64,000 bases of DNA, taken from positions 2,232,001 through 2,296,000 of the forward strand of contig NZ_LT703001.1 in NCBI RefSeq assembly GCF_900149705.1, given 5' to 3'. Position 1 is the first letter of the stretch; each line of letters starts with the position of its first letter. Shown here in pieces: positions 1 to 64,000 of the stretch. The notes under the pieces are model-generated. The model did not search any database. It worked only from the letters and a program-made list of their open reading frames with translations, and was not told where the DNA came from. This stretch comes from Sphingorhabdus sp. Alg231-15. GTDB taxonomy: Bacteria > Pseudomonadota > Alphaproteobacteria > Sphingomonadales > Sphingomonadaceae. Position numbers and translations under genes: made by a program.

Positions 1-674
1 TCAGCTGATTCAGGCGCATTAATAAGCGCTCGAGCATGACCCATTGTCAGCTTTTCTTCGCCCACAAGCGCTCGAACCGATTCGGGTAGCTCCAGAAGGC
101 GCATAAGATTCGCGATATGACTCCGCGATTTGCCGACAAGTTCCGCCAGTTTCGCTTGGCTATGCCCGAAATCATCTTTCAGCCTCACATAGGCTTCGGC
201 TTCTTCAACTGCATTCAAGTCACGGCGCTGAACATTCTCAACAATAGCGATCTCAAGCGTTTCTGCATCATTCAAGCTGCGAACAATCGCCGGAATACGG
301 TGCAATCGTGCCCGTTGCGCCGCGCGCCAGCGGCGTTCACCGGCAACAATCTGAAAATTCTTGCCGTGAGGGCGAACCACAATCGGCTGAATCACACCGC
401 GGAGCTTCATGCTGTCTGACAGCTCATCTAGCGCTTCATTATCAAAAGTCTGCCGCGGCTGATCCGGATTCGGACGGACATCGGAAATAGCTATGGAGCG
501 CAGCCCATCGGTACGAGCCTCCGGTGTCTCATCATCTATCTCGGCTTCCGGTGCCTGGATGAGCGGTTCTTCTCGTTGAATTTCGCCGAATAGCGAGTTT
601 AGCCCCCTGCCCAAGCCAGTGGCCTTCTTGATCGCTGCTTTTTTGGGCAATGGAGTTTCCTCTTCTTTCGCCAT
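1..674 (-). CDS. parB: Chromosome-partitioning protein ParB (C-terminus cut by window edge)
   Basis: ParB binds parS centromeres, spreads as a CTP-dependent clamp and works with ParA to segregate the origin. I translated the first 224 residues by hand. They show an N-terminal LGRGLNSLF segment (about 21-29), the ParA-stimulating patch, then RPNPDQPRQTF (67-77), the CTP/DNA-clamp box GERRWRA (112-118), ENVQRRDLN (146-154) and the start of the helix-turn-helix domain (about 172-195). The ATG at 674-672 overlaps the parA stop as ATGA, which fixes the start. The C-terminal dimerisation domain lies beyond base 1. Three parS palindromes lie within the next 3.4 kb. Confidence 0.96.
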   Translation of the reverse strand, partial: MAKEEETPLPKKAAIKKATGLGRGLNSLFGEIQREEPLIQAPEAEIDDETPEARTDGLRSIAISDVRPNPDQPRQTFDNEALDELSDSMKLRGVIQPIVVRPHGKNFQIVAGERRWRAAQRARLHRIPAIVRSLNDAETLEIAIVENVQRRDLNAVEEAEAYVRLKDDFGHSQAKLAELVGKSRSHIANLMRLLELPESVRALVGEEKLTMGHARALINAPESA

Positions 675-1456
675 CACGCTGCCACCTTCCGTTCTGGCAG
701 CCGGGAAATCAATTCCCGCGCCAGATTGATATAGGCCTCCGACCCACTGCAACGATGATCGTAGATCAACGCTGGAAGACCATGGCTTGGTGCCTCTGAA
801 AGCCTTACATTTCTGGGAATTACGGTGTCAAAAACGACATTACCAAGACAGGCCCGTACGTCGTCAGACACCTGCTCTGTCAGTTTGTTGCGGCGATCAT
901 ACATGGTGAGCACCACACCCATGACCGATAAGGCGCGATTGAATCGCGCCCTGATACGCTCGACCGTCTGCAAGAGCTGGCTCAGCCCTTCGAGGGCAAA
1001 AAACTCGCATTGCAACGGCACCAGTAGAGATTCTACCGCAACCATGGCGTTAAGCGTCAACAGACCCAATGAAGGTGGGCAGTCAATCAGACAGATATCC
1101 CATTGGCCATCATCACCGGCGTCCAGCGCCTTTTTCAAGCGATGGGTGCGCTCTTCAAACTCAACCAGTTCGACTTCTGCACCAGAAAGATCCACGACTG
1201 CCGGGACAATATCAAGCCCGGGAACCGGCGTATTGATCACGCAATCTGCCAATGGTGTGTCCGAGATCAGCAGGTCATAGCTGCTGTGCGTGCGCTCTGC
1301 CTGGTTTAACCCAAGCCCCGTCGAGGCATTGCCTTGCGGATCAAGATCGATCAACAACACTTTCCATCCACTCGCAGCAAGAGCGGTAGCCATATTTATA
1401 GCTGTGGTCGTTTTGCCGACGCCGCCTTTTTGATTTGCTATCGCTATCCGGACCAT
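674..1456 (-). CDS. parA: Chromosome-partitioning ATPase ParA
   Basis: Soj/ParA-type P-loop ATPase that binds DNA non-specifically as an ATP dimer and moves ParB-parS complexes. The deviant Walker A motif KGGVGKTTT is at residues 10-18, the DLDPQGNAS switch at about 38-46 and the DCPPS Walker B region at 125-129. At 260 residues it has the usual length of a chromosomal ParA without an extra N-terminal DNA-binding domain. It overlaps parB by ATGA and starts 42 bp after the rsmG stop, so rsmG-parA-parB is probably one transcription unit, the standard alphaproteobacterial arrangement. Confidence 0.97.
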   Translation of the reverse strand: MVRIAIANQKGGVGKTTTAINMATALAASGWKVLLIDLDPQGNASTGLGLNQAERTHSSYDLLISDTPLADCVINTPVPGLDIVPAVVDLSGAEVELVEFEERTHRLKKALDAGDDGQWDICLIDCPPSLGLLTLNAMVAVESLLVPLQCEFFALEGLSQLLQTVERIRARFNRALSVMGVVLTMYDRRNKLTEQVSDDVRACLGNVVFDTVIPRNVRLSEAPSHGLPALIYDHRCSGSEAYINLARELISRLPERKVAA

Positions 1457-1498
1457 TTTACGCAGAACCCTTCGCTAAGCTGATATAAAATAACGTTT

Positions 1499-2116
1499 TC
1501 AGCCCAATCCCACCAATATTCCCGCTTCCGGGTCCGTCAAACTTTGTTCCACGTGGAACATTTTTTGCCGTTTTGGCGACAGGCCTTTTAACTCCCTTAC
1601 CGCATTTTTGCCTTTAGGTAAGAGCCAAACCGTCTTTTCTGTGGAAAACCGGTGAGAAAGTGACAATAGTTTTTGCAACGGTGCAAATGCTCTTGCGCTG
1701 ATAACATCGACAGGATGGCTCTCGACATTCTCTAAACGGTCTCCAAAAACCAAGGCTTTTTCGGTAAGGCCCAGCTCTGTCACGACAGATTCCAGAAACG
1801 CGATCCGTCGAGATCGCGACTCAACCATCTGGACATTATAGTCACCCAATATCGCTATGATGATCCCGGGAAAGCCGGCACCAGTGCCGAGGTCCATCCA
1901 GATCTTTTCACCCTCTCCTCGCGGCGCATGCAAAAGCAGTTGCGCGCTGTCGACGACATGTCGGTCCCAGACATGGTCGGCACTGGATTTCGAAATCAGA
2001 TTCTGCCGCTGCATTTCGTCGGCCAGCAAAGCCAGAAACCCCTCCAGCCTTTCCCATGTTTCACGTGAAACATCGAAATTTGCGCGCAACCAATCCTGCG
2101 CTTCTTGCTCCGTCAT
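1499..2116 (-). CDS. rsmG: 16S rRNA (guanine-527-N7) methyltransferase RsmG (GidB)
   Basis: Rossmann-fold SAM-dependent methyltransferase that modifies G527 of 16S rRNA. The SAM-binding motif MDLGTGAGFPGI lies at about residues 74-85, and the 205-residue length is typical. It starts 7 bp after the mnmG stop and precedes parA, as in most alphaproteobacteria. Two parS palindromes sit inside the reading frame: one near the start encodes the DVSRET stretch and one near the end encodes MFHVEQ. The protein sequence at those points is therefore partly shaped by centromere function. Confidence 0.96.
   Translation of the reverse strand: MTEQEAQDWLRANFDVSRETWERLEGFLALLADEMQRQNLISKSSADHVWDRHVVDSAQLLLHAPRGEGEKIWMDLGTGAGFPGIIIAILGDYNVQMVESRSRRIAFLESVVTELGLTEKALVFGDRLENVESHPVDVISARAFAPLQKLLSLSHRFSTEKTVWLLPKGKNAVRELKGLSPKRQKMFHVEQSLTDPEAGILVGLG
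1545..1560. other. parS centromere site 1
   Basis: TGTTCCACGTGGAACA is a perfect 16-bp palindrome matching the ParB-binding parS consensus (TGTTNCACGTGAAACA family). It lies in the 3' part of rsmG, about 90 bp upstream of parA. It is the first of three clear sites spread over 2.5 kb. Confidence 0.93.
2057..2072. other. parS centromere site 2
   Basis: TGTTTCACGTGAAACA is a perfect 16-bp palindrome identical to the common parS sequence. It lies in the first 60 bp of rsmG, where it encodes the conserved VSRET stretch. Confidence 0.95.
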
Positions 2117-2123
2117 ATGATCA

Positions 2124-3989
2124 TCATGCCGCTAGATTCTTCGCATCCCGGCGACGCGCATGCACAAGAATTGCTGCCAGCGCAGCCGGTGTGATGCCGC
2201 GAACCCGCGAAGCGGCCGCCAGTGTCTCAGGCCTGGCTCCGTTCAGCCTCTCAACCATCTCATTCGATAAGCCCGCTATCTCTGCATAGTCGAGATCATC
2301 ACCCAGAGAAATCTGCTCATTGGCTCGCAAGTCTTTCAGTTCCGATTCCTGGCGCTGCAGATAGGGCGCATAGCGCGCATCTTCTTCCACCTCGGCCAAC
2401 AGCACGGGGTCGGCTTGATCAATGGATATTCCCAGGCCGCCGAGTGCATCGATGGAGATGTTGGGAAAACGCAGCCATTCAAACAAGGACTGCTTTGTTC
2501 CGTCACGGCGCACTTCAAGGCCCTGATCTGCGATGGCTTCGCATCCATGCACCGCACCCAGTTCCGCCATTATCGCGGTGCGTTGTGATTGCCGTGCATT
2601 GAACCAGCTTTGCCGTTCAGCACCAAGGCAACCAATAGCTTCGGCAACTGGGCTTAAACGTGTCGTTGCATTATCGGCCCGCAAACGCAGCCGATATTCT
2701 GCCCGTGCAGTAAGCATGCGATAGGGTTCAGTAACGCCTTGCAGTACGAGGTCATCGATCATCACGGCCATGTAGCTGGTTCCGCGATCCAGTTGCGGCG
2801 CATCCTTATCCTGAATCGCACAGGCCGCCCCGATACCGGCGATCAGCCCTTGCGCTGCGGCTTCTTCATATCCGGTGGTGCCATTGATCTGTCCGGCACA
2901 ATAAAGTCCTTCAAGCTCGCGAACCTTTAAGGATCGATCCAAGGCGCGCGGATCAATATGATCATATTCCACCGCATAGCCGGGCACCAATATTTCGGCG
3001 TTCGGAAGGCCATCCATGGTGCGGACAAAGGCTTCCTGAACATCAGCAGGTAGAGAAGTGCTGATACCATTGGGATAGACCAGATTTGTATCCAGACCTT
3101 CCGGCTCCAGGAATACCTGATGGGAATCCCGGTCAGCAAAGCGGTGGATCTTGTCTTCAATCGATGGGCAATAGCGTGGCCCCTGCGCATCAATGGCGCC
3201 GCTGAATAGCGGTGAACGGTCAAGATTATCGCGGATTATGTCATGCGTTGCGACACTCGTCCGACTGACCGCGCAGAATATTTGCGGCACGTCTCTTCGC
3301 GACGAAAGCGGGGACATGGACCAACCATCATCATCCGATGGCTGCTCGGGCAATGCGGCCCAATCAATCGTTCTGCCATCCAAACGCGGCGGAGTTCCGG
3401 TTTTCAGTCTTGCAATAGGAAGGCCGGCATCGCGAATCTGCTGGCCCAGTGAAACCGCGCTCGCCTCGCCCGTCCGTCCGCCAGCAACGGTTTCTTCGCC
3501 GCGGAACAGCTTGCCGTTCAGAAAGGTCCCAGTCGCCAATATGACAGCCGATGCCCTGATCTCGCTTTGATCTGCCAAACAGATCCCGCTGACCGTCTGA
3601 CCGTCAAAGATCAGCGACGCTACCTCGCCTTCCACTATCGACAGATTGTCCTGCGCATCCAGCATCCGGTGGATGGCGGCTTTATAGAGCTTGCGATCTG
3701 CTTGGACCCGAGGGCCCTGCACCGCTGCACCCTTGGACAGGTTCAACATACGATAGTGGATTGCCGCGGCATCGGCGGCGCGTCCGATCAACCCGTCAAA
3801 AGCATCCACTTCCCGCACGAGATGGCCTTTGCCCAGGCCACCAATGGCCGGATTGCAGGACATCGCGCCGATGCTGTCCTTGGTAAAACTGACCAATGCC
3901 GTACGCACGCCCATGCGCGCGGCCACGGCGGCTGCTTCACAGCCTGCATGCCCGCCTCCTACGACGATCAGTTCAAAATTTCGATTCAT
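2124..3989 (-). CDS. mnmG: tRNA uridine-34 5-carboxymethylaminomethyl synthase subunit MnmG (GidA)
   Basis: FAD-dependent partner of MnmE that modifies U34 in the tRNA anticodon (cmnm5U). The dinucleotide-binding motif [11 protein letters not shown] is near the N-terminus, and [18 protein letters not shown] and the C-terminal helical region are present. I chose the ATG at 3989, which gives [13 protein letters not shown], the usual MnmG N-terminus. An in-frame ATG at 4058 would add 23 atypical residues and run through a parS site, so it is probably not used. mnmE lies 86 bp upstream on the same strand, so the complex is encoded together. Confidence 0.96.
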
Positions 3990-4057
3990 GCTGCGCCCAT
4001 AGCGGAAGGCGGGTTTCAGGTCAAAATGATCTCGCTCACCGGAGTGAGGCCAGAACA

Positions 4058-4073
4058 TGTTCCACGTGAAACA
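4058..4073. other. parS centromere site 3
   Basis: TGTTCCACGTGAAACA, an exact match to the canonical parS sequence, lies in the short gap between the end of mnmE (4076) and the chosen start of mnmG (3989). It is intergenic, unlike sites 1 and 2. Confidence 0.94.
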
Positions 4074-4075
4074 GT

Positions 4076-5371
4076 CTATTTTCCGATGCAGAATTTACCA
4101 AAAAGGCTGTCGAGCATATCCTCTGTGCTCGCCCGTCCAGTCAGCGCATCGAGCGCGGCGCGGGCCAGCCGGAGTTGCTCCGCGATGATCAAATAATCCT
4201 GCACATCGGATATCTGGTCGAGATTCATCCGCGCTTCCGAAAGATGATCGGCCTGCCGTTTGTTGACGCTGATCTCATCGCCATGCGGAACAATGTCTTT
4301 CGCGCGATCCACCAGCAGCTTCACAAGATCATCCATGCCCGCACCGGTCTTCGGAGACACGCACAAGACTTCTGGAGATTTCGCCTGATATTCGGGATGA
4401 TCCTGGCGCGATGCTATTTCGACCAGGTTGGATGCTTTCGGGCCCTCCCCTTCCGGACCAAGCCATAATATCAAATCCGCCACATCAAATTGCCGATGGG
4501 CCCGGTCAATCCCTATCCGTTCGATTTCTTCCGCCCCTTCGTCACGAACGCCGGCTGTATCAATGAACAGAAACGGTATGCCTTTAATCGCTATCGGCAC
4601 CTCGATCACGTCGCGCGTTGTTCCAGCAATGGGAGAGACAATCGCAGCCTCTCTTTCGACAAGCGCATTGAGCAAAGTTGATTTGCCGCTATTTGGCGGG
4701 CCGCCCAAAACGACCCTCACCCCTTCGCGCAATTTCTCCGCGCGCGGGCGATCCAGCATAGCGCGCATCTCTTGAGCCAAATCCCGCGATGCGGACTGCA
4801 CCACGTCCAGCTGCGCGGGCGTCACATCGTCCTCGTCGGAAAAGTCGAGCTCTGCTTCGACCATTGCAGAAAGGCGCAAGATGCTATTCTGCCACGCCTC
4901 CACCTTTCTGGAAAGCGCCCCACCTGCTGCCTGGATCGCCGAGCGCCGTTGCAACTCCGTTTCGGCAAAGAGCAGATCGGACAATCCTTCTGCTTCCGCC
5001 AGATCCATTCGACCATGGGTGAAGGCCCGGCGGGTAAATTCACCGGGTTCCGCTCGGCGCAAACCGTCCATTTTTTCAAGCACAGCTTCCAGAGCGCGAA
5101 CAACCGCCCGGCCGCCATGGCAATGAATTTCGGCAAGATCTTCGCCGCTCGCACTATTGGGCCCTGGAAACCACAATATCAAAGCCGTATCGAGCAAATC
5201 TCCGCTTGCCGGATCAGTTAACTTGGCCAGGCTGGCGCGGCGTTCATCCGGCACGGAGCCGCTTAAAATGCGCAAGGCATCCGCAGCCTTTTCACCGCTG
5301 ATCCGGATGATACCGATGGCTGCCGGCGGTTGCCCACTGGACAGAGCAAAGATGGTGTCAACCGCTGACAT
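4076..5371 (-). CDS. mnmE: tRNA modification GTPase MnmE (TrmE)
   Basis: Potassium-dependent GTPase that forms the MnmEG complex modifying tRNA wobble uridine. It has an N-terminal tetrahydrofolate-binding domain (about 1-115), a helical domain and an inserted G domain, with the P-loop [10 protein letters not shown] at about 223-232, AGTTRDV switch and DTAGVR Walker B. It ends in FCIGK, carrying the catalytic C-terminal cysteine motif CIGK. The 431-residue length is normal. It is encoded directly upstream of mnmG on the same strand, and a parS site lies between the two genes. Confidence 0.97.
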
Positions 5372-5390
5372 TTATCTATCTATTTGATAT

Positions 5391-5660
5391 CTAATCTTTT
5401 TTCTTGCTAGAAGATGATTTTCCGCCACTAGATCCGGCCCCCATAGCGCCACCGAGAAAGGAGGAAAACATCTTGATGCCAGCCTCACCCATCGGGGTAA
5501 TGATCTTGGTGAAATTCTGAAGCTGCTCAACCGAGCTCGCGCCCTGGAGGAATTTGGACAATTCTTTCACGTAGGTTTCGTTGAGTTTGCCAACATCCGG
5601 CAAACCCATCAGTTTCCGCGCTTCTTCCGGTGTACAATCCAGTTCTACGGTTACTTTCAT
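5391..5660 (-). CDS. DUF6489 family small protein
   Basis: An 89-residue protein starting MKVTVELDCTPEEARKLMGL, a pattern I recognise from the sphingomonad DUF6489 family. It has a short amphipathic middle, then a Gly/Met/Ser-rich stretch and a lysine-rich tail (SSSSKKKD). No catalytic motif or signal peptide is visible and the function is unknown. The CTPEEAR / LPDV region resembles that of small phasin-like granule-associated proteins, but that is only an impression. It is 19 bp upstream of mnmE on the same strand and may be co-transcribed with it. Confidence 0.75.
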   Translation of the reverse strand: MKVTVELDCTPEEARKLMGLPDVGKLNETYVKELSKFLQGASSVEQLQNFTKIITPMGEAGIKMFSSFLGGAMGAGSSGGKSSSSKKKD

Positions 5661-5796
5661 AAATGCTTCCTCTTATCCTTGTGGTTGAAGCGAAGTTCCC
5701 TCCCTCACCGCAACAGATGATCTTCCACCTTGCCACAACAGGATATGGGGATATTGTGCACCATTAATCAAGTCATGATGCAAAGGAGCGCAAAAA

Positions 5797-6495
5797 ATGG
5801 GTGAGATGAAGCCGATTAAGACGTTGAGCGGAGATGGAGAATTTCCTTGTTATGTTGCTGCTCCGGAAGGAATCGCAACCGCTGCGATCATTGTGATTCA
5901 GGAAATTTTCGGCGTGAATAAGGGTATCAAGGCGAAATGCGATAGCTGGGCCAAGGCCGGTTATATGGCCATTGCGCCAGACCTGTTCTGGCGAGTCAAC
6001 GAAGCTACCAATCTGGACGCCGATGTTGAGGAAGAATTTCAAGTCGCCCTCGATCTGATGGGTAAATTTGATCAGGATCAGGGCATCAGAGACATCGAAG
6101 CCGCGATTCACTTCGCTCGCGACGCTGTAATTGGCGGAAAAGTCGGCTGCGTTGGTTATTGTCTTGGTGGTAGATTGGCCTTCATGACCGCAGCGCGAAC
6201 CGATATTAATGCCTCTGTTGGTTATTATGGCGTCGGTATTGATGGACTGCTTGGCGAGAAGAACGCGATTGCGCATGAGGTGATGCTGCATATCCCGACA
6301 GCCGATGGTTTTGTGCCTGCCGATGCCCAAGCTGCGATGCACGAAGGACTGAATGATCATCCCCGAGTCACCTTGCATGACTATGCGGGGCTGGATCACG
6401 GCTTTGCTGCTGAGTTTGGTGCACGTCGCGATGAAACAGCGGCAACATTGGCAGACAGCCGGACCGCAGAATTTTTCAAGGAGTATTTGGGATGA
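5797..6495 (+). CDS. Dienelactone hydrolase family protein
   Basis: An alpha/beta hydrolase of the dienelactone hydrolase family (232 residues, close to the family's usual length). The nucleophile is Cys122 in GYCLGG. Asp170 and His201 (LDHGF) complete the triad, and Glu36 (QEIFG) matches the glutamate that activates the cysteine in characterised members. The natural substrate is not predictable, because most chromosomal members outside chloro-aromatic operons act on unknown esters or lactones. A clear AAGGAG Shine-Dalgarno precedes the ATG. It overlaps the next gene by ATGA, so the two are probably translationally coupled. Confidence 0.92.
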   Translation: MGEMKPIKTLSGDGEFPCYVAAPEGIATAAIIVIQEIFGVNKGIKAKCDSWAKAGYMAIAPDLFWRVNEATNLDADVEEEFQVALDLMGKFDQDQGIRDIEAAIHFARDAVIGGKVGCVGYCLGGRLAFMTAARTDINASVGYYGVGIDGLLGEKNAIAHEVMLHIPTADGFVPADAQAAMHEGLNDHPRVTLHDYAGLDHGFAAEFGARRDETAATLADSRTAEFFKEYLG

Positions 6496-6899
6496 GCACA
6501 CGGGATAACCTGAAAGCATGGCATGCGCGTATGGCCGACAAGAGCGAGGCCGCGCTTGGCGCGCAGCTTGCTGACGATGCGGTATTCCACTCCCCTGTTG
6601 TGCACACGCCGCAGGCTGGAAAGCCGATTGTCATGGCCTATTTGCTGGCGGCTGATAATGTTCTTGGCAATGACAGTTTCCGCTATGTGCGAGAGATAGT
6701 CGATGATGGTGCCAATATGGCCATGCTGGAATTTCAGCTCGAACTGGATGATATTCAGGTCAATGGCGTCGACATTATCAGCTGGAATGACGACGGCAAG
6801 ATTCAGGATTTCAAGGTCATGGTCCGACCCTTGCAGGCGATCAATAAAGTCTGGGATGAAATGGGTAAAATGCTGGAAAAAATGAAGAAATCAGCCTGA
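6492..6899 (+). CDS. NTF2-like (SnoaL-type) fold protein
   Basis: A 135-residue protein with the size and pattern of the NTF2/SnoaL cone fold: an N-terminal helix pair, then strands LEFQLELDDIQVNGVDIISW and IQDFKVMVRPL, and a lysine-rich C-terminal helix. This fold hosts many unrelated activities such as isomerases, lactone hydrolases and ligand sinks, so the function is open. It overlaps the dienelactone hydrolase by ATGA, suggesting that the pair acts on the same small molecule. It is convergent with terC, with 18 bp between them. Confidence 0.75.
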   Translation: MSTRDNLKAWHARMADKSEAALGAQLADDAVFHSPVVHTPQAGKPIVMAYLLAADNVLGNDSFRYVREIVDDGANMAMLEFQLELDDIQVNGVDIISWNDDGKIQDFKVMVRPLQAINKVWDEMGKMLEKMKKSA

Positions 6900-6917
6900 T
6901 TTCCGCAATTTTCCAAA

Positions 6918-7646
6918 TCAGAAAAGAGTCAAAATTCCGATCGTTTGTTCATCACCAACCAGACCGGAATAGATCATTTTTCCAGCGACATAGACGATAA
7001 CCGCCAGGCCGAGATAGGCTATCCATTTATAGCGCTCGATATATTTGGCGATGACGTTCGCCGCGAGCCCCATCAGCGCGACCGACAAGAGCAAGCCGAC
7101 AACCAAGATACCGGGATGTTCGCGCGCGGCCCCGGCGACGCCGAGGACATTATCGAGGCTCATTGATACGTCGGCGGCCATTACCGCCCAAGCCGCAGCC
7201 CAAAAGCTTCTTCGAGCCTTTACGCCGCTATGTTCATCACCGGCTATCTCTGGCGAACCCGGCGATTCTCCTTCATGGAAAATCTCGCGATAAAAATTCC
7301 AGGCAACCCAGAGCAGAAGCAATCCGCCAGCAAAGACCAGCCCGACAATTTGCAATAATTGCACGACGATCAGCGCAAAAATAATGCGCAGAACCAAAGC
7401 TGCCCCGATACCCAGCATGATGACTTTGCGGCGCTGATCTGCAGGCAATCCGCCCGCCAGTGCACCGACAACAATCGCATTATCGGCGGCAAAAACAAGA
7501 TCGATAAGAATGACCTGGCCAAAGGCGGCCATTGCTTCTGGTGACCCCATGTTGGAAAAATCATGGACAATCGCAGCCCAGATTTCTGCAGGTGATCCTA
7601 GACCACCAGGTGCAGCCACAGCCAAAATCGTCAGCAGATCGATCAT
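6918..7646 (-). CDS. TerC family integral membrane protein
   Basis: A 242-residue membrane protein with about seven hydrophobic segments. The paired acidic motifs typical of TerC/YjbE proteins are present: FAADNAIVVGALA in an early helix and AADVSMSLDNVLGVAG in a later one. Characterised relatives act in metal (manganese) efflux or metalation of exported proteins. The specific substrate here is not shown by the sequence. Its start overlaps the stop of the upstream ABM-domain gene by ATGA, indicating co-translation. Confidence 0.9.
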   Translation of the reverse strand: MIDLLTILAVAAPGGLGSPAEIWAAIVHDFSNMGSPEAMAAFGQVILIDLVFAADNAIVVGALAGGLPADQRRKVIMLGIGAALVLRIIFALIVVQLLQIVGLVFAGGLLLLWVAWNFYREIFHEGESPGSPEIAGDEHSGVKARRSFWAAAWAVMAADVSMSLDNVLGVAGAAREHPGILVVGLLLSVALMGLAANVIAKYIERYKWIAYLGLAVIVYVAGKMIYSGLVGDEQTIGILTLF

Positions 7647-7939
7647 GAAAAAATTGTTTCCCCGAAATATGTTACACTGGGCATAGGATCATAGAAATCA
7701 TGAAGCAAGGCGCGCCATTCCTTATATTCCGGTGATTGGCGGAATCCATCACGATGGGATTCAACATTGTCCCATTTAACTAGCAACAGATATAGATCTA
7801 GACTGTCCACAGAAGGACGAACTTCAATCGATTGAAAGCCTGATTGCACCGAGATGAGCGATTTTGCTTTTCGCATTGCTGCAACAAACTGGTCGGATTG
7901 ACCCGCTTTGACCTGCAGCAAAGCCTGTTCGATAATCAT
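7643..7939 (-). CDS. Antibiotic biosynthesis monooxygenase (ABM) domain protein
   Basis: A 98-residue dimeric ferredoxin-like fold of the ABM family, with strands IIEQALLQVKAG and LYLLLVKWDNVESHRDGF, a conserved Trp/His in the WDNVESH segment and the YFGETIFS tail. Family members include quinol monooxygenases and haem-degrading proteins, but many are simple stress proteins. It sits 18 bp downstream of rho and overlaps terC, so it may be expressed by read-through from rho. Function unknown. Confidence 0.82.
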   Translation of the reverse strand: MIIEQALLQVKAGQSDQFVAAMRKAKSLISVQSGFQSIEVRPSVDSLDLYLLLVKWDNVESHRDGFRQSPEYKEWRALLHDFYDPMPSVTYFGETIFS

Positions 7940-7957
7940 TGCGGTATCCCCGCAAAC

Positions 7958-9214
7958 TTACTGATTCATGCTGTCGAAGAAATCGTCGTTCGCTTTTGAA
8001 TCCTTCATCTTGTCGAGCAGGAATTCCATCGCGTCGATCGTACCCATTTGCATGAGGATGCGGCGCAGCACCCACATTTTCTTGAGCTTGTCATCTTCGA
8101 CCAGCAATTCTTCCTTACGTGTACCGGATTTGCCAACATCCAGTGCTGGGAAGATCCGCTTATCGGCAACTTTGCGATCCAGCACGATTTCGGAGTTACC
8201 GGTGCCTTTAAATTCTTCAAAGATGACCTCGTCCATCCGGCTGCCGGTATCGATCAGCGCGGTTGCGATGATGGAAAGCGAGCCGCCTTCCTCAATATTA
8301 CGCGCGGCGCCAAAAAAGCGTTTCGGACGCTGCAGCGCATTGGCGTCGACACCACCTGTGAGCACCTTACCGGAGCTTGGCACGACCGTATTATAGGCAC
8401 GGCCAAGACGCGTAATTGAGTCGAGCAGAATGACAACATCATGCTTGTGCTCGACCAGACGTTTAGCCTTTTCAATAACCATTTCAGCAACTTGCACGTG
8501 GCGTGTCGCGGGTTCATCAAAAGTGGAGCTGATCACTTCGCCCTTCACCGAGCGCTGCATGTCGGTGACTTCTTCCGGCCGTTCGTCAATCAGCAGAACG
8601 AGCAGATAGACTTCCGGATGATTGTCGGTAATCGCCTTGGCGATATTCTGCAGCAGGACGGTTTTACCGGTCCGCGGCGGCGCCACGATCAGGGCGCGCT
8701 GGCCTTTACCTTGCGGCGAGATAATGTCGATGACGCGAGCGGATTTGTCTTTGACCGTGGGATCAAGACTGTCGAGCGTCAGCTTCTCATCCGGATAAAG
8801 CGGCGTGAGATTGTCAAAATTGACGCGGTGACGGACCGCATCGGGTTCATCAAAGTTGATTGCTGTCAACTTGGTCAGCGCAAAATAACGCTCACCGTCG
8901 CGCGGTGCTCGGATTTCGCCTTCAACCGTATCACCCGTCCGCAGTCCGAACTTGCGAACCTGATTGGGTGAGACATAAATATCGTCAGGACCGGCGAGAT
9001 AATTGGCGTCCGGTGAACGCAAAAAGCCAAATCCGTCGGGCAGCACTTCAATCGTGCCTAGCCCCATGATCAGTTCGTCCTGATCCGCGAGTTCTTTCAA
9101 TATCGCGAACATCAGGTCCTGTTTGCGCAATGTGGATGCGCTTTCAACGCCCAGTTCTTCCGCCATTGAGACGAGACCAGCAGGCGATTTTTCTTTTAAT
9201 TCTTTTAAGTGCAT
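7958..9214 (-). CDS. rho: Transcription termination factor Rho
   Basis: Hexameric RNA-dependent ATPase/translocase that ends transcription. It has the N-terminal Rho helical domain, then the RNA-binding cold-shock-like domain ([20 protein letters not shown], about 61-80), the P-loop APPRTGKT at 178-185, Walker [11 protein letters not shown], the Q loop and the R-loop region. The 418 residues are the compact alphaproteobacterial form with no large insertion. An open 165-bp leader separates it from hemJ upstream, which gives room for its own promoter. rho near hemE and the origin is conserved in alphaproteobacteria. Confidence 0.98.
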
Positions 9215-9379
9215 GGAAGTTTATCCAGATAAAATAGGAAGTTATTTATATTTGCATGTGTGCAGCGTGTGCGCCGTCAAATTTTCACATGAAAGGTCGC
9301 CCGGACGGGCTTTGGGCGTCAATTACGCCTTTGCCCTGTGGCTGTCAACAAAAGCTGGGACCAAAACGGTCAGACCGGA

Positions 9380-9823
9380 TCAGAACGGTTTTACAATCAC
9401 CAAAATCACAATCACTGCAGCGGTAATGCCAGGCACTTCGTTCACCAACCGCAGCTTTTTATCCGTCATGGTCCGTTCGCCACGCGCCAGTTTCTTTGCA
9501 TAACCCATCATCCACCCATGATAGCCGGAGAGCAGCAGGACAATAAGTAATTTCCCGTGGAACCAGCCCTGGCCAAATGCATCGATATTATAAGCGAGCA
9601 ACAGGCCCAGAACCCAGGTGATGATCAGGGATGGATTGAGGATGATTTTGCGTAATTTGCCTTCACGCTCGATCCATTTGGAATCCTCTTCGGATCCCAC
9701 CGCAGATTCCTGATGATAGACAAAAAAGCGTGGCATCATGAACAAGCCAGCCATCCAGAAGATGACAAAAATGATATGAGCGGATTTTAACCAGAGATAG
9801 AGCATGGTCAGATATTCATTCAT
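9380..9823 (-). CDS. hemJ: Protoporphyrinogen IX oxidase HemJ
   Basis: A 147-residue four-helix membrane protein of the HemJ (UPF0093) family, which oxidises protoporphyrinogen IX to protoporphyrin IX in bacteria without HemG or HemY. The signature WLKSAHIIFVIFWMAGLFM carries the conserved haem-ligand histidine in helix 1, and the FHGKLLIVLLLSGYHG segment has the conserved lysine and histidine. The ATGA overlap with hemE couples two steps of one pathway. Confidence 0.93.
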   Translation of the reverse strand: MNEYLTMLYLWLKSAHIIFVIFWMAGLFMMPRFFVYHQESAVGSEEDSKWIEREGKLRKIILNPSLIITWVLGLLLAYNIDAFGQGWFHGKLLIVLLLSGYHGWMMGYAKKLARGERTMTDKKLRLVNEVPGITAAVIVILVIVKPF

Positions 9824-10854
9824 TGCCGAACGAGTGTAAGCAGCTTTTCAACATGTTCAATGGGTGTGTCGGGCAAAATGCCGTGACCCAGGTTGAAAAT
9901 ATGCGGGCGGTCTTCAAAGACTTGAAGGATATGTTTCACCGATTTTTCCAGCGCTTCACCGCCCGCAATCAGGGCGAGAGGGTCGAGATTACCTTGCAAT
10001 GGTAAATCAGCTGGCAGGATTTCATGCGCCCAGACAGGGTCGACAGTTTCATCCAGACCAATCGCATTGGCGCCGGTTTCATTGGCATAAGCAGCAAGTT
10101 TGGCCCCGGCGCCTTTCGGAAAACCGATAATGGGCAGGTCAGGATGAACGGCCTTTAACCGCGATATGATTTGGGCATTGGGCGCGATCACCCATTTTTC
10201 AAACTGCGCAGGAGATAGCGATCCGGCCCAGCTATCGAATAGCTGCACCGCATCAACACCCGCGGCCACCTGACCGAGCAGATATGCGACGGTATTTTCG
10301 ATAATTGCATCGATCAGCTCTGAAAAAGCCGCCTCGTCCTGATAAGCATAGCGCCGGGCAACAGCCTGATCCTTGCTGCCTTGCCCATTCACCATATAGG
10401 TTGCCACGGTCCAGGGGCTGCCGGCAAAGCCCATGAAGGTCGTTTTATCGTCCAGCTGCTTTGCCACGCTTCGCACGGTGGCATAAATAGCCTCAAAATG
10501 CTCCGGAGCGGCCTCAAGAGACGATAAAGCCGCGTCGACCAACCTAGGTGCCAGCCGGGGTCCTTCACCTGTCTCAAACCAGAGTTTCTGACCCATGGCA
10601 TGAGGCACGATCAATATGTCGGAAAACAGGATTGCACCGTCAAAGCCAAAACGCTTGATTGGCTGTATCGTGACTTCAGCGGCAGCCTCGGCATCATAAC
10701 AAAGTTCAAGAAAACCGCCCTTTTGCGCGCGTAATGCACGATATTCGGGCAAATAGCGTCCTGCCTGGCGCATCAGCCAGACCGGAGTCTGAGTCTGTTT
10801 CCTGCCATGCAGAGTGTTGAGGAGCGTTTTCGGAGAGTCGGTGCCGTGAGACAT
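9820..10854 (-). CDS. hemE: Uroporphyrinogen decarboxylase
   Basis: Converts uroporphyrinogen III to coproporphyrinogen III in haem synthesis. The signature RQAGRYLPEYRALR holds the catalytic arginines, FSDILIVPHAMG carries the catalytic Asp of the active-site loop, and GHGILPDTPIEHV is the usual C-terminal signature. The 344-residue length is normal. It is the first gene to the left of the predicted replication origin. The hemE / PPSR-gene pair flanking oriC is a hallmark of alphaproteobacteria such as Caulobacter and Rickettsia. Confidence 0.97.
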   Translation of the reverse strand: MSHGTDSPKTLLNTLHGRKQTQTPVWLMRQAGRYLPEYRALRAQKGGFLELCYDAEAAAEVTIQPIKRFGFDGAILFSDILIVPHAMGQKLWFETGEGPRLAPRLVDAALSSLEAAPEHFEAIYATVRSVAKQLDDKTTFMGFAGSPWTVATYMVNGQGSKDQAVARRYAYQDEAAFSELIDAIIENTVAYLLGQVAAGVDAVQLFDSWAGSLSPAQFEKWVIAPNAQIISRLKAVHPDLPIIGFPKGAGAKLAAYANETGANAIGLDETVDPVWAHEILPADLPLQGNLDPLALIAGGEALEKSVKHILQVFEDRPHIFNLGHGILPDTPIEHVEKLLTLVRQ

Positions 10855-10870
10855 AAGAAAAGGGTCATCC

Positions 10871-10900
10871 CATATAATAATATAGTATATTTATAGAATC
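10871..10900. other. AT-rich tract, candidate DNA-unwinding element
   Basis: A run of almost pure A/T beside the hemE start, ending in a GAATC site. Its position on one flank of the DnaA-box cluster fits an origin unwinding element, although it may equally serve as the -10 region for hemE. Confidence 0.5.
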
Positions 10901-11015
10901 TTGTTGATGATGATAGAGCGTGGAAAGAGGCGGTAACGTTGCTCTACCGAGATTACAAACAGATTGACAGTCAGCTGTTAACGAAATTTTTACCGATTCC
11001 CGAATTTCATTCCCG

Positions 11016-11024
11016 TTATCCACA
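11016..11024 (+). other. DnaA box (9/9)
   Basis: TTATCCACA, an exact match to the consensus DnaA 9-mer, within the hemE-ppsR interval. Confidence 0.82.
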
Positions 11025-11057
11025 ATCTGTGGACGAAAATTGCAAAACTTGATCGCT

Positions 11058-11066
11058 TGTGGATAG
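11058..11066 (-). other. DnaA box (8/9)
   Basis: Minus-strand CTATCCACA, one mismatch from the DnaA consensus, placed between the two perfect boxes and in opposite orientation. Confidence 0.7.
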
Positions 11067-11125
11067 AAATCAGGATGATGGGGATGAAATCCGGAAGGCT
11101 AAAAATCCCGCATTCATCCCTTGCT

Positions 11126-11134
11126 TTATCCACA
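11126..11134 (+). other. DnaA box (9/9)
   Basis: TTATCCACA, a second perfect 9-mer, 22 bp before the ppsR start codon. DnaA bound here could also influence ppsR transcription. Confidence 0.8.
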
Positions 11135-11156
11135 ATGAAATCACAGGGTTGCGGGC

Positions 11157-11990
11157 ATGAACAGACTCCATTTGCACATGCTATCCGACTCCACCGGAGA
11201 GACGCTCGAGAATATCGCAAAAGCGGCGCTGGCACAATTTGATGGCGTGGAAATCATCAAGCATTTCTGGCCAATGGTGCGGTCGGAAACCCATTTGAAC
11301 CGGATTCTGGTTGAGGTGGCCAACAATCCGGGTTTGGTCATTTTTACCCTGGTGAACAGCGATATTCGCGGGCGACTGGAGCGCGAATGCCGCCATTTGG
11401 GCCTGCCGGTCGTGCCTGCGCTTGATACGGTCACCGACGCACTTTCCAACATGCTGGGTCAGGAAGCCAAAGCGCGGCCAGGTCGCCAACATATACTGGA
11501 TGCCGCCTATTTTGCCCGGGTCGAGGCGATCCAGTTCACTATCGCCCATGATGACGGTATCGGATGGGAAAACTGGGAAGAGGCGGATATTATTCTGGCC
11601 GGTGTTTCCCGCACCTCCAAAACGCCGACATCCATCTATCTCGCCAATCGTGGTTACAAGACGGCGAATATTCCGATTGTTCCGGAATCGCCGCCGCCTG
11701 ATGCGCTTTTCCATTTGAAAAACCCGCTGGTCGTAGGGCTAGTCGCTGGAGCAAGCCGGTTGGTGCAAGTGCGCCGCAATCGGCTTTTGTCTCTCAATCA
11801 GGCGCCAGAAACCGACTATGTGGATGAGGAAAAGGTGAAAGCCGAAACCCAATATGCACGCCGGATGTTCGCCGATAATGGGTGGCCGACAATCGACGTG
11901 ACGCGGCGTTCGATCGAGGAATCCGCAGCAGCAATCATCAACTTTTACAATGAGCACCACACTGAAAAACAGGACGCTGCAGATGAGTGA
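11157..11990 (+). CDS. ppsR: Pyruvate, phosphate dikinase / PEP synthase regulatory protein (PPSR, DUF299)
   Basis: Bifunctional serine/threonine kinase and pyrophosphorylase that switches PPDK or PEP synthase off and on by ADP-dependent phosphorylation. It opens with RLHLHMLSDSTGET, the usual family start, and carries the P-loop GVSRTSKTP at about 149-157. Its 277 residues are normal. It corresponds to RP001 of Rickettsia, the gene to the right of oriC. It heads a rightward chain ppsR-maf-aroE-coaE-dnaQ with overlapping or very short junctions. Confidence 0.94.
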   Translation: MNRLHLHMLSDSTGETLENIAKAALAQFDGVEIIKHFWPMVRSETHLNRILVEVANNPGLVIFTLVNSDIRGRLERECRHLGLPVVPALDTVTDALSNMLGQEAKARPGRQHILDAAYFARVEAIQFTIAHDDGIGWENWEEADIILAGVSRTSKTPTSIYLANRGYKTANIPIVPESPPPDALFHLKNPLVVGLVAGASRLVQVRRNRLLSLNQAPETDYVDEEKVKAETQYARRMFADNGWPTIDVTRRSIEESAAAIINFYNEHHTEKQDAADE

Positions 11991-12600
11991 TGCTCTGGTT
12001 GAACCGGTACTAATATTGGCATCCAAGAGCAAAGCCCGCCGCGCCATGCTGGAGGCAGCGGGTGTGAATATCGAATCTCTCGCGCCCAATGTCGATGAAG
12101 AAGCGTTGAAAGAGGGCTTGCGGGCTGATGGCGTAACGGCGCGCAACCTTGCCGATGCGTTGGCGGAAGCCAAGGCGGTTCGCTTGTCTCGCCGCATTGG
12201 TCCGGCTCTGGTTCTTGGCGGGGACCAGATACTAGCTCTCGAAGATGGCGCGATGCTCGACAAGCCAACTAATCGGCAAGAAGCCAAAGCCCATTTGCGG
12301 CTGCTCTCCGGCAAGAAACATAAATTGTTCAGCGCCGCTGTGATTGCAGATCAGGGATCACCGGTCTGGCGCCATATCGACATAGCGACTTTGACCATGC
12401 GATCATTGAGCGAAGCCTTTATCGATACCTATGTCGATGCCGAATGGGACAATATACGCCATTGTGTCGGTTGTTATGAGATTGAAGGTCGGGGAGCACA
12501 GCTTTTCTCTGATATCAAAGGAAGCCAGTTTACGATCATGGGGCTGCCATTGCTGCATTTGCTTGACTATTTGCGGGTCAGAGGTGTTATGCCGTCATGA
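11983..12600 (+). CDS. maf: Maf-family nucleoside triphosphate pyrophosphatase
   Basis: House-cleaning pyrophosphatase that hydrolyses dTTP, UTP or modified nucleotides. The substrate-binding start LILASKSKARRAMLEAAG corresponds to the family S-x-S-x-R-R motif, the catalytic aspartate is in GGDQIL, and the LSGKKH segment is conserved. I chose the ATG at 11983 (AGGA about 9 nt upstream), which overlaps the ppsR end by 8 nt. An ATG at 11950 would add 11 residues not expected for the family. Confidence 0.93.
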   Translation: MSDALVEPVLILASKSKARRAMLEAAGVNIESLAPNVDEEALKEGLRADGVTARNLADALAEAKAVRLSRRIGPALVLGGDQILALEDGAMLDKPTNRQEAKAHLRLLSGKKHKLFSAAVIADQGSPVWRHIDIATLTMRSLSEAFIDTYVDAEWDNIRHCVGCYEIEGRGAQLFSDIKGSQFTIMGLPLLHLLDYLRVRGVMPS

Positions 12601-13415
12601 CCGACAATCTCCCTTATGCTGAAGTGATTGGTGACCCGATTGCGCAAAGCAAATCGCCGATAATCCATAAATTCTGGCTCGAAAAGCTTGGTATCAAAGC
12701 GGATTATCGACTGTTCCACGTGAAACCGGACGAACTGGCAGATTATATTGCTGCGCGCCGGAAGGATCCTGATTGGCAGGGCTGCAATGTCACCATTCCT
12801 CATAAACTGGCGGTGATGGACCATGTATCCGACCCAGGCGGGGTGCGCGCGTCAATTGGGGCGATGAACACGGTCGCTCGTGCTGAGAACGGCGATCTTT
12901 TTGGTACCAATACGGATGCTGGCGGTTTTTTTGCCCCCATTGCCGATGTCCCGCTTGCCGGTCAGGACGTTGTTGTCGTCGGCGCCGGTGGAGCTGCGCA
13001 GGCGGTTTTATTTGCATTGTCACGCATTGAGGTAGGTTCGGTTACCATTATCAATCGCAATGTCCTCAAGGCTTCTGCTCTGCTCGCTCGTTTTGGGCTT
13101 AAAGGACAAGCGCTGGAGCATGGATCTGCCTTTCCGCCGGCGCGATTGTTCGTAAATGCCAGTGCGCTGGGTATGAAAGGCCAGGATGAACTTGTGGTCA
13201 ATCTGGATCACCTGCCCGATGATGTGATCGTCTATGATCTGGTTTATGCGCCTATCAAAACGAAATTGTTACAGGCAGCTTCAGCGCGCAATCTCGAAAC
13301 GATTGACGGATTGGCGATGTTGATCGGCCAAGCCGCAGTCGCCTTTGAGATATTCTTCGGCCAGTCGCCTCCGCTCGAGCATGACGACGAATTGAGAAAG
13401 CTGCTCCTCGCATGA
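12597..13415 (+). CDS. aroE: Shikimate dehydrogenase (NADP+)
   Basis: Reduces 3-dehydroshikimate to shikimate in aromatic amino-acid synthesis. Shikimate-binding SKSPIIHKFW and NVTIPHK (catalytic lysine), the NTDAGGF motif, the dinucleotide-binding GAGGAAQAV and the C-terminal GQAAVAFE are all present. The 272-residue length is normal. It overlaps maf by ATGA and coaE by ATGA. A near-perfect parS site (12712-12727) encodes the FHVKP stretch at about residues 40-44. Confidence 0.96.
   Translation: MTDNLPYAEVIGDPIAQSKSPIIHKFWLEKLGIKADYRLFHVKPDELADYIAARRKDPDWQGCNVTIPHKLAVMDHVSDPGGVRASIGAMNTVARAENGDLFGTNTDAGGFFAPIADVPLAGQDVVVVGAGGAAQAVLFALSRIEVGSVTIINRNVLKASALLARFGLKGQALEHGSAFPPARLFVNASALGMKGQDELVVNLDHLPDDVIVYDLVYAPIKTKLLQAASARNLETIDGLAMLIGQAAVAFEIFFGQSPPLEHDDELRKLLLA
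12712..12727. other. Candidate fourth parS site (15/16)
   Basis: TGTTCCACGTGAAACC differs from parS site 3 only in the last base. It lies inside aroE, about 1.6 kb on the other side of the predicted oriC. A 15/16 match is unlikely by chance in 64 kb, but whether ParB nucleates here is unproven. Confidence 0.6.
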
Positions 13416-14011
13416 CGGGTCCGATGATCATCGGGCTGACCGGATCCATTGGCATGGGCAAATCGACGGTTGCGCAGATGTTTGTGGATGACGGTGTTCC
13501 GGTTTTTGATGCTGATGCGGCCGTCCATATTTTGCAGGGTCCTGGCGGTGCGCTGGTTGGAGAAATTGAAGTTCTGTTTCCCGGTACGACCAACGAGAAA
13601 GGGGTCGATCGGCAGAAACTTGGTTCCGCTGTGCTTGGTGATCCTGATGCGTTAAAACAGCTCGAAGAGTTGATTCACCCTGCGGTCGGCGCGATGCGAA
13701 TGGAATTTCTCGCACAGAATGAGAATGTGCCGATGATTCTCTTCGACATTCCGCTTCTATTCGAAAAATCCGGTGCTGACGGGGTGGATCAGGTGATCGT
13801 CGTATCGGCAACCGAAGAGGATCAGCGCAATCGGGTTTTACGCCGTCCCGGCATGACACCGGACAAGTTTGAGAAGATTAAGTCCTTGCAAATGCCGGAT
13901 GAAGAAAAGCGCAAACGCGCCGATTTTGTGATCAATACATCTCAGCCATTGGACGAAACGCGGGTACAGGTACGAAATACTATAGAAAAATTGAAAGCAT
14001 CACTTGCGTAA
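13412..14011 (+). CDS. coaE: Dephospho-CoA kinase
   Basis: Phosphorylates dephospho-CoA, the last step of coenzyme A synthesis. It has the Walker A motif GSIGMGKST near the N-terminus, DADAAVH, the IPLLFEKSGAD segment and the RVLRRPGMT lid region. The 199-residue length is normal. Starts at 13412 (ATGA overlap with aroE) or 13424 (MIIGLTG) are both possible; the overlap favours the first. The coaE-dnaQ order after aroE is conserved in alphaproteobacteria. Confidence 0.95.
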   Translation: MTGPMIIGLTGSIGMGKSTVAQMFVDDGVPVFDADAAVHILQGPGGALVGEIEVLFPGTTNEKGVDRQKLGSAVLGDPDALKQLEELIHPAVGAMRMEFLAQNENVPMILFDIPLLFEKSGADGVDQVIVVSATEEDQRNRVLRRPGMTPDKFEKIKSLQMPDEEKRKRADFVINTSQPLDETRVQVRNTIEKLKASLA

Positions 14012-14038
14012 CCGGAATTTGAGTCCGATATTGGTCAT

Positions 14039-14737
14039 ATGCGGGAAATAATTTTCGACACAGAAACCACCGGATTCGACCCGCAAAGTGGCGACCGGAT
14101 GGTTGAAATAGGCTGTATTGAAATGATCGACCGGGTCGAAACCGGCGAGAGTTTTCACTGCTATTATAATCCGCAGCGCTCGATGCCGAAGGCGGCAGAA
14201 GAAGTCCACGGTCTTTCCGACATATTTCTGTCTGATAAAAAGCTCTTTGCCGATGGTGCCGAAGAACTTCTGGAGTTTCTCGGTGAAGCCAAGCTCGTCG
14301 CGCATAATGCGCAGTTTGACTTTAACTTCCTTAATGCTGAACTGGTGCTATGTGGCAAAAAACCGATCTCGCAATTTCGTATGGTCGATACTTTGGCCAT
14401 TGCAAAGGTTAAGCATCCCGGGGCAAAACTTTCGCTTGATGCTCTTTGCAGCCGTTACGGCATTGATCGCAGTCACCGCGTCAAACATGGTGCCTTGCTT
14501 GATGCGGAATTGCTGACACAGCTATATATCGAGTTGACTGGGGGCCGGCAGATCGGTCTCAGTTTGGCTGATGATAAGCCATCGTCTGAAACGGCAGTCC
14601 GGCAACCGGGCCAAAAGGAAGCTGCACTACGCCGGCAATTTATTGCGCCGCGCCCGCACAGTGCCAGCGCGGAAGAATTGGCAAGGCACGCGGCCTTTAT
14701 GGAAGGGATAAAAGACCCGCTCTGGGCTGATACTTGA
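14039..14737 (+). CDS. dnaQ: DNA polymerase III epsilon subunit (3'-5' proofreading exonuclease)
   Basis: DEDDh exonuclease that proofreads replication. Exo I is FDTETTG at residues 6-12, Exo II AHNAQFDFNFL, and Exo III contains HGALLDAELL. The C-terminal tail after about residue 180 is the polymerase-alpha-binding region. Its 232 residues match other alphaproteobacterial DnaQ proteins. It follows coaE by 27 bp in the same direction. Confidence 0.95.
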   Translation: MREIIFDTETTGFDPQSGDRMVEIGCIEMIDRVETGESFHCYYNPQRSMPKAAEEVHGLSDIFLSDKKLFADGAEELLEFLGEAKLVAHNAQFDFNFLNAELVLCGKKPISQFRMVDTLAIAKVKHPGAKLSLDALCSRYGIDRSHRVKHGALLDAELLTQLYIELTGGRQIGLSLADDKPSSETAVRQPGQKEAALRRQFIAPRPHSASAEELARHAAFMEGIKDPLWADT

Positions 14738-14803
14738 CGGACCAATTCAAAGGTCCAGCAGAATAACTATAAGAATATTGCGCAACCATAATGGAGAAAG
14801 AAT

Positions 14804-15376
14804 ATGGAAATTCGTGTTTCAGGACATCAGGTGGACACCGGCGATGCGCTCCAAGGCCATGTTGACGATCGAATGAATGCGATAGCCGACAAATATTTCC
14901 CAAAGGCGATTTCCGCGCAGGCAACCTTTGGCAAAGCGCCTCATAATCACTTTCAATGCGACATTGTATCGCACATTATGACGGGTCTGATGCTGAAATC
15001 TGAAGCGCGGGCGGGTGATGCCCACCAGGCCTTTGAACAAGCGGCTGACAAGATCGAAAAACAGTTGCGCCGCTATATGCGTCGGTTGAACGATCATCAT
15101 GTTCAGGCGCAATATGCTGCAAAACAAGAAGAAGCCGCTTATCGTGTTTTCGACGCGGGTGATGACGAGATTGAGGTGGAAACAAATTCCGAAGCCCCGG
15201 CCATTATCGCTGAAACCAGCACCGATATTCCGGAAGCAAGCGTCTCGGATGCGGTGATGATGATGGATTTGCGTAATACCAGCGCGCTATTATTTAAAAA
15301 TGCTGGAACTGGATCGCATAATATGGTTTACCGCCGCTCGGATGGCACTATCGGCTGGGTCGAACCGCAGAAATAG
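14804..15376 (+). CDS. hpf: Long-form ribosome hibernation promoting factor
   Basis: Binds the 30S subunit and drives 100S ribosome dimers in stationary phase. The N-terminal RaiA/S30AE domain starts MEIRVSGHQVDTGDAL and runs to about residue 105. An acidic linker follows, then the long-form C-terminal dimerisation domain (NTSALLFKNAGTGSHNMVY). Shine-Dalgarno GGAGAAAGA precedes the ATG. It is next to ptsN, as in many proteobacteria, but the usual lptB-rpoN partners are absent here. Confidence 0.95.
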   Translation: MEIRVSGHQVDTGDALQGHVDDRMNAIADKYFPKAISAQATFGKAPHNHFQCDIVSHIMTGLMLKSEARAGDAHQAFEQAADKIEKQLRRYMRRLNDHHVQAQYAAKQEEAAYRVFDAGDDEIEVETNSEAPAIIAETSTDIPEASVSDAVMMMDLRNTSALLFKNAGTGSHNMVYRRSDGTIGWVEPQK

Positions 15377-15519
15377 CGCCTTTTTCGCTTTTGAATCCCC
15401 CGAATCGTCAGATTTTTGGCGGCAAAATGATTGTGATCAGCAGCATCTGTTGAAGGCGATGAGCCCGCTAAGATGCTTTGCGTAGTAACAGTGCAGGCCC
15501 ATAGGCCTTTGAGGATAAA

Positions 15520-15987
15520 ATGGAATATTTGTCAGTTCATATTGACTCCGCAGCCGTAGCAGCCAGTGCGACCGCGATGTCCAAGCAAGAAGTTTTTGCG
15601 ACTTTAGCAAAAAAGGCAGCCCAGTCTTACGGGCTGGATGGTGATGTAGTGCTTCAGCGTCTTCAGGACCGTGAATCACTTGGATCTACGGGCTTTGGCG
15701 GATCCGTTGCGATTCCGCATGCCAGAATCAAGGAGCTGGACGAGTGTGTTGGACTTTTCATCCGTCTGGCACAGCCGATCAGTTTTGATGCACATGATGG
15801 CCAGGACGTTGATCTGGTCTTTGGTCTGCTGTCACCCGACCAGGGCAGTGCAGATCATTTGAAAGCACTGGCTGAAATCTCACGCTTCTTGCGCGATGAG
15901 GCTACTTTGACCAAATTGCGCGGTGCCGCTTCAGAGGATGCACTTTTTGTGTTGCTCACCGGACAGCAGGACCAGCGAGCGGCTTGA
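15520..15987 (+). CDS. ptsN: PTS IIA-like nitrogen-regulatory protein PtsN (EIIA-Ntr)
   Basis: Phosphoryl acceptor of the nitrogen PTS, tied to potassium, nitrogen and stringent-response control. The phosphorylated histidine is His67 in GGSVAIPHARI, and the fold pattern and 155-residue length are typical. It lies 143 bp after hpf. That gap contains only a short AGGCC/GGCCT dyad and no clear promoter. Its EI-Ntr and NPr partners are not in the window. Confidence 0.93.
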   Translation: MEYLSVHIDSAAVAASATAMSKQEVFATLAKKAAQSYGLDGDVVLQRLQDRESLGSTGFGGSVAIPHARIKELDECVGLFIRLAQPISFDAHDGQDVDLVFGLLSPDQGSADHLKALAEISRFLRDEATLTKLRGAASEDALFVLLTGQQDQRAA

Positions 15988-15989
15988 TA

Positions 15990-16463
15990 ATGGCTGGGGG
16001 GAATGATTCAGCGCCGGAACCGAATGGATCCCATGAACATTTTCAGGCCTTGGAACGGCTTTATAAGGCAGCGCCGATCAATCAGCTGTTCAAGTCCGAT
16101 CTCGAGATAACCGAGCGCGGAATTGCCCGCATCACCTTTGATGTAGATGAACGGCATTATCATGCGGCGGGTGCCGTGCATGGAACCAGTTACTTCAAAA
16201 TGCTCGATGATGCCGCATTTTATGCAGCCAATAGTCTGGTTTCCGACCGTTTCTTGTTGACCACAGCGTTTAATGTACTGTTCACCCGACCACTAAAATC
16301 CAGCACGGTAACGGCCGAAGGGCGATGGGTGAGCGGAAAAAGACGGGTTTTTGTCGCGGATTCGCGGCTTATCGACCAAGAGGGCGAGGAAATTGCCCGG
16401 GGAACCGGCACATTCATGCGATCGCACATCCCGTTAGCTTCGTTACCCGGATATAAGCAGTAG
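15990..16463 (+). CDS. PaaI-type hotdog-fold thioesterase
   Basis: A 157-residue hotdog-fold acyl-CoA thioesterase family protein. The hotdog helix region AAGAVHGTSYFKMLDDAAFYAANS carries the conserved HG (H-G-x-x-x-x-x-x-D) pattern, followed by LLTTAFNVLFTRPLKSSTVTAEG, the typical central sheet. The substrate acyl chain is not predictable. I chose the ATG at 15990, 3 nt past the ptsN stop; a TTG at 15984 is also in frame. It is co-directional with ptsN and DUF1491. Confidence 0.85.
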   Translation: MAGGNDSAPEPNGSHEHFQALERLYKAAPINQLFKSDLEITERGIARITFDVDERHYHAAGAVHGTSYFKMLDDAAFYAANSLVSDRFLLTTAFNVLFTRPLKSSTVTAEGRWVSGKRRVFVADSRLIDQEGEEIARGTGTFMRSHIPLASLPGYKQ

Positions 16464-16465
16464 AT

Positions 16466-16801
16466 ATGATCGAACCGCGCCTGTCTGCGGAAATGACCGT
16501 GCAGTCATTGCTGCGCAAAGTGAATCAGAATGGCGGTTTTGGAGCCGTCCTGCAAAAAGGAGACCGGATCTCCGGTGCGATCCTGATTTTATGTATCGAA
16601 AAGGGTAAAGATCCGCGGCTTCTGGAGAAAATGCCAAGTCTTGATGGGCCATCGACCTGGCAGGTTATATGGCCACAAAGTACTGAAAATAAACAAGAAT
16701 TAGATGGATATCTGAAGCGCCGGAGCAGTTTTGATCCCGATCTATGGTTAATTGAACTGGACATCCCGGATGCGGAACGGCTCATCGCTGAAATAACCTG
16801 A
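16466..16801 (+). CDS. DUF1491 family protein
   Basis: A 111-residue protein of the alphaproteobacterial DUF1491 family: it opens PRLSAEMTVQSLLRKVNQNGG and ends with the conserved DPDLWLIELDIPDAERLI. No catalytic residues are known and the function is unknown. It starts 3 nt after the thioesterase stop, so it is probably in one operon with ptsN and the thioesterase. Confidence 0.85.
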   Translation: MIEPRLSAEMTVQSLLRKVNQNGGFGAVLQKGDRISGAILILCIEKGKDPRLLEKMPSLDGPSTWQVIWPQSTENKQELDGYLKRRSSFDPDLWLIELDIPDAERLIAEIT

Positions 16802-16992
16802 ATTCTTGACTTTGTTGCACTGCACACTATTTCGCGACCAACTTTGAAGCAAAGGTTGTTCCGAGGGATTGTCCATTTGGGCGCGGAATAAACATGCAGA
16901 CGGAGGGAACAGGGATAAGCCGTTGGTTGGTTTTTAGGCTTATTTTCATGGATTTGATCCGTACTGGACTCGCCGCATAAAATAACAGGTTT

Positions 16993-17688
16993 ATGAGCAA
17001 AATATTTAAAGCTGCAAGCGTGCTTTCGCTTGCATTTTCTACGGCCGCCGCACTTGCAGTGACCGATGTATCATTCGCATTGGAAGCGACCGATGATACA
17101 CCAGAAACCGAGATCGTTGTTGATCCGGATATGCTGGAATCCGCCGATGAATCGGCTCCCGTAATTTTTGGCGAACAGCAGGAAGTTGTTTCGACAATTC
17201 CCGAGGACGTTATCGAAGCAGACCGGCTTGCTAACGAACAGCAAGCTGCGGCTGCCGAATATAACAATGTAAATGCCAGTTCGCTGCGCCAGCTGGTCGA
17301 CCAGCAGTCGATTGAAGGTTCATTGAGCAAGGAAATGCAATGTCTTGCCGGAACCGTCTATTTTGAATCCAAGGGTGAAACTCTTCCTGGTCAATTGGCG
17401 GTTGCGCGTGTTGTCATGGCCCGTGCGGCCTCATCGCGTTTCCCCGACAGCCTTTGTGGTGTTGTTTATCAGCGCAAACAATTTTCCTTCATTCGCAACG
17501 GAAAAATGCCGCGCATCGATAAAGGTCATCGCCATTGGCGCAACGCGGTAGCGATTGCAAAAATCGCGGTAAATGACGGTTGGAAAAGCCCTGTAGAAGG
17601 TGCCTTGTTCTTCCATGCGCGCTACGTTTCGCCCGGCTGGCGGTTGAAGCGGATGGCGACGATAGACAATCACATTTTCTATCGCTGA
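16993..17688 (+). CDS. Cell wall hydrolase, SleB type (Hydrolase_2)
   Basis: Exported peptidoglycan hydrolase, 231 residues. The N-terminal signal peptide is MSKIFKAASVLSLAFSTAAA-like with cleavage near residues 30-33, then an acidic low-complexity linker (about 35-100). The SleB/CwlJ catalytic domain follows: CLAGTVYFESKGE with the catalytic glutamate, GQLAVARVVMARA, and FSFIRNGKMP. This is the alphaproteobacterial version, used in vegetative cell-wall turnover and not in spores. A strong intrinsic terminator follows at 17723. Confidence 0.92.
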   Translation: MSKIFKAASVLSLAFSTAAALAVTDVSFALEATDDTPETEIVVDPDMLESADESAPVIFGEQQEVVSTIPEDVIEADRLANEQQAAAAEYNNVNASSLRQLVDQQSIEGSLSKEMQCLAGTVYFESKGETLPGQLAVARVVMARAASSRFPDSLCGVVYQRKQFSFIRNGKMPRIDKGHRHWRNAVAIAKIAVNDGWKSPVEGALFFHARYVSPGWRLKRMATIDNHIFYR

Positions 17689-17722
17689 TTCCGATCCGCT
17701 GAGATGGACTAATTTTGATGTG

Positions 17723-17754
17723 ATAAAGGCTCCCTTCTGGGGGCCTTTATTTTT
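17723..17754 (+). terminator. Intrinsic terminator after the cell wall hydrolase gene
   Basis: Stem ATAAAGGC-TCCC / GGGG-GCCTTTAT with one T-G wobble and a TTCT loop, followed by TTTT. It lies 35 bp past the stop codon. Confidence 0.88.
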
Positions 17755-17872
17755 CTGCTGCTGTCAGTTGTAAGATCTGGGCAAACTTTCGGAGTGCCTG
17801 GTTCATAGCCCTAAGCGACCTTCGCCAAAAGCCTGTTACTAAGATACCGGAGCACTCGCAAATCTGGCCGAA

Positions 17873-17888
17873 AAAGATAAGTATCTTT
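17873..17888. repeat. 16-bp palindrome upstream of mmcB
   Basis: AAAGATAAGTATCTTT has 7-bp arms (AAAGATA / TATCTTT) around a two-base centre and lies 5 bp before the SOS box. It could be a second operator for mmcB or part of its promoter. No regulator is assigned. Confidence 0.45.
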
Positions 17889-17893
17889 ATTTT

Positions 17894-17908
17894 GTTCTAT
17901 TTATGTTC
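17894..17908 (+). promoter_or_regulatory. LexA/SOS box (alphaproteobacterial type)
   Basis: GTTC-N7-GTTC (GTTCTATTTATGTTC), an exact match to the direct-repeat LexA operator of alphaproteobacteria, ending 12 bp before the mmcB start codon. LexA bound here would block the promoter or early elongation of mmcB. Confidence 0.78.
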
Positions 17909-17920
17909 TAGGCATTTGTA

Positions 17921-18463
17921 ATGATGATAGAACATAGCGATTCGCCCTTATCCGCTGTCCCCCTGGCTCCCAAACCGGATTCGATCGAGGACCATCAGCC
18001 CCCCCTGACCGGAGCAGCAGCGGTCGCGCGCGGCGTTGCACGCTTATTTTCGCGCCACGATATCATGGTCCTTTCCGAGGTTAGCCTGCCCAATAAACGG
18101 CGCGCAGATCTGATGGGTGTCGATGCCAAAGGACAGATTGTGATTGTCGAAATCAAGGTCGCACGCGGTGATTTGCTGGGTGATAACAAGTGGACCGAAT
18201 ATCTTGATTATTGCGACCGCTTCTACTGGGCCTTACCGAATGATTTTGATGCATCGCCGCTTGACCGGCCAGACTTCATGCCTGAACGCGCCGGATTGAT
18301 CGTTGCGGATGCTTATGACGCGGAAATGGTCCGCTCTGCCGCCACTCATGCACTGGCTCCTGCACGGCGAAAAACTGAAACAATGCGGCTGGCGCGTCGC
18401 TCGATGCAACGGCTATCGGTGGTTCATGGCTGGATCGATCCGGAGGCCCGGGAATATTACTGA
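17921..18463 (+). CDS. mmcB: MmcB family DNA repair protein
   Basis: A 180-residue predicted nuclease-fold protein of the MmcB family. It has the PD-(D/E)XK-like pattern RADLMGVDAKGQIVIVEIK, where Asp and Glu-x-Lys would be catalytic, followed by the signature DNKWTEYLDYCDRFYWALP and GLIVADAYDAEMVR. In Caulobacter, mmcB is a DNA-damage-induced repair gene reported to respond outside the SOS system. Here a textbook SOS box sits just upstream. The start at 17921 has a second ATG at 17924 and no strong Shine-Dalgarno. Confidence 0.9.
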   Translation: MMIEHSDSPLSAVPLAPKPDSIEDHQPPLTGAAAVARGVARLFSRHDIMVLSEVSLPNKRRADLMGVDAKGQIVIVEIKVARGDLLGDNKWTEYLDYCDRFYWALPNDFDASPLDRPDFMPERAGLIVADAYDAEMVRSAATHALAPARRKTETMRLARRSMQRLSVVHGWIDPEAREYY

Positions 18464-18479
18464 ATAGCGCCGGTAGGCC

Positions 18480-19136
18480 TTAACCCTCGGGACCAAAAAA
18501 GCGGCCGCTGGATTCGGGTTTTTTCTGGCTATCCGCTTTTTCAATTTCACTCAGAATGGAAGCGGCCCGACGATCACGAGTCGCATAGTCGCGAGCGGAA
18601 AGCCCCGCCAGCGTATCGGCCCGGTCCGGATTCGCACCATTTTTCAGCAACAAGCGAGTCATTTCGGAGTCACGCAACTGCACTGCCCTGATCAGGGCGG
18701 TTTCGCCGCGATTATTAGTCTGGTTTACATTCGCTTTCTTAGCCAGCAATATCCTGGCACCTTCGACAAACCGCAATTGTGTAGCAAGCATTAGCGGCGT
18801 TGTGCCTTGCTTGTCGCGCAGATTGGGATTCGCACCCTTTTGCAACAAAAAATTTGTCCAGGTCGCATCGCGCCGGGCAACAACGATATGCAAAGCGGTC
18901 TCGCCGCTGGTCACGTCTCTGGTATTGACGATCACGGTGCCAGGCTGATTGAGGAACTTGGTCGCCTCTGTTCCATCACGGTCTTTCACTGCTTTCAGGA
19001 AATTATAGCTGCTGGAAAACTGGGCGCTGGCTATGCCTGGAATGCTTAGCGAAAAAACCGCCAGAAGCGCCGCAAAAAAACGGATGACGCTGCTCTTTCT
19101 ATTGACCCGTGGAATTGGAAGCCTGCCCCAAAGCAT
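18480..19136 (-). CDS. Exported ankyrin-repeat protein
   Basis: A 218-residue protein with a signal peptide (hydrophobic VIRFFAALLAVFSLSIPGIA, cleavage after ASA near residue 38) and four ankyrin repeats: GETALHIVVARRDATWTNFL, GTTPLMLATQLRFVEGARIL, GETALIRAVQLRDSEMTRLL and a final LSARDYA unit. It ends in a Ser/Lys/Gly-rich tail. The likely role is periplasmic protein-protein binding; the partner is unknown. It is convergent with mmcB (16 bp apart) and divergent from the SCO1 gene. Confidence 0.85.
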   Translation of the reverse strand: MLWGRLPIPRVNRKSSVIRFFAALLAVFSLSIPGIASAQFSSSYNFLKAVKDRDGTEATKFLNQPGTVIVNTRDVTSGETALHIVVARRDATWTNFLLQKGANPNLRDKQGTTPLMLATQLRFVEGARILLAKKANVNQTNNRGETALIRAVQLRDSEMTRLLLKNGANPDRADTLAGLSARDYATRDRRAASILSEIEKADSQKKPESSGRFFGPEG

Positions 19137-19228
19137 AATATTGTGCCCTATTTACATTTTATGGCCTCTATTGGCGTGTCGCTATAGAATCCATCAATTA
19201 CCGGTTGAATATTGATCATTAGCAGACC

Positions 19229-19846
19229 ATGTCTGGCCGCATGATGAACAAATTTCTATCTGTTTTTTCCGCTACGCTTCTAATGTCGGTTCTTGCCGCC
19301 TGCAACCCGGCTTCTCAAAGCAATGTTGAAACCGAAGCGCCGCTTACTGGTGCTGATATTGGTGGCAGCTTTACGCTGACCAATCAGGATGGGGAGAAAG
19401 TGTCGGACAGCGACTTTGCCGGCAAATATCGAATCATCTACTTTGGCTTCACTTATTGCCCTGATGTCTGCCCTGTGGATCTGATGGCATTAATGCAGGG
19501 CCTGGCCCTGGCGGAGAAAAACGACCCAAGCCTAGCCGAAAAGATCCAGCCAGTTTTCATTTCGATTGACCCCGAACGGGATGGACCCGAGCAGCTAAAA
19601 CAATATGTCGCCGCCTTTCACCCCCGTCTGATAGGCCTTACCGGAACCGCTGAAGAAATTGCTGATGTCGCAAAAAAATATCTTATCATCTATGATAAGC
19701 GGGATGTGCCGGGATCAAGCGAGTATCTCATTGACCATAGCCGCCAAGGCTATTTTTTCGGTCCTGATGGCGAGCCGGTAGCTTTGCTGCCTTATGATGG
19801 CACGCCGCAGCAAATCGCAGATGAAATTCAGCGGTGGATGCGATAG
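19229..19846 (+). CDS. SCO1/SenC family copper chaperone lipoprotein
   Basis: Periplasmic thioredoxin-fold protein that delivers copper to the CuA centre of cytochrome oxidase. The lipobox VLAAC gives lipidated Cys25. The copper-binding cysteines are C77 and C81 in TYCPDVCP, and the third ligand is the histidine in LIDHSRQG. The length (205) fits. ATGs at 19229, 19241 and 19244 are all possible starts. It overlaps the next gene by 13 nt. Confidence 0.93.
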   Translation: MSGRMMNKFLSVFSATLLMSVLAACNPASQSNVETEAPLTGADIGGSFTLTNQDGEKVSDSDFAGKYRIIYFGFTYCPDVCPVDLMALMQGLALAEKNDPSLAEKIQPVFISIDPERDGPEQLKQYVAAFHPRLIGLTGTAEEIADVAKKYLIIYDKRDVPGSSEYLIDHSRQGYFFGPDGEPVALLPYDGTPQQIADEIQRWMR

Positions 19847-20280
19847 ATAAGGATATTCCATTTTGGGATAAGCCGCTCGATAGCTTGGATCGCGCACAAT
19901 GGGAGGCCTTGTGTGACGGTTGCGGTAAATGCTGCTTACTGAAGGCTGAAGATGAAGATGACGGTCAAATTTATATGACCAATATTGCGTGCAAGCTGCT
20001 TGATACCCAAAGCGCTCGTTGCAGCGATTATCGCCGCCGCCGCTATTTTGTACCCGATTGTGTCAGGCTGACGCGTAGCAAGCTCGATCAATTTACCTGG
20101 CTTCCTGATAGTTGCGCGTACAAGATGCGTGCAAGGGGCCAATCTCTGCCGGAATGGCACTATCTGGTTTCGGGAGATCGCGAGACAATTCACGAAACCG
20201 GAAACTCTATTCGCGGCAAGGTTATTACGGAGGTGGAAGCTGGGCCGATTGAACAGCATATTCTCGATAAACCGCTCTAA
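19834..20280 (+). CDS. YcgN family cysteine-cluster protein (UPF0260)
   Basis: A 148-residue protein with the conserved cluster CDGCGKCCLL (Cys27, 30, 33, 34) and further cysteines at about 53, 63 and 76 (ACKLLD, ARCSDY, PDCVRLT). This is the pattern of the YcgN/YkgJ families that probably bind zinc or an Fe-S centre. No activity is established. It overlaps the SCO1 gene by 13 nt, so a metal-related role is plausible but inferred. Confidence 0.9.
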   Translation: MDAIDKDIPFWDKPLDSLDRAQWEALCDGCGKCCLLKAEDEDDGQIYMTNIACKLLDTQSARCSDYRRRRYFVPDCVRLTRSKLDQFTWLPDSCAYKMRARGQSLPEWHYLVSGDRETIHETGNSIRGKVITEVEAGPIEQHILDKPL

Positions 20281-21010
20281 ATCCCATCCGGTTCCTGCTG
20301 AGCAGGACGCATTGGAGATTGAGCTGGAGGGACGGTTTTATCCTTTGCGCGTTCGCAAGTTGACGCAGGCGCGTTCGATTGCGGTTTCTGCCGATACAGT
20401 CAAAGGCGAGGTTCGTCTGACGATGCCGCGCTATGCAAGTACCGCGCAGGCTTTGCGGTTTGCGCAATCCAAATCAGACTGGTTGGCCGCCCGTTTTGCA
20501 GACGCTTTGCCACCGGTACCGATTGTCGATGGTGCTGAAATTGCCTTTGCTGGCGAGAGCCATGTCATAAGATGGTCAACCGAATTCAATCGCAAGCCAA
20601 AGAGAATAGGTGGCGAAATCCGCGTTGGCGGTCCTGAAAACAGGATTGAAGCACGGATCATCAGTTGGATGAAAGATCAGGTTCGCGATATTTATGCCGA
20701 TGATCTGGCCTTTTATTGTGAGCGGGCCGAAACCGAATTGCCGACTCTGTCGGTGGGTGACGCCCGGCGACGCTGGGGAAGCTGTTCCGGACGCAAAGCG
20801 ATTCGGTTGAGCTGGCGGCTGGTTATGGCACCTCCGATAGTGCGCCGGTCGGTTGTTGCCCATGAAGTTGCCCATTTGCGTCACATGGATCACAGTCCGG
20901 CATTTTACGCTTTACTCGATCAGATTTTTGACGGTGAACGCCGAGAAGCTGACCGCTGGCTCAAACAGCATGGATCGGCCTTGCACTTGATCGGAGCGCC
21001 TGTTCGATAA
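20249..21010 (+). CDS. YgjP-like metallopeptidase-domain protein
   Basis: Zinc metallopeptidase-fold protein of the YgjP/DUF45 (SprT-like) type. The zinc-binding HEVAHLRHMDHSPAF motif (HExxH plus a downstream histidine) is near the C-terminus, preceded by RRRWGSCSG and LSWRLVMAP, the family signature. The start is uncertain. The frame stays open back through the ycgN gene, and no ATG lies between the ycgN stop and the domain. I give a TTG at 20249 (GGAGG about 15 nt upstream). A TTG near 20313 with AGGA 6 nt upstream is equally possible. Confidence 0.82.
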   Translation: MNSIFSINRSKSHPVPAEQDALEIELEGRFYPLRVRKLTQARSIAVSADTVKGEVRLTMPRYASTAQALRFAQSKSDWLAARFADALPPVPIVDGAEIAFAGESHVIRWSTEFNRKPKRIGGEIRVGGPENRIEARIISWMKDQVRDIYADDLAFYCERAETELPTLSVGDARRRWGSCSGRKAIRLSWRLVMAPPIVRRSVVAHEVAHLRHMDHSPAFYALLDQIFDGERREADRWLKQHGSALHLIGAPVR

Positions 21011-21024
21011 CAAGCGGATCGTCG

Positions 21025-23127
21025 CTATTCTTCTGCTGGTTCAGGTAAGATCGAAACCGGATCATTAGGCCGGTCAGCCGGCGGGTCGTCGTCTTCTCTC
21101 TGTTCAGCCTGTTCGGTCTCGTCTTCGCCGCGACCCAGAACGGAGTCGATCCAATCCTGATCCAGCTGTGGTGGACCATCCTCGGCCTGACCACCTTCCA
21201 AATCATATTCGAGCCCCTGACCAGTCTCTATGGGCATACCATTTTCGTCGACATATATGCCGTCTTCGGGTGCGCCATATAGCTCTTCTTCATCTGGCTC
21301 CAATTGCCAGTCTGGCAAGATCAGTTCAGTATCGAATTTCTCGACCTTCCGCTTAGCGACTGCCACTTTCATAAACGCCGCAAAAGCTGCTGCTGGTGCC
21401 CGCCCGCCTTGCAGACCGCGCACTGGCTTGGCATCATCCCGTCCCATCCAGACACCGGTGGTCAGGCCGCTAGAAAAGCCCAGAAACCAACCATCTTTGT
21501 TGCTGCTGGTCGTCCCGGTTTTACCAGCGACAGGGCGTCCGATTTGCGCGGCGCGGCCAGTACCGGCATTGACAGCAGTCTGCATCAGATCGGTAATACC
21601 GGCAGCAACCCACGGGTCCACAAGCACGCGGCTACCATCAAATTTGCTCTGATAAAGCACATCGCCTTTCATCGTGCTGACTTTGGTGATCGCATAGGGC
21701 GTGATCGCGATCCCTTTTGCATTTACCGATGCAAAGGCCCGGGTCATATCGAGCAACCGAACATCCGACGTGCCGAGCACCATCGATGGGTTGGTATCAA
21801 TGGGTGTCGTAACTCCGAATCGGCGGGCCATGTTGGCGATCGTAGAAGTTCCAATATCATTGCCAATGGCGGCTGCGACCGTATTCTTCGAATAGGCGAA
21901 TGCTGAACGCACACTGATGTCACCGGCATAGCGACCACCGCTATTGCGTGGGGTCCAGTTGCCGATTTTAATCGGTTCATCGGTGACAATATCATTGGGA
22001 GTATAACCGGCCTCTAGGGCGGCCAGATAGACAAACAGCTTCCAGGCAGATCCCGGCTGGCGCACGGCCTGGGTTGCGCGGTTATAGTTGGAAGTCACAT
22101 AGTCGGTCCCACCGACCATGGCCCGAACGGCACCATCGCGGTCGATTGCCACCAAAGCACCTTGTGTTCCAGCAGGCGAGCCGGTTTGGATCGCATTGGT
22201 CGCCGCGCGCTGCATACCGAGATCCAGGGTTGTCCAGACTTCAATCGGTTCAATCGTTTCATCGATCAACAGGTCCAGTTGCGGCAGAGCCCAATCGGTA
22301 AAATAGCGCACACTGTTTTGGCGGGGTTCTGGCGCCAGCTCGACGGCTGTCGGTTTGGTCTCGGCGGCTTGCGCAGCCGTTATCGCGCCGGCATCCTGCA
22401 TGACACGCAGCACAACGGTTGCCCGGTCGATCGCGGCTTGTGCGTCAGCGGTCGGTGAATAGCGCGACGGAGCCTTAACCAATCCAGCGATAATTGCCGC
22501 TTCAGCCAGGTTCAGATCGGCGGCACTATGGGCAAAGAACCGCCGGGAGGCCGCGTCAATTCCGTAAGCTCCGCCGCCATAATACACCTTGTTGAGATAG
22601 AGTTCGAGTATCTGTTCCTTCGAAAACTTCCGTTCCATAGCGAGCGCCAACAGGATCTCGCGCCCCTTCCGCCCGAATGTGCGGCTGTTGTTAAGGAAAA
22701 TATTACGGGCCAGCTGCTGCGTGATGGTTGAACCGCCCTGCGCCCAGCGCCCGCGTTCCAGACGGACCTTCACAGATCGGGCAATACCAATCGGATCAAC
22801 ACCCAGATGACTCTCGTAACGCCGGTCCTCTACGGCAACCATCGCGTCGATCATGACTTGCGGAATCTCATCATAATCGAGCCATTGCCCATAGCTGGGT
22901 CCCATGGAGAAAAGTTCCCGTCCGTTGACATCAAGGACGCGGATCATCTGGCCATTGGGCGACGATTTCAGGTCTTCAAATCCTGGCAAAGAGGATCGAA
23001 TAACCATGACGGCGACCACCAAGGCGATGAAGCCGAGCAGGCCGACAACGAGCCCGGTTTTTACGACCCGCGAGAACCATTTGCGAAATGGTCCCGATTG
23101 TTTTTTGCGTTTTTTGCCCCGCGCCAT
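21025..23127 (-). CDS. Penicillin-binding protein 1A, bifunctional transglycosylase/transpeptidase
   Basis: Class A PBP that polymerises and cross-links peptidoglycan. A basic cytoplasmic tail and membrane anchor (about 22-44) come first. The GT51 domain has catalytic Glu100 in VEDRRYESH and GGSTITQQ at 131-138. The transpeptidase has SxxK at 360-363 (GSAWK), SKN at 413-415 and KTGT at 536-539. A strongly acidic, proline-rich tail fills roughly the last 90 residues. The 700 residues are slightly short for PBP1A, with no large OB insertion visible. It is convergent with the YgjP-like gene. Confidence 0.95.
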   Translation of the reverse strand: MARGKKRKKQSGPFRKWFSRVVKTGLVVGLLGFIALVVAVMVIRSSLPGFEDLKSSPNGQMIRVLDVNGRELFSMGPSYGQWLDYDEIPQVMIDAMVAVEDRRYESHLGVDPIGIARSVKVRLERGRWAQGGSTITQQLARNIFLNNSRTFGRKGREILLALAMERKFSKEQILELYLNKVYYGGGAYGIDAASRRFFAHSAADLNLAEAAIIAGLVKAPSRYSPTADAQAAIDRATVVLRVMQDAGAITAAQAAETKPTAVELAPEPRQNSVRYFTDWALPQLDLLIDETIEPIEVWTTLDLGMQRAATNAIQTGSPAGTQGALVAIDRDGAVRAMVGGTDYVTSNYNRATQAVRQPGSAWKLFVYLAALEAGYTPNDIVTDEPIKIGNWTPRNSGGRYAGDISVRSAFAYSKNTVAAAIGNDIGTSTIANMARRFGVTTPIDTNPSMVLGTSDVRLLDMTRAFASVNAKGIAITPYAITKVSTMKGDVLYQSKFDGSRVLVDPWVAAGITDLMQTAVNAGTGRAAQIGRPVAGKTGTTSSNKDGWFLGFSSGLTTGVWMGRDDAKPVRGLQGGRAPAAAFAAFMKVAVAKRKVEKFDTELILPDWQLEPDEEELYGAPEDGIYVDENGMPIETGQGLEYDLEGGQAEDGPPQLDQDWIDSVLGRGEDETEQAEQREDDDPPADRPNDPVSILPEPAEE

Positions 23128-23238
23128 ATTATCCCATTCACTATACGCTCACTATGTGCGTTCTTAGCGTGTTACCGTCTTACTGCATGCTGAACGATGA
23201 CCGACAGTAAAATCTGTGAAAAGTCTGCGAACGGCGCT

Positions 23239-23637
23239 TTAAGCCTCTTTTGGCTCAAAATCGAGCGCTGCGCTGTTCATGCAATAGCGCAGTCCGTTTT
23301 CTGCCGGACCATCAGGAAAAACATGGCCTAAATGCCCGTCACAGCTGGTGCAGCGGACTTCAATGCGGCGCATGCCGTGGCTGAGATCTTCGATTTCGGT
23401 AACCGCTTCAGATTCTGTCGGCTCGGTAAAGCTCGGCCAGCCGCAACCGCTGTCAAATTTGGTTGTCGCATCGAATAATTTGCTGCCACATCCCGCGCAA
23501 AAAAACTCACCATCGCGCTTTTCAGCATTGAGTTTGCCGGTGAAGGCTCGCTCGGTTCCGGCTTCGCGCAGGACATGATATTGTTCCGGGGAGAGTTTAT
23601 CGCGCCATTCCTGAGCGCTCAGTGTTATTTTTTCCAT
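23239..23637 (-). CDS. msrB: Peptide-methionine (R)-S-oxide reductase MsrB
   Basis: Repairs R-methionine sulfoxide in proteins. Zinc cysteines are C47/C50 (CAGC) and C96/C99 (CTSC). The catalytic cysteine is C119 in RYCMNS, with a likely resolving C65 in SGCGWPSF. The HLGHVFPDGP motif and 132-residue length are typical. Lacking a signal peptide, it acts in the cytoplasm. It is a single-gene unit downstream of and parallel to nothing obvious; PBP1A begins 112 bp further along its direction. Confidence 0.95.
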   Translation of the reverse strand: MEKITLSAQEWRDKLSPEQYHVLREAGTERAFTGKLNAEKRDGEFFCAGCGSKLFDATTKFDSGCGWPSFTEPTESEAVTEIEDLSHGMRRIEVRCTSCDGHLGHVFPDGPAENGLRYCMNSAALDFEPKEA

Positions 23638-23812
23638 ATTTTCAAAATGGGGAGGAAAAGGACTGGCGTCAAGCTATCCCTAGGCGAAGGCCACAATGTT
23701 TATGGCGGCTAAGAAAGGGAGGTGAGAAAGGCTGTTACCGCTGAAACACTGCTAGCGATCATAGAAAATTAACCATTTTTTCAGGCCTTTGCTCCAAAAT
23801 ACAGTTGTGGTG

Positions 23813-24358
23813 ATGATAGATGCGAAATTGAAACCAGTTTTCTGGATTCCGGTGCTTATGCTGGGTTGGATTATGTTTCAGCCACATAGCGCAATGGCTC
23901 AGTGCCGCTTATGCGCAGCCGAGCCGACGGAATCTGCAGCAGCTGGCAACACAGGAACCGAAACACCGCTTAACATCCAGATCATCGCAAATCTTGATTT
24001 CTCGCGATTGGCCTTGCTCAATCGCGCAGGTGGAGAAGTGGAGCTCGATCCGCAATCCGGACAGCGCAGGGTTAGTGGTGCTATAACCGATCTTGGCGGA
24101 CTATCGCTTCACGGGCAGGGCCGTTTAACCGGTGAACCTGGCCGACTGGTTCGAGTGGGACTGCCGGAGCGAATTGTTCTCAGCGCGCCTAACGGATCTA
24201 CTGCAGAACTCGTCAAGCTGGATACAGACTTACCGGCGCAGGCGCGACTCGACCGTGATGGGCGGTTGACCTTTTCCTTTGGCGGCCGATTGCGGGTTAC
24301 TGGCAATGCCAGCGGCCAATTTCGCGGCCGGATCGCCATCACCGCAGATTACGAATAG
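23813..24358 (+). CDS. DUF4402 family exported protein
   Basis: A 181-residue protein with a signal peptide (WIPVLMLGWIMFQPHSAMA, cleavage before Q). A short Cys-containing stretch (QCRLC) follows, then a beta-rich DUF4402 domain with NLDFSRLALLNRAGGEV, a Gly/Arg-rich turn region and a C-terminal strand FRGRIAITADYE. DUF4402 proteins resemble pilin or adhesin subunits, but no chaperone or usher genes are near. I chose ATG 23813; a TTG at 23789 is in frame. A CtrA half-site-like TTAACCAT lies at 23769-23776. It is convergent with holA. Confidence 0.75.
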   Translation: MIDAKLKPVFWIPVLMLGWIMFQPHSAMAQCRLCAAEPTESAAAGNTGTETPLNIQIIANLDFSRLALLNRAGGEVELDPQSGQRRVSGAITDLGGLSLHGQGRLTGEPGRLVRVGLPERIVLSAPNGSTAELVKLDTDLPAQARLDRDGRLTFSFGGRLRVTGNASGQFRGRIAITADYE

Positions 24359-24363
24359 CATTA

Positions 24364-25392
24364 TTAGCGCAAACGCGCTGCTTTTCTGGCGATGGTCAGC
24401 AATTCCTGTTCTACCAGCACCTGTTCCGGCTGGCCGCTGCTCTTGAGCGCAATTTCAAGCGCCAAAATACGTTCAATCAGCCGCGCAATATGAGCAGATG
24501 ACCAAATGTTCAGTTGCCGCGCATAATTGTCGCGATCCTTCCAGAATACACTGGGATGATTTACCAGTTTGCCGATATTGGATCCCTGATCAACCTTGGT
24601 GCGTAACTCGGCGAGCTTGGTCAGATGGTGCAACATCAGCCGAATCAGGCCAACCTCGCTGAATCCGGTGGGGCTCACGGCAGCCAATTCCTGGGTCAGT
24701 TTTCGGGTATCACCGCCAACCGCCGCATTGATCAGCAAACCGAGATCTTCCTCGTCATTTTCTGCGCCGAGCAGCGCCAACAGGTCCGCGTCGGTTTCCC
24801 GCGGGTTGTCCGGTGTCGCATCGAGATAAAGCGCAATTTTCTCGACTTCCAGCTTGGCCAGAACAAGATCGTTGCTGGTCAGCGCGGCAATGGCGGCGGC
24901 CATGTCACGGGACATTCTGACCCCCTCGTCTCGTGCCATGCTGGTGATGGCGGCCACAGCGTCGCCCTGTGTGGTTTCATAGCAGGTGGCAATCAGGGCG
25001 TCAGGCGCGGCGGTAATTTTTTTGGCCAAGGCAGTCTTATCCGCCATGCCTGCAGCGACGATGAAAACTGGGTCTCCCTTGGTATCGCTCTCCAAGAAAG
25101 TCTCTATTGCCGCGGTGGCGCGAACCGCTTCGCCGCTGTTGAGGCGGACCATGATGAATCTTTTATCTCCGAACAGCGATGCTGATGTGGCCTCGTCATT
25201 CAGCCGGGCCGGACTTTCGGTCAGGTCGGCAATCGTCAGATCTACTCTCTCCGCCGACTTTGCGAGCGGTGCTGCCAGTTCATTGGCTAGCGCCTGGCAG
25301 CGGGTTGCATTAGGGCCGCATAAGACGGCCAATCGTATCGTATCGGGGGCCGCGTGAAAGCGTTGCACAATATCCTTGTCTTTGACTTTCAC
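24364..25392 (-). CDS. holA: DNA polymerase III delta subunit
   Basis: Clamp-loader subunit that opens the beta clamp. The 342-residue protein shows the HolA pattern: an N-terminal AAA+-like domain without a working P-loop (LCGPNATRCQALANEL) and a middle region ending DLGLLINAAVGGDTRKL. The C-terminal collar domain includes LIRLMLHHLTKLAEL and HPSVFWKDRDNYARQL. It follows lptE by 38 bp in leuS-lptE-holA, a widespread proteobacterial gene order. Confidence 0.94.
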   Translation of the reverse strand: MKVKDKDIVQRFHAAPDTIRLAVLCGPNATRCQALANELAAPLAKSAERVDLTIADLTESPARLNDEATSASLFGDKRFIMVRLNSGEAVRATAAIETFLESDTKGDPVFIVAAGMADKTALAKKITAAPDALIATCYETTQGDAVAAITSMARDEGVRMSRDMAAAIAALTSNDLVLAKLEVEKIALYLDATPDNPRETDADLLALLGAENDEEDLGLLINAAVGGDTRKLTQELAAVSPTGFSEVGLIRLMLHHLTKLAELRTKVDQGSNIGKLVNHPSVFWKDRDNYARQLNIWSSAHIARLIERILALEIALKSSGQPEQVLVEQELLTIARKAARLR

Positions 25393-25430
25393 GATCTTGC
25401 TTTCACAGCTTTGCCTTCATGCCGCTCTCA

Positions 25431-25943
25431 TCAGTTGCTGCTGCTTTGCTGTTCGCGAGCAAAGAGCGAGAGCCGTTTGACAATCTGGTCGGCAACGCGG
25501 GTCGACAGATTTTCCAACGCGGTTTCCTCGGCAGCGATCGTGGCATATTCTGAGGACACGACATCGATACCGGCATCGGAGCCTGCAGTGGCGTCCAGTA
25601 CAACTTTGCTATCGGATAGACGCACCAATTGATAACGCGCTCTTAGAGTGCGGCGTTCACGCGTAATGCGGTCATTACTGCGTACACCGAATCCGGCAAT
25701 TTTGTCGTCGAGCTCGACAATCAGCCGATATCTGGCCTCACTGCCTTCAAAAGTGGATAGTTGATCGTTCAGCGCATTACGCATCAACCAGCCGGCTTTG
25801 CCCTTAATCGGTTCGATTTCGACATCGCCCAACTGCGTTGCCACCACTCCGTTGGACCCTCCGGAATATAGCGGTTGTAGTCCACAAGACGCCAACATTG
25901 CACTTGCTGCGATAAGCACAGAGATGGACTGCATCCGCGTCAT
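25431..25943 (-). CDS. lptE: LPS-assembly lipoprotein LptE
   Basis: Outer-membrane lipoprotein that plugs the LptD barrel during lipopolysaccharide export. The 170-residue protein begins [20 protein letters not shown], giving a lipobox with Cys20, followed by the characteristic GLQPLYSGG. The position between leuS and holA supports the assignment, since sequence conservation of LptE is low. The start overlaps the leuS stop by ATGA. Confidence 0.88.
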
Positions 25944-28498
25944 ATAACGATATTGACCAGTCGGTCTGGCACGACGATCACCTTTTTAATTTCTGCTCCA
26001 TCAATCGTACGCTGCACTTTCTCAGAGCCAAGCGCAAGCTCCTCCAGCGCTGACTTCTCGCAACCCTTGGCCGCGGTAATCGTGTCGCGTAGCTTGCCGC
26101 GCACTTGGATAGCGATTGTGACTTCGTCCTCGACCAACAGGCTTTCGTCAACTTTTGGCCATGGCGCATTGGCGACCAGATCGCTTTCCCCGAACAGCGC
26201 CCAAGCCTCTTCAGCGATATGCGGCACCATTGGTGCTACGATCCGGGCGAGCGATTTTATGGCGTCATGGCGATCCTTTGAAGGCGTCGCTTTTTCGATC
26301 ATATTGACCAGCTCAAAGACTTTTGCGACCGCCTTGTTGAAGGACAAAGCGTCAACATCTTCAGCGACTCCGGCAATGGTCTGATGCAGCTTGCGTTTAA
26401 GCGCCTTGTCTTCGTTGCCAACAGGATCGGGCTGATCAGCGACCGCAACAAACAGCCGCCAAAGCCGCTGAACGAATCGCCAACTGCCTTCGATTCCCGC
26501 TTCAGACCACGGTAAATCACGCTCGGGCGGGCTGTCGGACAACATGAAGAAACGCACTGCATCCGCGCCATATTGATCGATAATCGGATCAGGATCGACG
26601 ACGTTTTTCTTCGACTTGGACATTTTTTCAATGCGACCGATCTGGATCGGGGCACCGCCAGATGATTTAAACACGCCGCCCTCGCGATGATCGACTTCAT
26701 CGGGGCTGTAATAAACAATCTGATCTGCACCCGTATCTTCGTTCTGAACCGTTTCGAAATAGGTTTCGTGTGTCACCATGCCCTGTGTGAAGAGGCTTTC
26801 AAACGGCTCAGCAAAATCAAGCTTGCCGATGGAGGCGAGTGCCCGGGTCCAGAAACGCGCATAGAGAAGGTGCAGGATCGCATGTTCGATGCCGCCAATA
26901 TATTGTGACACCGGCATCCATTTTTTGACCGTCTCGGCGTCAAAAGGCTGGTCATCCGGCTGGCTGGCAAAACGCAGGAAGTACCAGCTGGAGTTGGTAA
27001 ATGTATCAAGCGTATCGGTCTCACGTCGCGCCGCCTTGCCGCATTGTGGACATTCGACATGTTTCCAAGTTGCGTGGCGCTCCAGCGGATTGCCGGGAAT
27101 ATCAAAGTTGACATCATCAGGTAATGTGACCGGCAACTGATCCTTCGGAACAGGAACCGCGCCGCAATCTTCACAGTGGATGATCGGTATCGGTGTGCCC
27201 CAGTAACGCTGGCGTGAAACGCCCCAGTCGCGCAGCCTCCATGTTGTCTGAGCTTTCCCCCAACCTTCGGATTCGGCTCTGTCGATGACCGCTTTCTGCG
27301 CGGTTTCAATATCCATACCGTCAAGCATCCGGCTGTTCACCAACTTGCCGGGGCCAGTATAGGATTCATCATGGATGGGCGCGTCTTCGTCGCCTTCGGC
27401 AGCTACTACGCGTGTGACGGGCAGCGCGTATTTGCGCGCGAAATCAAGGTCGCGTTGATCATGGGCCGGCACGCCGAAAACGGCGCCAGTACCATAATCC
27501 ATCAGAACGAAATTCGCGACAAAAACGGGCAATTCCCATGACGGATCGAGCGGGTGAGTGACTTTCAGGCCGGTATCAAAGCCCTTTTTCTCCATCGTTT
27601 CGAGCTCGGCCGCTGTCGTCCCGCTTTTCTTGCACTCTTCGCAAAAGGCCGCGAGCGCTTCACTATCTTGCGCCAGTTGCTGGGCAAGCGGATGATCGGC
27701 AGACAGAGCAACAAAGCTCGCGCCGAAAATCGTGTCCGGACGAGTCGAGAAAACCTCAATGGTTTCAATGTCCTGCTGCTTCTCGGCCAGTGTGAAATGG
27801 AATTGCAGGCCTTGCGATTTGCCGATCCAGTTTTCCTGCATCGTGCGGACTTTCTCCGGCCAGCCTTTCAGATCATCCAGACCGCTGAGCAGTTCTTCCG
27901 CAAAATCGGTGATTTTCAAAAACCATTGGCTGAGCTTGCGTTTTTCTACTGGAGCACCGGAACGCCAACCCTTTCCGTCAATCACTTGCTCGTTTGCAAG
28001 TACGGTCATATCAACCGGATCCCAGTTCACAGCAGACTCTTTGCGATAGACGAGCCCACCTTCGAACATGTCGATAAACAGCGCTTGTTCCTGCCCGTAA
28101 TAATCAGGTTCGCAGGTGGCCAGCTCCCGGCTCCAGTCGAGTGCAAAGCCGAGCCGCTTTATCTGGTCGCGCATCGCCGCGATATTGGCGCGAGTCCATT
28201 CGCCGGGATGGACTTTCTTTTCCATCGCAGCATTTTCGGCCGGCATACCAAAGGCATCCCAGCCCATGGGATGGAGCACCTCAAAGCCCTGCATCCGCCG
28301 GAAACGGGCCAGCACGTCGCCCATTGTATAATTGCGGACATGGCCCATGTGAATGCGGCCAGATGGATAGGGAAACATTTCCAGCACGAAGCTGCGCGGT
28401 TTTGGTGAGCTGTTATCGGCTTCGAAAACGCCGGTCTCGGCCCAACGGGTTTGCCAGCGTTTGTCCGCCGATAAAGGGTTAAAACGCTGATCGGTCAT
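25940..28498 (-). CDS. leuS: Leucyl-tRNA synthetase
   Basis: Charges tRNA-Leu. The class I HIGH motif is in [15 protein letters not shown] (about 43-57). The zinc domain has [10 protein letters not shown] and CPQCGKAA, and the CP1 editing domain lies in the middle. The KMSKS motif is in [13 protein letters not shown], and the C-terminal region ends [13 protein letters not shown]. The 852-residue length is normal. It starts a tight leuS-lptE-holA operon. A DUF3576 lipoprotein gene lies 64 bp upstream on the same strand. Confidence 0.98.
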
Positions 28499-28562
28499 GC
28501 TGGTCCTACAAATATTCAGCCCGCTTGATCAGGCTCATCATTAGATTAGTGGGTGGTCCCGA

Positions 28563-29024
28563 TCAATTGGTCAGGGCCCCGCGCCGCAAATCGCGCGCTT
28601 TGGTCAGGATAATCTGTTCCAGCTTCTGCGTGGTCGCCGCTTTTACTGGTGCGTCAACCCAGGTGCCGCCATTGCGTACCTGTCGTGATGCCCCAACACG
28701 CAATGCATCTGCGCGCAGATCCTGATCGAGGATCGAGATGTTCAGTTTCATCCGCTCCGATGGATTTTGCGGATTCACATACCAATCCGTCAGGATCACG
28801 CCGCCATTGCTGTCGGTCTGGGTCAGCGGCATGAACGATAGGCTATCGAGCGTGGCGCGCCACAAATAGCTGTTCACGCCAATGGTTGTCACTTGCGATG
28901 CCGCGAGATCGGCTCTTGGCCGGTCATTGCTGGCGCAGGCGGAGAGGCCGGTTATCAAAGCCACGGCCGAAAAGCCCATTACCAGAGGACGCATTTTAGC
29001 GGTGGATAAAGAAAGGCGGGACAT
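28563..29024 (-). CDS. DUF3576 domain lipoprotein
   Basis: A 153-residue lipoprotein of the alphaproteobacterial DUF3576 family, commonly encoded just upstream of leuS. The lipobox LSAC follows a hydrophobic MGFSAVALITG segment. The domain shows IGVNSYLWRATLDSLSFMPL and GGVILTDWYVNP, the family core. Although the frame stays open to 29300, I chose ATG 29024 because GAGGAG lies 9 nt upstream and the signal sequence then begins at the N-terminus. Function unknown, probably outer-membrane related. Confidence 0.88.
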   Translation of the reverse strand: MSRLSLSTAKMRPLVMGFSAVALITGLSACASNDRPRADLAASQVTTIGVNSYLWRATLDSLSFMPLTQTDSNGGVILTDWYVNPQNPSERMKLNISILDQDLRADALRVGASRQVRNGGTWVDAPVKAATTQKLEQIILTKARDLRRGALTN

Positions 29025-29407
29025 GAACAAGCTCCTCATTGGCAGTTTGACGCGCTCCTGTTTAAAAATGCGCCGCGTACCGGTAAATCTGATTTCAACG
29101 CTCTCTATAATTGCTTTGCCGCAAGGGGCAAGCCAAAGCGCAACATTTCGCTCATGCGAAGCTGTGGGTGAATAGCAGTTGAATGAGCCTTGGCTTAGTC
29201 GACGACAGTTGGGTTGTGATGAAGGTTTCGATAATCTTCGGTTCAGCTTGGCGCCGCTAAACGCTGACCAGATGAATGTGAAACCGTAACCGATCTGCAA
29301 CAGAAAATGTCTAGTTCAAGAAAATCGGACAAAATCAGCAAGTTGACTCGTCTATTGCCAAATTATTTGGTATAGATTTGAGTCAACAAGGGGAAAATAC
29401 CGTCGTC
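29025..29407. other. Intergenic region, no gene recognised
   Basis: A 383-bp gap between the divergent DUF3576 and outer-membrane-protein genes. It holds both promoters and an inverted repeat at 29342-29387. I found no small ORF with a ribosome site, no tRNA and no terminator. Confidence 0.5.
29342..29387. repeat. Inverted repeat GTTGACTC / GAGTCAAC
   Basis: Two perfect 8-bp arms (29342-29349 and 29380-29387) separated by 30 bp of AT-rich DNA, just before the Shine-Dalgarno of the next gene. The left arm contains a TTGACT -35-like hexamer. It could be an operator pair or a stem in the 5' leader. Confidence 0.45.
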
Positions 29408-30151
29408 ATGAAGAAAAATGGCAATCTTTTTGGTTGGTTAGCTGCGGGACTCGCAGCTTCTGGTCTTGCCATGACTCCTGCACTGGCGCGTGTATTGTCG
29501 GAACAGACTAACGCAGTATCGTTGCGTTCATTGAGCACGGTCAGTGCGTTTACGACGGCTGGTGCTGATCCAGAGCTGGCAGCAAGCTTCAAACGCAGTG
29601 TCTTGGGTGGCAAGACCCAGTTTAAATTTACCCCAGCGGGAGGCAATACGAGCGGTGATCGCGCTGTGACCGTTGTGGTGCGACAAGATGCTTCGAGCAA
29701 TGCCATTTCGATTCGTGAGAATATTGTAGCCGCCGCGCCCGGCGCGGGAGTGCTTACGCCCACGAAGATCACACCAACATCATTTAGCCTAGGCACGGCC
29801 AAGGGCCTGAAGAGCTTTGCGATTCCGGTCAAAAAGCTGGGTGATAACCTGCCGGATCTGTCCGAGATTGGTGCGGGCGTTGATAGCGATGATGATAATA
29901 CCGGCAAGAAAAGCCGCTTCAATCCACGTCTATCTATAGATGCGAAAACTCCTATCGGTGCGTCACCAGGCGCTCTGCGGGCAAGCGAGAAAGATTACTC
30001 TCTTGATCTGGGCGGAAGCTATTCGGTGACGCGCAATCTTGATGTGACAGCTGGTGTTCGCTTGAAAAATGAACGCGATCGGATGGCGCCGCTAACCGAT
30101 TCCCGTCAAGACAGCCAAGCTGTCTATGTAGGAACGCAGTTCCGCTTCTGA
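29408..30151 (+). CDS. Predicted outer-membrane protein with C-terminal beta-barrel strands
   Basis: A 247-residue protein I cannot assign to a family. It has a signal peptide (NLFGWLAAGLAASGLAMTPALA), then a mainly polar region to about residue 160, an acidic spacer (GVDSDDDNTGKK) and a C-terminal part with alternating strands: KDYSLDLGGSYSVTRNLDVTAGVRLKN-like pattern and VYVGTQFRF. A terminal phenylalanine like this is the mark of proteins inserted by BamA. The frame is open from 29378, but ATG 29408 starts the signal peptide. It is convergent with the ThiE-like gene. Confidence 0.7.
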   Translation: MKKNGNLFGWLAAGLAASGLAMTPALARVLSEQTNAVSLRSLSTVSAFTTAGADPELAASFKRSVLGGKTQFKFTPAGGNTSGDRAVTVVVRQDASSNAISIRENIVAAAPGAGVLTPTKITPTSFSLGTAKGLKSFAIPVKKLGDNLPDLSEIGAGVDSDDDNTGKKSRFNPRLSIDAKTPIGASPGALRASEKDYSLDLGGSYSVTRNLDVTAGVRLKNERDRMAPLTDSRQDSQAVYVGTQFRF

Positions 30152-30155
30152 TATT

Positions 30156-30725
30156 CTAGCTTCTGCTTAACCCATCAATGGCGGCCCAGCCATGGGCTCC
30201 CATTGCTGCTTGTTGTTGAAACCTTTGCGCATTCATTCCACCCATCAGGATCACCGGTTTTTTGCACAATTTAATCAGTCGCCGCAATTGCAGGCGATTC
30301 AATGGTTTTTGCCCGGGATGGGATCGCGTTGCAAAAGTGGGCGAGAGAAACAGCAGGTCTGCGCCATGATGATTGGCAGTCGCTATTTCTCTGGCATTGT
30401 GAATTGGCGCGCTGTGCAATAGGCCCATTGTTTCATGCCGCTTCCACTGCCGACCATGTACGCCGTCCGCGCCCCATTGTCGTGCCAATGCCGGTGAACC
30501 AGCAAGCAATAACAAGTGTTCGTGCCGTTTAGCGATGGACTTTATCGATTGAAATCGCTGATACCGGTCGCCGGGATCAAGATGATAGTGGCGAAAGACA
30601 ATTCCGCTACCACGCGGCAATGCGGCAATAGACCGTTCCAGCACGGGGTCATTGCGTGTGTCGGTCATCAACCAGATTTGTGGCCAGATTTGTGGATAGA
30701 TATCAGAAAACCAGGGCTGGTGCAT
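30156..30725 (-). CDS. ThiE/TenI-like thiamine-phosphate-synthase-fold protein
   Basis: A 189-residue TIM-barrel protein of the thiamine phosphate synthase superfamily. The C-terminal half carries GADLLFLSPTFATRSHPGQKPL and PVILMGGMNAQRF, the phosphate-binding loops of this fold. The N-terminal half (LMTDTRNDP, GIVFRHYHLD) is short, as in the sphingomonad TenI-like subgroup. A true ThiE activity is uncertain. I chose ATG 30725 because AGGTG lies 6 nt upstream; 30731 is possible. It is divergent from yggS. Confidence 0.82.
   Translation of the reverse strand: MHQPWFSDIYPQIWPQIWLMTDTRNDPVLERSIAALPRGSGIVFRHYHLDPGDRYQRFQSIKSIAKRHEHLLLLAGSPALARQWGADGVHGRQWKRHETMGLLHSAPIHNAREIATANHHGADLLFLSPTFATRSHPGQKPLNRLQLRRLIKLCKKPVILMGGMNAQRFQQQAAMGAHGWAAIDGLSRS
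30672..30695. repeat. 12-bp perfect tandem duplication in the ThiE-like gene
   Basis: The unit CCAGATTTGTGG occurs twice in a row (30672-30683 and 30684-30695). It encodes PQIWPQIW on the minus strand near the protein's N-terminus. Confidence 0.85.
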
Positions 30726-30789
30726 GCTCATCACCTGCCATATAGGCGGCCAAGAACCAATTGGGAATTTTGAGGCGGAAAATCGCACC

Positions 30790-31452
30790 ATGACGGATAG
30801 CAGTGAGAGCCTGAGAGCAATTCAGGAAAAAATAGCCAAGGCTGCCGGTCTGGCTCAACGTGAGGAAGATGATATCGACCTGATCGCGATATCAAAAACT
30901 CGGTCTGCGGATGAGATACGGCCTCTGCTAGAGGCGGGCCACCGGCTCTTCGGTGAAAACCGGGTGCAAGAGGCCGCAGCGAAATGGCCCGAACTTCGCG
31001 AGGCTTTTGATGGGGTGAAAGTCCATCTGGTCGGTCAGCTGCAATCCAATAAGGCAGACGAGGCTGTGCAGCTTTTTGATGTGATCCATTCGCTTGATCG
31101 ACCCTCTTTGGTGAAGGCGCTGGCAAAGGCGATGAACAAACAGGATCGCCGGATTCCATGTTTTCTTCAGGTGAATATCGGAGAAGAACCGCAGAAAGGC
31201 GGCTGTGCGATTGGCGATGTTTCTGATTTACTCGAATCTGCACAGGCTGCGGGTATAGAAGTAGCGGGCTTGATGTGTGTACCGCCATCGGTGGTGAACC
31301 CGGCGCCCCATTTCGCTCTACTGGCAAAGCTTGCCAAGGACCATGGTTTGGATGGTCTCAGCATGGGTATGTCCGGAGACTTTGAAACTGCAATCAAGCT
31401 TGGTGCAACGCATGTCCGCGTGGGCACTGCCCTTTTCGGGAAGAGGGTCTGA
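30790..31452 (+). CDS. yggS: YggS/PROSC family pyridoxal-phosphate homeostasis protein
   Basis: PLP-binding protein that controls free pyridoxal phosphate. It has a single alanine-racemase-like barrel of 220 residues: the PLP lysine is in LIAISKTRSADEI, followed by GENRVQEAAAKWP, VHLVGQLQSNKA, and GLSMGMSGDFETAIKLGATHVRVGT. I chose ATG 30790; an in-frame ATG at 30724 adds 22 unlikely residues. It is divergent from the ThiE-like gene and ends 2 bp from the antiporter gene's stop. Confidence 0.95.
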   Translation: MTDSSESLRAIQEKIAKAAGLAQREEDDIDLIAISKTRSADEIRPLLEAGHRLFGENRVQEAAAKWPELREAFDGVKVHLVGQLQSNKADEAVQLFDVIHSLDRPSLVKALAKAMNKQDRRIPCFLQVNIGEEPQKGGCAIGDVSDLLESAQAAGIEVAGLMCVPPSVVNPAPHFALLAKLAKDHGLDGLSMGMSGDFETAIKLGATHVRVGTALFGKRV

Positions 31453-31454
31453 AC

Positions 31455-33317
31455 CTATTGCGGGGCTTTACTTTTGACCTCACCATTTTTTTCAGCCTCT
31501 TTTGCAGCACGATCTGCTTTGCGCTCTTCAGGTGTATCCGGGGCGACAAAGCTGATCACCACATCACCTTCTTCAATGATGGGCCGCGCATCGGTTGCAA
31601 AGAATAGCAGGCGTCGGTCCTCTTTCAACACCGCTAACGGCTCTTCACCCGGATCAAGATTCTTGCGATATTCTTCGGCAGAAAAAATTTCGGTAATGTT
31701 GGTTTTGCTGAACCGCCAACCGTCGCGCTCACGGTCAAGCAGGCTATTGAAGTCGGCACCCGATTCAAACAAAATTCTGCCGTGGCCAACTTTGCTCTTT
31801 GACTTGTCGCGGCTGTCATTGGAAAGTCGGCTAATCTGATCAAAGCCCATTTCAGGCCCGAGGTCTGCAGTGATCAGCTGATTATGACTATCATTGTCGG
31901 TCGCTACGATCATATGTTGAAACTCACCCAGCTCGATATGATCATTATGAGCCTCGTCCAATATATCGCCCTGATGGGTGTTAAGGTCTTCATGTCGGGC
32001 GCGGCGCAGAGCGAAGGGGCTGGTATCCGCCATAAGAACTTCAATATTCAGAGATTTGAGGATTTTGCCAAGTGCGACGGCCCAACGGGTTGCACCAACG
32101 ATCAATATGCCTTCACCCTTGCCTTCATTGATCCCCAGACGCTCGGCAACCCAGCCCGCGGAAAAACCATGTGCAAATATGGTCGCAATGACGACCGCAA
32201 AGCTAAGCGGTACGAGGGCTTCTGCGCCAGGGAAACCATAGTCGACCAAACGGATCGCGAACAGACCGGTAATCGCAACGGCAACAATACCGCGCGGTGC
32301 AATCCAGGCAATAAACAGCCGTTCGCGCCACGGCAACGAACTGAACATTAACGCGACAAGAACCGAAACCGGGCGCACAACGAACAACAACAGGATCAGG
32401 AAGATAATAAATTGCGGGCGGAATTGCATGACGGTTTCATAGTCAAGTGTTGCAGACAGGATGATGAAGACACCGGAAATGAGCAGCACCGCAAGATCTT
32501 CCTTAAACCGGTGGAGTGCCTGACTTGAATAAATATGACGGTTAGCCAGCACCACGCCCATGACCGTCACCGTGATCAGGCCGGTTTCGTGCATGATAAG
32601 GTCGGCAACGACGAAGCCGCCGATGACCGTGATCAGCAAAAACGGGGCTTTCAGATATTCCGGAACATGTCCTCTAGGGAACAGCCAGGTAATCGCAAAT
32701 CCCAATGCTGTACCGATCAGGCCAGCGAGAAAACTGGCCGCCAGCACATCCATACTGATCGATGCGATATTCGCGTTGGGCCCTTCATAGGTGATATAGG
32801 CATAGATCCCGACTGCGAGCAGCGCGCCGATCGGATCATTGACGATACCTTCCCATTTCAGCACGTTGCGCACGCGCGATGGTACGCGCAAAGTGCGCAG
32901 CATTGGACCAATCACTGTCGGTCCGGTGACGATCATGATACCACCTAGCAGCGCCGAAATCTCCCAGGATAGACCAGCACCATAATGAGCGGCTGCGGTT
33001 CCCAGCACCCATGCTATTGGACCAGCGATCAACACCATCATGGTCACAGCACCGCCGGCCTGGCGAAGCTCTCGGAAATTCAGACTTAATCCGCCCTCAA
33101 ACAGAATGACCGCGACGGCCAGCTTGATTATCGGTTCCTGCAGTGCACCAAAGTCCCGTTCGGGATCAATAATCCCCAATATTGGGCCAGCGATGATGCC
33201 AACAATCAGCATCAGGGCGATGGCTGGCCGGCCGGTGCGCCAGGCCACCCATTGTGCGCCGATACCCAAAAGGCCAATCAGCGCAATTTTCACCATTAGC
33301 GAATCAACAATAATCAT
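31455..33317 (-). CDS. CPA1-type cation/proton antiporter with C-terminal nucleotide-binding domain
   Basis: A 620-residue inner-membrane protein. About twelve hydrophobic segments (1-390) carry the NhaP/CPA1 pattern, including AVAVILFEGGLSLNFREL and MIVTGPTVIGPML. A soluble Rossmann (TrkA-N-like) domain begins EGILIVGATRWAVALGKIL (about 405) and includes HQGDILDEAHND. The gene would exchange Na+ or K+ for H+, with the domain gating transport by nucleotide. A basic, charged tail follows. It is convergent with yggS. Confidence 0.9.
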   Translation of the reverse strand: MIIVDSLMVKIALIGLLGIGAQWVAWRTGRPAIALMLIVGIIAGPILGIIDPERDFGALQEPIIKLAVAVILFEGGLSLNFRELRQAGGAVTMMVLIAGPIAWVLGTAAAHYGAGLSWEISALLGGIMIVTGPTVIGPMLRTLRVPSRVRNVLKWEGIVNDPIGALLAVGIYAYITYEGPNANIASISMDVLAASFLAGLIGTALGFAITWLFPRGHVPEYLKAPFLLITVIGGFVVADLIMHETGLITVTVMGVVLANRHIYSSQALHRFKEDLAVLLISGVFIILSATLDYETVMQFRPQFIIFLILLLFVVRPVSVLVALMFSSLPWRERLFIAWIAPRGIVAVAITGLFAIRLVDYGFPGAEALVPLSFAVVIATIFAHGFSAGWVAERLGINEGKGEGILIVGATRWAVALGKILKSLNIEVLMADTSPFALRRARHEDLNTHQGDILDEAHNDHIELGEFQHMIVATDNDSHNQLITADLGPEMGFDQISRLSNDSRDKSKSKVGHGRILFESGADFNSLLDRERDGWRFSKTNITEIFSAEEYRKNLDPGEEPLAVLKEDRRLLFFATDARPIIEEGDVVISFVAPDTPEERKADRAAKEAEKNGEVKSKAPQ

Positions 33318-33398
33318 TTGTAATCTATGCCGTTTCTTTAAGGTTTATGCAAAAAGTCATATGCTGCAGGCTGAGCTCTAGACGCAATAGCCTGTCGA

Positions 33399-34133
33399 TC
33401 ATTCAGTAGACAGCGGCAAGATGAGTTGCTTTTTCGAAATTGGCTCAGGCTGTGACTTGCATGGTGTCGGCGGGAATCCAAGATCGAACCGCACCAGTTT
33501 TTCTTTTAGCGCGATGAGTGCCTCCGCTGGTCCGGCCACCGCTTTTTCAATTTCGGGATGATGCGCGGCCAATCCTCCTGTGAGCGCTCCAAAGGCCGGC
33601 ATGATCAAATGTTTCTCGCTGCGAACGAAACAACGCCGAGACACATGCCGTCCGCGGACGGGCACCCGCAATTTGGGATGAAAATGGCCAGAAATTTCGG
33701 GCAAGCTGGTCTCAGCTGCTGCTTCGTGGCGCAGCGCAAGGCCGTTGCCGGTCCATTCGGTCATCACTTCGCCACCCCACAGGCCGCTGACATCGCGGTC
33801 ATGATTGCCGCTGATCCATATCCATTGGGTGCGTTGAGTGAGTTTAGTGAGCAACTCTGCAGCATCGCTTTCCAACCGCGCCTCACCTTCATCGTCATGG
33901 TAATTATCGCCGAGGCAAAAGATTTTTTCCGCTGCTGTTTCGGCGATCAAGCCGGCCAGTTCATCCAGGGTTGCGCGGCTGTCATAGGGCGGCAGCATCT
34001 GTCCCTGGCGTGCATAAAAACTAGCTTTTTCAAGATGTAAATCCGCCACCAGCAAAGCCTTTTCTGCTGGCCAGTAGAGCGCCGCCGGGGCGACCACATG
34101 AAACAGGTGATTGGCGAACGAAAGGGGAACCAT
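33399..34133 (-). CDS. pdeM: Ligase-associated DNA-damage-response endonuclease PdeM
   Basis: Calcineurin-like metallophosphoesterase of the ligase-associated type. Metal-binding motifs in order: ADLHLEKASF, GDNYHDDEG, ISGNHDRDV and ISGHFHPKLRV. The 244-residue length is typical. Members are usually encoded with an Lhr-type helicase, an exonuclease and an ATP-dependent DNA ligase. Here the helicase is 4 kb away on the same strand, and no ligase or exonuclease is in the window. It is divergent from trhO. Confidence 0.92.
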   Translation of the reverse strand: MVPLSFANHLFHVVAPAALYWPAEKALLVADLHLEKASFYARQGQMLPPYDSRATLDELAGLIAETAAEKIFCLGDNYHDDEGEARLESDAAELLTKLTQRTQWIWISGNHDRDVSGLWGGEVMTEWTGNGLALRHEAAAETSLPEISGHFHPKLRVPVRGRHVSRRCFVRSEKHLIMPAFGALTGGLAAHHPEIEKAVAGPAEALIALKEKLVRFDLGFPPTPCKSQPEPISKKQLILPLSTE

Positions 34134-34214
34134 TTTTATGCTATGCGATTATCTGAACCTGCGTGCAAGCGGGAAGGGTTGGAAATTCCCGCAGCGCGCG
34201 ACTATATGCGCGCC

Positions 34215-35153
34215 ATGACGGAATCAAATTTTTCATACAAAGTAGCGGCACTCTATCATTTTGCAGTTGTAGATGATCCGGCGGCGCTGAAGCCGGAAAT
34301 CCTGGCGGCATGTGAAGCCAATGGGCTGAAAGGCACGATCCTGCTCGCGCCAGAGGGGATTAACGGAACCATCGCGGGCGCAACTGACGGCATTGAGACG
34401 GCAATTGCTTTTCTACGAGACCTGCCGCAATTTGCCGGACTGGAGGTCAAATATTCCAACGCCGAGGCCATGCCGTTTCTGCGCATGAAAGTGCGGCTGA
34501 AGAAAGAAATCGTAACCATGGGTGTGGATGGCATTGATGCTGCACGGGCAAAAGGCGACTATGTCGACCCATTGGACTGGAATAGCATGATTGCAGATCC
34601 TGATACGGTCGTGATCGACACGCGCAACGCCTATGAAGTGGCGATTGGCAGTTTTGAAGGCGCGATAAACCCCGATACAGAGACATTTCGCGATTTTCCG
34701 GCGTGGTTTGATGAATTTTCCAAGCAACTGCAGGAAAAGTCCGAAAAGCAGCCAAAGATTGCGATGTTCTGCACCGGCGGAATACGGTGTGAAAAAGCCA
34801 CTGCCTATGTGAAGGCACAGGGCTTTGATGATGTCCATCATCTGAAAGGTGGAATACTCAAATATCTTGAGAATGTGCCGGAAGAAACCAGCCAGTGGAA
34901 TGGCGATTGCTTCCTGTTTGATCAACGCGTGGCCGTTGGCCATGGTCTGAAAGAAAGCGACTATGATCAATGCCATGCGTGCCGGATGCCGTTAAACGCT
35001 GAGGAACGTGACTCAGAGAAATATGTCCCGGGGGAAGCCTGTCCCCATTGTTATGACAATCGCACCGATGAGCAACGGGAACGCTATCGTGAACGGCAGC
35101 GGCAGGTGGAAAAAGCGGCACAAGAAGGCCGTCAGCATCTGGGAACAGCATGA
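34215..35153 (+). CDS. trhO: tRNA uridine-34 hydroxylase TrhO (rhodanese-domain protein)
   Basis: Oxygen-dependent enzyme making 5-hydroxyuridine at tRNA wobble position 34. The N-terminal acylphosphatase-like domain (YHFAVVDDPAALKPEIL, LLAPEGINGTIAG) is followed by a rhodanese domain with catalytic cysteine in FCTGGIRCEKA. A C-terminal cysteine-rich part has CHACRMPL and CPHCYDNR, a likely zinc site. I chose ATG 34215 (312 residues); 34206 is also possible, while the open frame back to 34098 overlaps pdeM. It overlaps the next gene by ATGA. Confidence 0.93.
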   Translation: MTESNFSYKVAALYHFAVVDDPAALKPEILAACEANGLKGTILLAPEGINGTIAGATDGIETAIAFLRDLPQFAGLEVKYSNAEAMPFLRMKVRLKKEIVTMGVDGIDAARAKGDYVDPLDWNSMIADPDTVVIDTRNAYEVAIGSFEGAINPDTETFRDFPAWFDEFSKQLQEKSEKQPKIAMFCTGGIRCEKATAYVKAQGFDDVHHLKGGILKYLENVPEETSQWNGDCFLFDQRVAVGHGLKESDYDQCHACRMPLNAEERDSEKYVPGEACPHCYDNRTDEQRERYRERQRQVEKAAQEGRQHLGTA

Positions 35154-35788
35154 CTGACAAGCCGATCCTCTACAGCTTCCGGCGTTGCCCTTATGCGATG
35201 CGCGCGCGTATGGCGCTGATGACCAGCTTGACTCCGGTACGCCTAAGAGAAGTGGTACTGCGCGACAAGCCGGATGAAATGATTGCAGCCTCGCCCAAGG
35301 CGACGGTGCCAGTGCTAGTCCAGGATGACGGGACGATCATCGATGAAAGTCTGGCAATCATGCATTGGGCATTGGACAGGAGCGATCCGGCAGGCTGGCT
35401 GGAAGATGCGGATGCCGGTGCCGATTTGATCGCCGAAGCGGACAGCGATTTTAAAGATAATCTCGACCGATATAAATATCCCACACGCTATGATAATGTC
35501 GACCCAATAGCGCATCGATCCGCCGGTCTGACCTTTCTCGAGAAGCTGGAAAAACCGCTTGCCGCTGAGGGTCAGTTGCTGGGAAAGCAGCCCCGGCTAG
35601 CGGATTTTGCGATTTTTCCGTTCATCCGTCAATTTGCCAATAATGACCGCAACTGGTTTGACGCGCAATCATTGCCCGGTTTACAAACATGGCTCGCCGC
35701 GCATTTGGGTTCGGATCTGTTTGCCAACGCGATGAAAAAATATCCGCAGTGGAAAACGGGCGATATCGAACCTGTGTTTGCGGGATAG
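35150..35788 (+). CDS. Glutathione S-transferase-like protein
   Basis: A 212-residue protein with an N-terminal thioredoxin-like domain (ILYSFRRCPYAMRARMAL; KATVPVLVQDDGTIIDESLAIMHW, the cis-Pro and Ser-67-type glutathione site) and an all-helical C-terminal domain. The RRCPYAMR motif keeps the first glutaredoxin-type Cys but has no second Cys of a CxxC, which is usual for cysteine-type GSTs. Substrate unknown. It overlaps trhO by ATGA and is followed by a small lipoprotein gene 17 bp on. Confidence 0.88.
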   Translation: MTDKPILYSFRRCPYAMRARMALMTSLTPVRLREVVLRDKPDEMIAASPKATVPVLVQDDGTIIDESLAIMHWALDRSDPAGWLEDADAGADLIAEADSDFKDNLDRYKYPTRYDNVDPIAHRSAGLTFLEKLEKPLAAEGQLLGKQPRLADFAIFPFIRQFANNDRNWFDAQSLPGLQTWLAAHLGSDLFANAMKKYPQWKTGDIEPVFAG

Positions 35789-35804
35789 AACTGAGGACGC
35801 TGCA

Positions 35805-36050
35805 ATGAAAACCGCTCTAGTCGTAACCGCCCCCATCTTGTGCCTGATGTCGGCTTGCAGTGACGAAGCTGATGCACCCGTACTTGATGAAGAGGTGCCT
35901 ATTGAAGCGGAAATGCCGCCACAGCCCGAGATTAGTGATTCACTGACGGAAGAAGAGGCGGATGCTGCGCTCGAAGAACTGGAAGCAGAGCAGCGCGCAC
36001 TGGAAAGTAGCGCGGAGGCTGAAAACAGCGAAGATGCGAGCGGCGAATAG
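35805..36050 (+). CDS. Small acidic lipoprotein
   Basis: An 81-residue protein with a lipoprotein signal (MKTALVVTAPILCLMSAC, Cys18). It is followed only by an acidic, Glu/Ala-rich low-complexity and probably helical region (EEEADAALEELEAEQRAL). GAGGAC lies 8 nt before the ATG. No family is recognised. It is the last gene of the trhO-GST group and is convergent with the retropepsin gene, with 2 bp between them. Confidence 0.72.
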   Translation: MKTALVVTAPILCLMSACSDEADAPVLDEEVPIEAEMPPQPEISDSLTEEEADAALEELEAEQRALESSAEAENSEDASGE

Positions 36051-36052
36051 CT

Positions 36053-37030
36053 TTACGAGCTGATGCGGCTGTCTTTTGGTCGCTCGAAATAGCGTTTTGT
36101 ACCTTTCGGCAACAGAAAATGGATCTTCCGCTTTTTGAAATCAATTGCGACCTGATCAAATTTCCGCAGCACGTCCATTCCTAGCAATAGCGCTGGTTTC
36201 TTATCCATTCCCAGTCGCTCAAACGGCGGTGCATCGGCGAAAGCCACTGGCAAGCTGGCGAATTTCGCACGGCCAATACGAAAATCCCTAGCTTTGCCAA
36301 ACTCCACACCCAATGTCTGACCGGTCACAGCAATCAGGCTATTTTCTTCGCCCAACTCTTTCGCACGCTTTATCAGCCGCTTTTTCAAGACCATATTGGC
36401 AATCGAAACCTGCGCGCCGGTATCAACGATCACATTGACTTTGAGCCCGGAAATCGTGGCTTCGGTGAAGATTAGCTGTCCCGATTTGCGCCGTGCAGTG
36501 ACGATAATTTCCCGGCGCGAGGTCATCGGCCGGGGTTCAGCCGCGTCTTCGATGGAGATTTGATTGTTGATGAAGTCGAACAATATCCGCTGATCTTGCA
36601 GGCCATCGAGACCCAATATGCCATCTGCGCCAATATGGCGGGCAAGCAGGACCGGCGCAATCAGGCTGTCATAGCTTTTCTTGCCCAAGGTGAGTTCAGG
36701 CACATAGACCATATCAACCATGCTGCTGCCGGCGATGCTGATCAATTCAGCTGGTTCTTCGGCATCTAGGGCGAGCCTGGTGGCAATCTTGCGAGAGAGA
36801 ACGGTGCGTTCTGCTCCGGTATCAATCACAAAGGAAAACGGCCCGCGGCCTTCGATACTGACGGGAACGGTCATCCGCTGCGCACGGTCTTCATCGATGG
36901 CGATAATTTCATTGTCCGGCTTTGTCAGGCTGCCGGGCTCGACCGATTGCCCCATCGGAACAGGATAGGCCAAAGCCAGCGCAGACGCAGCTATGGCGGG
37001 TATTAGGCCAGTGGAAAAAAGAGGCATCAT
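36053..37030 (-). CDS. Exported retropepsin-like aspartic protease with two D-T-G motifs
   Basis: A 325-residue protein with a signal peptide (SALALAYPVP region) and two pepsin/retropepsin-type half-domains in one chain. The first motif is FSFVIDTGAERTVLS, the second NVIVDTGAQVSI, each followed by the usual hydrophobic-hydrophobic-glycine pattern (ADGILGLDGL and ALLLGMDVL). One chain could therefore form a pseudo-dimeric active site in the periplasm. Targets are unknown. It follows a paralogue on the same strand (37089-38072), 58 bp upstream. Confidence 0.85.
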   Translation of the reverse strand: MMPLFSTGLIPAIAASALALAYPVPMGQSVEPGSLTKPDNEIIAIDEDRAQRMTVPVSIEGRGPFSFVIDTGAERTVLSRKIATRLALDAEEPAELISIAGSSMVDMVYVPELTLGKKSYDSLIAPVLLARHIGADGILGLDGLQDQRILFDFINNQISIEDAAEPRPMTSRREIIVTARRKSGQLIFTEATISGLKVNVIVDTGAQVSIANMVLKKRLIKRAKELGEENSLIAVTGQTLGVEFGKARDFRIGRAKFASLPVAFADAPPFERLGMDKKPALLLGMDVLRKFDQVAIDFKKRKIHFLLPKGTKRYFERPKDSRISS

Positions 37031-37088
37031 ACTCTCCTACTATAATATTATTCTATCCTGCCCTTTGATGGTTTTGCGGAAAATCCGT

Positions 37089-38072
37089 TCACGTCGCGTC
37101 TTTGGGGAGCAGGAAGTATATTTTGCGGTTGGCGAAGTCGATTGCCATCCGATCAAATTTGCGCAGCGCGTCCATGCCCAAGAACATCGCGGGTTTTTTA
37201 TCAAGGTTAAGCGCCGCAAAGGGCGCGATATCGGCAAAGGCGATTGGAATGACCCCGAAACGCGCACGACCGATATGTAGCTCACTGGCTACACCATAGT
37301 CAGCGGCGACGGACCGGCCGGTCACGTCCAGCAGATTGATCTGTTGCAGAGCCGAACGCTTCATTCGCAAGCGGCGTTGCAATGCCTTATTCCCGATGGA
37401 GAGCTCACCGCCTGTATCAATAATCACGCTGACCTTGATTCCAGAGATTTCGGCATTGGTGAAAATCAGCTGGCCTGAACGTCGCCGCGCGGTAACAACA
37501 ATTTCGCGGCGCGAACGCGCTTTGCGTTTTATCGATGTGTCCTCAACAGAAATGGCGCTGGTGATAAAGTCAAAGAGTATGCGCTGTCCCTGCAGACTAT
37601 CGAGACCCAAAACACCGTCGGCGCCAATATTGGTTGATCGGAATGTTGGCGCGACCAGGCCGCCATAGCTGCGGCTGCCCAATGTCAGCTCCGGCACATA
37701 GACGGTTTGCACCACCGTGCTTCCCGCCAAAGCAATGATGTTGACCTCGTCTTCCAGTTCCAGGGTTAGGCTGCCCGCCACTTCTTTGGATAATATTGTG
37801 CGTTGTGCCGCGGTATCGATAATGAACTTGAATGGACCGCTTCCTTCGATACTGACCGGAACGGTCATGCGCGCCATCCGATCTTCGGCAATCGCGATTT
37901 GCTCGGCATCAGGTTTGATGAACTGATCGGGCAAACGGTCGGCTAATATTGCTTCCGGCTCTATGATTTCGGGAATGGCGGCCGCTGCTTCCGGCAAGGC
38001 GGTTCCGGGTTCAGCGACTTGCAACGAGAACATCAGAGGCAAGGCTGCACTTATGGAGGAAAATATACTCAT
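37089..38072 (-). CDS. Paralogous retropepsin-like protein with a D-T-A first motif
   Basis: A 327-residue paralogue of the neighbouring protease, clearly homologous over the whole length; LGMDALRKFDRMAIDFANRK is nearly the same in both. The second motif is intact (SVIIDTGGELSI), but the first reads FIIDTAAQRTIL, with alanine in place of the glycine of D-T-G. That may lower or change catalysis. A signal peptide (SIFSSISAALPLMFSLQVA) is present from ATG 38072. The frame is open to 38108. Confidence 0.83.
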   Translation of the reverse strand: MSIFSSISAALPLMFSLQVAEPGTALPEAAAAIPEIIEPEAILADRLPDQFIKPDAEQIAIAEDRMARMTVPVSIEGSGPFKFIIDTAAQRTILSKEVAGSLTLELEDEVNIIALAGSTVVQTVYVPELTLGSRSYGGLVAPTFRSTNIGADGVLGLDSLQGQRILFDFITSAISVEDTSIKRKARSRREIVVTARRRSGQLIFTNAEISGIKVSVIIDTGGELSIGNKALQRRLRMKRSALQQINLLDVTGRSVAADYGVASELHIGRARFGVIPIAFADIAPFAALNLDKKPAMFLGMDALRKFDRMAIDFANRKIYFLLPKDAT

Positions 38073-38132
38073 ATTTGTGTAGATACTCCAATTTCCACCC
38101 TGCGACAAATTTTACGGGCACGATGGGTCAGT

Positions 38133-40568
38133 TCAATCGCCGCGCATCGCCTCTTGAATCAGACTTTCCGCTTCGATGAGCAGTGCGTCATCGGTCGCAC
38201 CTTGTGCGACATGTTCGCGGCCGATCATGACCAACACAGGTACCGCTAATGGACTGACTCGATCGAGTTCGACATGGACCATTGAGCCCGCCGCCCTGTC
38301 CAAAAGGTCTCCCAATCGCGCAACGTCTGTCATCCTTGCACGGGCATCGGCCCAGGCGGCCTGCATCAGCAAATGATCTGGCTCGTACTTGCGCAACACG
38401 TCAAAAATTAGATCAGTGGAAAAAGTCACCTGCTTCCCGGTTTTGCGCTTACCGGGATGTTGGCGGTCGACGAGCCCACTGATCACCGCCACCTCCCGAA
38501 AGGCGCGTTTGAGCAGATAACTGCCTTCGATCCAGTCGAAAAACTCGTCTTCCAAAATGTCGGCGCTAAACAGCGCCGCGGGATCGGTCACCGGTTCGAC
38601 GCTCCAGCAGGCCAATGCATAGTCATTGGCAACAAAGCCAATGGGTTTCAGTCCCCTTGTTTCCATCCGCCGTGTGAGCAGCATGCCCAGCGACTGATGC
38701 GCATTCCACCCCTCGAAACTATAGGCCGTCATATAATGCAGGCCTTTATGCGGGAATGTCTCGACCAAAAGCTGCCCTGGTTCGGGCAATTGCGAGCGAT
38801 GGTCCTGCATCTCCAGCCATTCGCGTACATCATCGGGGAAACGCGCCCACCCCGCCCGATCCGTTAGGAACCCCCTCACCCGGTCGGACAAATGTGTGGT
38901 GAGGGGTAGCCGCAGGCCCATATAACTCGGGATCATGGCCGCTTTTTTGGTTGCACGGACAATGACATCCGAGCTGTCCAATTTGATCAGTTCGAGACTC
39001 ATGCCGGCAAAGAAAAACGTGTCGCCGGTGCTGAGAATCGCCGCGAAACTCTCTTCCACCTTGCCGAGATTGCGGCCATTTTTGAACCGAACGGTCATCA
39101 TTGCGGCATCAACAATGATTCCTGCATTCATCCGGTGTTGAGTGGCAAAGCGCGGGTGAACAAGATGCCAGATGCCTTTGGCATCGCGCCGCAACCGCTT
39201 GAACTTGTCATAGGCTTTAAGCGCATAGCCGCCGTCTCGCGTAAAGCCGAGCACGCGGTCAAATGTCTCCTTGTCGAGCGTGCTGAAAGGCAGGGACGAT
39301 TGTAGTTCATCGAGCAGATCGTCTTCCTGAAACGGGGCTGCGCAGGCACAGGTCATGACATGCTGCGCGAGGACATCGAGCCCGCCGGGGCGGAACGGCT
39401 CACCGTCACGCTTTCCTTCGTTGACCGCATCCAGCGCAGCCTGCGCTTCGAGATATTCAAAGCGGTTGCCGGGTACCAGCAACGCCTTGGACGAGACATC
39501 CAGCCGGTGATTGGCGCGGCCAATGCGCTGAAGCAATCGTGAACTACCCTTGGGCGCACCCATTTGGATGACGCAATCAATGTCGCCCCAATCGACACCA
39601 AGGTCCAGGGAGGCTGTACAGACCAGCGCGCGCATCTTTCCCGACGCCATAGCATTTTCGACTTTGCGCCGGGCTTCTTTGGAGAGGCTGCCGTGATGTA
39701 CTCCGATTGGCAGTGTGTCCTCGTTTATCTCCCATAATTTCTGGAATATAAACTCGGCCAGAAAACGCGTATTGGTGAAGACCAGTGTCATTCGGTTGGC
39801 TTTGATCTGTTCCATCACCTGCGGGACGGCATAGACACCGGCATGGCCCGCCCATGGCACACGGATCTTCTCGCCCTGTGGCGTTTCGGGGATCATGATT
39901 GCGATATCAGCAGGCGCACCCTCTTCGCCCAACACATGAGTGACCGCATTGATATCGCCATAGGGCGCCAGCCATGCGCGAAAATCGTCGGGATCAGCCA
40001 CAGTCGCCGATAAGGCGGCGCGGCGCATGTCCGGAGCAATCCTTTGCAGTCTGGCTAAGGATAGCGAAAGCAAGTCCCCGCGCTTGCCGGACGCAAAGGC
40101 ATGCACTTCATCGACGATGACGTGCTTCAGCTTGGCAAAAAGTGCAAAGCTGTCCTCTTGACTCAAGAGTAGATTGAGCGATTCCGGCGTGGTCAGCAAT
40201 ATTTGCGGCGGCTTCACCCGCTGGCGTGCTTTGCGATTGGCTGGCGTATCACCGCTGCGCGTTTCGACTTTGATAGGCAAGCCCATTTCGTCAATGGGTG
40301 TCAACAGGTTGCGCTGGACATCGACGGCCAGCGCCTTGAGCGGAGAGATATAGAGCGTATGCAGTCCGTCAAAATCAGGTTGGTCAATCAAATCGACCAG
40401 GCTGGGCAAAAAGCCTGCTAGAGTTTTGCCCGCTCCGGTTGGCGCGGTGAGCAAGGCATGTTGTCCCGCCCTCGCGGCATGCAGCATCTCGATCTGGTGA
40501 CGCCGCACGGTCCATCCGCGAGAGGCGAACCAGTCTTGAAGCGGTTGGGGAAGTTTCGGCTGTTTCAC
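38133..40568 (-). CDS. Ligase-associated DEXH-box helicase (Lhr family)
   Basis: An 811-residue superfamily 2 DNA helicase of the Lhr family. Walker A is TAPTGAGKTLAG (41-52), motif II is VDEVHAF, motif III SATVAD, motif V DLGVDWGDID and motif VI QRIGRANHR. The C-terminal winged-helix and DEAD-associated region follows, matching the ligase-associated subtype. It probably unwinds damaged duplex with PdeM and partners. It is encoded on the same strand as pdeM but separated from it by five genes. Confidence 0.94.
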   Translation of the reverse strand: MKQPKLPQPLQDWFASRGWTVRRHQIEMLHAARAGQHALLTAPTGAGKTLAGFLPSLVDLIDQPDFDGLHTLYISPLKALAVDVQRNLLTPIDEMGLPIKVETRSGDTPANRKARQRVKPPQILLTTPESLNLLLSQEDSFALFAKLKHVIVDEVHAFASGKRGDLLSLSLARLQRIAPDMRRAALSATVADPDDFRAWLAPYGDINAVTHVLGEEGAPADIAIMIPETPQGEKIRVPWAGHAGVYAVPQVMEQIKANRMTLVFTNTRFLAEFIFQKLWEINEDTLPIGVHHGSLSKEARRKVENAMASGKMRALVCTASLDLGVDWGDIDCVIQMGAPKGSSRLLQRIGRANHRLDVSSKALLVPGNRFEYLEAQAALDAVNEGKRDGEPFRPGGLDVLAQHVMTCACAAPFQEDDLLDELQSSLPFSTLDKETFDRVLGFTRDGGYALKAYDKFKRLRRDAKGIWHLVHPRFATQHRMNAGIIVDAAMMTVRFKNGRNLGKVEESFAAILSTGDTFFFAGMSLELIKLDSSDVIVRATKKAAMIPSYMGLRLPLTTHLSDRVRGFLTDRAGWARFPDDVREWLEMQDHRSQLPEPGQLLVETFPHKGLHYMTAYSFEGWNAHQSLGMLLTRRMETRGLKPIGFVANDYALACWSVEPVTDPAALFSADILEDEFFDWIEGSYLLKRAFREVAVISGLVDRQHPGKRKTGKQVTFSTDLIFDVLRKYEPDHLLMQAAWADARARMTDVARLGDLLDRAAGSMVHVELDRVSPLAVPVLVMIGREHVAQGATDDALLIEAESLIQEAMRGD

Positions 40569-40582
40569 CGGGGCACTGTAGG

Positions 40583-41530
40583 CTATTTTCTCAGTTCCGC
40601 CATCAACCCGAATAATTGCGTGACATCGGGCGGTGTCGTATCGCCAGCATATTCACGGTAAAGCGTCGAAACATTGACCGCGATCCGTTCACTATCTCCC
40701 CAGCTTGAAAAATCACCCAGTTTTATATCATGCGCGGCATCGCGCACCGACAAACCGGCCTCATAACGTTTGCGCGCCTCATCATCGATATAATGCAAAT
40801 AGTCCTGCACGCGTCGAACACCGGCTTCATCGGTGATAGGACCGTGGCCTGGAACAATCGTGTCGGGTTTGAGGTCAATAATATAATCGCATGCGGCGAT
40901 CCAGTTCGAAACAGGGCCGGCCCACATAATCGGTGTGCCTTCGATAAAGAGAATGTCACCGGTAAAAACCGTTTTGTCATCGGGCACATGGACCAAGACA
41001 TCTCCGGCTGTATGGGCGGGGCCAACTTCAACCAGATCAACCTGCTTGTTGCCAACCATCACGCTATATTCGCCGCTGAACGTTTTGGTCGGGTGCTTTT
41101 CGGCGACATCGGTGAAGTCAAAGCTGCCGAAAATATCAACCAGATACTGCCCAGTCGGGCCCATATCCTTTGCTTGCGCCATGATTGCGGCCAAAGCGGG
41201 GGCCGGCAGTTCGTCCATCTCCTTGGCGCTGGCTTCTGAGGCAATGACTTCGGCATGCTGGCAGCAACCATTGCCATGCGTGTGATCCCCGTTTGCGTGG
41301 GTGTTAACTATGGTACCAATATCATCAGCGCCAACGCCTGCCGCATCGGCCATGGTCGCCAGCATATCGCGGGTTAGGCTGGCATCGAACAATGTGTCGA
41401 CCAGCAAGGATTGATCGCCATCGGTAATCAAACCGGCATTGGACCAGCCCCATCCGCCATCCGGCTGCAAATAGGCAAAAATACCGTTACCGGTTTCATA
41501 CAGACCTTTCTGGAAGGGAATATTGTCCAT
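40583..41530 (-). CDS. MBL-fold metallo-hydrolase
   Basis: A 315-residue metallo-beta-lactamase-fold protein. The metal motif NTHANGDHTHGN keeps H78, D82 and H83, with asparagine where the classical HxHxDH has its second histidine. Further ligands are the histidine in GPAHTAGDV, the aspartate in FTGDILF and the histidine in VPGHGPITD. This HxNxDH variant occurs in a known subgroup of MBL hydrolases. The substrate is not predictable. It starts 12 bp before the helicase gene's region and is divergent from the AI-2E transporter gene. Confidence 0.87.
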   Translation of the reverse strand: MDNIPFQKGLYETGNGIFAYLQPDGGWGWSNAGLITDGDQSLLVDTLFDASLTRDMLATMADAAGVGADDIGTIVNTHANGDHTHGNGCCQHAEVIASEASAKEMDELPAPALAAIMAQAKDMGPTGQYLVDIFGSFDFTDVAEKHPTKTFSGEYSVMVGNKQVDLVEVGPAHTAGDVLVHVPDDKTVFTGDILFIEGTPIMWAGPVSNWIAACDYIIDLKPDTIVPGHGPITDEAGVRRVQDYLHYIDDEARKRYEAGLSVRDAAHDIKLGDFSSWGDSERIAVNVSTLYREYAGDTTPPDVTQLFGLMAELRK

Positions 41531-41664
41531 GTTACCTCTCGCTTTGCTGCTATTATTTTGTTCTGACAGCTTTCAGACGATTTGAATAGAGGACTGAATT
41601 GAGAACTGGCTTCAGGCCTTATTGTATAAAAACTCAAATTATTATATTGATCTAGCCGAAAAAT

Positions 41665-42786
41665 ATGGATGAATCAGAGCGCCCTCATTTTGGAATAGAA
41701 CGGCTTTTCGTGCTGGCGCTACTGGTGATTATTTCACTTGCGTTTGCGATGCTGATAGAACCGTTTTTCGGTGCTATTGTCTGGGGCGTTGTGGTCGCAG
41801 TCTTGTTTCAGCCGGTCTATCAAAAAATTGCGAGCTGGCTTTTTCCGCGGGCTAATCTCGCAGCCTTCCTGACCGTGATTCTCGTCATAATGTTGGTTAT
41901 CGTACCTGCCATTCTGCTCGGCATGGCCTTGGTGCAAGAGGCGACGAGCGCTTACGCCAGCATCCAGGCGGGCGAAATTGATTTTGGTGGTGCCTTTGTT
42001 GCTTTTCAGAATAGTTTGCCAGTCTGGGCGCAAAACCAGCTTGCTGCGTATGGCTATGGCGATCTGGCAACGGTGCGGCCGCAGATTGAAGAAGCCATTG
42101 GCAGCAGCCTCGAATTTCTGATTGCGCAGGCCTTGAGCTTTGGTCAGGGCGCATTTCGATTTCTGCTCGCACTGGGCGTGATGCTCTATCTGACTTTCTT
42201 CCTGTTACGTGACGGGCGCGGCCTGGCAGCGCAAATTGAGAATATTGTACCGTTATCGGAAAGCAAAAGCGCCATTCTGATCGACAAGTTTTTTGTCGTA
42301 ATTCTTGCAACGATAAAGGGCAGTTTTGTTGTGGCGTTGCTTCAGGGAACAATTGGCGGCCTGATATTCTGGGCGCTAGATATCCGCGGGGCTTTGCTCT
42401 GGGCTGTATCGATGGCGATATTGTCGCTTATCCCCGCAATCGGCACTGGTTTTGTCTGGGTACCGGTCGCCATTTATCTGCTCGTCACAGGATCGATCTG
42501 GCAAGGTGTCGTTCTAATTCTGTCGGGCATATTCATCATCAGCCTGATCGATAATATTGTCCGGCCCATATTGGTCGGTCGCGACACACGGATGCCGGAT
42601 TACGTCGTACTGATTTCGACCCTGGGCGGACTGCAGCTATTTGGTTTCAACGGTATTGTTATCGGCCCGCTTCTTGCTGCGTTGTTCATTGCAGTCTGGC
42701 GAATTTTTGCCGAGATGAATAAAGCCGAGAGAGAACGTCTGGCCAAGGTCAGGGTCGCAAATGATAAGTCAAAGCCATCGCAATAA
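41665..42786 (+). CDS. AI-2E family transporter (PerM-type permease)
   Basis: A 373-residue inner-membrane protein with about eight hydrophobic segments in the AI-2E exporter pattern. Two N-terminal helices (about 12-50) come first, then a soluble loop and a C-terminal block containing QGTIGGLIFWALDIRGALLW, IPAIGTGFVWVPVAIYLL and GGLQLFGFNGIVIGP, the family hallmark. Substrates of most members are unknown; some export autoinducer-2, others act as Na+/H+ antiporters. Its last 38 bp overlap the convergent DUF1801 gene. Confidence 0.92.
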   Translation: MDESERPHFGIERLFVLALLVIISLAFAMLIEPFFGAIVWGVVVAVLFQPVYQKIASWLFPRANLAAFLTVILVIMLVIVPAILLGMALVQEATSAYASIQAGEIDFGGAFVAFQNSLPVWAQNQLAAYGYGDLATVRPQIEEAIGSSLEFLIAQALSFGQGAFRFLLALGVMLYLTFFLLRDGRGLAAQIENIVPLSESKSAILIDKFFVVILATIKGSFVVALLQGTIGGLIFWALDIRGALLWAVSMAILSLIPAIGTGFVWVPVAIYLLVTGSIWQGVVLILSGIFIISLIDNIVRPILVGRDTRMPDYVVLISTLGGLQLFGFNGIVIGPLLAALFIAVWRIFAEMNKAERERLAKVRVANDKSKPSQ

Positions 42787-43156
42787 TATGTTTCACGGCC
42801 TTAGTCGGGATCTCTTGACCAACATCAAAAACAACCGCTCGCGTGCCTTCAAATTTCAAAATGTTGCCATATAGCTGCTTGTATCGCTCGACCAGATCGG
42901 TCTGACAATGGACGTATAGTGCATAGTGATCGTCTGAATTCTTGTGGCGGTTGATGCGGATGGTCGTGCCGGACTTTGTGGTGGAGGTTAGAAAGGCTGG
43001 CTGACCCCATTTCAGTGTTTCTTCCAGCGGGCCGACGGCGCGATTTCCGGCGGCAGTTTCGAGTATCAACGCCCGTAACCGCACCAGTCGATCAGCCATG
43101 GCTTTTGGATGGTCATCCAAAACAGATTGGGTCTGTGACGGCAGTTTAGCGTTCAT
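42749..43156 (-). CDS. DUF1801 (YdhG-like) family protein
   Basis: A 135-residue protein of the DUF1801 family, with the fold core LEETLKWGQPAFLT, TTIRINRHK, YALYVHCQTDLV and the C-terminal IIAMALTYH. A few members bind iron or are growth-related, but the function here is unknown. The frame is open to 43231, but ATG 43156 (MNAKLPSQTQ) gives the family's usual N-terminus. It overlaps the 3' end of the AI-2E transporter gene by 38 bp tail to tail. Confidence 0.82.
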   Translation of the reverse strand: MNAKLPSQTQSVLDDHPKAMADRLVRLRALILETAAGNRAVGPLEETLKWGQPAFLTSTTKSGTTIRINRHKNSDDHYALYVHCQTDLVERYKQLYGNILKFEGTRAVVFDVGQEIPTKAVKHIIAMALTYHLRP

Positions 43157-43255
43157 GGCGTCATCCTGTGGGGCCAGCCTCGAGTTACATCCAGCGATCT
43201 CCTGATATCGCAAAGTTATGACTTTAGCCAATGCCAGAAGAATGCCGAGACTGCG

Positions 43256-44311
43256 TTAAGAGGTGCCATCTCCATCAAAGTTCTGAGAGGAGAACACCGA
43301 CGATGAATCCACCTTCTGAAAGCCCAATAAGTTTCCATCAACATCCCGGGCGATCAACATCTGCCCTCCATCCATTGGCAGCGCTTCGCTAACGATCGAT
43401 CCGCCGGCGGTAATCAGTTTTTCTCTCGCGGCTGCAAGATCCTCAACATCGAATACGATCATGGCAAAACCCGGTGCATCCAATGGCCTCGGCTTTTTGG
43501 GCAAGGTGGTCGGATGACTTGTATATTGCGCGATTTCGAGTTCCATATTTCTCACTTGAAAAAACGCCATTTTGAGCTTGGTGTTTGGCAGCCCGGATAC
43601 GCTGTCAAAATTTTCACCCTGAAGATTGATAAACCGGCCCAGCCGGCGCGGCTCCTCTTGTTCCAGCAATATCGAGTAAAATTTCACAATGCGGTCAAAA
43701 TCAGGAGTTGCGAGTGCAACATGCCGAATACGATAATCATATTTGGGAGGCTCTGCGCGATCCAGCTTGCTGATATCCACATGTTCAAATTCGTACATTG
43801 TCCGATTGGCGTCGCGGGCATAAGCATATTCGACAGGATTTTCCGGGTTGAGGGTCGTCATATTTGGAGTTCCATTGACCGGTTTGGCACCAGCTTTCAG
43901 AAACCGTGAATAGGCTTTCGTTTCCTTGTTTACCTGAAATGCGACATGAGCAATGCCTGGCCCATATACTTCAACCTTCGGATATGTTTCGCGGGAAGCA
44001 TCGGCATTCTCAAATTGAACAAAGCGAAGCTGTGCATTGTTGCTTCGCATCAATCGCGATTTTGCAATAAAATTCTCTCTTCCCAATAAAGATGCAGATC
44101 CAGGGATCTGATCCATCTCGCGCTCATCGACCATTTTCAGCTTCACGGTATTTCCATATAGTTTCGTAGCCTGATCAAGGTCATTGACCGTCACGCTGAC
44201 ATAGTTGATCCCTCGAATGACAGCGTCTTCAGGTCTTTCCGATGCTTCGCCAAAGACCAGAAACGAACAGCCGCCCAATAGGAAGAGTAGAGGAAAAAGA
44301 AGAAAGCGCAT
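43256..44311 (-). CDS. Lipoprotein with two VOC (glyoxalase-like) domains
   Basis: A 351-residue lipoprotein: signal MRFLLFPLLFLLGGC gives lipidated Cys15, then two vicinal-oxygen-chelate domains. The first begins NYVSVTVNDLDQATKLY (about 37) and has HVAFQVNKETKAYSRFL. The second begins RHVALATPDFDRIVKFY and has FAMIVFDVEDLAAAREKL, ending LIARDVDGNLLGF. VOC proteins include dioxygenases, isomerases and binding proteins, and an exported form is uncommon. Its promoter carries operator copy 1 (44393-44413), matched upstream of the sterol-desaturase gene. Confidence 0.85.
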   Translation of the reverse strand: MRFLLFPLLFLLGGCSFLVFGEASERPEDAVIRGINYVSVTVNDLDQATKLYGNTVKLKMVDEREMDQIPGSASLLGRENFIAKSRLMRSNNAQLRFVQFENADASRETYPKVEVYGPGIAHVAFQVNKETKAYSRFLKAGAKPVNGTPNMTTLNPENPVEYAYARDANRTMYEFEHVDISKLDRAEPPKYDYRIRHVALATPDFDRIVKFYSILLEQEEPRRLGRFINLQGENFDSVSGLPNTKLKMAFFQVRNMELEIAQYTSHPTTLPKKPRPLDAPGFAMIVFDVEDLAAAREKLITAGGSIVSEALPMDGGQMLIARDVDGNLLGFQKVDSSSVFSSQNFDGDGTS

Positions 44312-44392
44312 CGGGGACTTCTCCGAAAATAGAATATTAATTGCGGGTTATGAATCTGCGTCATAACGGGTTGATGACGCCGCGTGGAACAT

Positions 44393-44413
44393 ATAAAGTG
44401 AACGTGTTCATAT
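44393..44413. promoter_or_regulatory. Operator copy 1, upstream of the VOC lipoprotein gene
   Basis: The near-palindrome TGAACGTGTTCA (44399-44410) lies in a longer AT-flanked block. Its reverse complement, ATGAACACGTTCACTTTAT, matches operator copy 2 at 18 of 19 positions. On the minus strand a TTGACA (44439-44434) lies 17-18 bp before an A/T-rich -10 (about 44416-44410) that the operator overlaps, as expected for repression of the VOC gene. Confidence 0.72.
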
Positions 44414-44530
44414 TATTTATGTGAAGCCACTAATGTCAACCGCATTTTGAGATCATCTGACCATTCGATATGCTATGTGGCCGCAGGAACCAGAATCAGC
44501 TGGTGATATCAGATATATAGAGGATGCTTG

Positions 44531-45142
44531 ATGCCAAGGCCGGTTATTACTCCCGAACAGCGGCGCGAAACGCGCGAGCGCATCAGGTCTGCTGCGGCCA
44601 TGTTGGTGCGACAAGGTAATCCTGAAAAAATCACTATCCGGGCGGTTGCAAAGCAGGCCGAAGTATCCGTTGGCACCATCTATAAATATTTTGAAGACAT
44701 CTCGGATCTCGGGCGCTCCCTCTGGGAGGAACCGGTCAACGAATTGCGTGCGCAAATGTCAGACATTGCTGAGTCGATTGATGACCCCACCGCCAGAATC
44801 CATGCGTTGCTTTGCGCCTATGTAGAATTTGCCCGAGAGAAGCATCGTGTCTTTCGAGGAGCATTTCTTTATGTACGCCCCGATTCCCGGCCGATACCGG
44901 ATCAGACAGCATTGGAAGAGGAGCCATATTTCCAGTTTCTTACGTCTGCAATTGCCGAAGGCCAGGAAACCGGTGCTATTATTGACGGTGATCCGAAGAT
45001 GCTTGCCCAACTGCTATGGGCCGCTTTGCATGGCGCACTCGCCTTGCCGATCAATATTGAACGTATTGCCTTTGATCCACCCGAGCAGATTGCCGATGCA
45101 ATGATCAAATCGATCATGGCGCTGATCGACAAAAATGAGTGA
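44531..45142 (+). CDS. TetR-family transcriptional regulator
   Basis: A 203-residue TetR repressor. The N-terminal helix-turn-helix reads ETRERIRSAAAMLVRQGNPEKITIRAVAKQAEVSVGTIYKYFEDI, the typical recognition-helix pattern (about 13-57). The C-terminal ligand domain has YVEFAREKHRVFRGAF and MLAQLLWAALHGAL. I chose ATG 44531 over a TTG at 44528. The gene sits between the divergently arranged VOC lipoprotein gene and the sterol-desaturase-like gene. Mirror-image operators lie in front of both, so it probably represses both; the ligand may be fatty or sterol-like. Confidence 0.9.
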   Translation: MPRPVITPEQRRETRERIRSAAAMLVRQGNPEKITIRAVAKQAEVSVGTIYKYFEDISDLGRSLWEEPVNELRAQMSDIAESIDDPTARIHALLCAYVEFAREKHRVFRGAFLYVRPDSRPIPDQTALEEEPYFQFLTSAIAEGQETGAIIDGDPKMLAQLLWAALHGALALPINIERIAFDPPEQIADAMIKSIMALIDKNE

Positions 45143-45182
45143 ATCCGATTTTCTGACTGTGCGTTCTTGATGTCTGGCCACA

Positions 45183-45209
45183 TTGACACGTGACTCGAAG
45201 GGATATAAT
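45183..45209 (+). promoter_or_regulatory. Sigma-70-type promoter of the sterol-desaturase-like gene
   Basis: TTGACA (45183-45188) and TATAAT (45204-45209) are both perfect hexamers, with a 15-bp spacer that is slightly short. The -10 overlaps operator copy 2. Confidence 0.65.
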
Positions 45210-45226
45210 GAACATGTTCACTTTAT
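45205..45226. promoter_or_regulatory. Operator copy 2, upstream of the sterol-desaturase-like gene
   Basis: The perfect palindrome TGAACATGTTCA (45209-45220) sits inside ATGAACATGTTCACTTTAT, which matches operator copy 1 in inverse orientation with one mismatch. It covers the -10 box and the probable start point, a typical repressor position. Confidence 0.75.
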
Positions 45227-45264
45227 AGATACGTCCCTGTAAATCCGAACGTGCGAGAGACAAA

Positions 45265-46413
45265 ATGTCGGCCACCAAACCTTTTCCTCAAGACCAAACC
45301 AATCGATTTTCAGAAGAGAAACCGTTTAAAAACAAGGAACTGCCTGCGCGCGCACCCTTTGCACGTTTGATTGAGAAATGGGCGGGGATGCCGCTGAACA
45401 TTATCGAATCAGCTGGTTCCTATATCATTGCCAGACCTATGAATTGGGCACTGAAGCATCTTGATGCCGCTTCTTACAAACTCGAAGGAACATTTTTACG
45501 GCGTGTCTTGTCGCACACGATCTTTCCCGCGACCCTGATCATATCGCTCATCATAGGCTTTGAGTTTGCAAAAAACGGAGTGACATTTGACTCGCTTTTA
45601 ACGTTGGCACTTATTCCGGTGATCATCGGCAGCATTTTCGCACCGCTGGAGCGTTTGATGCCCTTCAGTCGAAACTGGCTGGAAGGTGGCAATGATACAT
45701 CGGTCGATATCATGATGTTCATTTCCGGCGCTTTCTGGAACGGCTTTGCCAAATATCTAATTCAGGTTCTGTTTCTGGTAAGCCTTGTCGAACTGTTGGA
45801 ACCCTACGGACATAATCTGTGGCCGACAAACTTGCCGGGCGTTGTCCAAGTCTTCCTGTTCATATTGATCAAAGACTTCTTCCGTTACTGGCTACATCGC
45901 GCACTGCATGAAGTTCCCTTTCTGTGGCGGTTTCATGCTGCCCATCATTCGGTCAAGCGCTTATACTGGCTCAACGGTATTCGCAGCCACCCCATTGAGG
46001 TTGTCGGCCAGGCCCTGCTCTTTGCAATCCCCTATGCGCTCCTGCAGCCTTCTGCAGAGATCATAATGGTTGCAATACTGATGCAGCTCAGCATCGGGAT
46101 TTTCCAGCATAGCAATATCGATCTGAAGCTTGGTTTTTGGGAATATATTTTCTCGATCGGCGATAATCACCGCTATCATCACTATCCCGATAAAGCCGTT
46201 GGCGATTCCAATTATGGCGGTGAATTTATCGTGTGGGATATCCTGTTCGGCACCTTTCACAAGGTGAAGGGCGAACGCCCACATGATAAGATCGGAATTG
46301 GCACATCCCCCAACTATCCCATGACCATGGCCGGACTGCTGATCGCGCCATTCGTGTCGGATCAAAAAATATTTGGTCCGCAAAACATCCAAGAGCAGGA
46401 TAATGAAAAATAG
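45265..46413 (+). CDS. Sterol desaturase / fatty acid hydroxylase superfamily membrane protein
   Basis: A 382-residue di-iron membrane oxygenase of the fatty acid hydroxylase superfamily. The histidine boxes are LHRALHEVPFLWRFHAAHHSV (HxxxH and HxxHH) and, later, DNHRYHHYPD (HxxHH); a further histidine is in SHPIEVVG. Several hydrophobic segments run from about 70 to 270. Family reactions include hydroxylation of fatty acids, sterols and carotenoids; substrate unknown. Its promoter holds operator copy 2 and it is the probable target of the TetR encoded just upstream. Confidence 0.9.
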   Translation: MSATKPFPQDQTNRFSEEKPFKNKELPARAPFARLIEKWAGMPLNIIESAGSYIIARPMNWALKHLDAASYKLEGTFLRRVLSHTIFPATLIISLIIGFEFAKNGVTFDSLLTLALIPVIIGSIFAPLERLMPFSRNWLEGGNDTSVDIMMFISGAFWNGFAKYLIQVLFLVSLVELLEPYGHNLWPTNLPGVVQVFLFILIKDFFRYWLHRALHEVPFLWRFHAAHHSVKRLYWLNGIRSHPIEVVGQALLFAIPYALLQPSAEIIMVAILMQLSIGIFQHSNIDLKLGFWEYIFSIGDNHRYHHYPDKAVGDSNYGGEFIVWDILFGTFHKVKGERPHDKIGIGTSPNYPMTMAGLLIAPFVSDQKIFGPQNIQEQDNEK

Positions 46414-46492
46414 AAGGACCCAATCTGGACCAATGAATGACGCGCTGGTTCGGCAATATGTCCGCTTTGGGATGAAGCAGCTATTGCGGCCG

Positions 46493-47902
46493 CTAATGCC
46501 CGACAGTCTCGCCCCGTTCCAAACCGGACAATGCCAGTTGCGCATCGATCTGCGCCATTAGCCGCACAAGTCCTTCTTCCGACTTCGCCTCAGCGCGCGC
46601 AACCAGCACATCCTGGGTATTGGATGCCCTCAGCAGCCACCAGCCGTCTTCAGTGTTCACTCGCGCACCATCGGTATTGTTGACGTCAGCGCCATCGGCC
46701 GCAAGCCGTTCCAAAATTTCTTCAATCACAGTAAACTTGCGACTTTCATCGACCTGAAAGCGCATTTCCGGCGTATTTATCATTTCAACCATATCGCTAC
46801 GCAGCTGGGTAACACTTTTGCCAATATTGGCCGCTGCCTGAATCAGACGAACGGCCGCATAAGGCGCATCATCAAAACCGTAATAGTCATGTTTGAAAAA
46901 GACATGACCGCTCATTTCGCCCGCAAGCGGTGACGATACTTCCTTCATTTTCGACTTGATCAAGCTGTGTCCGGTTTTCCACATGAGTGGCTCGCCGCCC
47001 AAAGCTGCGATCCTGTCATAAAGCGCCTGCGAAGCCTTTACATCCGCAATAATCGTCGCACCGGGCTCCGACCTCAGCACGTCTTCGGCATAGATTTGTA
47101 GCAGCTGATCGCCCCATATTACGCGCCCTTCCCCATCAATCGCGCCGATACGATCACCATCGCCGTCAAAGGCCACGCCGAAATCGAGCTTTTTCTCCGC
47201 GACAAGTTTTTTCAGGTCGGCCAGATTTTTCTCTTCGGTAGGATCAGGATGGTGATTGGGAAAACTGCCATCGACATCGGTGTATAGCAGATGATGCTCG
47301 CCCGGCAGGTTTGCAGTGAGTTTTTCGATCACCGGACCCGCAGCGCCATTGCCTGCATCCCAGCCAATTTTCATCGCGTCTCCGGTGAAGTTCTGGGTCA
47401 GTCGCGCCACATATTCATCGATAATGTCGATGCGCTCAATACTACCCACTGCATCATCGGCGGGCTTGTCCCAGTCGCCGTTCGCTGCCATCGCGCCGAG
47501 TTTTTGAATATCCGCACCGAAAAACGGGCGTCCCTGAAATACCATTTTAAAGCCATTATAGTTGGCGGGATTATGGCTACCGGTGATCTCGATTCCGCCC
47601 TGCACCTGTTCCAGCACGCATTCCGCATAATATAGCATTGGTGTTGGCCCCATGCCAATCGAAACGGCATTGACACCAGCATCATTTAGCCCTTCGATAA
47701 GCGCATCTTCGAGCGTTGGAGAACTGGTCCGGCCATCATAGCCGGTAACGACTGCCGTGCCCCCGGCCCGTGCGATCAATGTACCAAAGCCCCGGCCGAT
47801 CGCGTAGGCATCATCATTGCCCAGTGTTTCACCGATGATCCCGCGAATATCATATTCCCGCAAACTGGACGGATCAAACTGATGGGAAGTGCGTGCGGTC
47901 AT
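46493..47902 (-). CDS. Phosphomannomutase / phosphoglucomutase
   Basis: Interconverts hexose 1- and 6-phosphates for polysaccharide and LPS precursors. The phosphoserine loop is ITGSHNPANYNG, the metal loop is FDGDGDRIG, the sugar-binding loop MSGHVFF, and the phosphate-binding site is RASNTQDVLVARAE. I chose ATG 47902 (AAGGAA upstream), giving 469 residues, the usual length. The open frame to 47992 adds an unlikely 30-residue extension. It follows the J-domain gene by 120 bp. Confidence 0.94.
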   Translation of the reverse strand: MTARTSHQFDPSSLREYDIRGIIGETLGNDDAYAIGRGFGTLIARAGGTAVVTGYDGRTSSPTLEDALIEGLNDAGVNAVSIGMGPTPMLYYAECVLEQVQGGIEITGSHNPANYNGFKMVFQGRPFFGADIQKLGAMAANGDWDKPADDAVGSIERIDIIDEYVARLTQNFTGDAMKIGWDAGNGAAGPVIEKLTANLPGEHHLLYTDVDGSFPNHHPDPTEEKNLADLKKLVAEKKLDFGVAFDGDGDRIGAIDGEGRVIWGDQLLQIYAEDVLRSEPGATIIADVKASQALYDRIAALGGEPLMWKTGHSLIKSKMKEVSSPLAGEMSGHVFFKHDYYGFDDAPYAAVRLIQAAANIGKSVTQLRSDMVEMINTPEMRFQVDESRKFTVIEEILERLAADGADVNNTDGARVNTEDGWWLLRASNTQDVLVARAEAKSEEGLVRLMAQIDAQLALSGLERGETVGH

Positions 47903-48022
47903 GAATGATTTTTCCTTAATGGAGGGTGGGTTTTGAAGGGAAGCCTTGCGTATGCAATAATATAAAGACCTTGGTGCAAAAGCTAGCCCCATATGGTTTT
48001 CGCATCGCGCCAGCGGGTCGGC

Positions 48023-48457
48023 TTAACGGTGATTGATGGTTTGCAGTTCCTCGAGCAATATGTCCCGCGCCCTGTTGATTTGACGGGCTATTTGCTCGTC
48101 ACCACCGCGGTCGGGATGATGTTCGCTAAGGCATGCACGCCAGGCGTTGTTGATCGTTGCCTGATCGGCCTCGTCAGGCACACCCAAAAGTGATCTTGCC
48201 CGGTCCAGTTCGAAATCACGGGGTTTGCGTTGCTCAGACTTGTCAGTCTTTAGATCGGCTAAAAGCTTGGACCCGCTCCATGCTGCTGCCGCAATAACGA
48301 GCCCGCTGCCCATGATCCAGTTACCGCCGCGAAACAAATTGACACCCAGCAAAGCAACCACCACGGCCAACCAGTCATTGGTGTTCATAGTCTTTGCTCG
48401 GCCGGACAGGATCAGGGCCGCGATGACCGAAGCGCTGAGGACCAGCATGAACGTCAT
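48023..48457 (-). CDS. Membrane-anchored J-domain (DnaJ-like) protein
   Basis: A 144-residue protein with two short hydrophobic segments at the N-terminus (MLVLSASVIAALILSG and WLAVVVALLGVNLF/WIMGSGLVIAAAAW region). A C-terminal J domain follows: LLGVPDEADQATINNAWRACLSEHHPDRGG, with the essential HPD motif, then INRARDILLEEL. It would recruit DnaK to the membrane; clients are unknown. It begins 3 nt after the mipZ stop, so the two genes are probably co-transcribed, a placement that may link it to cell division. Confidence 0.88.
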   Translation of the reverse strand: MTFMLVLSASVIAALILSGRAKTMNTNDWLAVVVALLGVNLFRGGNWIMGSGLVIAAAAWSGSKLLADLKTDKSEQRKPRDFELDRARSLLGVPDEADQATINNAWRACLSEHHPDRGGDEQIARQINRARDILLEELQTINHR

Positions 48458-48460
48458 GGA

Positions 48461-49273
48461 TCAGGCGACCAGTTGGGGTTTGCCAAAGCTTGGCCGTTCG
48501 CCCTCTGGTTGGGGCAGCGCCAGATGTTTGATCAACTCACGCAATTCCTGTCGTGCAGCAATATGGCTGGTGGCAAGTCGTCCAAGATGTTGCTTGTCGA
48601 GCATTGTCAGGCCTGCGGGAAAGAGCTCACGATAAATAACCCGTTCGCTTAGTCCTGGGATCACGCGAAAACCCACGCGCTGGGATAGCTCCGTCAAAGC
48701 AGAGATAACCCGTTGCATATTATGCGCTTCGACATGTTGGGTGCGATTGCGCAGCACCACCCAGTCAATCGTTGTGCCGTCCGCCTTGGCCCGGGCTTTA
48801 CGAGCCTCCCAGATAAGTTCGGCATAAAAGCTGAGTTTACGGACCTTGAAAGTCTCGGGATCCACTTGTCCGATCAGATCAAAATCGACGAAGCTGTCAT
48901 TAATTGGGGTCACCAAGGTATTGGCGCGGGTCGCGACAAAGCGAGCAAATTTATCATCCCGGCCGGGAGTATCATATAGCAGATAGTCAACGCCGTGACT
49001 CATCCGCTCAACCAGCTGTTCAAGCCGGGCAAGATTGTCATGTTCGAATACTTCAAAATAGGGCTGCGGAATTTCAATATCCAGCCTGTCCATCGTCGCT
49101 TTGCGGTTTTCTAGATAGCGATATAGGGTGCGCTGGCGCGGATCGAGATCGATGACCGCGACCTTATGCCCCTGATAAGCAAGCGCAACAGCCACATGAA
49201 CGGCGGTGGTGGACTTGCCGGTTCCGCCTTTTTCATTGGCAAAAACTATATGATGCGCTTTGCTGTCGGTCAC
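48461..49273 (-). CDS. mipZ: Cell-division regulator MipZ (ParA/MinD-type ATPase)
   Basis: Deviant Walker ATPase that interacts with ParB and inhibits FtsZ, placing the division site away from the origin regions. The Walker A motif NEKGGTGKSTTAVH (about 13-26) and the DLDPRQRTLYRYLENR segment match Caulobacter MipZ, with YDTPGRDD, TPINDSFVDFDLIG and GLSERVIYRELFPAGLTML as further shared signatures. The 270 residues are normal. It fits an organism without MinCDE and complements the parABS genes at the other end of the window. Confidence 0.94.
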   Translation of the reverse strand: MTDSKAHHIVFANEKGGTGKSTTAVHVAVALAYQGHKVAVIDLDPRQRTLYRYLENRKATMDRLDIEIPQPYFEVFEHDNLARLEQLVERMSHGVDYLLYDTPGRDDKFARFVATRANTLVTPINDSFVDFDLIGQVDPETFKVRKLSFYAELIWEARKARAKADGTTIDWVVLRNRTQHVEAHNMQRVISALTELSQRVGFRVIPGLSERVIYRELFPAGLTMLDKQHLGRLATSHIAARQELRELIKHLALPQPEGERPSFGKPQLVA

Positions 49274-49496
49274 TTGGTTGAATATACCCCTATTCTGGTC
49301 AGAGAAACCAAATTCTCGGCGCAGGATAGTGCTCCAAACATCGCTGCCCCTGAAAGTTTGCTACCCTAAACGGCCTTTGAATAAAAGGACCCGTGACAAA
49401 AACTTACGAATAGCATTGAGAAGAAACAGAAGGTTTGTCGGTTATATCATGGCGTTTGATAACCGCTTCCAAACCATGAAAAATATCTGCTGCATA

Positions 49497-50405
49497 CTAT
49501 TCATGACTCCGGCCGAAATCGGGTGCGGCATCATCCTGACCTTCTTCAATAATCCGGCGGCGGATGGCCCGGGTTTTTGTGAATAGGTCAAATAGCTCGT
49601 CGCCCTTGTCCCAGCGGATGGCGCGTTGCAGAGCGGTGAGATCTTCAGAAAAGCGTTGTAGCATTTCCAGCACAGCGTCCTTGTTCGACATGAACACATC
49701 ACGCCACATGGTGGGATCGGAGGCCGCGATGCGAGTGAAGTCACGAAAGCCACCAGCTGAATATTTGATCACTTCGCTGCGCGTGACATCTTCCAGATCC
49801 GATGCAGTGCCAACTATCGTATAGGCGATCAGATGCGGTAAATGGCTGGTCACGGCAAGCACAAGGTCATGATGCTTTGCATCCATAATCTCGATATTTG
49901 CACCCAGTTTTTCCCAGAAGGCACGCACGCGTTCGATATCGCCTTTCTCGGCATCTTCTGGCGGCGTCAATATACACCAACGGTCGTGGAACAGGGTGGC
50001 AAAACCGGCATCTGGCCCGCTATGTTCAGTGCCCGCGACCGGATGAGCCGGGATGATCCGCGCATCCGGCAAGGCAGCTTGCAGTGAAGCAATAACATTG
50101 CCTTTGGACGATCCAACATCGCTGATGACCGCTTCTTTGGGCAGGTCTTCTGCCATTTCTGAAGCAATTGACGCCATGGCCCCAACCGGCACGCAAAGCA
50201 GTACAAGATCGGCATCGATCACAGCTGCACCGGCGCTGTCCGCAACATCATCGCAAAAGCCGAGCTCCTGCACCCGGGCGCGAACGGCGGCGTCGGCGTC
50301 AAAACCGGTGACCCGCGCGGACGGCATGCTGGCTTTCACGCCATGGGCGATGGAAGAGCCGATCAGTCCCAGGCCAATAATCGTGATATTCGCGAAAGGC
50401 AGCAT
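49497..50405 (-). CDS. tyrC: Prephenate/arogenate dehydrogenase family protein
   Basis: NAD(P)-dependent dehydrogenase in tyrosine synthesis. The nucleotide-binding motif GLGLIGSSIAHG is at about 10-21, and the catalytic region PAHPVAGTEHSGPDAG holds the active-site histidine. The helical dimerisation domain follows (SHLPHLIAYTI, FRDFTRIAASDPTMWRDVF). There is no chorismate mutase or ACT domain, so it is the short monofunctional type of about 300 residues. It overlaps hisC as TGATG. Confidence 0.93.
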   Translation of the reverse strand: MLPFANITIIGLGLIGSSIAHGVKASMPSARVTGFDADAAVRARVQELGFCDDVADSAGAAVIDADLVLLCVPVGAMASIASEMAEDLPKEAVISDVGSSKGNVIASLQAALPDARIIPAHPVAGTEHSGPDAGFATLFHDRWCILTPPEDAEKGDIERVRAFWEKLGANIEIMDAKHHDLVLAVTSHLPHLIAYTIVGTASDLEDVTRSEVIKYSAGGFRDFTRIAASDPTMWRDVFMSNKDAVLEMLQRFSEDLTALQRAIRWDKGDELFDLFTKTRAIRRRIIEEGQDDAAPDFGRSHE

Positions 50406-51502
50406 CAGGCGCTGGTTTCCAATATTGACCTTAGTGCGTCCATAAACCCGCGATTTTCGTCTTCCGTTCCAATGGTGATCCGCAGCGCATGGCCGAGTCC
50501 CTGAGCCGGCAATCTGCGAACGACGTAGCCAGCATCCACCAATTTCCGGTCCGCTATTTCTGCGCTCACCGTTCCATCAAACAGCACCAATATGAAATTG
50601 GCGGCGGATGGAATGGCGCGCAGTCCGTGATTGGATAAGGCGGCTATCTCGCCGACCATCCATTCGCGCTCTTTGGCATTATGCTCCCGGCTTTGGATAA
50701 CGAAATTCTGATCGGCCAAAGCTGCGATGGCCGCAGCCTGGCCAGCGCTTGTCACATTAAAAGGTCCGCGGATCCGATTAAGCGTGTCGATAAGATGCGG
50801 CTGACCATAGGCCCAGCCAATACGTTCAGCGGCGAGCCCATAGATTTTCGAGAAAGTCCGTGTGATCAAGACATTGCAATGCTGGCGCGCCAGTTCGAAA
50901 CTGGCGGAACCGTCATTATCGAGATATTCTCCATAAGCCTGATCCAGCACCAGCACGACATCTTCCGGTAGGCCTGCGTGGAGGCGTTTGATCTCACTGT
51001 CAGACGTGAGAGTGCCGGTCGGGTTGTTGGGATTGGCCAGATAGATAACGCGCGTTTTATCCGTCACCAGCGCCAGCAACCCGTCCACGTCAGTGCCGTA
51101 ATCATTGTCGGGTGCCATCACCACTTCTGCGCCAACCTTGCGCGTGGCAATCTCGTAAACCATGAACCCGTAGTTGACATGGATAATCTCGTCACCGACG
51201 CCAGCATAACCGGCAGCAACCAGATTCAAAAGTTCATCAGACCCGGTTCCGCAGACGATCCGGTCCGCTTCCACCCCATAGGTGTCCGCTAGCGTATTCC
51301 GCAGGGCATGACTGGCCGGATCGGGATAGCGTGCAACATTGCCCGCCTGTGCTGCTAACGCTGCACTGGCATCCGCGCTACAGCCAAGAGGATTTTCATT
51401 GGCGGAAAGCTTGACGAGGACGCGCCCATCATCGGCTTTGGCCTTGCCGGGTGTGTAGGCGTGAATCGCCGATATGTATGATTTGGGCTCTGGTTTGGTC
51501 AT
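50405..51502 (-). CDS. hisC: Histidinol-phosphate aminotransferase family (aromatic aminotransferase)
   Basis: PLP fold type I aminotransferase, 365 residues. LSANENPLG opens the domain, the PLP-binding lysine is in RTFSKIYGLAAERIGWAYG, and YLANPNNPTGT and LDQAYGEYL are conserved. The one-base overlap with tyrC suggests it also, or mainly, transaminates prephenate or aromatic keto acids in tyrosine and phenylalanine synthesis; histidine function is not excluded. It is divergent from metX. Confidence 0.92.
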   Translation of the reverse strand: MTKPEPKSYISAIHAYTPGKAKADDGRVLVKLSANENPLGCSADASAALAAQAGNVARYPDPASHALRNTLADTYGVEADRIVCGTGSDELLNLVAAGYAGVGDEIIHVNYGFMVYEIATRKVGAEVVMAPDNDYGTDVDGLLALVTDKTRVIYLANPNNPTGTLTSDSEIKRLHAGLPEDVVLVLDQAYGEYLDNDGSASFELARQHCNVLITRTFSKIYGLAAERIGWAYGQPHLIDTLNRIRGPFNVTSAGQAAAIAALADQNFVIQSREHNAKEREWMVGEIAALSNHGLRAIPSAANFILVLFDGTVSAEIADRKLVDAGYVVRRLPAQGLGHALRITIGTEDENRGFMDALRSILETSA

Positions 51503-51613
51503 GGTCCGGCCTTACCCGCGCTATCCAGAACGATCAACAACAGTGTTCATAACTGCTATGCTAAGCACCTATAAACGCTTGCTAGTCTGCGCCTGCCTGA
51601 TAATGCTACGCCA

Positions 51614-52738
51614 ATGAATGAGGATGATCGGTTCGGCCTGAACAGGAATGTTCGCCTGCTGGGGCCGCTGCCATTGGACAGCGGAGCCCAGCTTGCGCCT
51701 GTGGATCTTGCTTATGAAACCTATGGCACGCTCAATGCCGCTGCGAGCAATGCGATCCTGATCTGCCATGCGCTGACCGGCGATCAATATGTCGCTTCGA
51801 CCCATCCGGTCACCGGCAAGGGTGGCTGGTGGACCCGCATGGTTGGACCGGGCAAGCCAGTCGACACTGACCGGCATTTTGTTGTTTGCGCTAATGTGAT
51901 TGGCAGCTGCATGGGTTCGTCTGGGCCTGCAACAATAAATCCGGCAACCGAAAAGCCCTGGGGGATGGACTTTCCAGTGCTGACCATCGCGGACATGGTG
52001 CGTGCGCAGGCATTGCTTCTCGACCATCTGGGCATAGAGCGCCTTCATGCCGTCATCGGCGGTTCAATGGGCGGAATGCAGGCGATAAGCTGGACTGCGC
52101 TCTACCCTGAGCGAGTCAGATCGGCGGTGATTATCGCTTCTGCGGCCCGCCATAGCGCTCAGAATATTGCCTTTCACGAGGTCGGCCGACAAGCGATCAT
52201 GGCTGACCCGCGCTGGCGCGGAGGGGCCTATTATGCCGATGATGATCCGCCGAGCAGCGGCCTTGCAGTGGCACGTATGGCTGCGCACATCACTTATCTG
52301 TCGGAAGCAGGTCTGACCGAAAAATTTGGCCGCAGGCTACAAGATCGGGACAGCAAGACATTCGGCTTTGATGCGGATTTTCAGGTGGAAAGCTATTTGC
52401 GCCATCAGGGAATCAGCTTTGTCGATCGTTTTGACGCCAACAGCTATCTTTATATCACTCGGGCGATGGATTATTTTGATCTGGCCGAAGCTCATGGCGG
52501 AACATTGGCCCAGGCGTTCAAGGGATCCCAAACACGCTTTTGTTTGATCAGCTTTGATACCGATTGGCTCTATCCGACCAGTGAATCCCGGACCATAGTT
52601 CATGCCTTGAATGCGGCCGGTGCAGCAGCAAGCTTTGTCGAACTGTCCAGTGCCTTTGGTCATGACAGCTTCCTGCTCGAAAACCCTGAAATGAACCGGA
52701 TTGTCGACGGCTTTTTGAAGGCGGGGGAAGATCTATGA
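51614..52738 (+). CDS. metX: Homoserine O-acyltransferase MetX
   Basis: Acylates homoserine at the start of methionine synthesis. Alpha/beta-hydrolase fold of 374 residues: [16 protein letters not shown], nucleophile serine in GGSMGGMQA, acid in SFDTDWLYP, and histidine in FGHDSFLLE. Acetyl or succinyl specificity cannot be read with certainty; family members are often mislabelled. It overlaps metW by ATGA, the conserved metXW pair. No SAM-II or related riboswitch is recognisable in the 111-bp gap from hisC. Confidence 0.94.
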
Positions 52739-53325
52739 CCAAACTCCGCCCCGATTTGCAGATTATCGCTGACAATGTCAGCGCCAACGCGCGCATTCTC
52801 GACATTGGATGCGGCGACGGCGCATTGATGGCGGCCTTACGCGATCAAAAGCAGGTCGATGCACGCGGTTTGGAGATTGATCCGGCCAATGTCGCGAGCG
52901 CGGTGAGTAAAGGCCTGTCGGTTGTGCAAGGGGATGCCGACACCGATCTGTCTGCCTATCCGGATGGCAGTTTCGACTATGCGATCCTCAGCCAAACGCT
53001 GCAGACTACCCACCGACCTGATCAGATCGTTGATGAATTGCTGCGCATAGGTAAGCAGGCCTTTGTCAGCTTCCCCAATTTCGCCCACTGGCGCGTACGG
53101 ATGTCGCTGTTGTTCGGCGGCCGTATGCCGGTGACGCGCCTATTGCCGCAAACCTGGTTTGATACGCCCAATATCCACCATGTCACTATTGATGATTTTC
53201 GGGCGCTGGTGCGCGATGGTAGGCTCGTGCAAGAGGGGCAATGGTTTCTCAGCGGCGATAAACAAACCACTCGCGGCATGGCCAATCTGCTCGCGGAACA
53301 TGCAGTGTTTTTGTTAAAGCGTTAA
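52735..53325 (+). CDS. metW: Methionine biosynthesis protein MetW
   Basis: Small SAM-methyltransferase-fold protein of 196 residues, paired with MetX and needed for full homoserine acylation. The fold motif is [16 protein letters not shown] (about 20-35), followed by the family-typical [36 protein letters not shown] and [20 protein letters not shown]. It overlaps metX by ATGA and precedes the SLC13 permease gene by 27 bp. Confidence 0.95.
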
Positions 53326-53352
53326 GCAGCAACCCATAGTTAGGAGCGAAAT

Positions 53353-55146
53353 TTGGATTGGGTCACTTACTGGGATATCGCAAAGCCCTATGTCGGATTG
53401 GCAATATTATTTGCTCTATTTACCGCTTTTGTTGGTGAACGCCGTCCGCCTGCAGTGACAGCCGTTGTAGCTGCTGCCCTGATGATGGTGCTCGGCCTGC
53501 TCAGCAGTAATGATATGCTTTCGGTATTTTCAAATCCCGCGCCATTGACCATTGGCGCGATGTTCATTCTGTCCGGCGCGCTGGTTCGCACTGGGGTGAT
53601 TGAGGCGCTGGCCGGCTTTGCTGCCCGTAAAGCCGAAAACCGGCCCTTCATGGCGATCGGCGGATTCCTTGGCGGTACCTTTGCCTCTTCCGCTTTCGTC
53701 AACAATACACCGGTGGTCATTATCTTGATCCCGATAATGCGCAAGATCGCCAAGGTCTCCGGCATTGCGGCAAGCAAGCTTCTTATTCCACTGTCTTACA
53801 TATCCATCTTGGGCGGTAGCCTGACCTTGCTCGGCACGTCGACCAATCTGCTTGTGGACGGTGTTGCACAGGAAAACGGGCAAGCGGCCTTTGGCTTGTT
53901 TGAAATAACCCAGGTCGGCTTGATTGCCGCAGCGACAGGCATTGTCATGATCGCCATATTGGGGCCGCTGTTCCTGCCGAAGCGGGACAGTGAAAGCCTG
54001 TCAGACCAGATGCCAGAATCCTATTATCTGACCGACATCCGGATCAGGGACAGCAGCGATTTTGTCGGCAAGCAAATTTCCAGCATCAGTGCGTTCACCC
54101 ATTCCGGGGTAGACATTATTGGGCGCCGTATCGGGCGCGATATCGATCGGTTCGAATTTTCCGACCATATTTTGGAAGGTGGAGAGACACTGGTTGCCGC
54201 AGTGACTCAGGAAGAATTGCTGTCTCTCGCCGAAATTGAAGGGATTTCATTGGGCTATGCTGGCGTCAAGCAGCCGGTCACACCGCTGGGAGACGAACAT
54301 ACACGCTTGGTTGAACTGGTCATCGGACCGTCCCATCGGTCTGTCGGCAAATCCTTGCCCAGCCTGCCTTTTTTGTCGCGGGTTCCTGCTCGCGTGCTCG
54401 GTCTTTCGCGGCCGCGCCATATAGCCGGGCCAACACTGTCTGATGCGCGTATCCGGCATGGCGATAGCTTGCTTGTGCAGACCGATGATATCTCCATCAG
54501 TACGTTACAGGAAAATGCCGATCTGGTGCACTTACAGGAACCGGAGGCACGTTCCTATCGGCGACGACGGGCGCCAGTTGCTATCCTCACCCTCGCGATC
54601 ATCATAATCGCGGCGGCCTTGGGCGTGATGCCCATTGCTGCGCTGGCGATGCTAGGTGTAGCCGTGGTTTTGCTGACCAAATGTATTGACAGTGAAGAGG
54701 CATGGGGCGCGATTGATGGCAATGTGTTAGTTTTGATCTTTGCCATGCTGGCGGTGGGCAAGGGATTGGAAAATGCCGGCACGGTGCAGTTGATTGTCGA
54801 CACGCTGCTGCCGCTGCTCAACATGATTTCACCGCTATGGCTGATTATCGCGATATATTCGCTGACCTCCCTGCTCACCGAAACCGCGACGAATAATGCG
54901 GTTGCGGTCATAATGACGCCGCTGGTTATTGGCATAGCCGAGCAAACGGGGGTGGATGTTCGCAGTCTACTGGTTGCGGTGATGTTCGGTGCTTCCGCCA
55001 GCTTTGCCACGCCGGTCGGCTATCAGACGAACACTTTGGTGTATACGGCGGGCAATTACCGCTTTTCAGATTTTGTCCGAATTGGCTTGCCGCTCAATAT
55101 CGGCGTAGGTTTGGCGGCCTGTTTCGCAATCTACTATATTTTCTGA
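53353..55146 (+). CDS. SLC13-family permease with TrkA-C (RCK_C) domains
   Basis: A 597-residue inner-membrane transporter of the divalent-anion/sodium symporter group. An N-terminal half-membrane domain (about 10-210) carries SSAFVNNTPVVIILIPIM and GTSTNLLVDG, the family signatures. Two cytoplasmic TrkA-C domains follow (about 215-400), then the second half (about 410-597) with ETATNNAVAVIMTPL and FATPVGYQTNTLVY. The substrate is probably sulfate, phosphate or a dicarboxylate, undetermined. The TTG start is supported by an AGGAG 6 nt upstream. Confidence 0.93.
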   Translation: MDWVTYWDIAKPYVGLAILFALFTAFVGERRPPAVTAVVAAALMMVLGLLSSNDMLSVFSNPAPLTIGAMFILSGALVRTGVIEALAGFAARKAENRPFMAIGGFLGGTFASSAFVNNTPVVIILIPIMRKIAKVSGIAASKLLIPLSYISILGGSLTLLGTSTNLLVDGVAQENGQAAFGLFEITQVGLIAAATGIVMIAILGPLFLPKRDSESLSDQMPESYYLTDIRIRDSSDFVGKQISSISAFTHSGVDIIGRRIGRDIDRFEFSDHILEGGETLVAAVTQEELLSLAEIEGISLGYAGVKQPVTPLGDEHTRLVELVIGPSHRSVGKSLPSLPFLSRVPARVLGLSRPRHIAGPTLSDARIRHGDSLLVQTDDISISTLQENADLVHLQEPEARSYRRRRAPVAILTLAIIIIAAALGVMPIAALAMLGVAVVLLTKCIDSEEAWGAIDGNVLVLIFAMLAVGKGLENAGTVQLIVDTLLPLLNMISPLWLIIAIYSLTSLLTETATNNAVAVIMTPLVIGIAEQTGVDVRSLLVAVMFGASASFATPVGYQTNTLVYTAGNYRFSDFVRIGLPLNIGVGLAACFAIYYIF

Positions 55147-55267
55147 ATTTCGGCATCCTTGGGTGTCGTTATGTACTATCCCTGATTGCGACTATGCACC
55201 GTCATACTCATTTTCCGTTCCTGAAACACGGATCCGTCTTGCACGCGTCCAAGCAAAGGAAATGATC

Positions 55268-55897
55268 ATGTCACTCCACATAGGCGATATCGCGCCTAAT
55301 TTTATAGCCGATAGTACAGTTGGCGAAATTGATCTGCACAAATGGGCAGAAGATGATTGGGTGTTTTTCTTCAGCCATCCGGCTGATTTCACACCAGTTT
55401 GTACAACCGAGATGGGTAGAACTGCTCAGCTCGCTGACGATTTTGCGGCGCGTAATGTCAAGCCGTTGGGCCTTTCAACGGATATTGTTGAAGAGCATTG
55501 GGACTGGATCCACGATGTGAATGCCACGCAGCATACCAATGTCCGATTCCCGATCCTTGCCGATCCGGATTGCAAAATATCCAAGCTCTACGATATGATT
55601 CATCCGGGTGAGAGCCACACAGAAGCCGTGCGATCCGTGTTCATCATTGATCCGGAAAAGAAAATCCGCCTAATCATGACCTATCCCATGACCATCGGGC
55701 GCAATTTTGACGAGATTTTGCGGGTAATCGATGCGCTGCAGCTATCGGATAAGAAGAACATCGCGACACCGGCTGACTGGCGCTCGGGCGACAAGGTCAT
55801 TATTCCGCCGTCGATCGACAAAGACGAAGCGGAGAAAATGTTTCCCCAAGGGTGGGACGAACAGCGTCCCTATCTGCGGTTGACCGAAGTCTCGTGA
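55268..55897 (+). CDS. 1-Cys peroxiredoxin (Prx6 subfamily)
   Basis: Thiol peroxidase of 209 residues. The peroxidatic cysteine is in FTPVCTTEM, with the conserved Thr two residues before the Pro-Val (HPADFTPVCT) and a catalytic arginine in the AVRSVF segment. The long C-terminal part (ATPADWRSGDKVIIPP and a Pro-rich end) marks the Prx6 type. No second catalytic cysteine is seen. ATG 55268 is preceded by AAGGAA; the frame is open to 55163 but those residues are atypical. Confidence 0.94.
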   Translation: MSLHIGDIAPNFIADSTVGEIDLHKWAEDDWVFFFSHPADFTPVCTTEMGRTAQLADDFAARNVKPLGLSTDIVEEHWDWIHDVNATQHTNVRFPILADPDCKISKLYDMIHPGESHTEAVRSVFIIDPEKKIRLIMTYPMTIGRNFDEILRVIDALQLSDKKNIATPADWRSGDKVIIPPSIDKDEAEKMFPQGWDEQRPYLRLTEVS

Positions 55898-55915
55898 CTG
55901 TCTTTTGAGGCTGCC

Positions 55916-57484
55916 TTACCGCTCCCGCGTCGCGCTGAACTTGATTTCCGGGTTGCGCTCTTCTTGATAATTCACATCCCAGCCTGATTTGGCGAGGAAC
56001 ACCAGATTATCGTCGCGGTCTTTGGCGAGGCTGGTCTGGTTGATATTGGCGAAAGCGCTCAACACTTCGTCCGCGCCGCTAATCCAGCGCGCGGTTTCAA
56101 ATGGCGCCGGTTCGAGGCCGGCCTCGACCTTATATTCTGCGGACAGGCGGCTCACCAACACTTCGAGCTGTAATTGCCCGACCACGCCGATAATCCAGTT
56201 AGCGCCAATTTCTGGATAGAAAACCTGTACGACGCCTTCTTCCGACAAATCATCCAGTGCTTTGCGCAATTTCTTGGTCTGCGTCGGATCTTTCAGGATC
56301 ACACGGCGCAAGATTTCCGGCGCAAAGTTTGGCAGCCCAGTAATCCGCACCTGATTTTTCTCGGACAATGTGTCGCCCACACGCAGTGTCCCGTGGTTGG
56401 GGATGCCGATAATATCGCCGGGCTGTGCGGTGTCGGCAATTTCGCGGTCCTGCGCGAAGAATAAGATCGGGCTGTGGATGGCAATGGGTTTGCCTAAGGC
56501 GCTGGGCGTCAGTTTCATTCCACGCTTGAACTCACCGGAGCACAGCCGCATGAAGGCAATGCGATCGCGGTGCTGCGGATCCATATTTGCCTGAATCTTG
56601 AAAATAAAGCCGGTGACGTCCTTGCTGTCGGGCGTGATCGGTGCTGGTTCAGCTGGCTGTGGCCGGGGGCTAGGCGCATAATCGGCAATCGCTTCGATTA
56701 GTTCTTCGACGCCAAATTGTTTCAGCGCAGAGCCGAAGAAAACCGGTGTGAGATCGCCATTTTGATAAGCTTCAAGGTCAAAGCTGCTATAGCCGCCTTG
56801 CGCCAGTTCGCCCTCACTGGTCAGCCGCTCCAGCGCTTCGTCGCTCAGTACATCGGCGAGTTTGGGATCGTCCAATCCATCAAACTGCTGAACCTGGCCA
56901 TCATAATTTTTGCTGTCGCCATCCGGTTGGTGCAGCTGGTTGCGATTAAGGTCATAAATACCCTCAAACTGTCCGCCCATACCGGTCGGCCAGCTCATCG
57001 GGCAAACGTCCAGCGCGAGCTTGTCAGCCACTTCGTCGAGCAGCTCGAACGGATCACGACCCTCCCGGTCGACCTTGTTGACGAAGGTGATAATCGGCAC
57101 ACTGCGCAGGCGGCAGACTTCGAACAGTTTCAGCGTCTGCGCCTCGATACCGCTGGCTGCGTCAATCACCATGATCGCGCTATCGACTGCAGTGAGCGTA
57201 CGATAGGTATCTTCCGAAAAATCCTCATGGCCCGGTGTGTCGAGCAGGTTGAAGGTGATGCCGTTCCGCTCAAAGGTCATCACCGAGCTGGTCACGGAAA
57301 TCCCGCGCTGTTGCTCGATCTTCATCCAGTCGGACCGCGCCCGCCGGTTATCCCCGCGCGCCTTGACCTCGCCCGCCAAGTGAATCGCGCCGCCTTTCAG
57401 CAGCAGCTTCTCGGTCAGCGTTGTCTTACCCGCATCGGGGTGAGAGATTATCGCGAATGTGCGGCGTGGGTTAGTTTGGGTCAT
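55916..57484 (-). CDS. prfC: Peptide chain release factor 3
   Basis: Ribosome-dependent GTPase that recycles RF1 and RF2. The G1 loop is ISHPDAGKTTLTEKLL (about 14-29), switch 2 LLDTPGHEDFSEDTY, and G4 FVNKVDREGRDP. Then come the beta-barrel domain and a C-terminal region typical of RF3 (VGQLQLEVLVSRLSAEY). The 522-residue length is normal. It begins 4 nt after the pheT stop, so pheS-pheT-prfC forms one transcription unit, an unusual partner for the phenylalanyl-tRNA synthetase genes. Confidence 0.96.
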   Translation of the reverse strand: MTQTNPRRTFAIISHPDAGKTTLTEKLLLKGGAIHLAGEVKARGDNRRARSDWMKIEQQRGISVTSSVMTFERNGITFNLLDTPGHEDFSEDTYRTLTAVDSAIMVIDAASGIEAQTLKLFEVCRLRSVPIITFVNKVDREGRDPFELLDEVADKLALDVCPMSWPTGMGGQFEGIYDLNRNQLHQPDGDSKNYDGQVQQFDGLDDPKLADVLSDEALERLTSEGELAQGGYSSFDLEAYQNGDLTPVFFGSALKQFGVEELIEAIADYAPSPRPQPAEPAPITPDSKDVTGFIFKIQANMDPQHRDRIAFMRLCSGEFKRGMKLTPSALGKPIAIHSPILFFAQDREIADTAQPGDIIGIPNHGTLRVGDTLSEKNQVRITGLPNFAPEILRRVILKDPTQTKKLRKALDDLSEEGVVQVFYPEIGANWIIGVVGQLQLEVLVSRLSAEYKVEAGLEPAPFETARWISGADEVLSAFANINQTSLAKDRDDNLVFLAKSGWDVNYQEERNPEIKFSATRER

Positions 57485-57487
57485 ATT

Positions 57488-59860
57488 CTAACCCCTCAAT
57501 TCCGCACCCAATTTCGCGGCAGCCGCGACCACCTTGTCCGAAACGGATTTCAAATCCTCTTCGGTCAGCGTCGCTTCGATAGGCTGCAGAGTGATCTCCA
57601 CGGCCAGCGATTTCTTGCCTTCACCCAAGCTTGCGCCTTCGAACAAATCGAACAATCGTGCGCCAGTGATCAGTTTTTTGTCCGCGCCTTTGATGGCTCG
57701 AACCAGATCGCTCGCAGGCAGGTCCGCGTCAACGATGAAAGCGAAATCACGGGTCACCGCCTGCAGTGCTGGTGGTGCAAAGGCCTCGCGCATGTGGTCT
57801 TTGGCTTTCTTCACTGGGATGGCATCGAGGAAAATCTCTGCGGCCACGGCAGTGCCTTTCAGACCCATGGCCTTCGTCACCGACGGGTGCAGAACACCAT
57901 AGGCGGCCAATATCTTCTTGGGCCCCAGTCGCAGCGTGCCGGATTGCCCCGGATGATAGTGATCGCCTGCTTCGGCGAAATCCATCAGCTTGCTCGTAGG
58001 AGCGCCAGCAGCTTCTAAAATCGCAAGCACTTCGGCCTTGGCATCGAAGGCATCATATTTTGTTGCGCCACCGGATTGCCAGCTCCGCACTCGATTTTCG
58101 CCAGCTAGCACGAGACCAATGGTCTGATGCTCGGTGGATTCGAGATAGCGGCGACCCACTTCGAACAAGCGAATAGACGACGCACCGCGATCAGCATTGC
58201 GCTGGGCCGCGGCGATCAAACCAGGCAGTAGCGAGGGCCGCATCACCTTCAGCTCTTCGCTAATCGGATTGGCAAGGGACCAGGTGCCGCCGCCAAAGGG
58301 TGCCGCTTCTTTGTCGGAAATAAAGCTCCAGGTCACGGTTTCGTTGAGTCCGCGAGCTGCTGCAGCCCGTCGCGCCTTGCGTTCGGCCAGCTGCTCCGGC
58401 GATGCCGTGGGTTTGGCAACGCCTGCCTTGCGCGGCAGCGGCGTGGAAGGAACATTGTCCAGTCCCTCAATCCGCACCACTTCTTCAACCAGGTCCTGCC
58501 AACCTGCGACGTCACGACGCCAAGTTGGGGGCGTCACATGCCAACTTTCATCCACAGTGAATCCTAAGGCTTCCAATATGGATTTCTGCTTTTCTGGCGC
58601 AACATCGATGCCACCCAATAGAGCACTCTTTGCAGGATCATAGCTGATCGTAGACATATCGGTCGGCGGCGTACCGGCCCGCGTCACTTCGCTCGCGCTA
58701 CCGCCGCAAAGATGGAGCACCAGGGCGGTTGCGATATCAATACCGTCATCCAGAAAGGCCGGATCGACGCCGCGTTCAAAACGCTGTCGCGCATCGCTGG
58801 TTAGCATCAGTTTCTGACCGGTTTTCGCAATGGAGGCTGGGTCGAAATAGGCGCATTCGATCAAGACTTCCGTGGTTGTTTCTTCCGACCCAGTATCCGA
58901 GCCGCCCATGATGCCGCCAATATCATGCGCACCATTGTCGTCGGCGATGACCGTCATGCTCTCGTCGAGTACATATTCCTTGTCGTTCAGCGCGGTAAGT
59001 TTTTCACCTGCCCTGGCTTTACGGGCGACAAGCCCGCCGTTGAGCTTCGCGGCGTCATAAACGTGCAGCGGCCGGCCGTGATCGAGCATCACATAGTTGG
59101 TAATATCAACCAGCGCGTTTATTGGCTTTTGGCCTGCGGATTTCAGGCGCGCCTGCATCCATTCCGGAGATGTGCCATTGGCAAGTCCGGTCACGGTGCA
59201 ACCATAGAAAGCCGGACAGCCCTCTGGGTCATCCGTGCGTACATCAGGACCAGCGCCGTTTCGTGTGATCGTATCGATGGTCAGGGGCTTCAGCGTACCG
59301 AGGCCCGCCGCCGCCAGATCGCGTGCAATGCCGCGCACGCCCATGCAATCCTGCCGGTTGGGTAGAACCGCAGCATCAATGACCGGGTCATCCAGCTCGG
59401 CATAGTCAGCATAGCTGGTGCCGACCGCTGAAGCTGCATCAGCAGGCAGTTCGATGATACCATCATGATCCTCGCCCAGCTCTAGTTCCCGGGCGCTGCA
59501 CATCATGCCGAAACTTTCGACATCGCGGATTTTCGCAGGCTTCAGCGTGAAATCACTGCCGGGAATATAGGTACCGGGAGGGCCGAATACGCCAACCATG
59601 TCTTTGCGGGCATTGGGCGCGCCGCAAACGACCTGCCATGGCTCATCTGAGCCATCATCGACCTTGAGCAGCTGCAGTTTGTCCGCATTGGGATGCGGCC
59701 CGGCTTCTACAACCTTCGCTACGCGGAACGGGCGCAGGGCATCGGCAGGATTTTCCAAACCCTCGACTTCCAGGCCGACGGCCGTCAGTTTTTCCGTTAT
59801 TTCAGTGAGGCTTGCATCGGTATCGAGATGGGCTTTGAGCCAGCTTAGCGAGAATTTCAT
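57488..59860 (-). CDS. pheT: Phenylalanyl-tRNA synthetase beta subunit
   Basis: Beta chain of the alpha2-beta2 synthetase, 790 residues. It has an N-terminal tRNA-binding OB fold ([22 protein letters not shown]), the B3/B4 editing domain, the B5 domain, a catalytic-like core (about 480-680) and the C-terminal FDX-ACB anticodon-binding domain ([18 protein letters not shown]). It overlaps pheS by ATGA. All domains expected for a complete bacterial PheT are present. Confidence 0.97.
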
Positions 59861-60972
59861 GCGCCCACTCCTCCACTCAATGTCGGAACGTCGAGCGCGT
59901 CAAATCCATAATGTTCCATCCAGCGCAGGTCGCCATCGAAAAATGCCCGCAAATCGTCCATGCCATATTTGAGCATGGCGAGCCGGTCGATGCCGCAGCC
60001 AAAGGCAAAGCCCTGCCAGACATCGGGGTCGAGTCCGCAATTGCGTATGACATTGGGATGTACCATGCCGGAGCCTAGGATTTCCATCCAGCCACCTTCA
60101 TTGCTGCGCGCGTCACCGCCGATAATCCGCCGGCCTTTTTCAACTGAGAAGCCGACATCGACTTCCGCGGAAGGTTCGGTGAATGGGAAATAGCTTGGGC
60201 GCAGGCGCAGTTCGATATCATCGCGTTCGAAAAACGCACGAACAAAGGTTTCCAGCGTCCATTTGAGATGCCCCATATGGATGCCTTTATCAATCACCAG
60301 GCCTTCAACCTGATGGAACATCGGTGTGTGGGTGGCATCACTGTCGGAGCGATAGGTGCGGCCCGGTGCGATAATGTAAATCGGTTCGCCAGCGCCATCG
60401 GTCTGCTTCGCCACATCCATCATCGTCCGGATTTGTACAGGTGAGGTATGGGTGCGCAGCAATTTCGGCATACCGCTGTCATCCGTTTGCGGGAAATAGA
60501 ATGTATCATGCATTGCGCGCGCCGGATGAGTTTCCGGGATGTTGAGCGCGGTGAAATTATGCCAGTCATCTTCGATTTCAGGTCCGGTAGCGACAGAGAA
60601 ACCAAGATCGGCGAATATCTCGGCCAGTTCGTCCATGACTTGCGAAACCGGATGAATGCTGCCCTTTGGCACGCTTGGTGGCGGCAATGTCATGTCGAGT
60701 TTTTCGGTGGCGAGCCGTGCGTTCAACGCTTCGGTTTCGATGCTGTCCTTGCGCGCGGCAATCGCATTGGCCACGGCCTGACGGGCACCGTTGATTTTTG
60801 GGCCTTCGCTCTGACGTTCTTCCGGGGTCATCTTCCCAAGCGTTTTCAGCAGCAGCGAAATCTCGCCCTTTTTGCCAAGCGCTGCAACGCGGATGGCTTC
60901 CAAAGCATCACCATCGTTGGCCGCTTCTATCTGTCCGAGATAATTCTCTTTAACTGCTTCGATGTCACTCAT
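59857..60972 (-). CDS. pheS: Phenylalanyl-tRNA synthetase alpha subunit
   Basis: Catalytic chain, class II synthetase, 371 residues. An N-terminal coiled-coil (about 1-90) is followed by the catalytic core: motif 1 near [10 protein letters not shown], motif 2 region [12 protein letters not shown] and [19 protein letters not shown], and motif 3 [12 protein letters not shown]. The gene begins downstream of a rplT terminator at 61031-61066, so transcription is either independent or controlled by read-through past it. Confidence 0.97.
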
Positions 60973-61030
60973 GACTTTACCCTATTTTCCCTGCTGACCG
61001 TCTAAAGCAGGCTGCGGTGAAAAACCCAAT

Positions 61031-61066
61031 AAAAAAGCGCCGCGAGATTGCTCCCCGGCGCTTTTT
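61031..61066 (-). terminator. Intrinsic terminator between rplT and pheS
   Basis: Stem AAAAAGCGCCG / CGGCGCTTTTT (11 bp) with a 13-nt loop. On the minus strand the 3' arm ends in a T run just past rplT. The structure is symmetrical. Its placement between rplT and pheS also allows attenuation of pheST read-through. Confidence 0.85.
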
Positions 61067-61083
61067 GAAATTTATGGAATTGC

Positions 61084-61446
61084 TTAAGCTTTCGCTAGAG
61101 CATCCTGCGCCTGTTTGATGAGGCCGCTAAACACTGCAGGCTCATTCATCGCAAGATCAGCCATAACTTTACGGTCAAGTTCAATGCCGGCCAGCTTGGT
61201 GCCGTGAATGAATGTGCCGTAAGTCATGCCTTCTGCACGGACCGCAGCGTTGATACGCTGAATCCAGATCGCACGGAAAGCGCGTTTCTTAACTTTACGA
61301 TCGCGATAGGCATATTGGCCCGCCTTCTCGACAGCCTGCCGCGCAACGCGGATGGTGTTTTTGCGGCGGCCATAATAGCCTTTTGCCTGATCCAGTAATC
61401 TTTTATGTTTTGTACGAGTGGTCGTACCCCGTTTTACACGTGCCAT
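61084..61446 (-). CDS. rplT: 50S ribosomal protein L20
   Basis: Ribosomal large-subunit assembly protein of 120 residues, with the basic N-terminus [20 protein letters not shown], then [22 protein letters not shown] and [17 protein letters not shown], all strongly conserved. It binds 23S rRNA early in assembly. It follows rpmI by 47 bp in the usual L35-L20 pair; infC and thrS, which often precede them, are not in this window. Confidence 0.98.
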
Positions 61447-61493
61447 TTTCTATATCCTTGAATTCTTATGAAGCGATGGAAACTTCGGTGCTC

Positions 61494-61694
61494 TTAAAGC
61501 CCGTAAGGTGCCCATTTCTTGACTGTCCGAGCATCGGCATCACACAATTTCTTGGTGCCGCGCTGCTGACGGATATATTTGCTGTTATGGCTCATCAAAC
61601 GGTGGCGTTTGCCGGCTACGCCGTGCTTTACCTTACCCGTTGCGGTGATTTTGAAGCGTTTCTTCACACCACTTTTGGTCTTCAACTTGGGCAT
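61494..61694 (-). CDS. rpmI: 50S ribosomal protein L35
   Basis: A 66-residue basic protein, [20 protein letters not shown], with [11 protein letters not shown] and [11 protein letters not shown], the standard L35 pattern. AGAGGAG lies before the ATG. It is the first gene of the L35-L20 operon here; the 146-bp upstream gap to the convergent-side AraC gene must hold its promoter. Confidence 0.97.
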
Positions 61695-61840
61695 TTTGGT
61701 CTCCTCTAGAAGTTACCGTTACGGACACATGTGGCAGCCCAACACTGGCCAGTGCGTCACATCGGAAGGGCGGCAATAGCTAGATTCGCCCGAAATGCAA
61801 GAAATAATGCAAAATGGGCATGGCTTTTTGCCGCCTGGAC

Positions 61841-62749
61841 CTATGCGGCGTTGCTGTTGTCAGAACCATTGGGGTCGAGGGGCCTGTCCATGGCTTGCAA
61901 TGGTCGGCCCAATGCCTTGGTCCGTTCCATTGCGCCAATCCCCAGAATCGGGTGTGGCTGTGCCATATATTGTCGGGGGGTTAGCCCCATAAACCGTTTG
62001 AAATCGCGATTGAAATGGGCCTGGTCATAATAGTTCAGATCCACGCACTCGCTCCAGCTTTGGGTGGGATTCATCAAGGCCTGACCCAATGTGCGCACAA
62101 ACCTTTGTCGCCTCAGCAGCAGTTTGGGAAGAAAGCCGAAAACCCGATTCGAAAAACGACTGAGTTGTTTTGTGTCCATGTCCAGACGCTCACTCAGCGC
62201 TGCCACACTATCAATAGCAGGGTCGGTTAACGCCAAATGCGCTGCTTCAATCCGTTCTTCTTCCGGATCTACTGGTTGCAGGGCTTCGAGCAGTATATGA
62301 TTGGAGGCATCAACCATTTCCGCTTCGCTATCCAAATTTCGGATAGCATCCCAGATTTGCTCAAAAAGTTCGAATTTGTGAGCGGTTTTGACATCTACCA
62401 CTTTATTGGCCCAACGCGATGCGGGCTGGCTGACAAATTTATACCAACCCAGCGGCAATAGGCCGAATGCCGCTATATTGGCCTTTTTTGCTGAGATGGG
62501 TGCTGCCAAGCTAGTCGGGCCGGTCATTGCCGCCAGAGGCGAATCCTGTGGCTTCTGATCTGGAATCGTCATTTTCACACTGCCGCGATAGATATAACGA
62601 ATGCTCGCCCATTGCGGCAGCATCAAATCAGATATCTCCGAACCATCCGGGCTCTCTATATCCGTAAAATAATAGGTGGTCAGATAGCGCTGTAGCGGCG
62701 GCGGCGGCAGAACGAACCGCGTCTTGCTGACCGGTTCTAATGGTTGCAT
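61841..62749 (-). CDS. AraC family transcriptional regulator
   Basis: A 302-residue regulator with a variable N-terminal ligand domain (about 1-190, DUF6597-like in pattern). The C-terminal AraC helix-turn-helix pair is VAALSERLDMDTKQLSRFSNRVFGFLPKLL and WSECVDLNYYDQAHFNRDFKRFMGLTPRQY. A proline/aspartate-rich tail follows. Effector and targets are unknown. Its start lies inside the end of hisN (13-bp overlap), so it may be co-transcribed with it. Confidence 0.9.
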   Translation of the reverse strand: MQPLEPVSKTRFVLPPPPLQRYLTTYYFTDIESPDGSEISDLMLPQWASIRYIYRGSVKMTIPDQKPQDSPLAAMTGPTSLAAPISAKKANIAAFGLLPLGWYKFVSQPASRWANKVVDVKTAHKFELFEQIWDAIRNLDSEAEMVDASNHILLEALQPVDPEEERIEAAHLALTDPAIDSVAALSERLDMDTKQLSRFSNRVFGFLPKLLLRRQRFVRTLGQALMNPTQSWSECVDLNYYDQAHFNRDFKRFMGLTPRQYMAQPHPILGIGAMERTKALGRPLQAMDRPLDPNGSDNSNAA

Positions 62750-63516
62750 GCAATGGCCTCCAGAACATCATCGACCCGAGCCTGGTCGCCAATTGCCAGA
62801 ACACGACCGTCTGTCTCTGCATGCAGCGGTTCGCCGCTCCAGTCGCACATCATCCCGCCAGCACCATCAATGATTGGGGCCAGTGCGGCAAAATCGTGCA
62901 ACATTAGACCTGCTTCACAAACAACATCAACATGCCCGCTCGCCACTAGTCCGTAATTATAACAATCGCCGCCATAGATAATCTTACGCGGCGCGACTTT
63001 ACTGGCGAGGCTCATGAAATGCTCCGAATCATGCTCGTCAAATTGATGCGGCGTCGTGGTGGCGAGCACTGCGTCTTTCAATTCACGACAACGGGCCGAT
63101 TTGGCGACAGCTCCATTGAAGGTGGTCGGTCGGCCCACTACACCAACCCAGCGCTCCCGCGCGATTGGTTGATCAATGATGCCGATAACCGGCCAGCCAT
63201 CCTGCATCAGCGCGATCAGCGTTCCGAAAATTGGCCGTCCCGCGATGAAACTGGTGGTGCCGTCAATCGGATCGAGAACCCATTGGCGAGACGCGCCTTC
63301 ATTGATCGTGCCATATTCTTCACCGATAATACCATCTTCCGGGCATTCGGTTTCAATAATCTTGCGCATCGCAGCTTCAGCAGCGCGGTCTGCTTCGGTT
63401 ACCGGTGTGGAATCGCTTTTCGATTCTTGATCAAATTTGGCCCTAAATAGCGGGCGAATGGCTTCCCCGGCGGCATTGGCAAGTTTTTCGGCGAGTGTGA
63501 TATCTTTCGGCGTCAT
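62737..63516 (-). CDS. hisN: Histidinol-phosphatase, inositol-monophosphatase family
   Basis: Mg-dependent phosphatase of 259 residues. The metal sites are GEEYGTINEG, VLDPIDGTTSFIAGRP (the IMPase signature DPIDGT), and DFAALAPIIDGAGG in the C-terminal motif. These last features are typical of histidinol-phosphatase HisN in actinobacteria and alphaproteobacteria. The gene overlaps the AraC gene by 13 bp. A broader sugar or inositol phosphatase role cannot be excluded. Confidence 0.9.
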   Translation of the reverse strand: MTPKDITLAEKLANAAGEAIRPLFRAKFDQESKSDSTPVTEADRAAEAAMRKIIETECPEDGIIGEEYGTINEGASRQWVLDPIDGTTSFIAGRPIFGTLIALMQDGWPVIGIIDQPIARERWVGVVGRPTTFNGAVAKSARCRELKDAVLATTTPHQFDEHDSEHFMSLASKVAPRKIIYGGDCYNYGLVASGHVDVVCEAGLMLHDFAALAPIIDGAGGMMCDWSGEPLHAETDGRVLAIGDQARVDDVLEAIACNH

Positions 63517-63533
63517 ATTCCTTAATTGACAGC

Positions 63534-63551
63534 AAAAAGGCCCTTTGGCCA
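63534..63551 (-). terminator. Possible weak intrinsic terminator of the DsbB-like gene
   Basis: On the minus strand, GGCC-AAAG-GGCC followed by TTTTT, 30 bp past the stop at 63581. The stem is only 4 bp, so confidence is low. Confidence 0.35.
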
Positions 63552-63580
63552 GCGCCGCTCCTTGAAATATATAAGGCGGA

Positions 63581-63982
63581 TCACGATGAATCCGGCTCAG
63601 CAGGTCGCCACGCCCACAGGAAAAGGATCAAACCGGTGATGATAAACAGGGCGCAGCCGGACAGTACCCAGGAATTTGCATACCAATATTCGCCCCAGGA
63701 AAACTCACCCGCCATGATCTTTTTCCAGCCATTGAAATGCTGCATGGCTGCAACGACCAGCCCCAAGACAGCAAGTACCGACGATATCCAGCGATTTAGC
63801 CAATGTTGTGGGTTAGCCAAAAGAAGGAGCCCCAATAGTCCGATTACGGTTCTTTGCGCCCGGCAATATGGGCAGATATAAACCCAGCCTGCCAACTCGG
63901 TGATCCAGGCGACGACCGAAATCACGATCGCGAGAATCGCAATATGGACGCGATACTTCATCAATGTTTCTAGACTTGGCAC
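63581..63982 (-). CDS. Small DsbB-like membrane protein with a single CxxC pair
   Basis: A 133-residue membrane protein with four hydrophobic segments (about 10-27, 41-60, 65-82, 108-127). The segment WVYICPYCRAQRTVIGLLGL matches the first periplasmic-loop motif of DsbB (CxxC followed by QR). The second redox cysteine pair of a classical DsbB is missing; the only later cysteine is in the last helix (SGCALF). GTG 63982 is supported by a GGAGGGAG Shine-Dalgarno; ATG 63961 is the alternative. Assignment to DsbB is tentative. Confidence 0.7.
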   Translation of the reverse strand: MPSLETLMKYRVHIAILAIVISVVAWITELAGWVYICPYCRAQRTVIGLLGLLLLANPQHWLNRWISSVLAVLGLVVAAMQHFNGWKKIMAGEFSWGEYWYANSWVLSGCALFIITGLILFLWAWRPAEPDSS

Positions 63983-64000
63983 ACCGACTCTCCCTCCTCC

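Follow-up and report, generated by a model that had tools for sequence, protein, structure and literature searches.

A probable chromosome origin between hemE and a PPSR gene in a Parasphingorhabdus/Sphingorhabdus-like bacterium, with a candidate variant of the DnaA-trio

The hemE-PPSR interval and its DnaA boxes

The window analysed here is a single stretch of 64,000 nucleotides (C1:2232001-2296000) from a genome whose 2 contigs total 3,622,901 bp, contig C1 accounting for 3,616,401 bp of this; among the best 80 of 195 encoding loci, the closest named relatives are Sphingorhabdus and Parasphingorhabdus. Within the window, hemE and a gene for a regulator of pyruvate,phosphate dikinase/PEP synthase (PPSR), judged by position and name to be of the RP001/COG1806 type, are transcribed away from one another and enclose a gap of 302 bp (10855-11156; Table 1). 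This is the divergent hemE/PPSR gap that characterises the hemE-type oriC of Alphaproteobacteria. To the left, the minus strand carries parA-like, rsmG, mnmG, mnmE, terC, rho, a UPF0093 gene and hemE, and the two plus-strand exceptions among the genes named (5797-6899) code for a dienelactone hydrolase and a SnoaL-like protein. To the right, taking open reading frames as genes, PPSR, maf, aroE, coaE, dnaQ and others form a plus-strand block from 11157 to 18463, after which an ankyrin-repeat gene at 18480 lies on the minus strand. The strand switch described in the original prediction is therefore real, with two genes as exceptions on its left side. The final rightward gene ahead of the next strand switch (17921-18463) has a DNA repair MmcB-like domain.

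Table 1. Features in and around the hemE-PPSR interval, with positions counted from the first letter of the window.
Feature	Position	Strand	Basis or remark
parS-like palindrome	1545-1560		2 mismatches
parS-like palindrome	2057-2072		perfect
parS-like palindrome	4058-4073		1 mismatch
hemE, uroporphyrinogen decarboxylase	9820-10854	-	TIGR01464 above its cut-off
AT-rich tract, probable duplex unwinding element	10873-10900		25/28 A/T; relatives AT-rich at the same place
Triplet array TTG TTG ATG ATG, candidate DnaA-trio-like variant	10901-10912	+	class-wide strand-specific enrichment
Degenerate DnaA box 1, CGTGGAAAG	10919-10927	-	3 mismatches; 0-2 in several relatives
Degenerate DnaA box 2, TTACAAACA	10953-10961	+	3 mismatches; 34 bp from box 1; TTATCCACA in L072
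Conserved block AACANNTTGAC, possible IHF-type site	10958-10968	+	74/81 intervals (best 80 of 195 plus the window)
CtrA-like site TTAA-N7-TTTA	10978-10992	+	one mismatch
Perfect DnaA box TTATCCACA	11016-11024	+	pattern match
DnaA box, 2 mismatches	11028-11036	-	forms an inverted pair with the box at 11016 (12 bp apart), which recurs in relatives
DnaA box, 1 mismatch (8/9)	11058-11066	-	pattern match
Conserved block TTCATCCCTTGCTTTATCC	11113-11131	+	near-invariant in 25 aligned close intervals
Perfect DnaA box TTATCCACA	11126-11134	+	pattern match
PPSR gene (pyruvate,phosphate dikinase/PEP synthase regulator)	11157-11990	+	NF003742 above its cut-off
parS-like palindrome	12712-12727		2 mismatches

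The two perfect DnaA boxes, the 8/9 box on the other strand, the flanking AT-rich tract and the one possible CtrA-like site named in the original prediction were all recovered. Its description of the interval as having few boxes stands for the strong ones, but degenerate sites whose positions are conserved raise the count. The two degenerate boxes at 10919 and 10953, the inverted partner at 11028 and the triplet array at 10901-10912 are additions to it.

Lone sites with one mismatch to the DnaA box are common and the cluster is uncommon. The window holds 17 matches with 0-1 mismatch (shuffle mean 10.5, with 3 of 100 shuffles reaching 17), and among the 75 such sites in the surrounding 400 kb it is only here that three fall within 302 bp. 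Genome-wide, 20 perfect boxes were found, against 15 matches to a reversed control pattern; the perfect pair in the interval, 110 bp apart, is the only close pair in the genome, the next-closest two lying 6.6 kb apart, and by our own arithmetic the chance of so close a pair among 20 random sites is about 1%. The interval thus combines a DnaA-box cluster beyond chance with an AT-rich unwinding region, as is expected of a hemE-type oriC. A cluster of boxes alone would look the same if this were a datA-like site that titrates DnaA near the origin instead of the origin itself. We nevertheless give titration the slimmest chance of the readings weighed here: a site that titrates DnaA would not be expected to have its AT-rich tract, array and boxes arranged as a directional module, the 400 kb contain no better cluster, and the mapped origin of Caulobacter has the same flanking genes (PMC1914354).

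An Rfam scan of the window returned no family at the gathering threshold. The inverted boxes fold as RNA somewhat better than shuffled sequences do (z -2.6, with 1 of 200 shuffles equally good); as inverted repeats tend to fold in this way, we take this as no sign of an RNA.

Conservation of the gap and its place on the chromosome

The original prediction had proposed a comparison across Sphingomonadales, in which loss of the interval from close relatives would count against an origin. No such loss was seen: the divergent hemE/PPSR gap is kept in 80/80 of the close sample (the best 80 of 195 encoding loci, giving 81 intervals with the window) and measures 300-315 bp in the closest 22 of these loci, and the same arrangement was found in 29/29 further family loci and in 40/40 stretches from other families of the order. 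Across the 81 intervals, boxes with 0-1 mismatch number 2.89 per interval, about 40 times the density in flanking DNA (115 in 502,719 bp, or 0.069 per 302 bp, in controls drawn solely from the 80 family loci). A single such box is present in 7/81 of these intervals, and none in 3/29 of the further family loci and in 3/26 intervals from other orders.

For the wider counts, the 113 order-level genomes with PPSR were represented by 30 family loci (window included) and 40 stretches from other families. At the level of the class, 62 genomes outside the window's family have PPSR, and the best-matching 28 of these were read, 26 with hemE adjoining; the 32/96 class genomes with no PPSR match are outside this sample. 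Similar intervals were thinned before counting, from 115 to 64 in the family, a set that is still rich in Sphingopyxis relatives and so not independent, and from 43 to 41 outside it. One locus filed as a Brevundimonas metagenome bin (L109) has a sphingomonad-like hemE/PPSR gap with a PPSR 76% identical, and may be a mislabelled bin.

PPSR is present in 113/118 of the genomes sampled across the order, and the 5 that lack it (G085, G088, G092 and G098, loci L191-L194, together with G021, locus L197) include all 4 sampled from one genus of the same family. In the four genomes of this genus, hemE is followed by an open reading frame judged by eye to be maf-like, and the 480 nt beyond hemE contain 2, 1, 1 and 1 boxes. 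The retention of boxes after loss of the flanking PPSR points to selection on the gap itself.

An alignment of close and distant intervals revealed that conservation is not confined to the strong boxes. Adjoining the AT-rich tract there is a box on the minus strand and then, 34 bp on, one on the plus strand, a pair that is degenerate in the window and perfect in the relative L072. In the 41 thinned intervals from outside the family, minus/plus pairs with at most 2 mismatches occur at offsets of 13, 22, 25 and 34 bp in 18, 13, 9 and 9 intervals, respectively, where about 0.02 would be expected per offset in shuffles that preserve single-base composition only. In the family itself, most of these boxes are degenerate, and the offset of 34, although still the commonest, is found at this stringency in only 4/64 intervals. 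These offsets would fit an arrangement in which two minus-strand boxes 9 bp apart face two plus-strand boxes 12 bp apart, with the window's family keeping the outer pair. The inverted pair of boxes 12 bp apart likewise recurs in mid-interval in relatives.

Other conserved elements are more restricted in their distribution. The block AACANNTTGAC was found 0 times in 502,719 bp of flanks and in 1/1,620 shuffles; it is limited to some genera, since it is exact in 17/30 wider-family loci (window included) and in 0/20 of the first stretches from other families. By its letters, which in the window differ at two positions from an IHF consensus, it may be an IHF-type site, and the genome holds three HU/IHF-family genes. 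A sigma-70 reading of the TTGAC within this block was rejected, as no conserved -10 element could be seen by eye. The CtrA-like site is limited to one clade: 20/23 of the closest intervals (window included; best 80 of 195) have it in the same position, with 0-1 mismatch. The block TTCATCCCTTGCTTTATCC is recognisable in L072 and L073 and is not explained by the DnaA box alone or by an obvious promoter.

The position of the interval on the chromosome was then assessed by cumulative GC skew, using 40 samples of 20 kb each, which together make up 800 kb. A broad minimum, extending between about 2.16 and 2.43 Mb, covers the interval, which lies at 2.243 Mb. In a two-segment fit, the lower switch falls best at 2.52 Mb, and 2.34 and 2.25 Mb fit slightly less well. 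When 2.10-2.50 Mb was scanned continuously, the lowest point was at 2,298,301, which is 55 kb rightward of the interval and only slightly deeper (-1760, compared with -1682 at the interval). Thus the skew agrees with an origin here without pinning it; the skew test proposed in the original prediction leaves the interval inside the broad minimum. At the other extreme, the sampled skew peaks after the 450-kb sample, and a scan of 380-580 kb has its maximum at 471,927. A dif-like site (G000:C1:477625-477652) lies 6 kb from this maximum and matches the E. coli dif at 21/28 positions, where the next best site in the same 200 kb scores 18 and the best chance site in 40 samples scores 20. A separate uniqueness check was built on the letters of the site itself. 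A first dif pattern had given no match with up to 3 mismatches. Assuming a circular contig, the distance from the interval to this site is, by our own arithmetic, 48.8% of the contig in one direction. In addition, parS-like sequences with at most 2 mismatches occur at five places, compared with two for the reversed control pattern. Four of the five are within 10 kb of the interval, and the remaining one, with 2 mismatches, is 83 kb distant. The four palindromes near the interval lie inside or at the edges of rsmG, mnmG and aroE, to the left as well as to the right of the origin.

Genes can be regulated through DnaA boxes, and the interval does sit between divergent genes. It might be only the divergent promoter and leader region of these two genes, in which case DnaA would control transcription at this site and replication would start elsewhere, for example near dnaA. 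Against this, boxes persist where PPSR has been lost; furthermore, the skew falls steadily, with no turn, through dnaA, which lies at 1.87 Mb, 374 kb from the interval, and the parS-like sites are at the interval and not at dnaA. We regard this promoter-only explanation as very improbable. Because of the box pair and cluster, the parS-like sites, the skew, the dif-like site, the conservation of the gap, the box offsets, the array described below and the published location of origins beside hemE, we assign 10855-11156 as the chromosome oriC of this Parasphingorhabdus/Sphingorhabdus-like bacterium with a probability of about 0.92. The proposal of an oriC between hemE and ppsR thereby gains in silico support from the box cluster, the parS-like sites, the skew and conservation.

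A triplet array and the DnaA residues that may read it

Between the AT-rich tract and the first minus-strand box, the window has an array of four triplets that end in G (Table 1). Its interest lies in its bearing on the basal-unwinding model, which depends on an essential Asn that holds a middle adenine. AT-rich DNA, triplets and box follow one another here in the geometry and orientation described for known systems (PMC8287927, PMC10316083). The counterpart array in genome G009 reads TTG TAG TTG TTG TTG. Since two of its four triplets begin with A, the window array matches only the looser pattern (A or T)(A/T)G, which forms runs of at least 4 in 9/64 family and 14/41 other-family intervals, compared with 0.1-0.2 in shuffles.

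Runs of at least 3 TNG triplets were found in the first 200 nt of 27/64 family, 28/41 other-family and 15/26 other-order intervals. Shuffles that keep dinucleotides gave means of 2.1, 1.0 and 1.4 for the same three sets (largest values 5, 4 and 5), and the opposite strand gave 1, 1 and 0. Likewise, a run of at least 3 T(A/T/G)G triplets is present in 49/81 close intervals (best 80 of 195 plus the window), compared with 0.006 per 200 nt in the flanks. Some of the shorter loci had their flank cut left unadjusted, and the only possible effect of this is a higher flank count. Summed over all TNG runs, the middle base is T in 93 cases, G in 94, A in 68 and C in 3; A accounts for 6/89 in the family, 44/111 in other families, where it is the commonest, and 18/58 in other orders.

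The published search rule for BUS elements asks for at least 3 triplets with a middle A, adjoining a box with at most 2 mismatches (PMC8287927). The window array falls outside this rule, its nearest box having 3 mismatches, one too many; one formal match to the rule exists at another place in the interval, next to a 2-mismatch site near 11079, and we ascribe it to chance. Across the 81 intervals (best 80 of 195 plus the window), 49% pass the rule with its box, compared with 15% of shuffles, a difference that may reflect the excess of boxes. Bare NAN runs in the class intervals are at about the level of shuffles.

We then considered the protein side of this interaction. The B. subtilis initiator holds the trio's G through Arg202 and Glu228, and uses Asn187 and Glu183 to hold the middle A; changing the middle A to T or G slows opening, whereas a change to C works, and the authors state that no such residue is universally conserved, their properties being generally maintained (PMC10721633). 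When the DnaA of the window strain was aligned with B. subtilis chain 8btg, gap-free over residues 183-228, Asn187 was found to be replaced by Ile and Arg202 by Lys, with Glu183 and Glu228 kept. In 88 further alphaproteobacterial DnaAs (58 + 30, chosen because the intervals of their genomes were already in hand), position 187 is Y in 38, F in 21, V in 13, L in 7, H in 3, M in 3, N in 2 and I in 1, so that 86/88 depart from the Asn of the DnaA-trio system, while E183, K202 and E228 are invariant in 88/88. Judged by residue type, the change from Arg202 to Lys would be chemically similar. Where Asn187 is gone and the Glu228 pocket remains, relaxation affects the letter that Asn187 reads; the letter that the pocket reads is unchanged. 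Because only 2/88 DnaAs retain Asn, a within-class test of Asn187 against the middle base is precluded; one of these two genomes has TTG AAG AAG and the other TTG TTG GAG. The link between DNA letter and residue would thus be a class-level correlation, possibly reflecting one historical change.

How these elements might act together is suggested by the anatomy, conservation, strand specificity and genome context, which are observed directly. DnaA would bind the strong boxes at 11016, 11058 and 11126, as well as the weaker box at 11028 and the degenerate pair at 10919/10953, whose spacing of 34 bp is about three helical turns. An oligomer of DnaA would spread from the box closest to the AT-rich tract onto the plus strand, where it would read the array at 10901-10912, one triplet per protomer, and open the AT-rich tract. 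At somewhat below even odds, the array may be a working variant of the DnaA-trio in which the middle base need not be A. More tentatively still, there may be a class-specific opening code, 5'-T(T/G/A)G-3', with a middle base that is free except for C, in which a DnaA that has exchanged the Asn187 contact for Tyr, Phe or an aliphatic residue keeps its guanine pocket, element and reader having changed together. Were such a code to operate, opening would rest on the captured G and the flanking T, and not on a middle A.

Alternatively, the interval may be oriC and the array part of the hemE leader, or an effect of strand composition, that DnaA does not read. The array is rich in G and T and lies about 30-120 nt from the start of hemE in the samples, and its assignment comes from sequence. 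We put this explanation at a little short of an even chance. As against this, neither the dinucleotide-keeping shuffles nor the opposite strand yield the array, and in-frame stops separate it from hemE, which excludes a longer hemE. Furthermore, L251, a locus in which hemE and PPSR are not neighbours, still has TGG TAG TTG following AT-rich DNA; L254 retains a weak trace only.

Comparison with known origins

An origin beside hemE has been published for both Caulobacter and Rickettsia, as the original prediction had noted in placing their oriC in the same hemE/RP001 interval (PMC1914354). The Cori of Caulobacter crescentus shares with this interval its hemE/COG1806 (RP001) flanks, DnaA boxes, an AT-rich region and a CtrA-type site, but has five CtrA sites in 404 bp, compared with one imperfect CtrA-like site in 302 bp here (PMC1914354). 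Closer to the window strain, a hemE-side origin has been reported for Sphingopyxis and for most Sphingomonadaceae in DoriC, and the oriC of Sphingopyxis granuli TFA has the same hemE location, and also shares DnaA boxes, a putative DUE and a gene order that is conserved; neither the degenerate 34-bp pair nor the triplet array is mentioned in the available portions of that paper (PMC4741004).

For the array, the B. subtilis BUS offers the same order and strand of AT-rich DNA, triplets, spacer and DnaA box, and most of its triplets end in G (PMC8287927, PMC10721633); it differs in that its middle A is read by Asn187, whereas the arrays described here have T, G or A in the middle, and 86 of the 88 DnaAs have another residue in place of Asn187. 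In Thermotoga maritima, the eTrio likewise places G-ending triplets between AT-rich DNA and boxes, and these triplets are required for unwinding and single-stranded DNA binding (PMC10316083); unlike the array here, it consists of three TAG triplets with a middle A, and in our alignment its DnaA has Asn at the 187 position, with Gln in that of A. aeolicus. Deviant trios with no middle adenine were foreseen as possible by the BUS authors (PMC8287927), and the open-licence literature on the DnaA-trio with Alphaproteobacteria, Caulobacter or Asn187, in the portions available, holds no statement of an alphaproteobacterial variant. As DNA letter and amino acid depart together across the sampled Alphaproteobacteria, a direct test of single-strand reading by DnaA becomes possible, and the variant could aid origin prediction in this class. 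In comparison with these systems, the origin call confirms a published pattern of location, and what appears to be new is the candidate array variant with its match to DnaA, together with the degenerate 34-bp pair.
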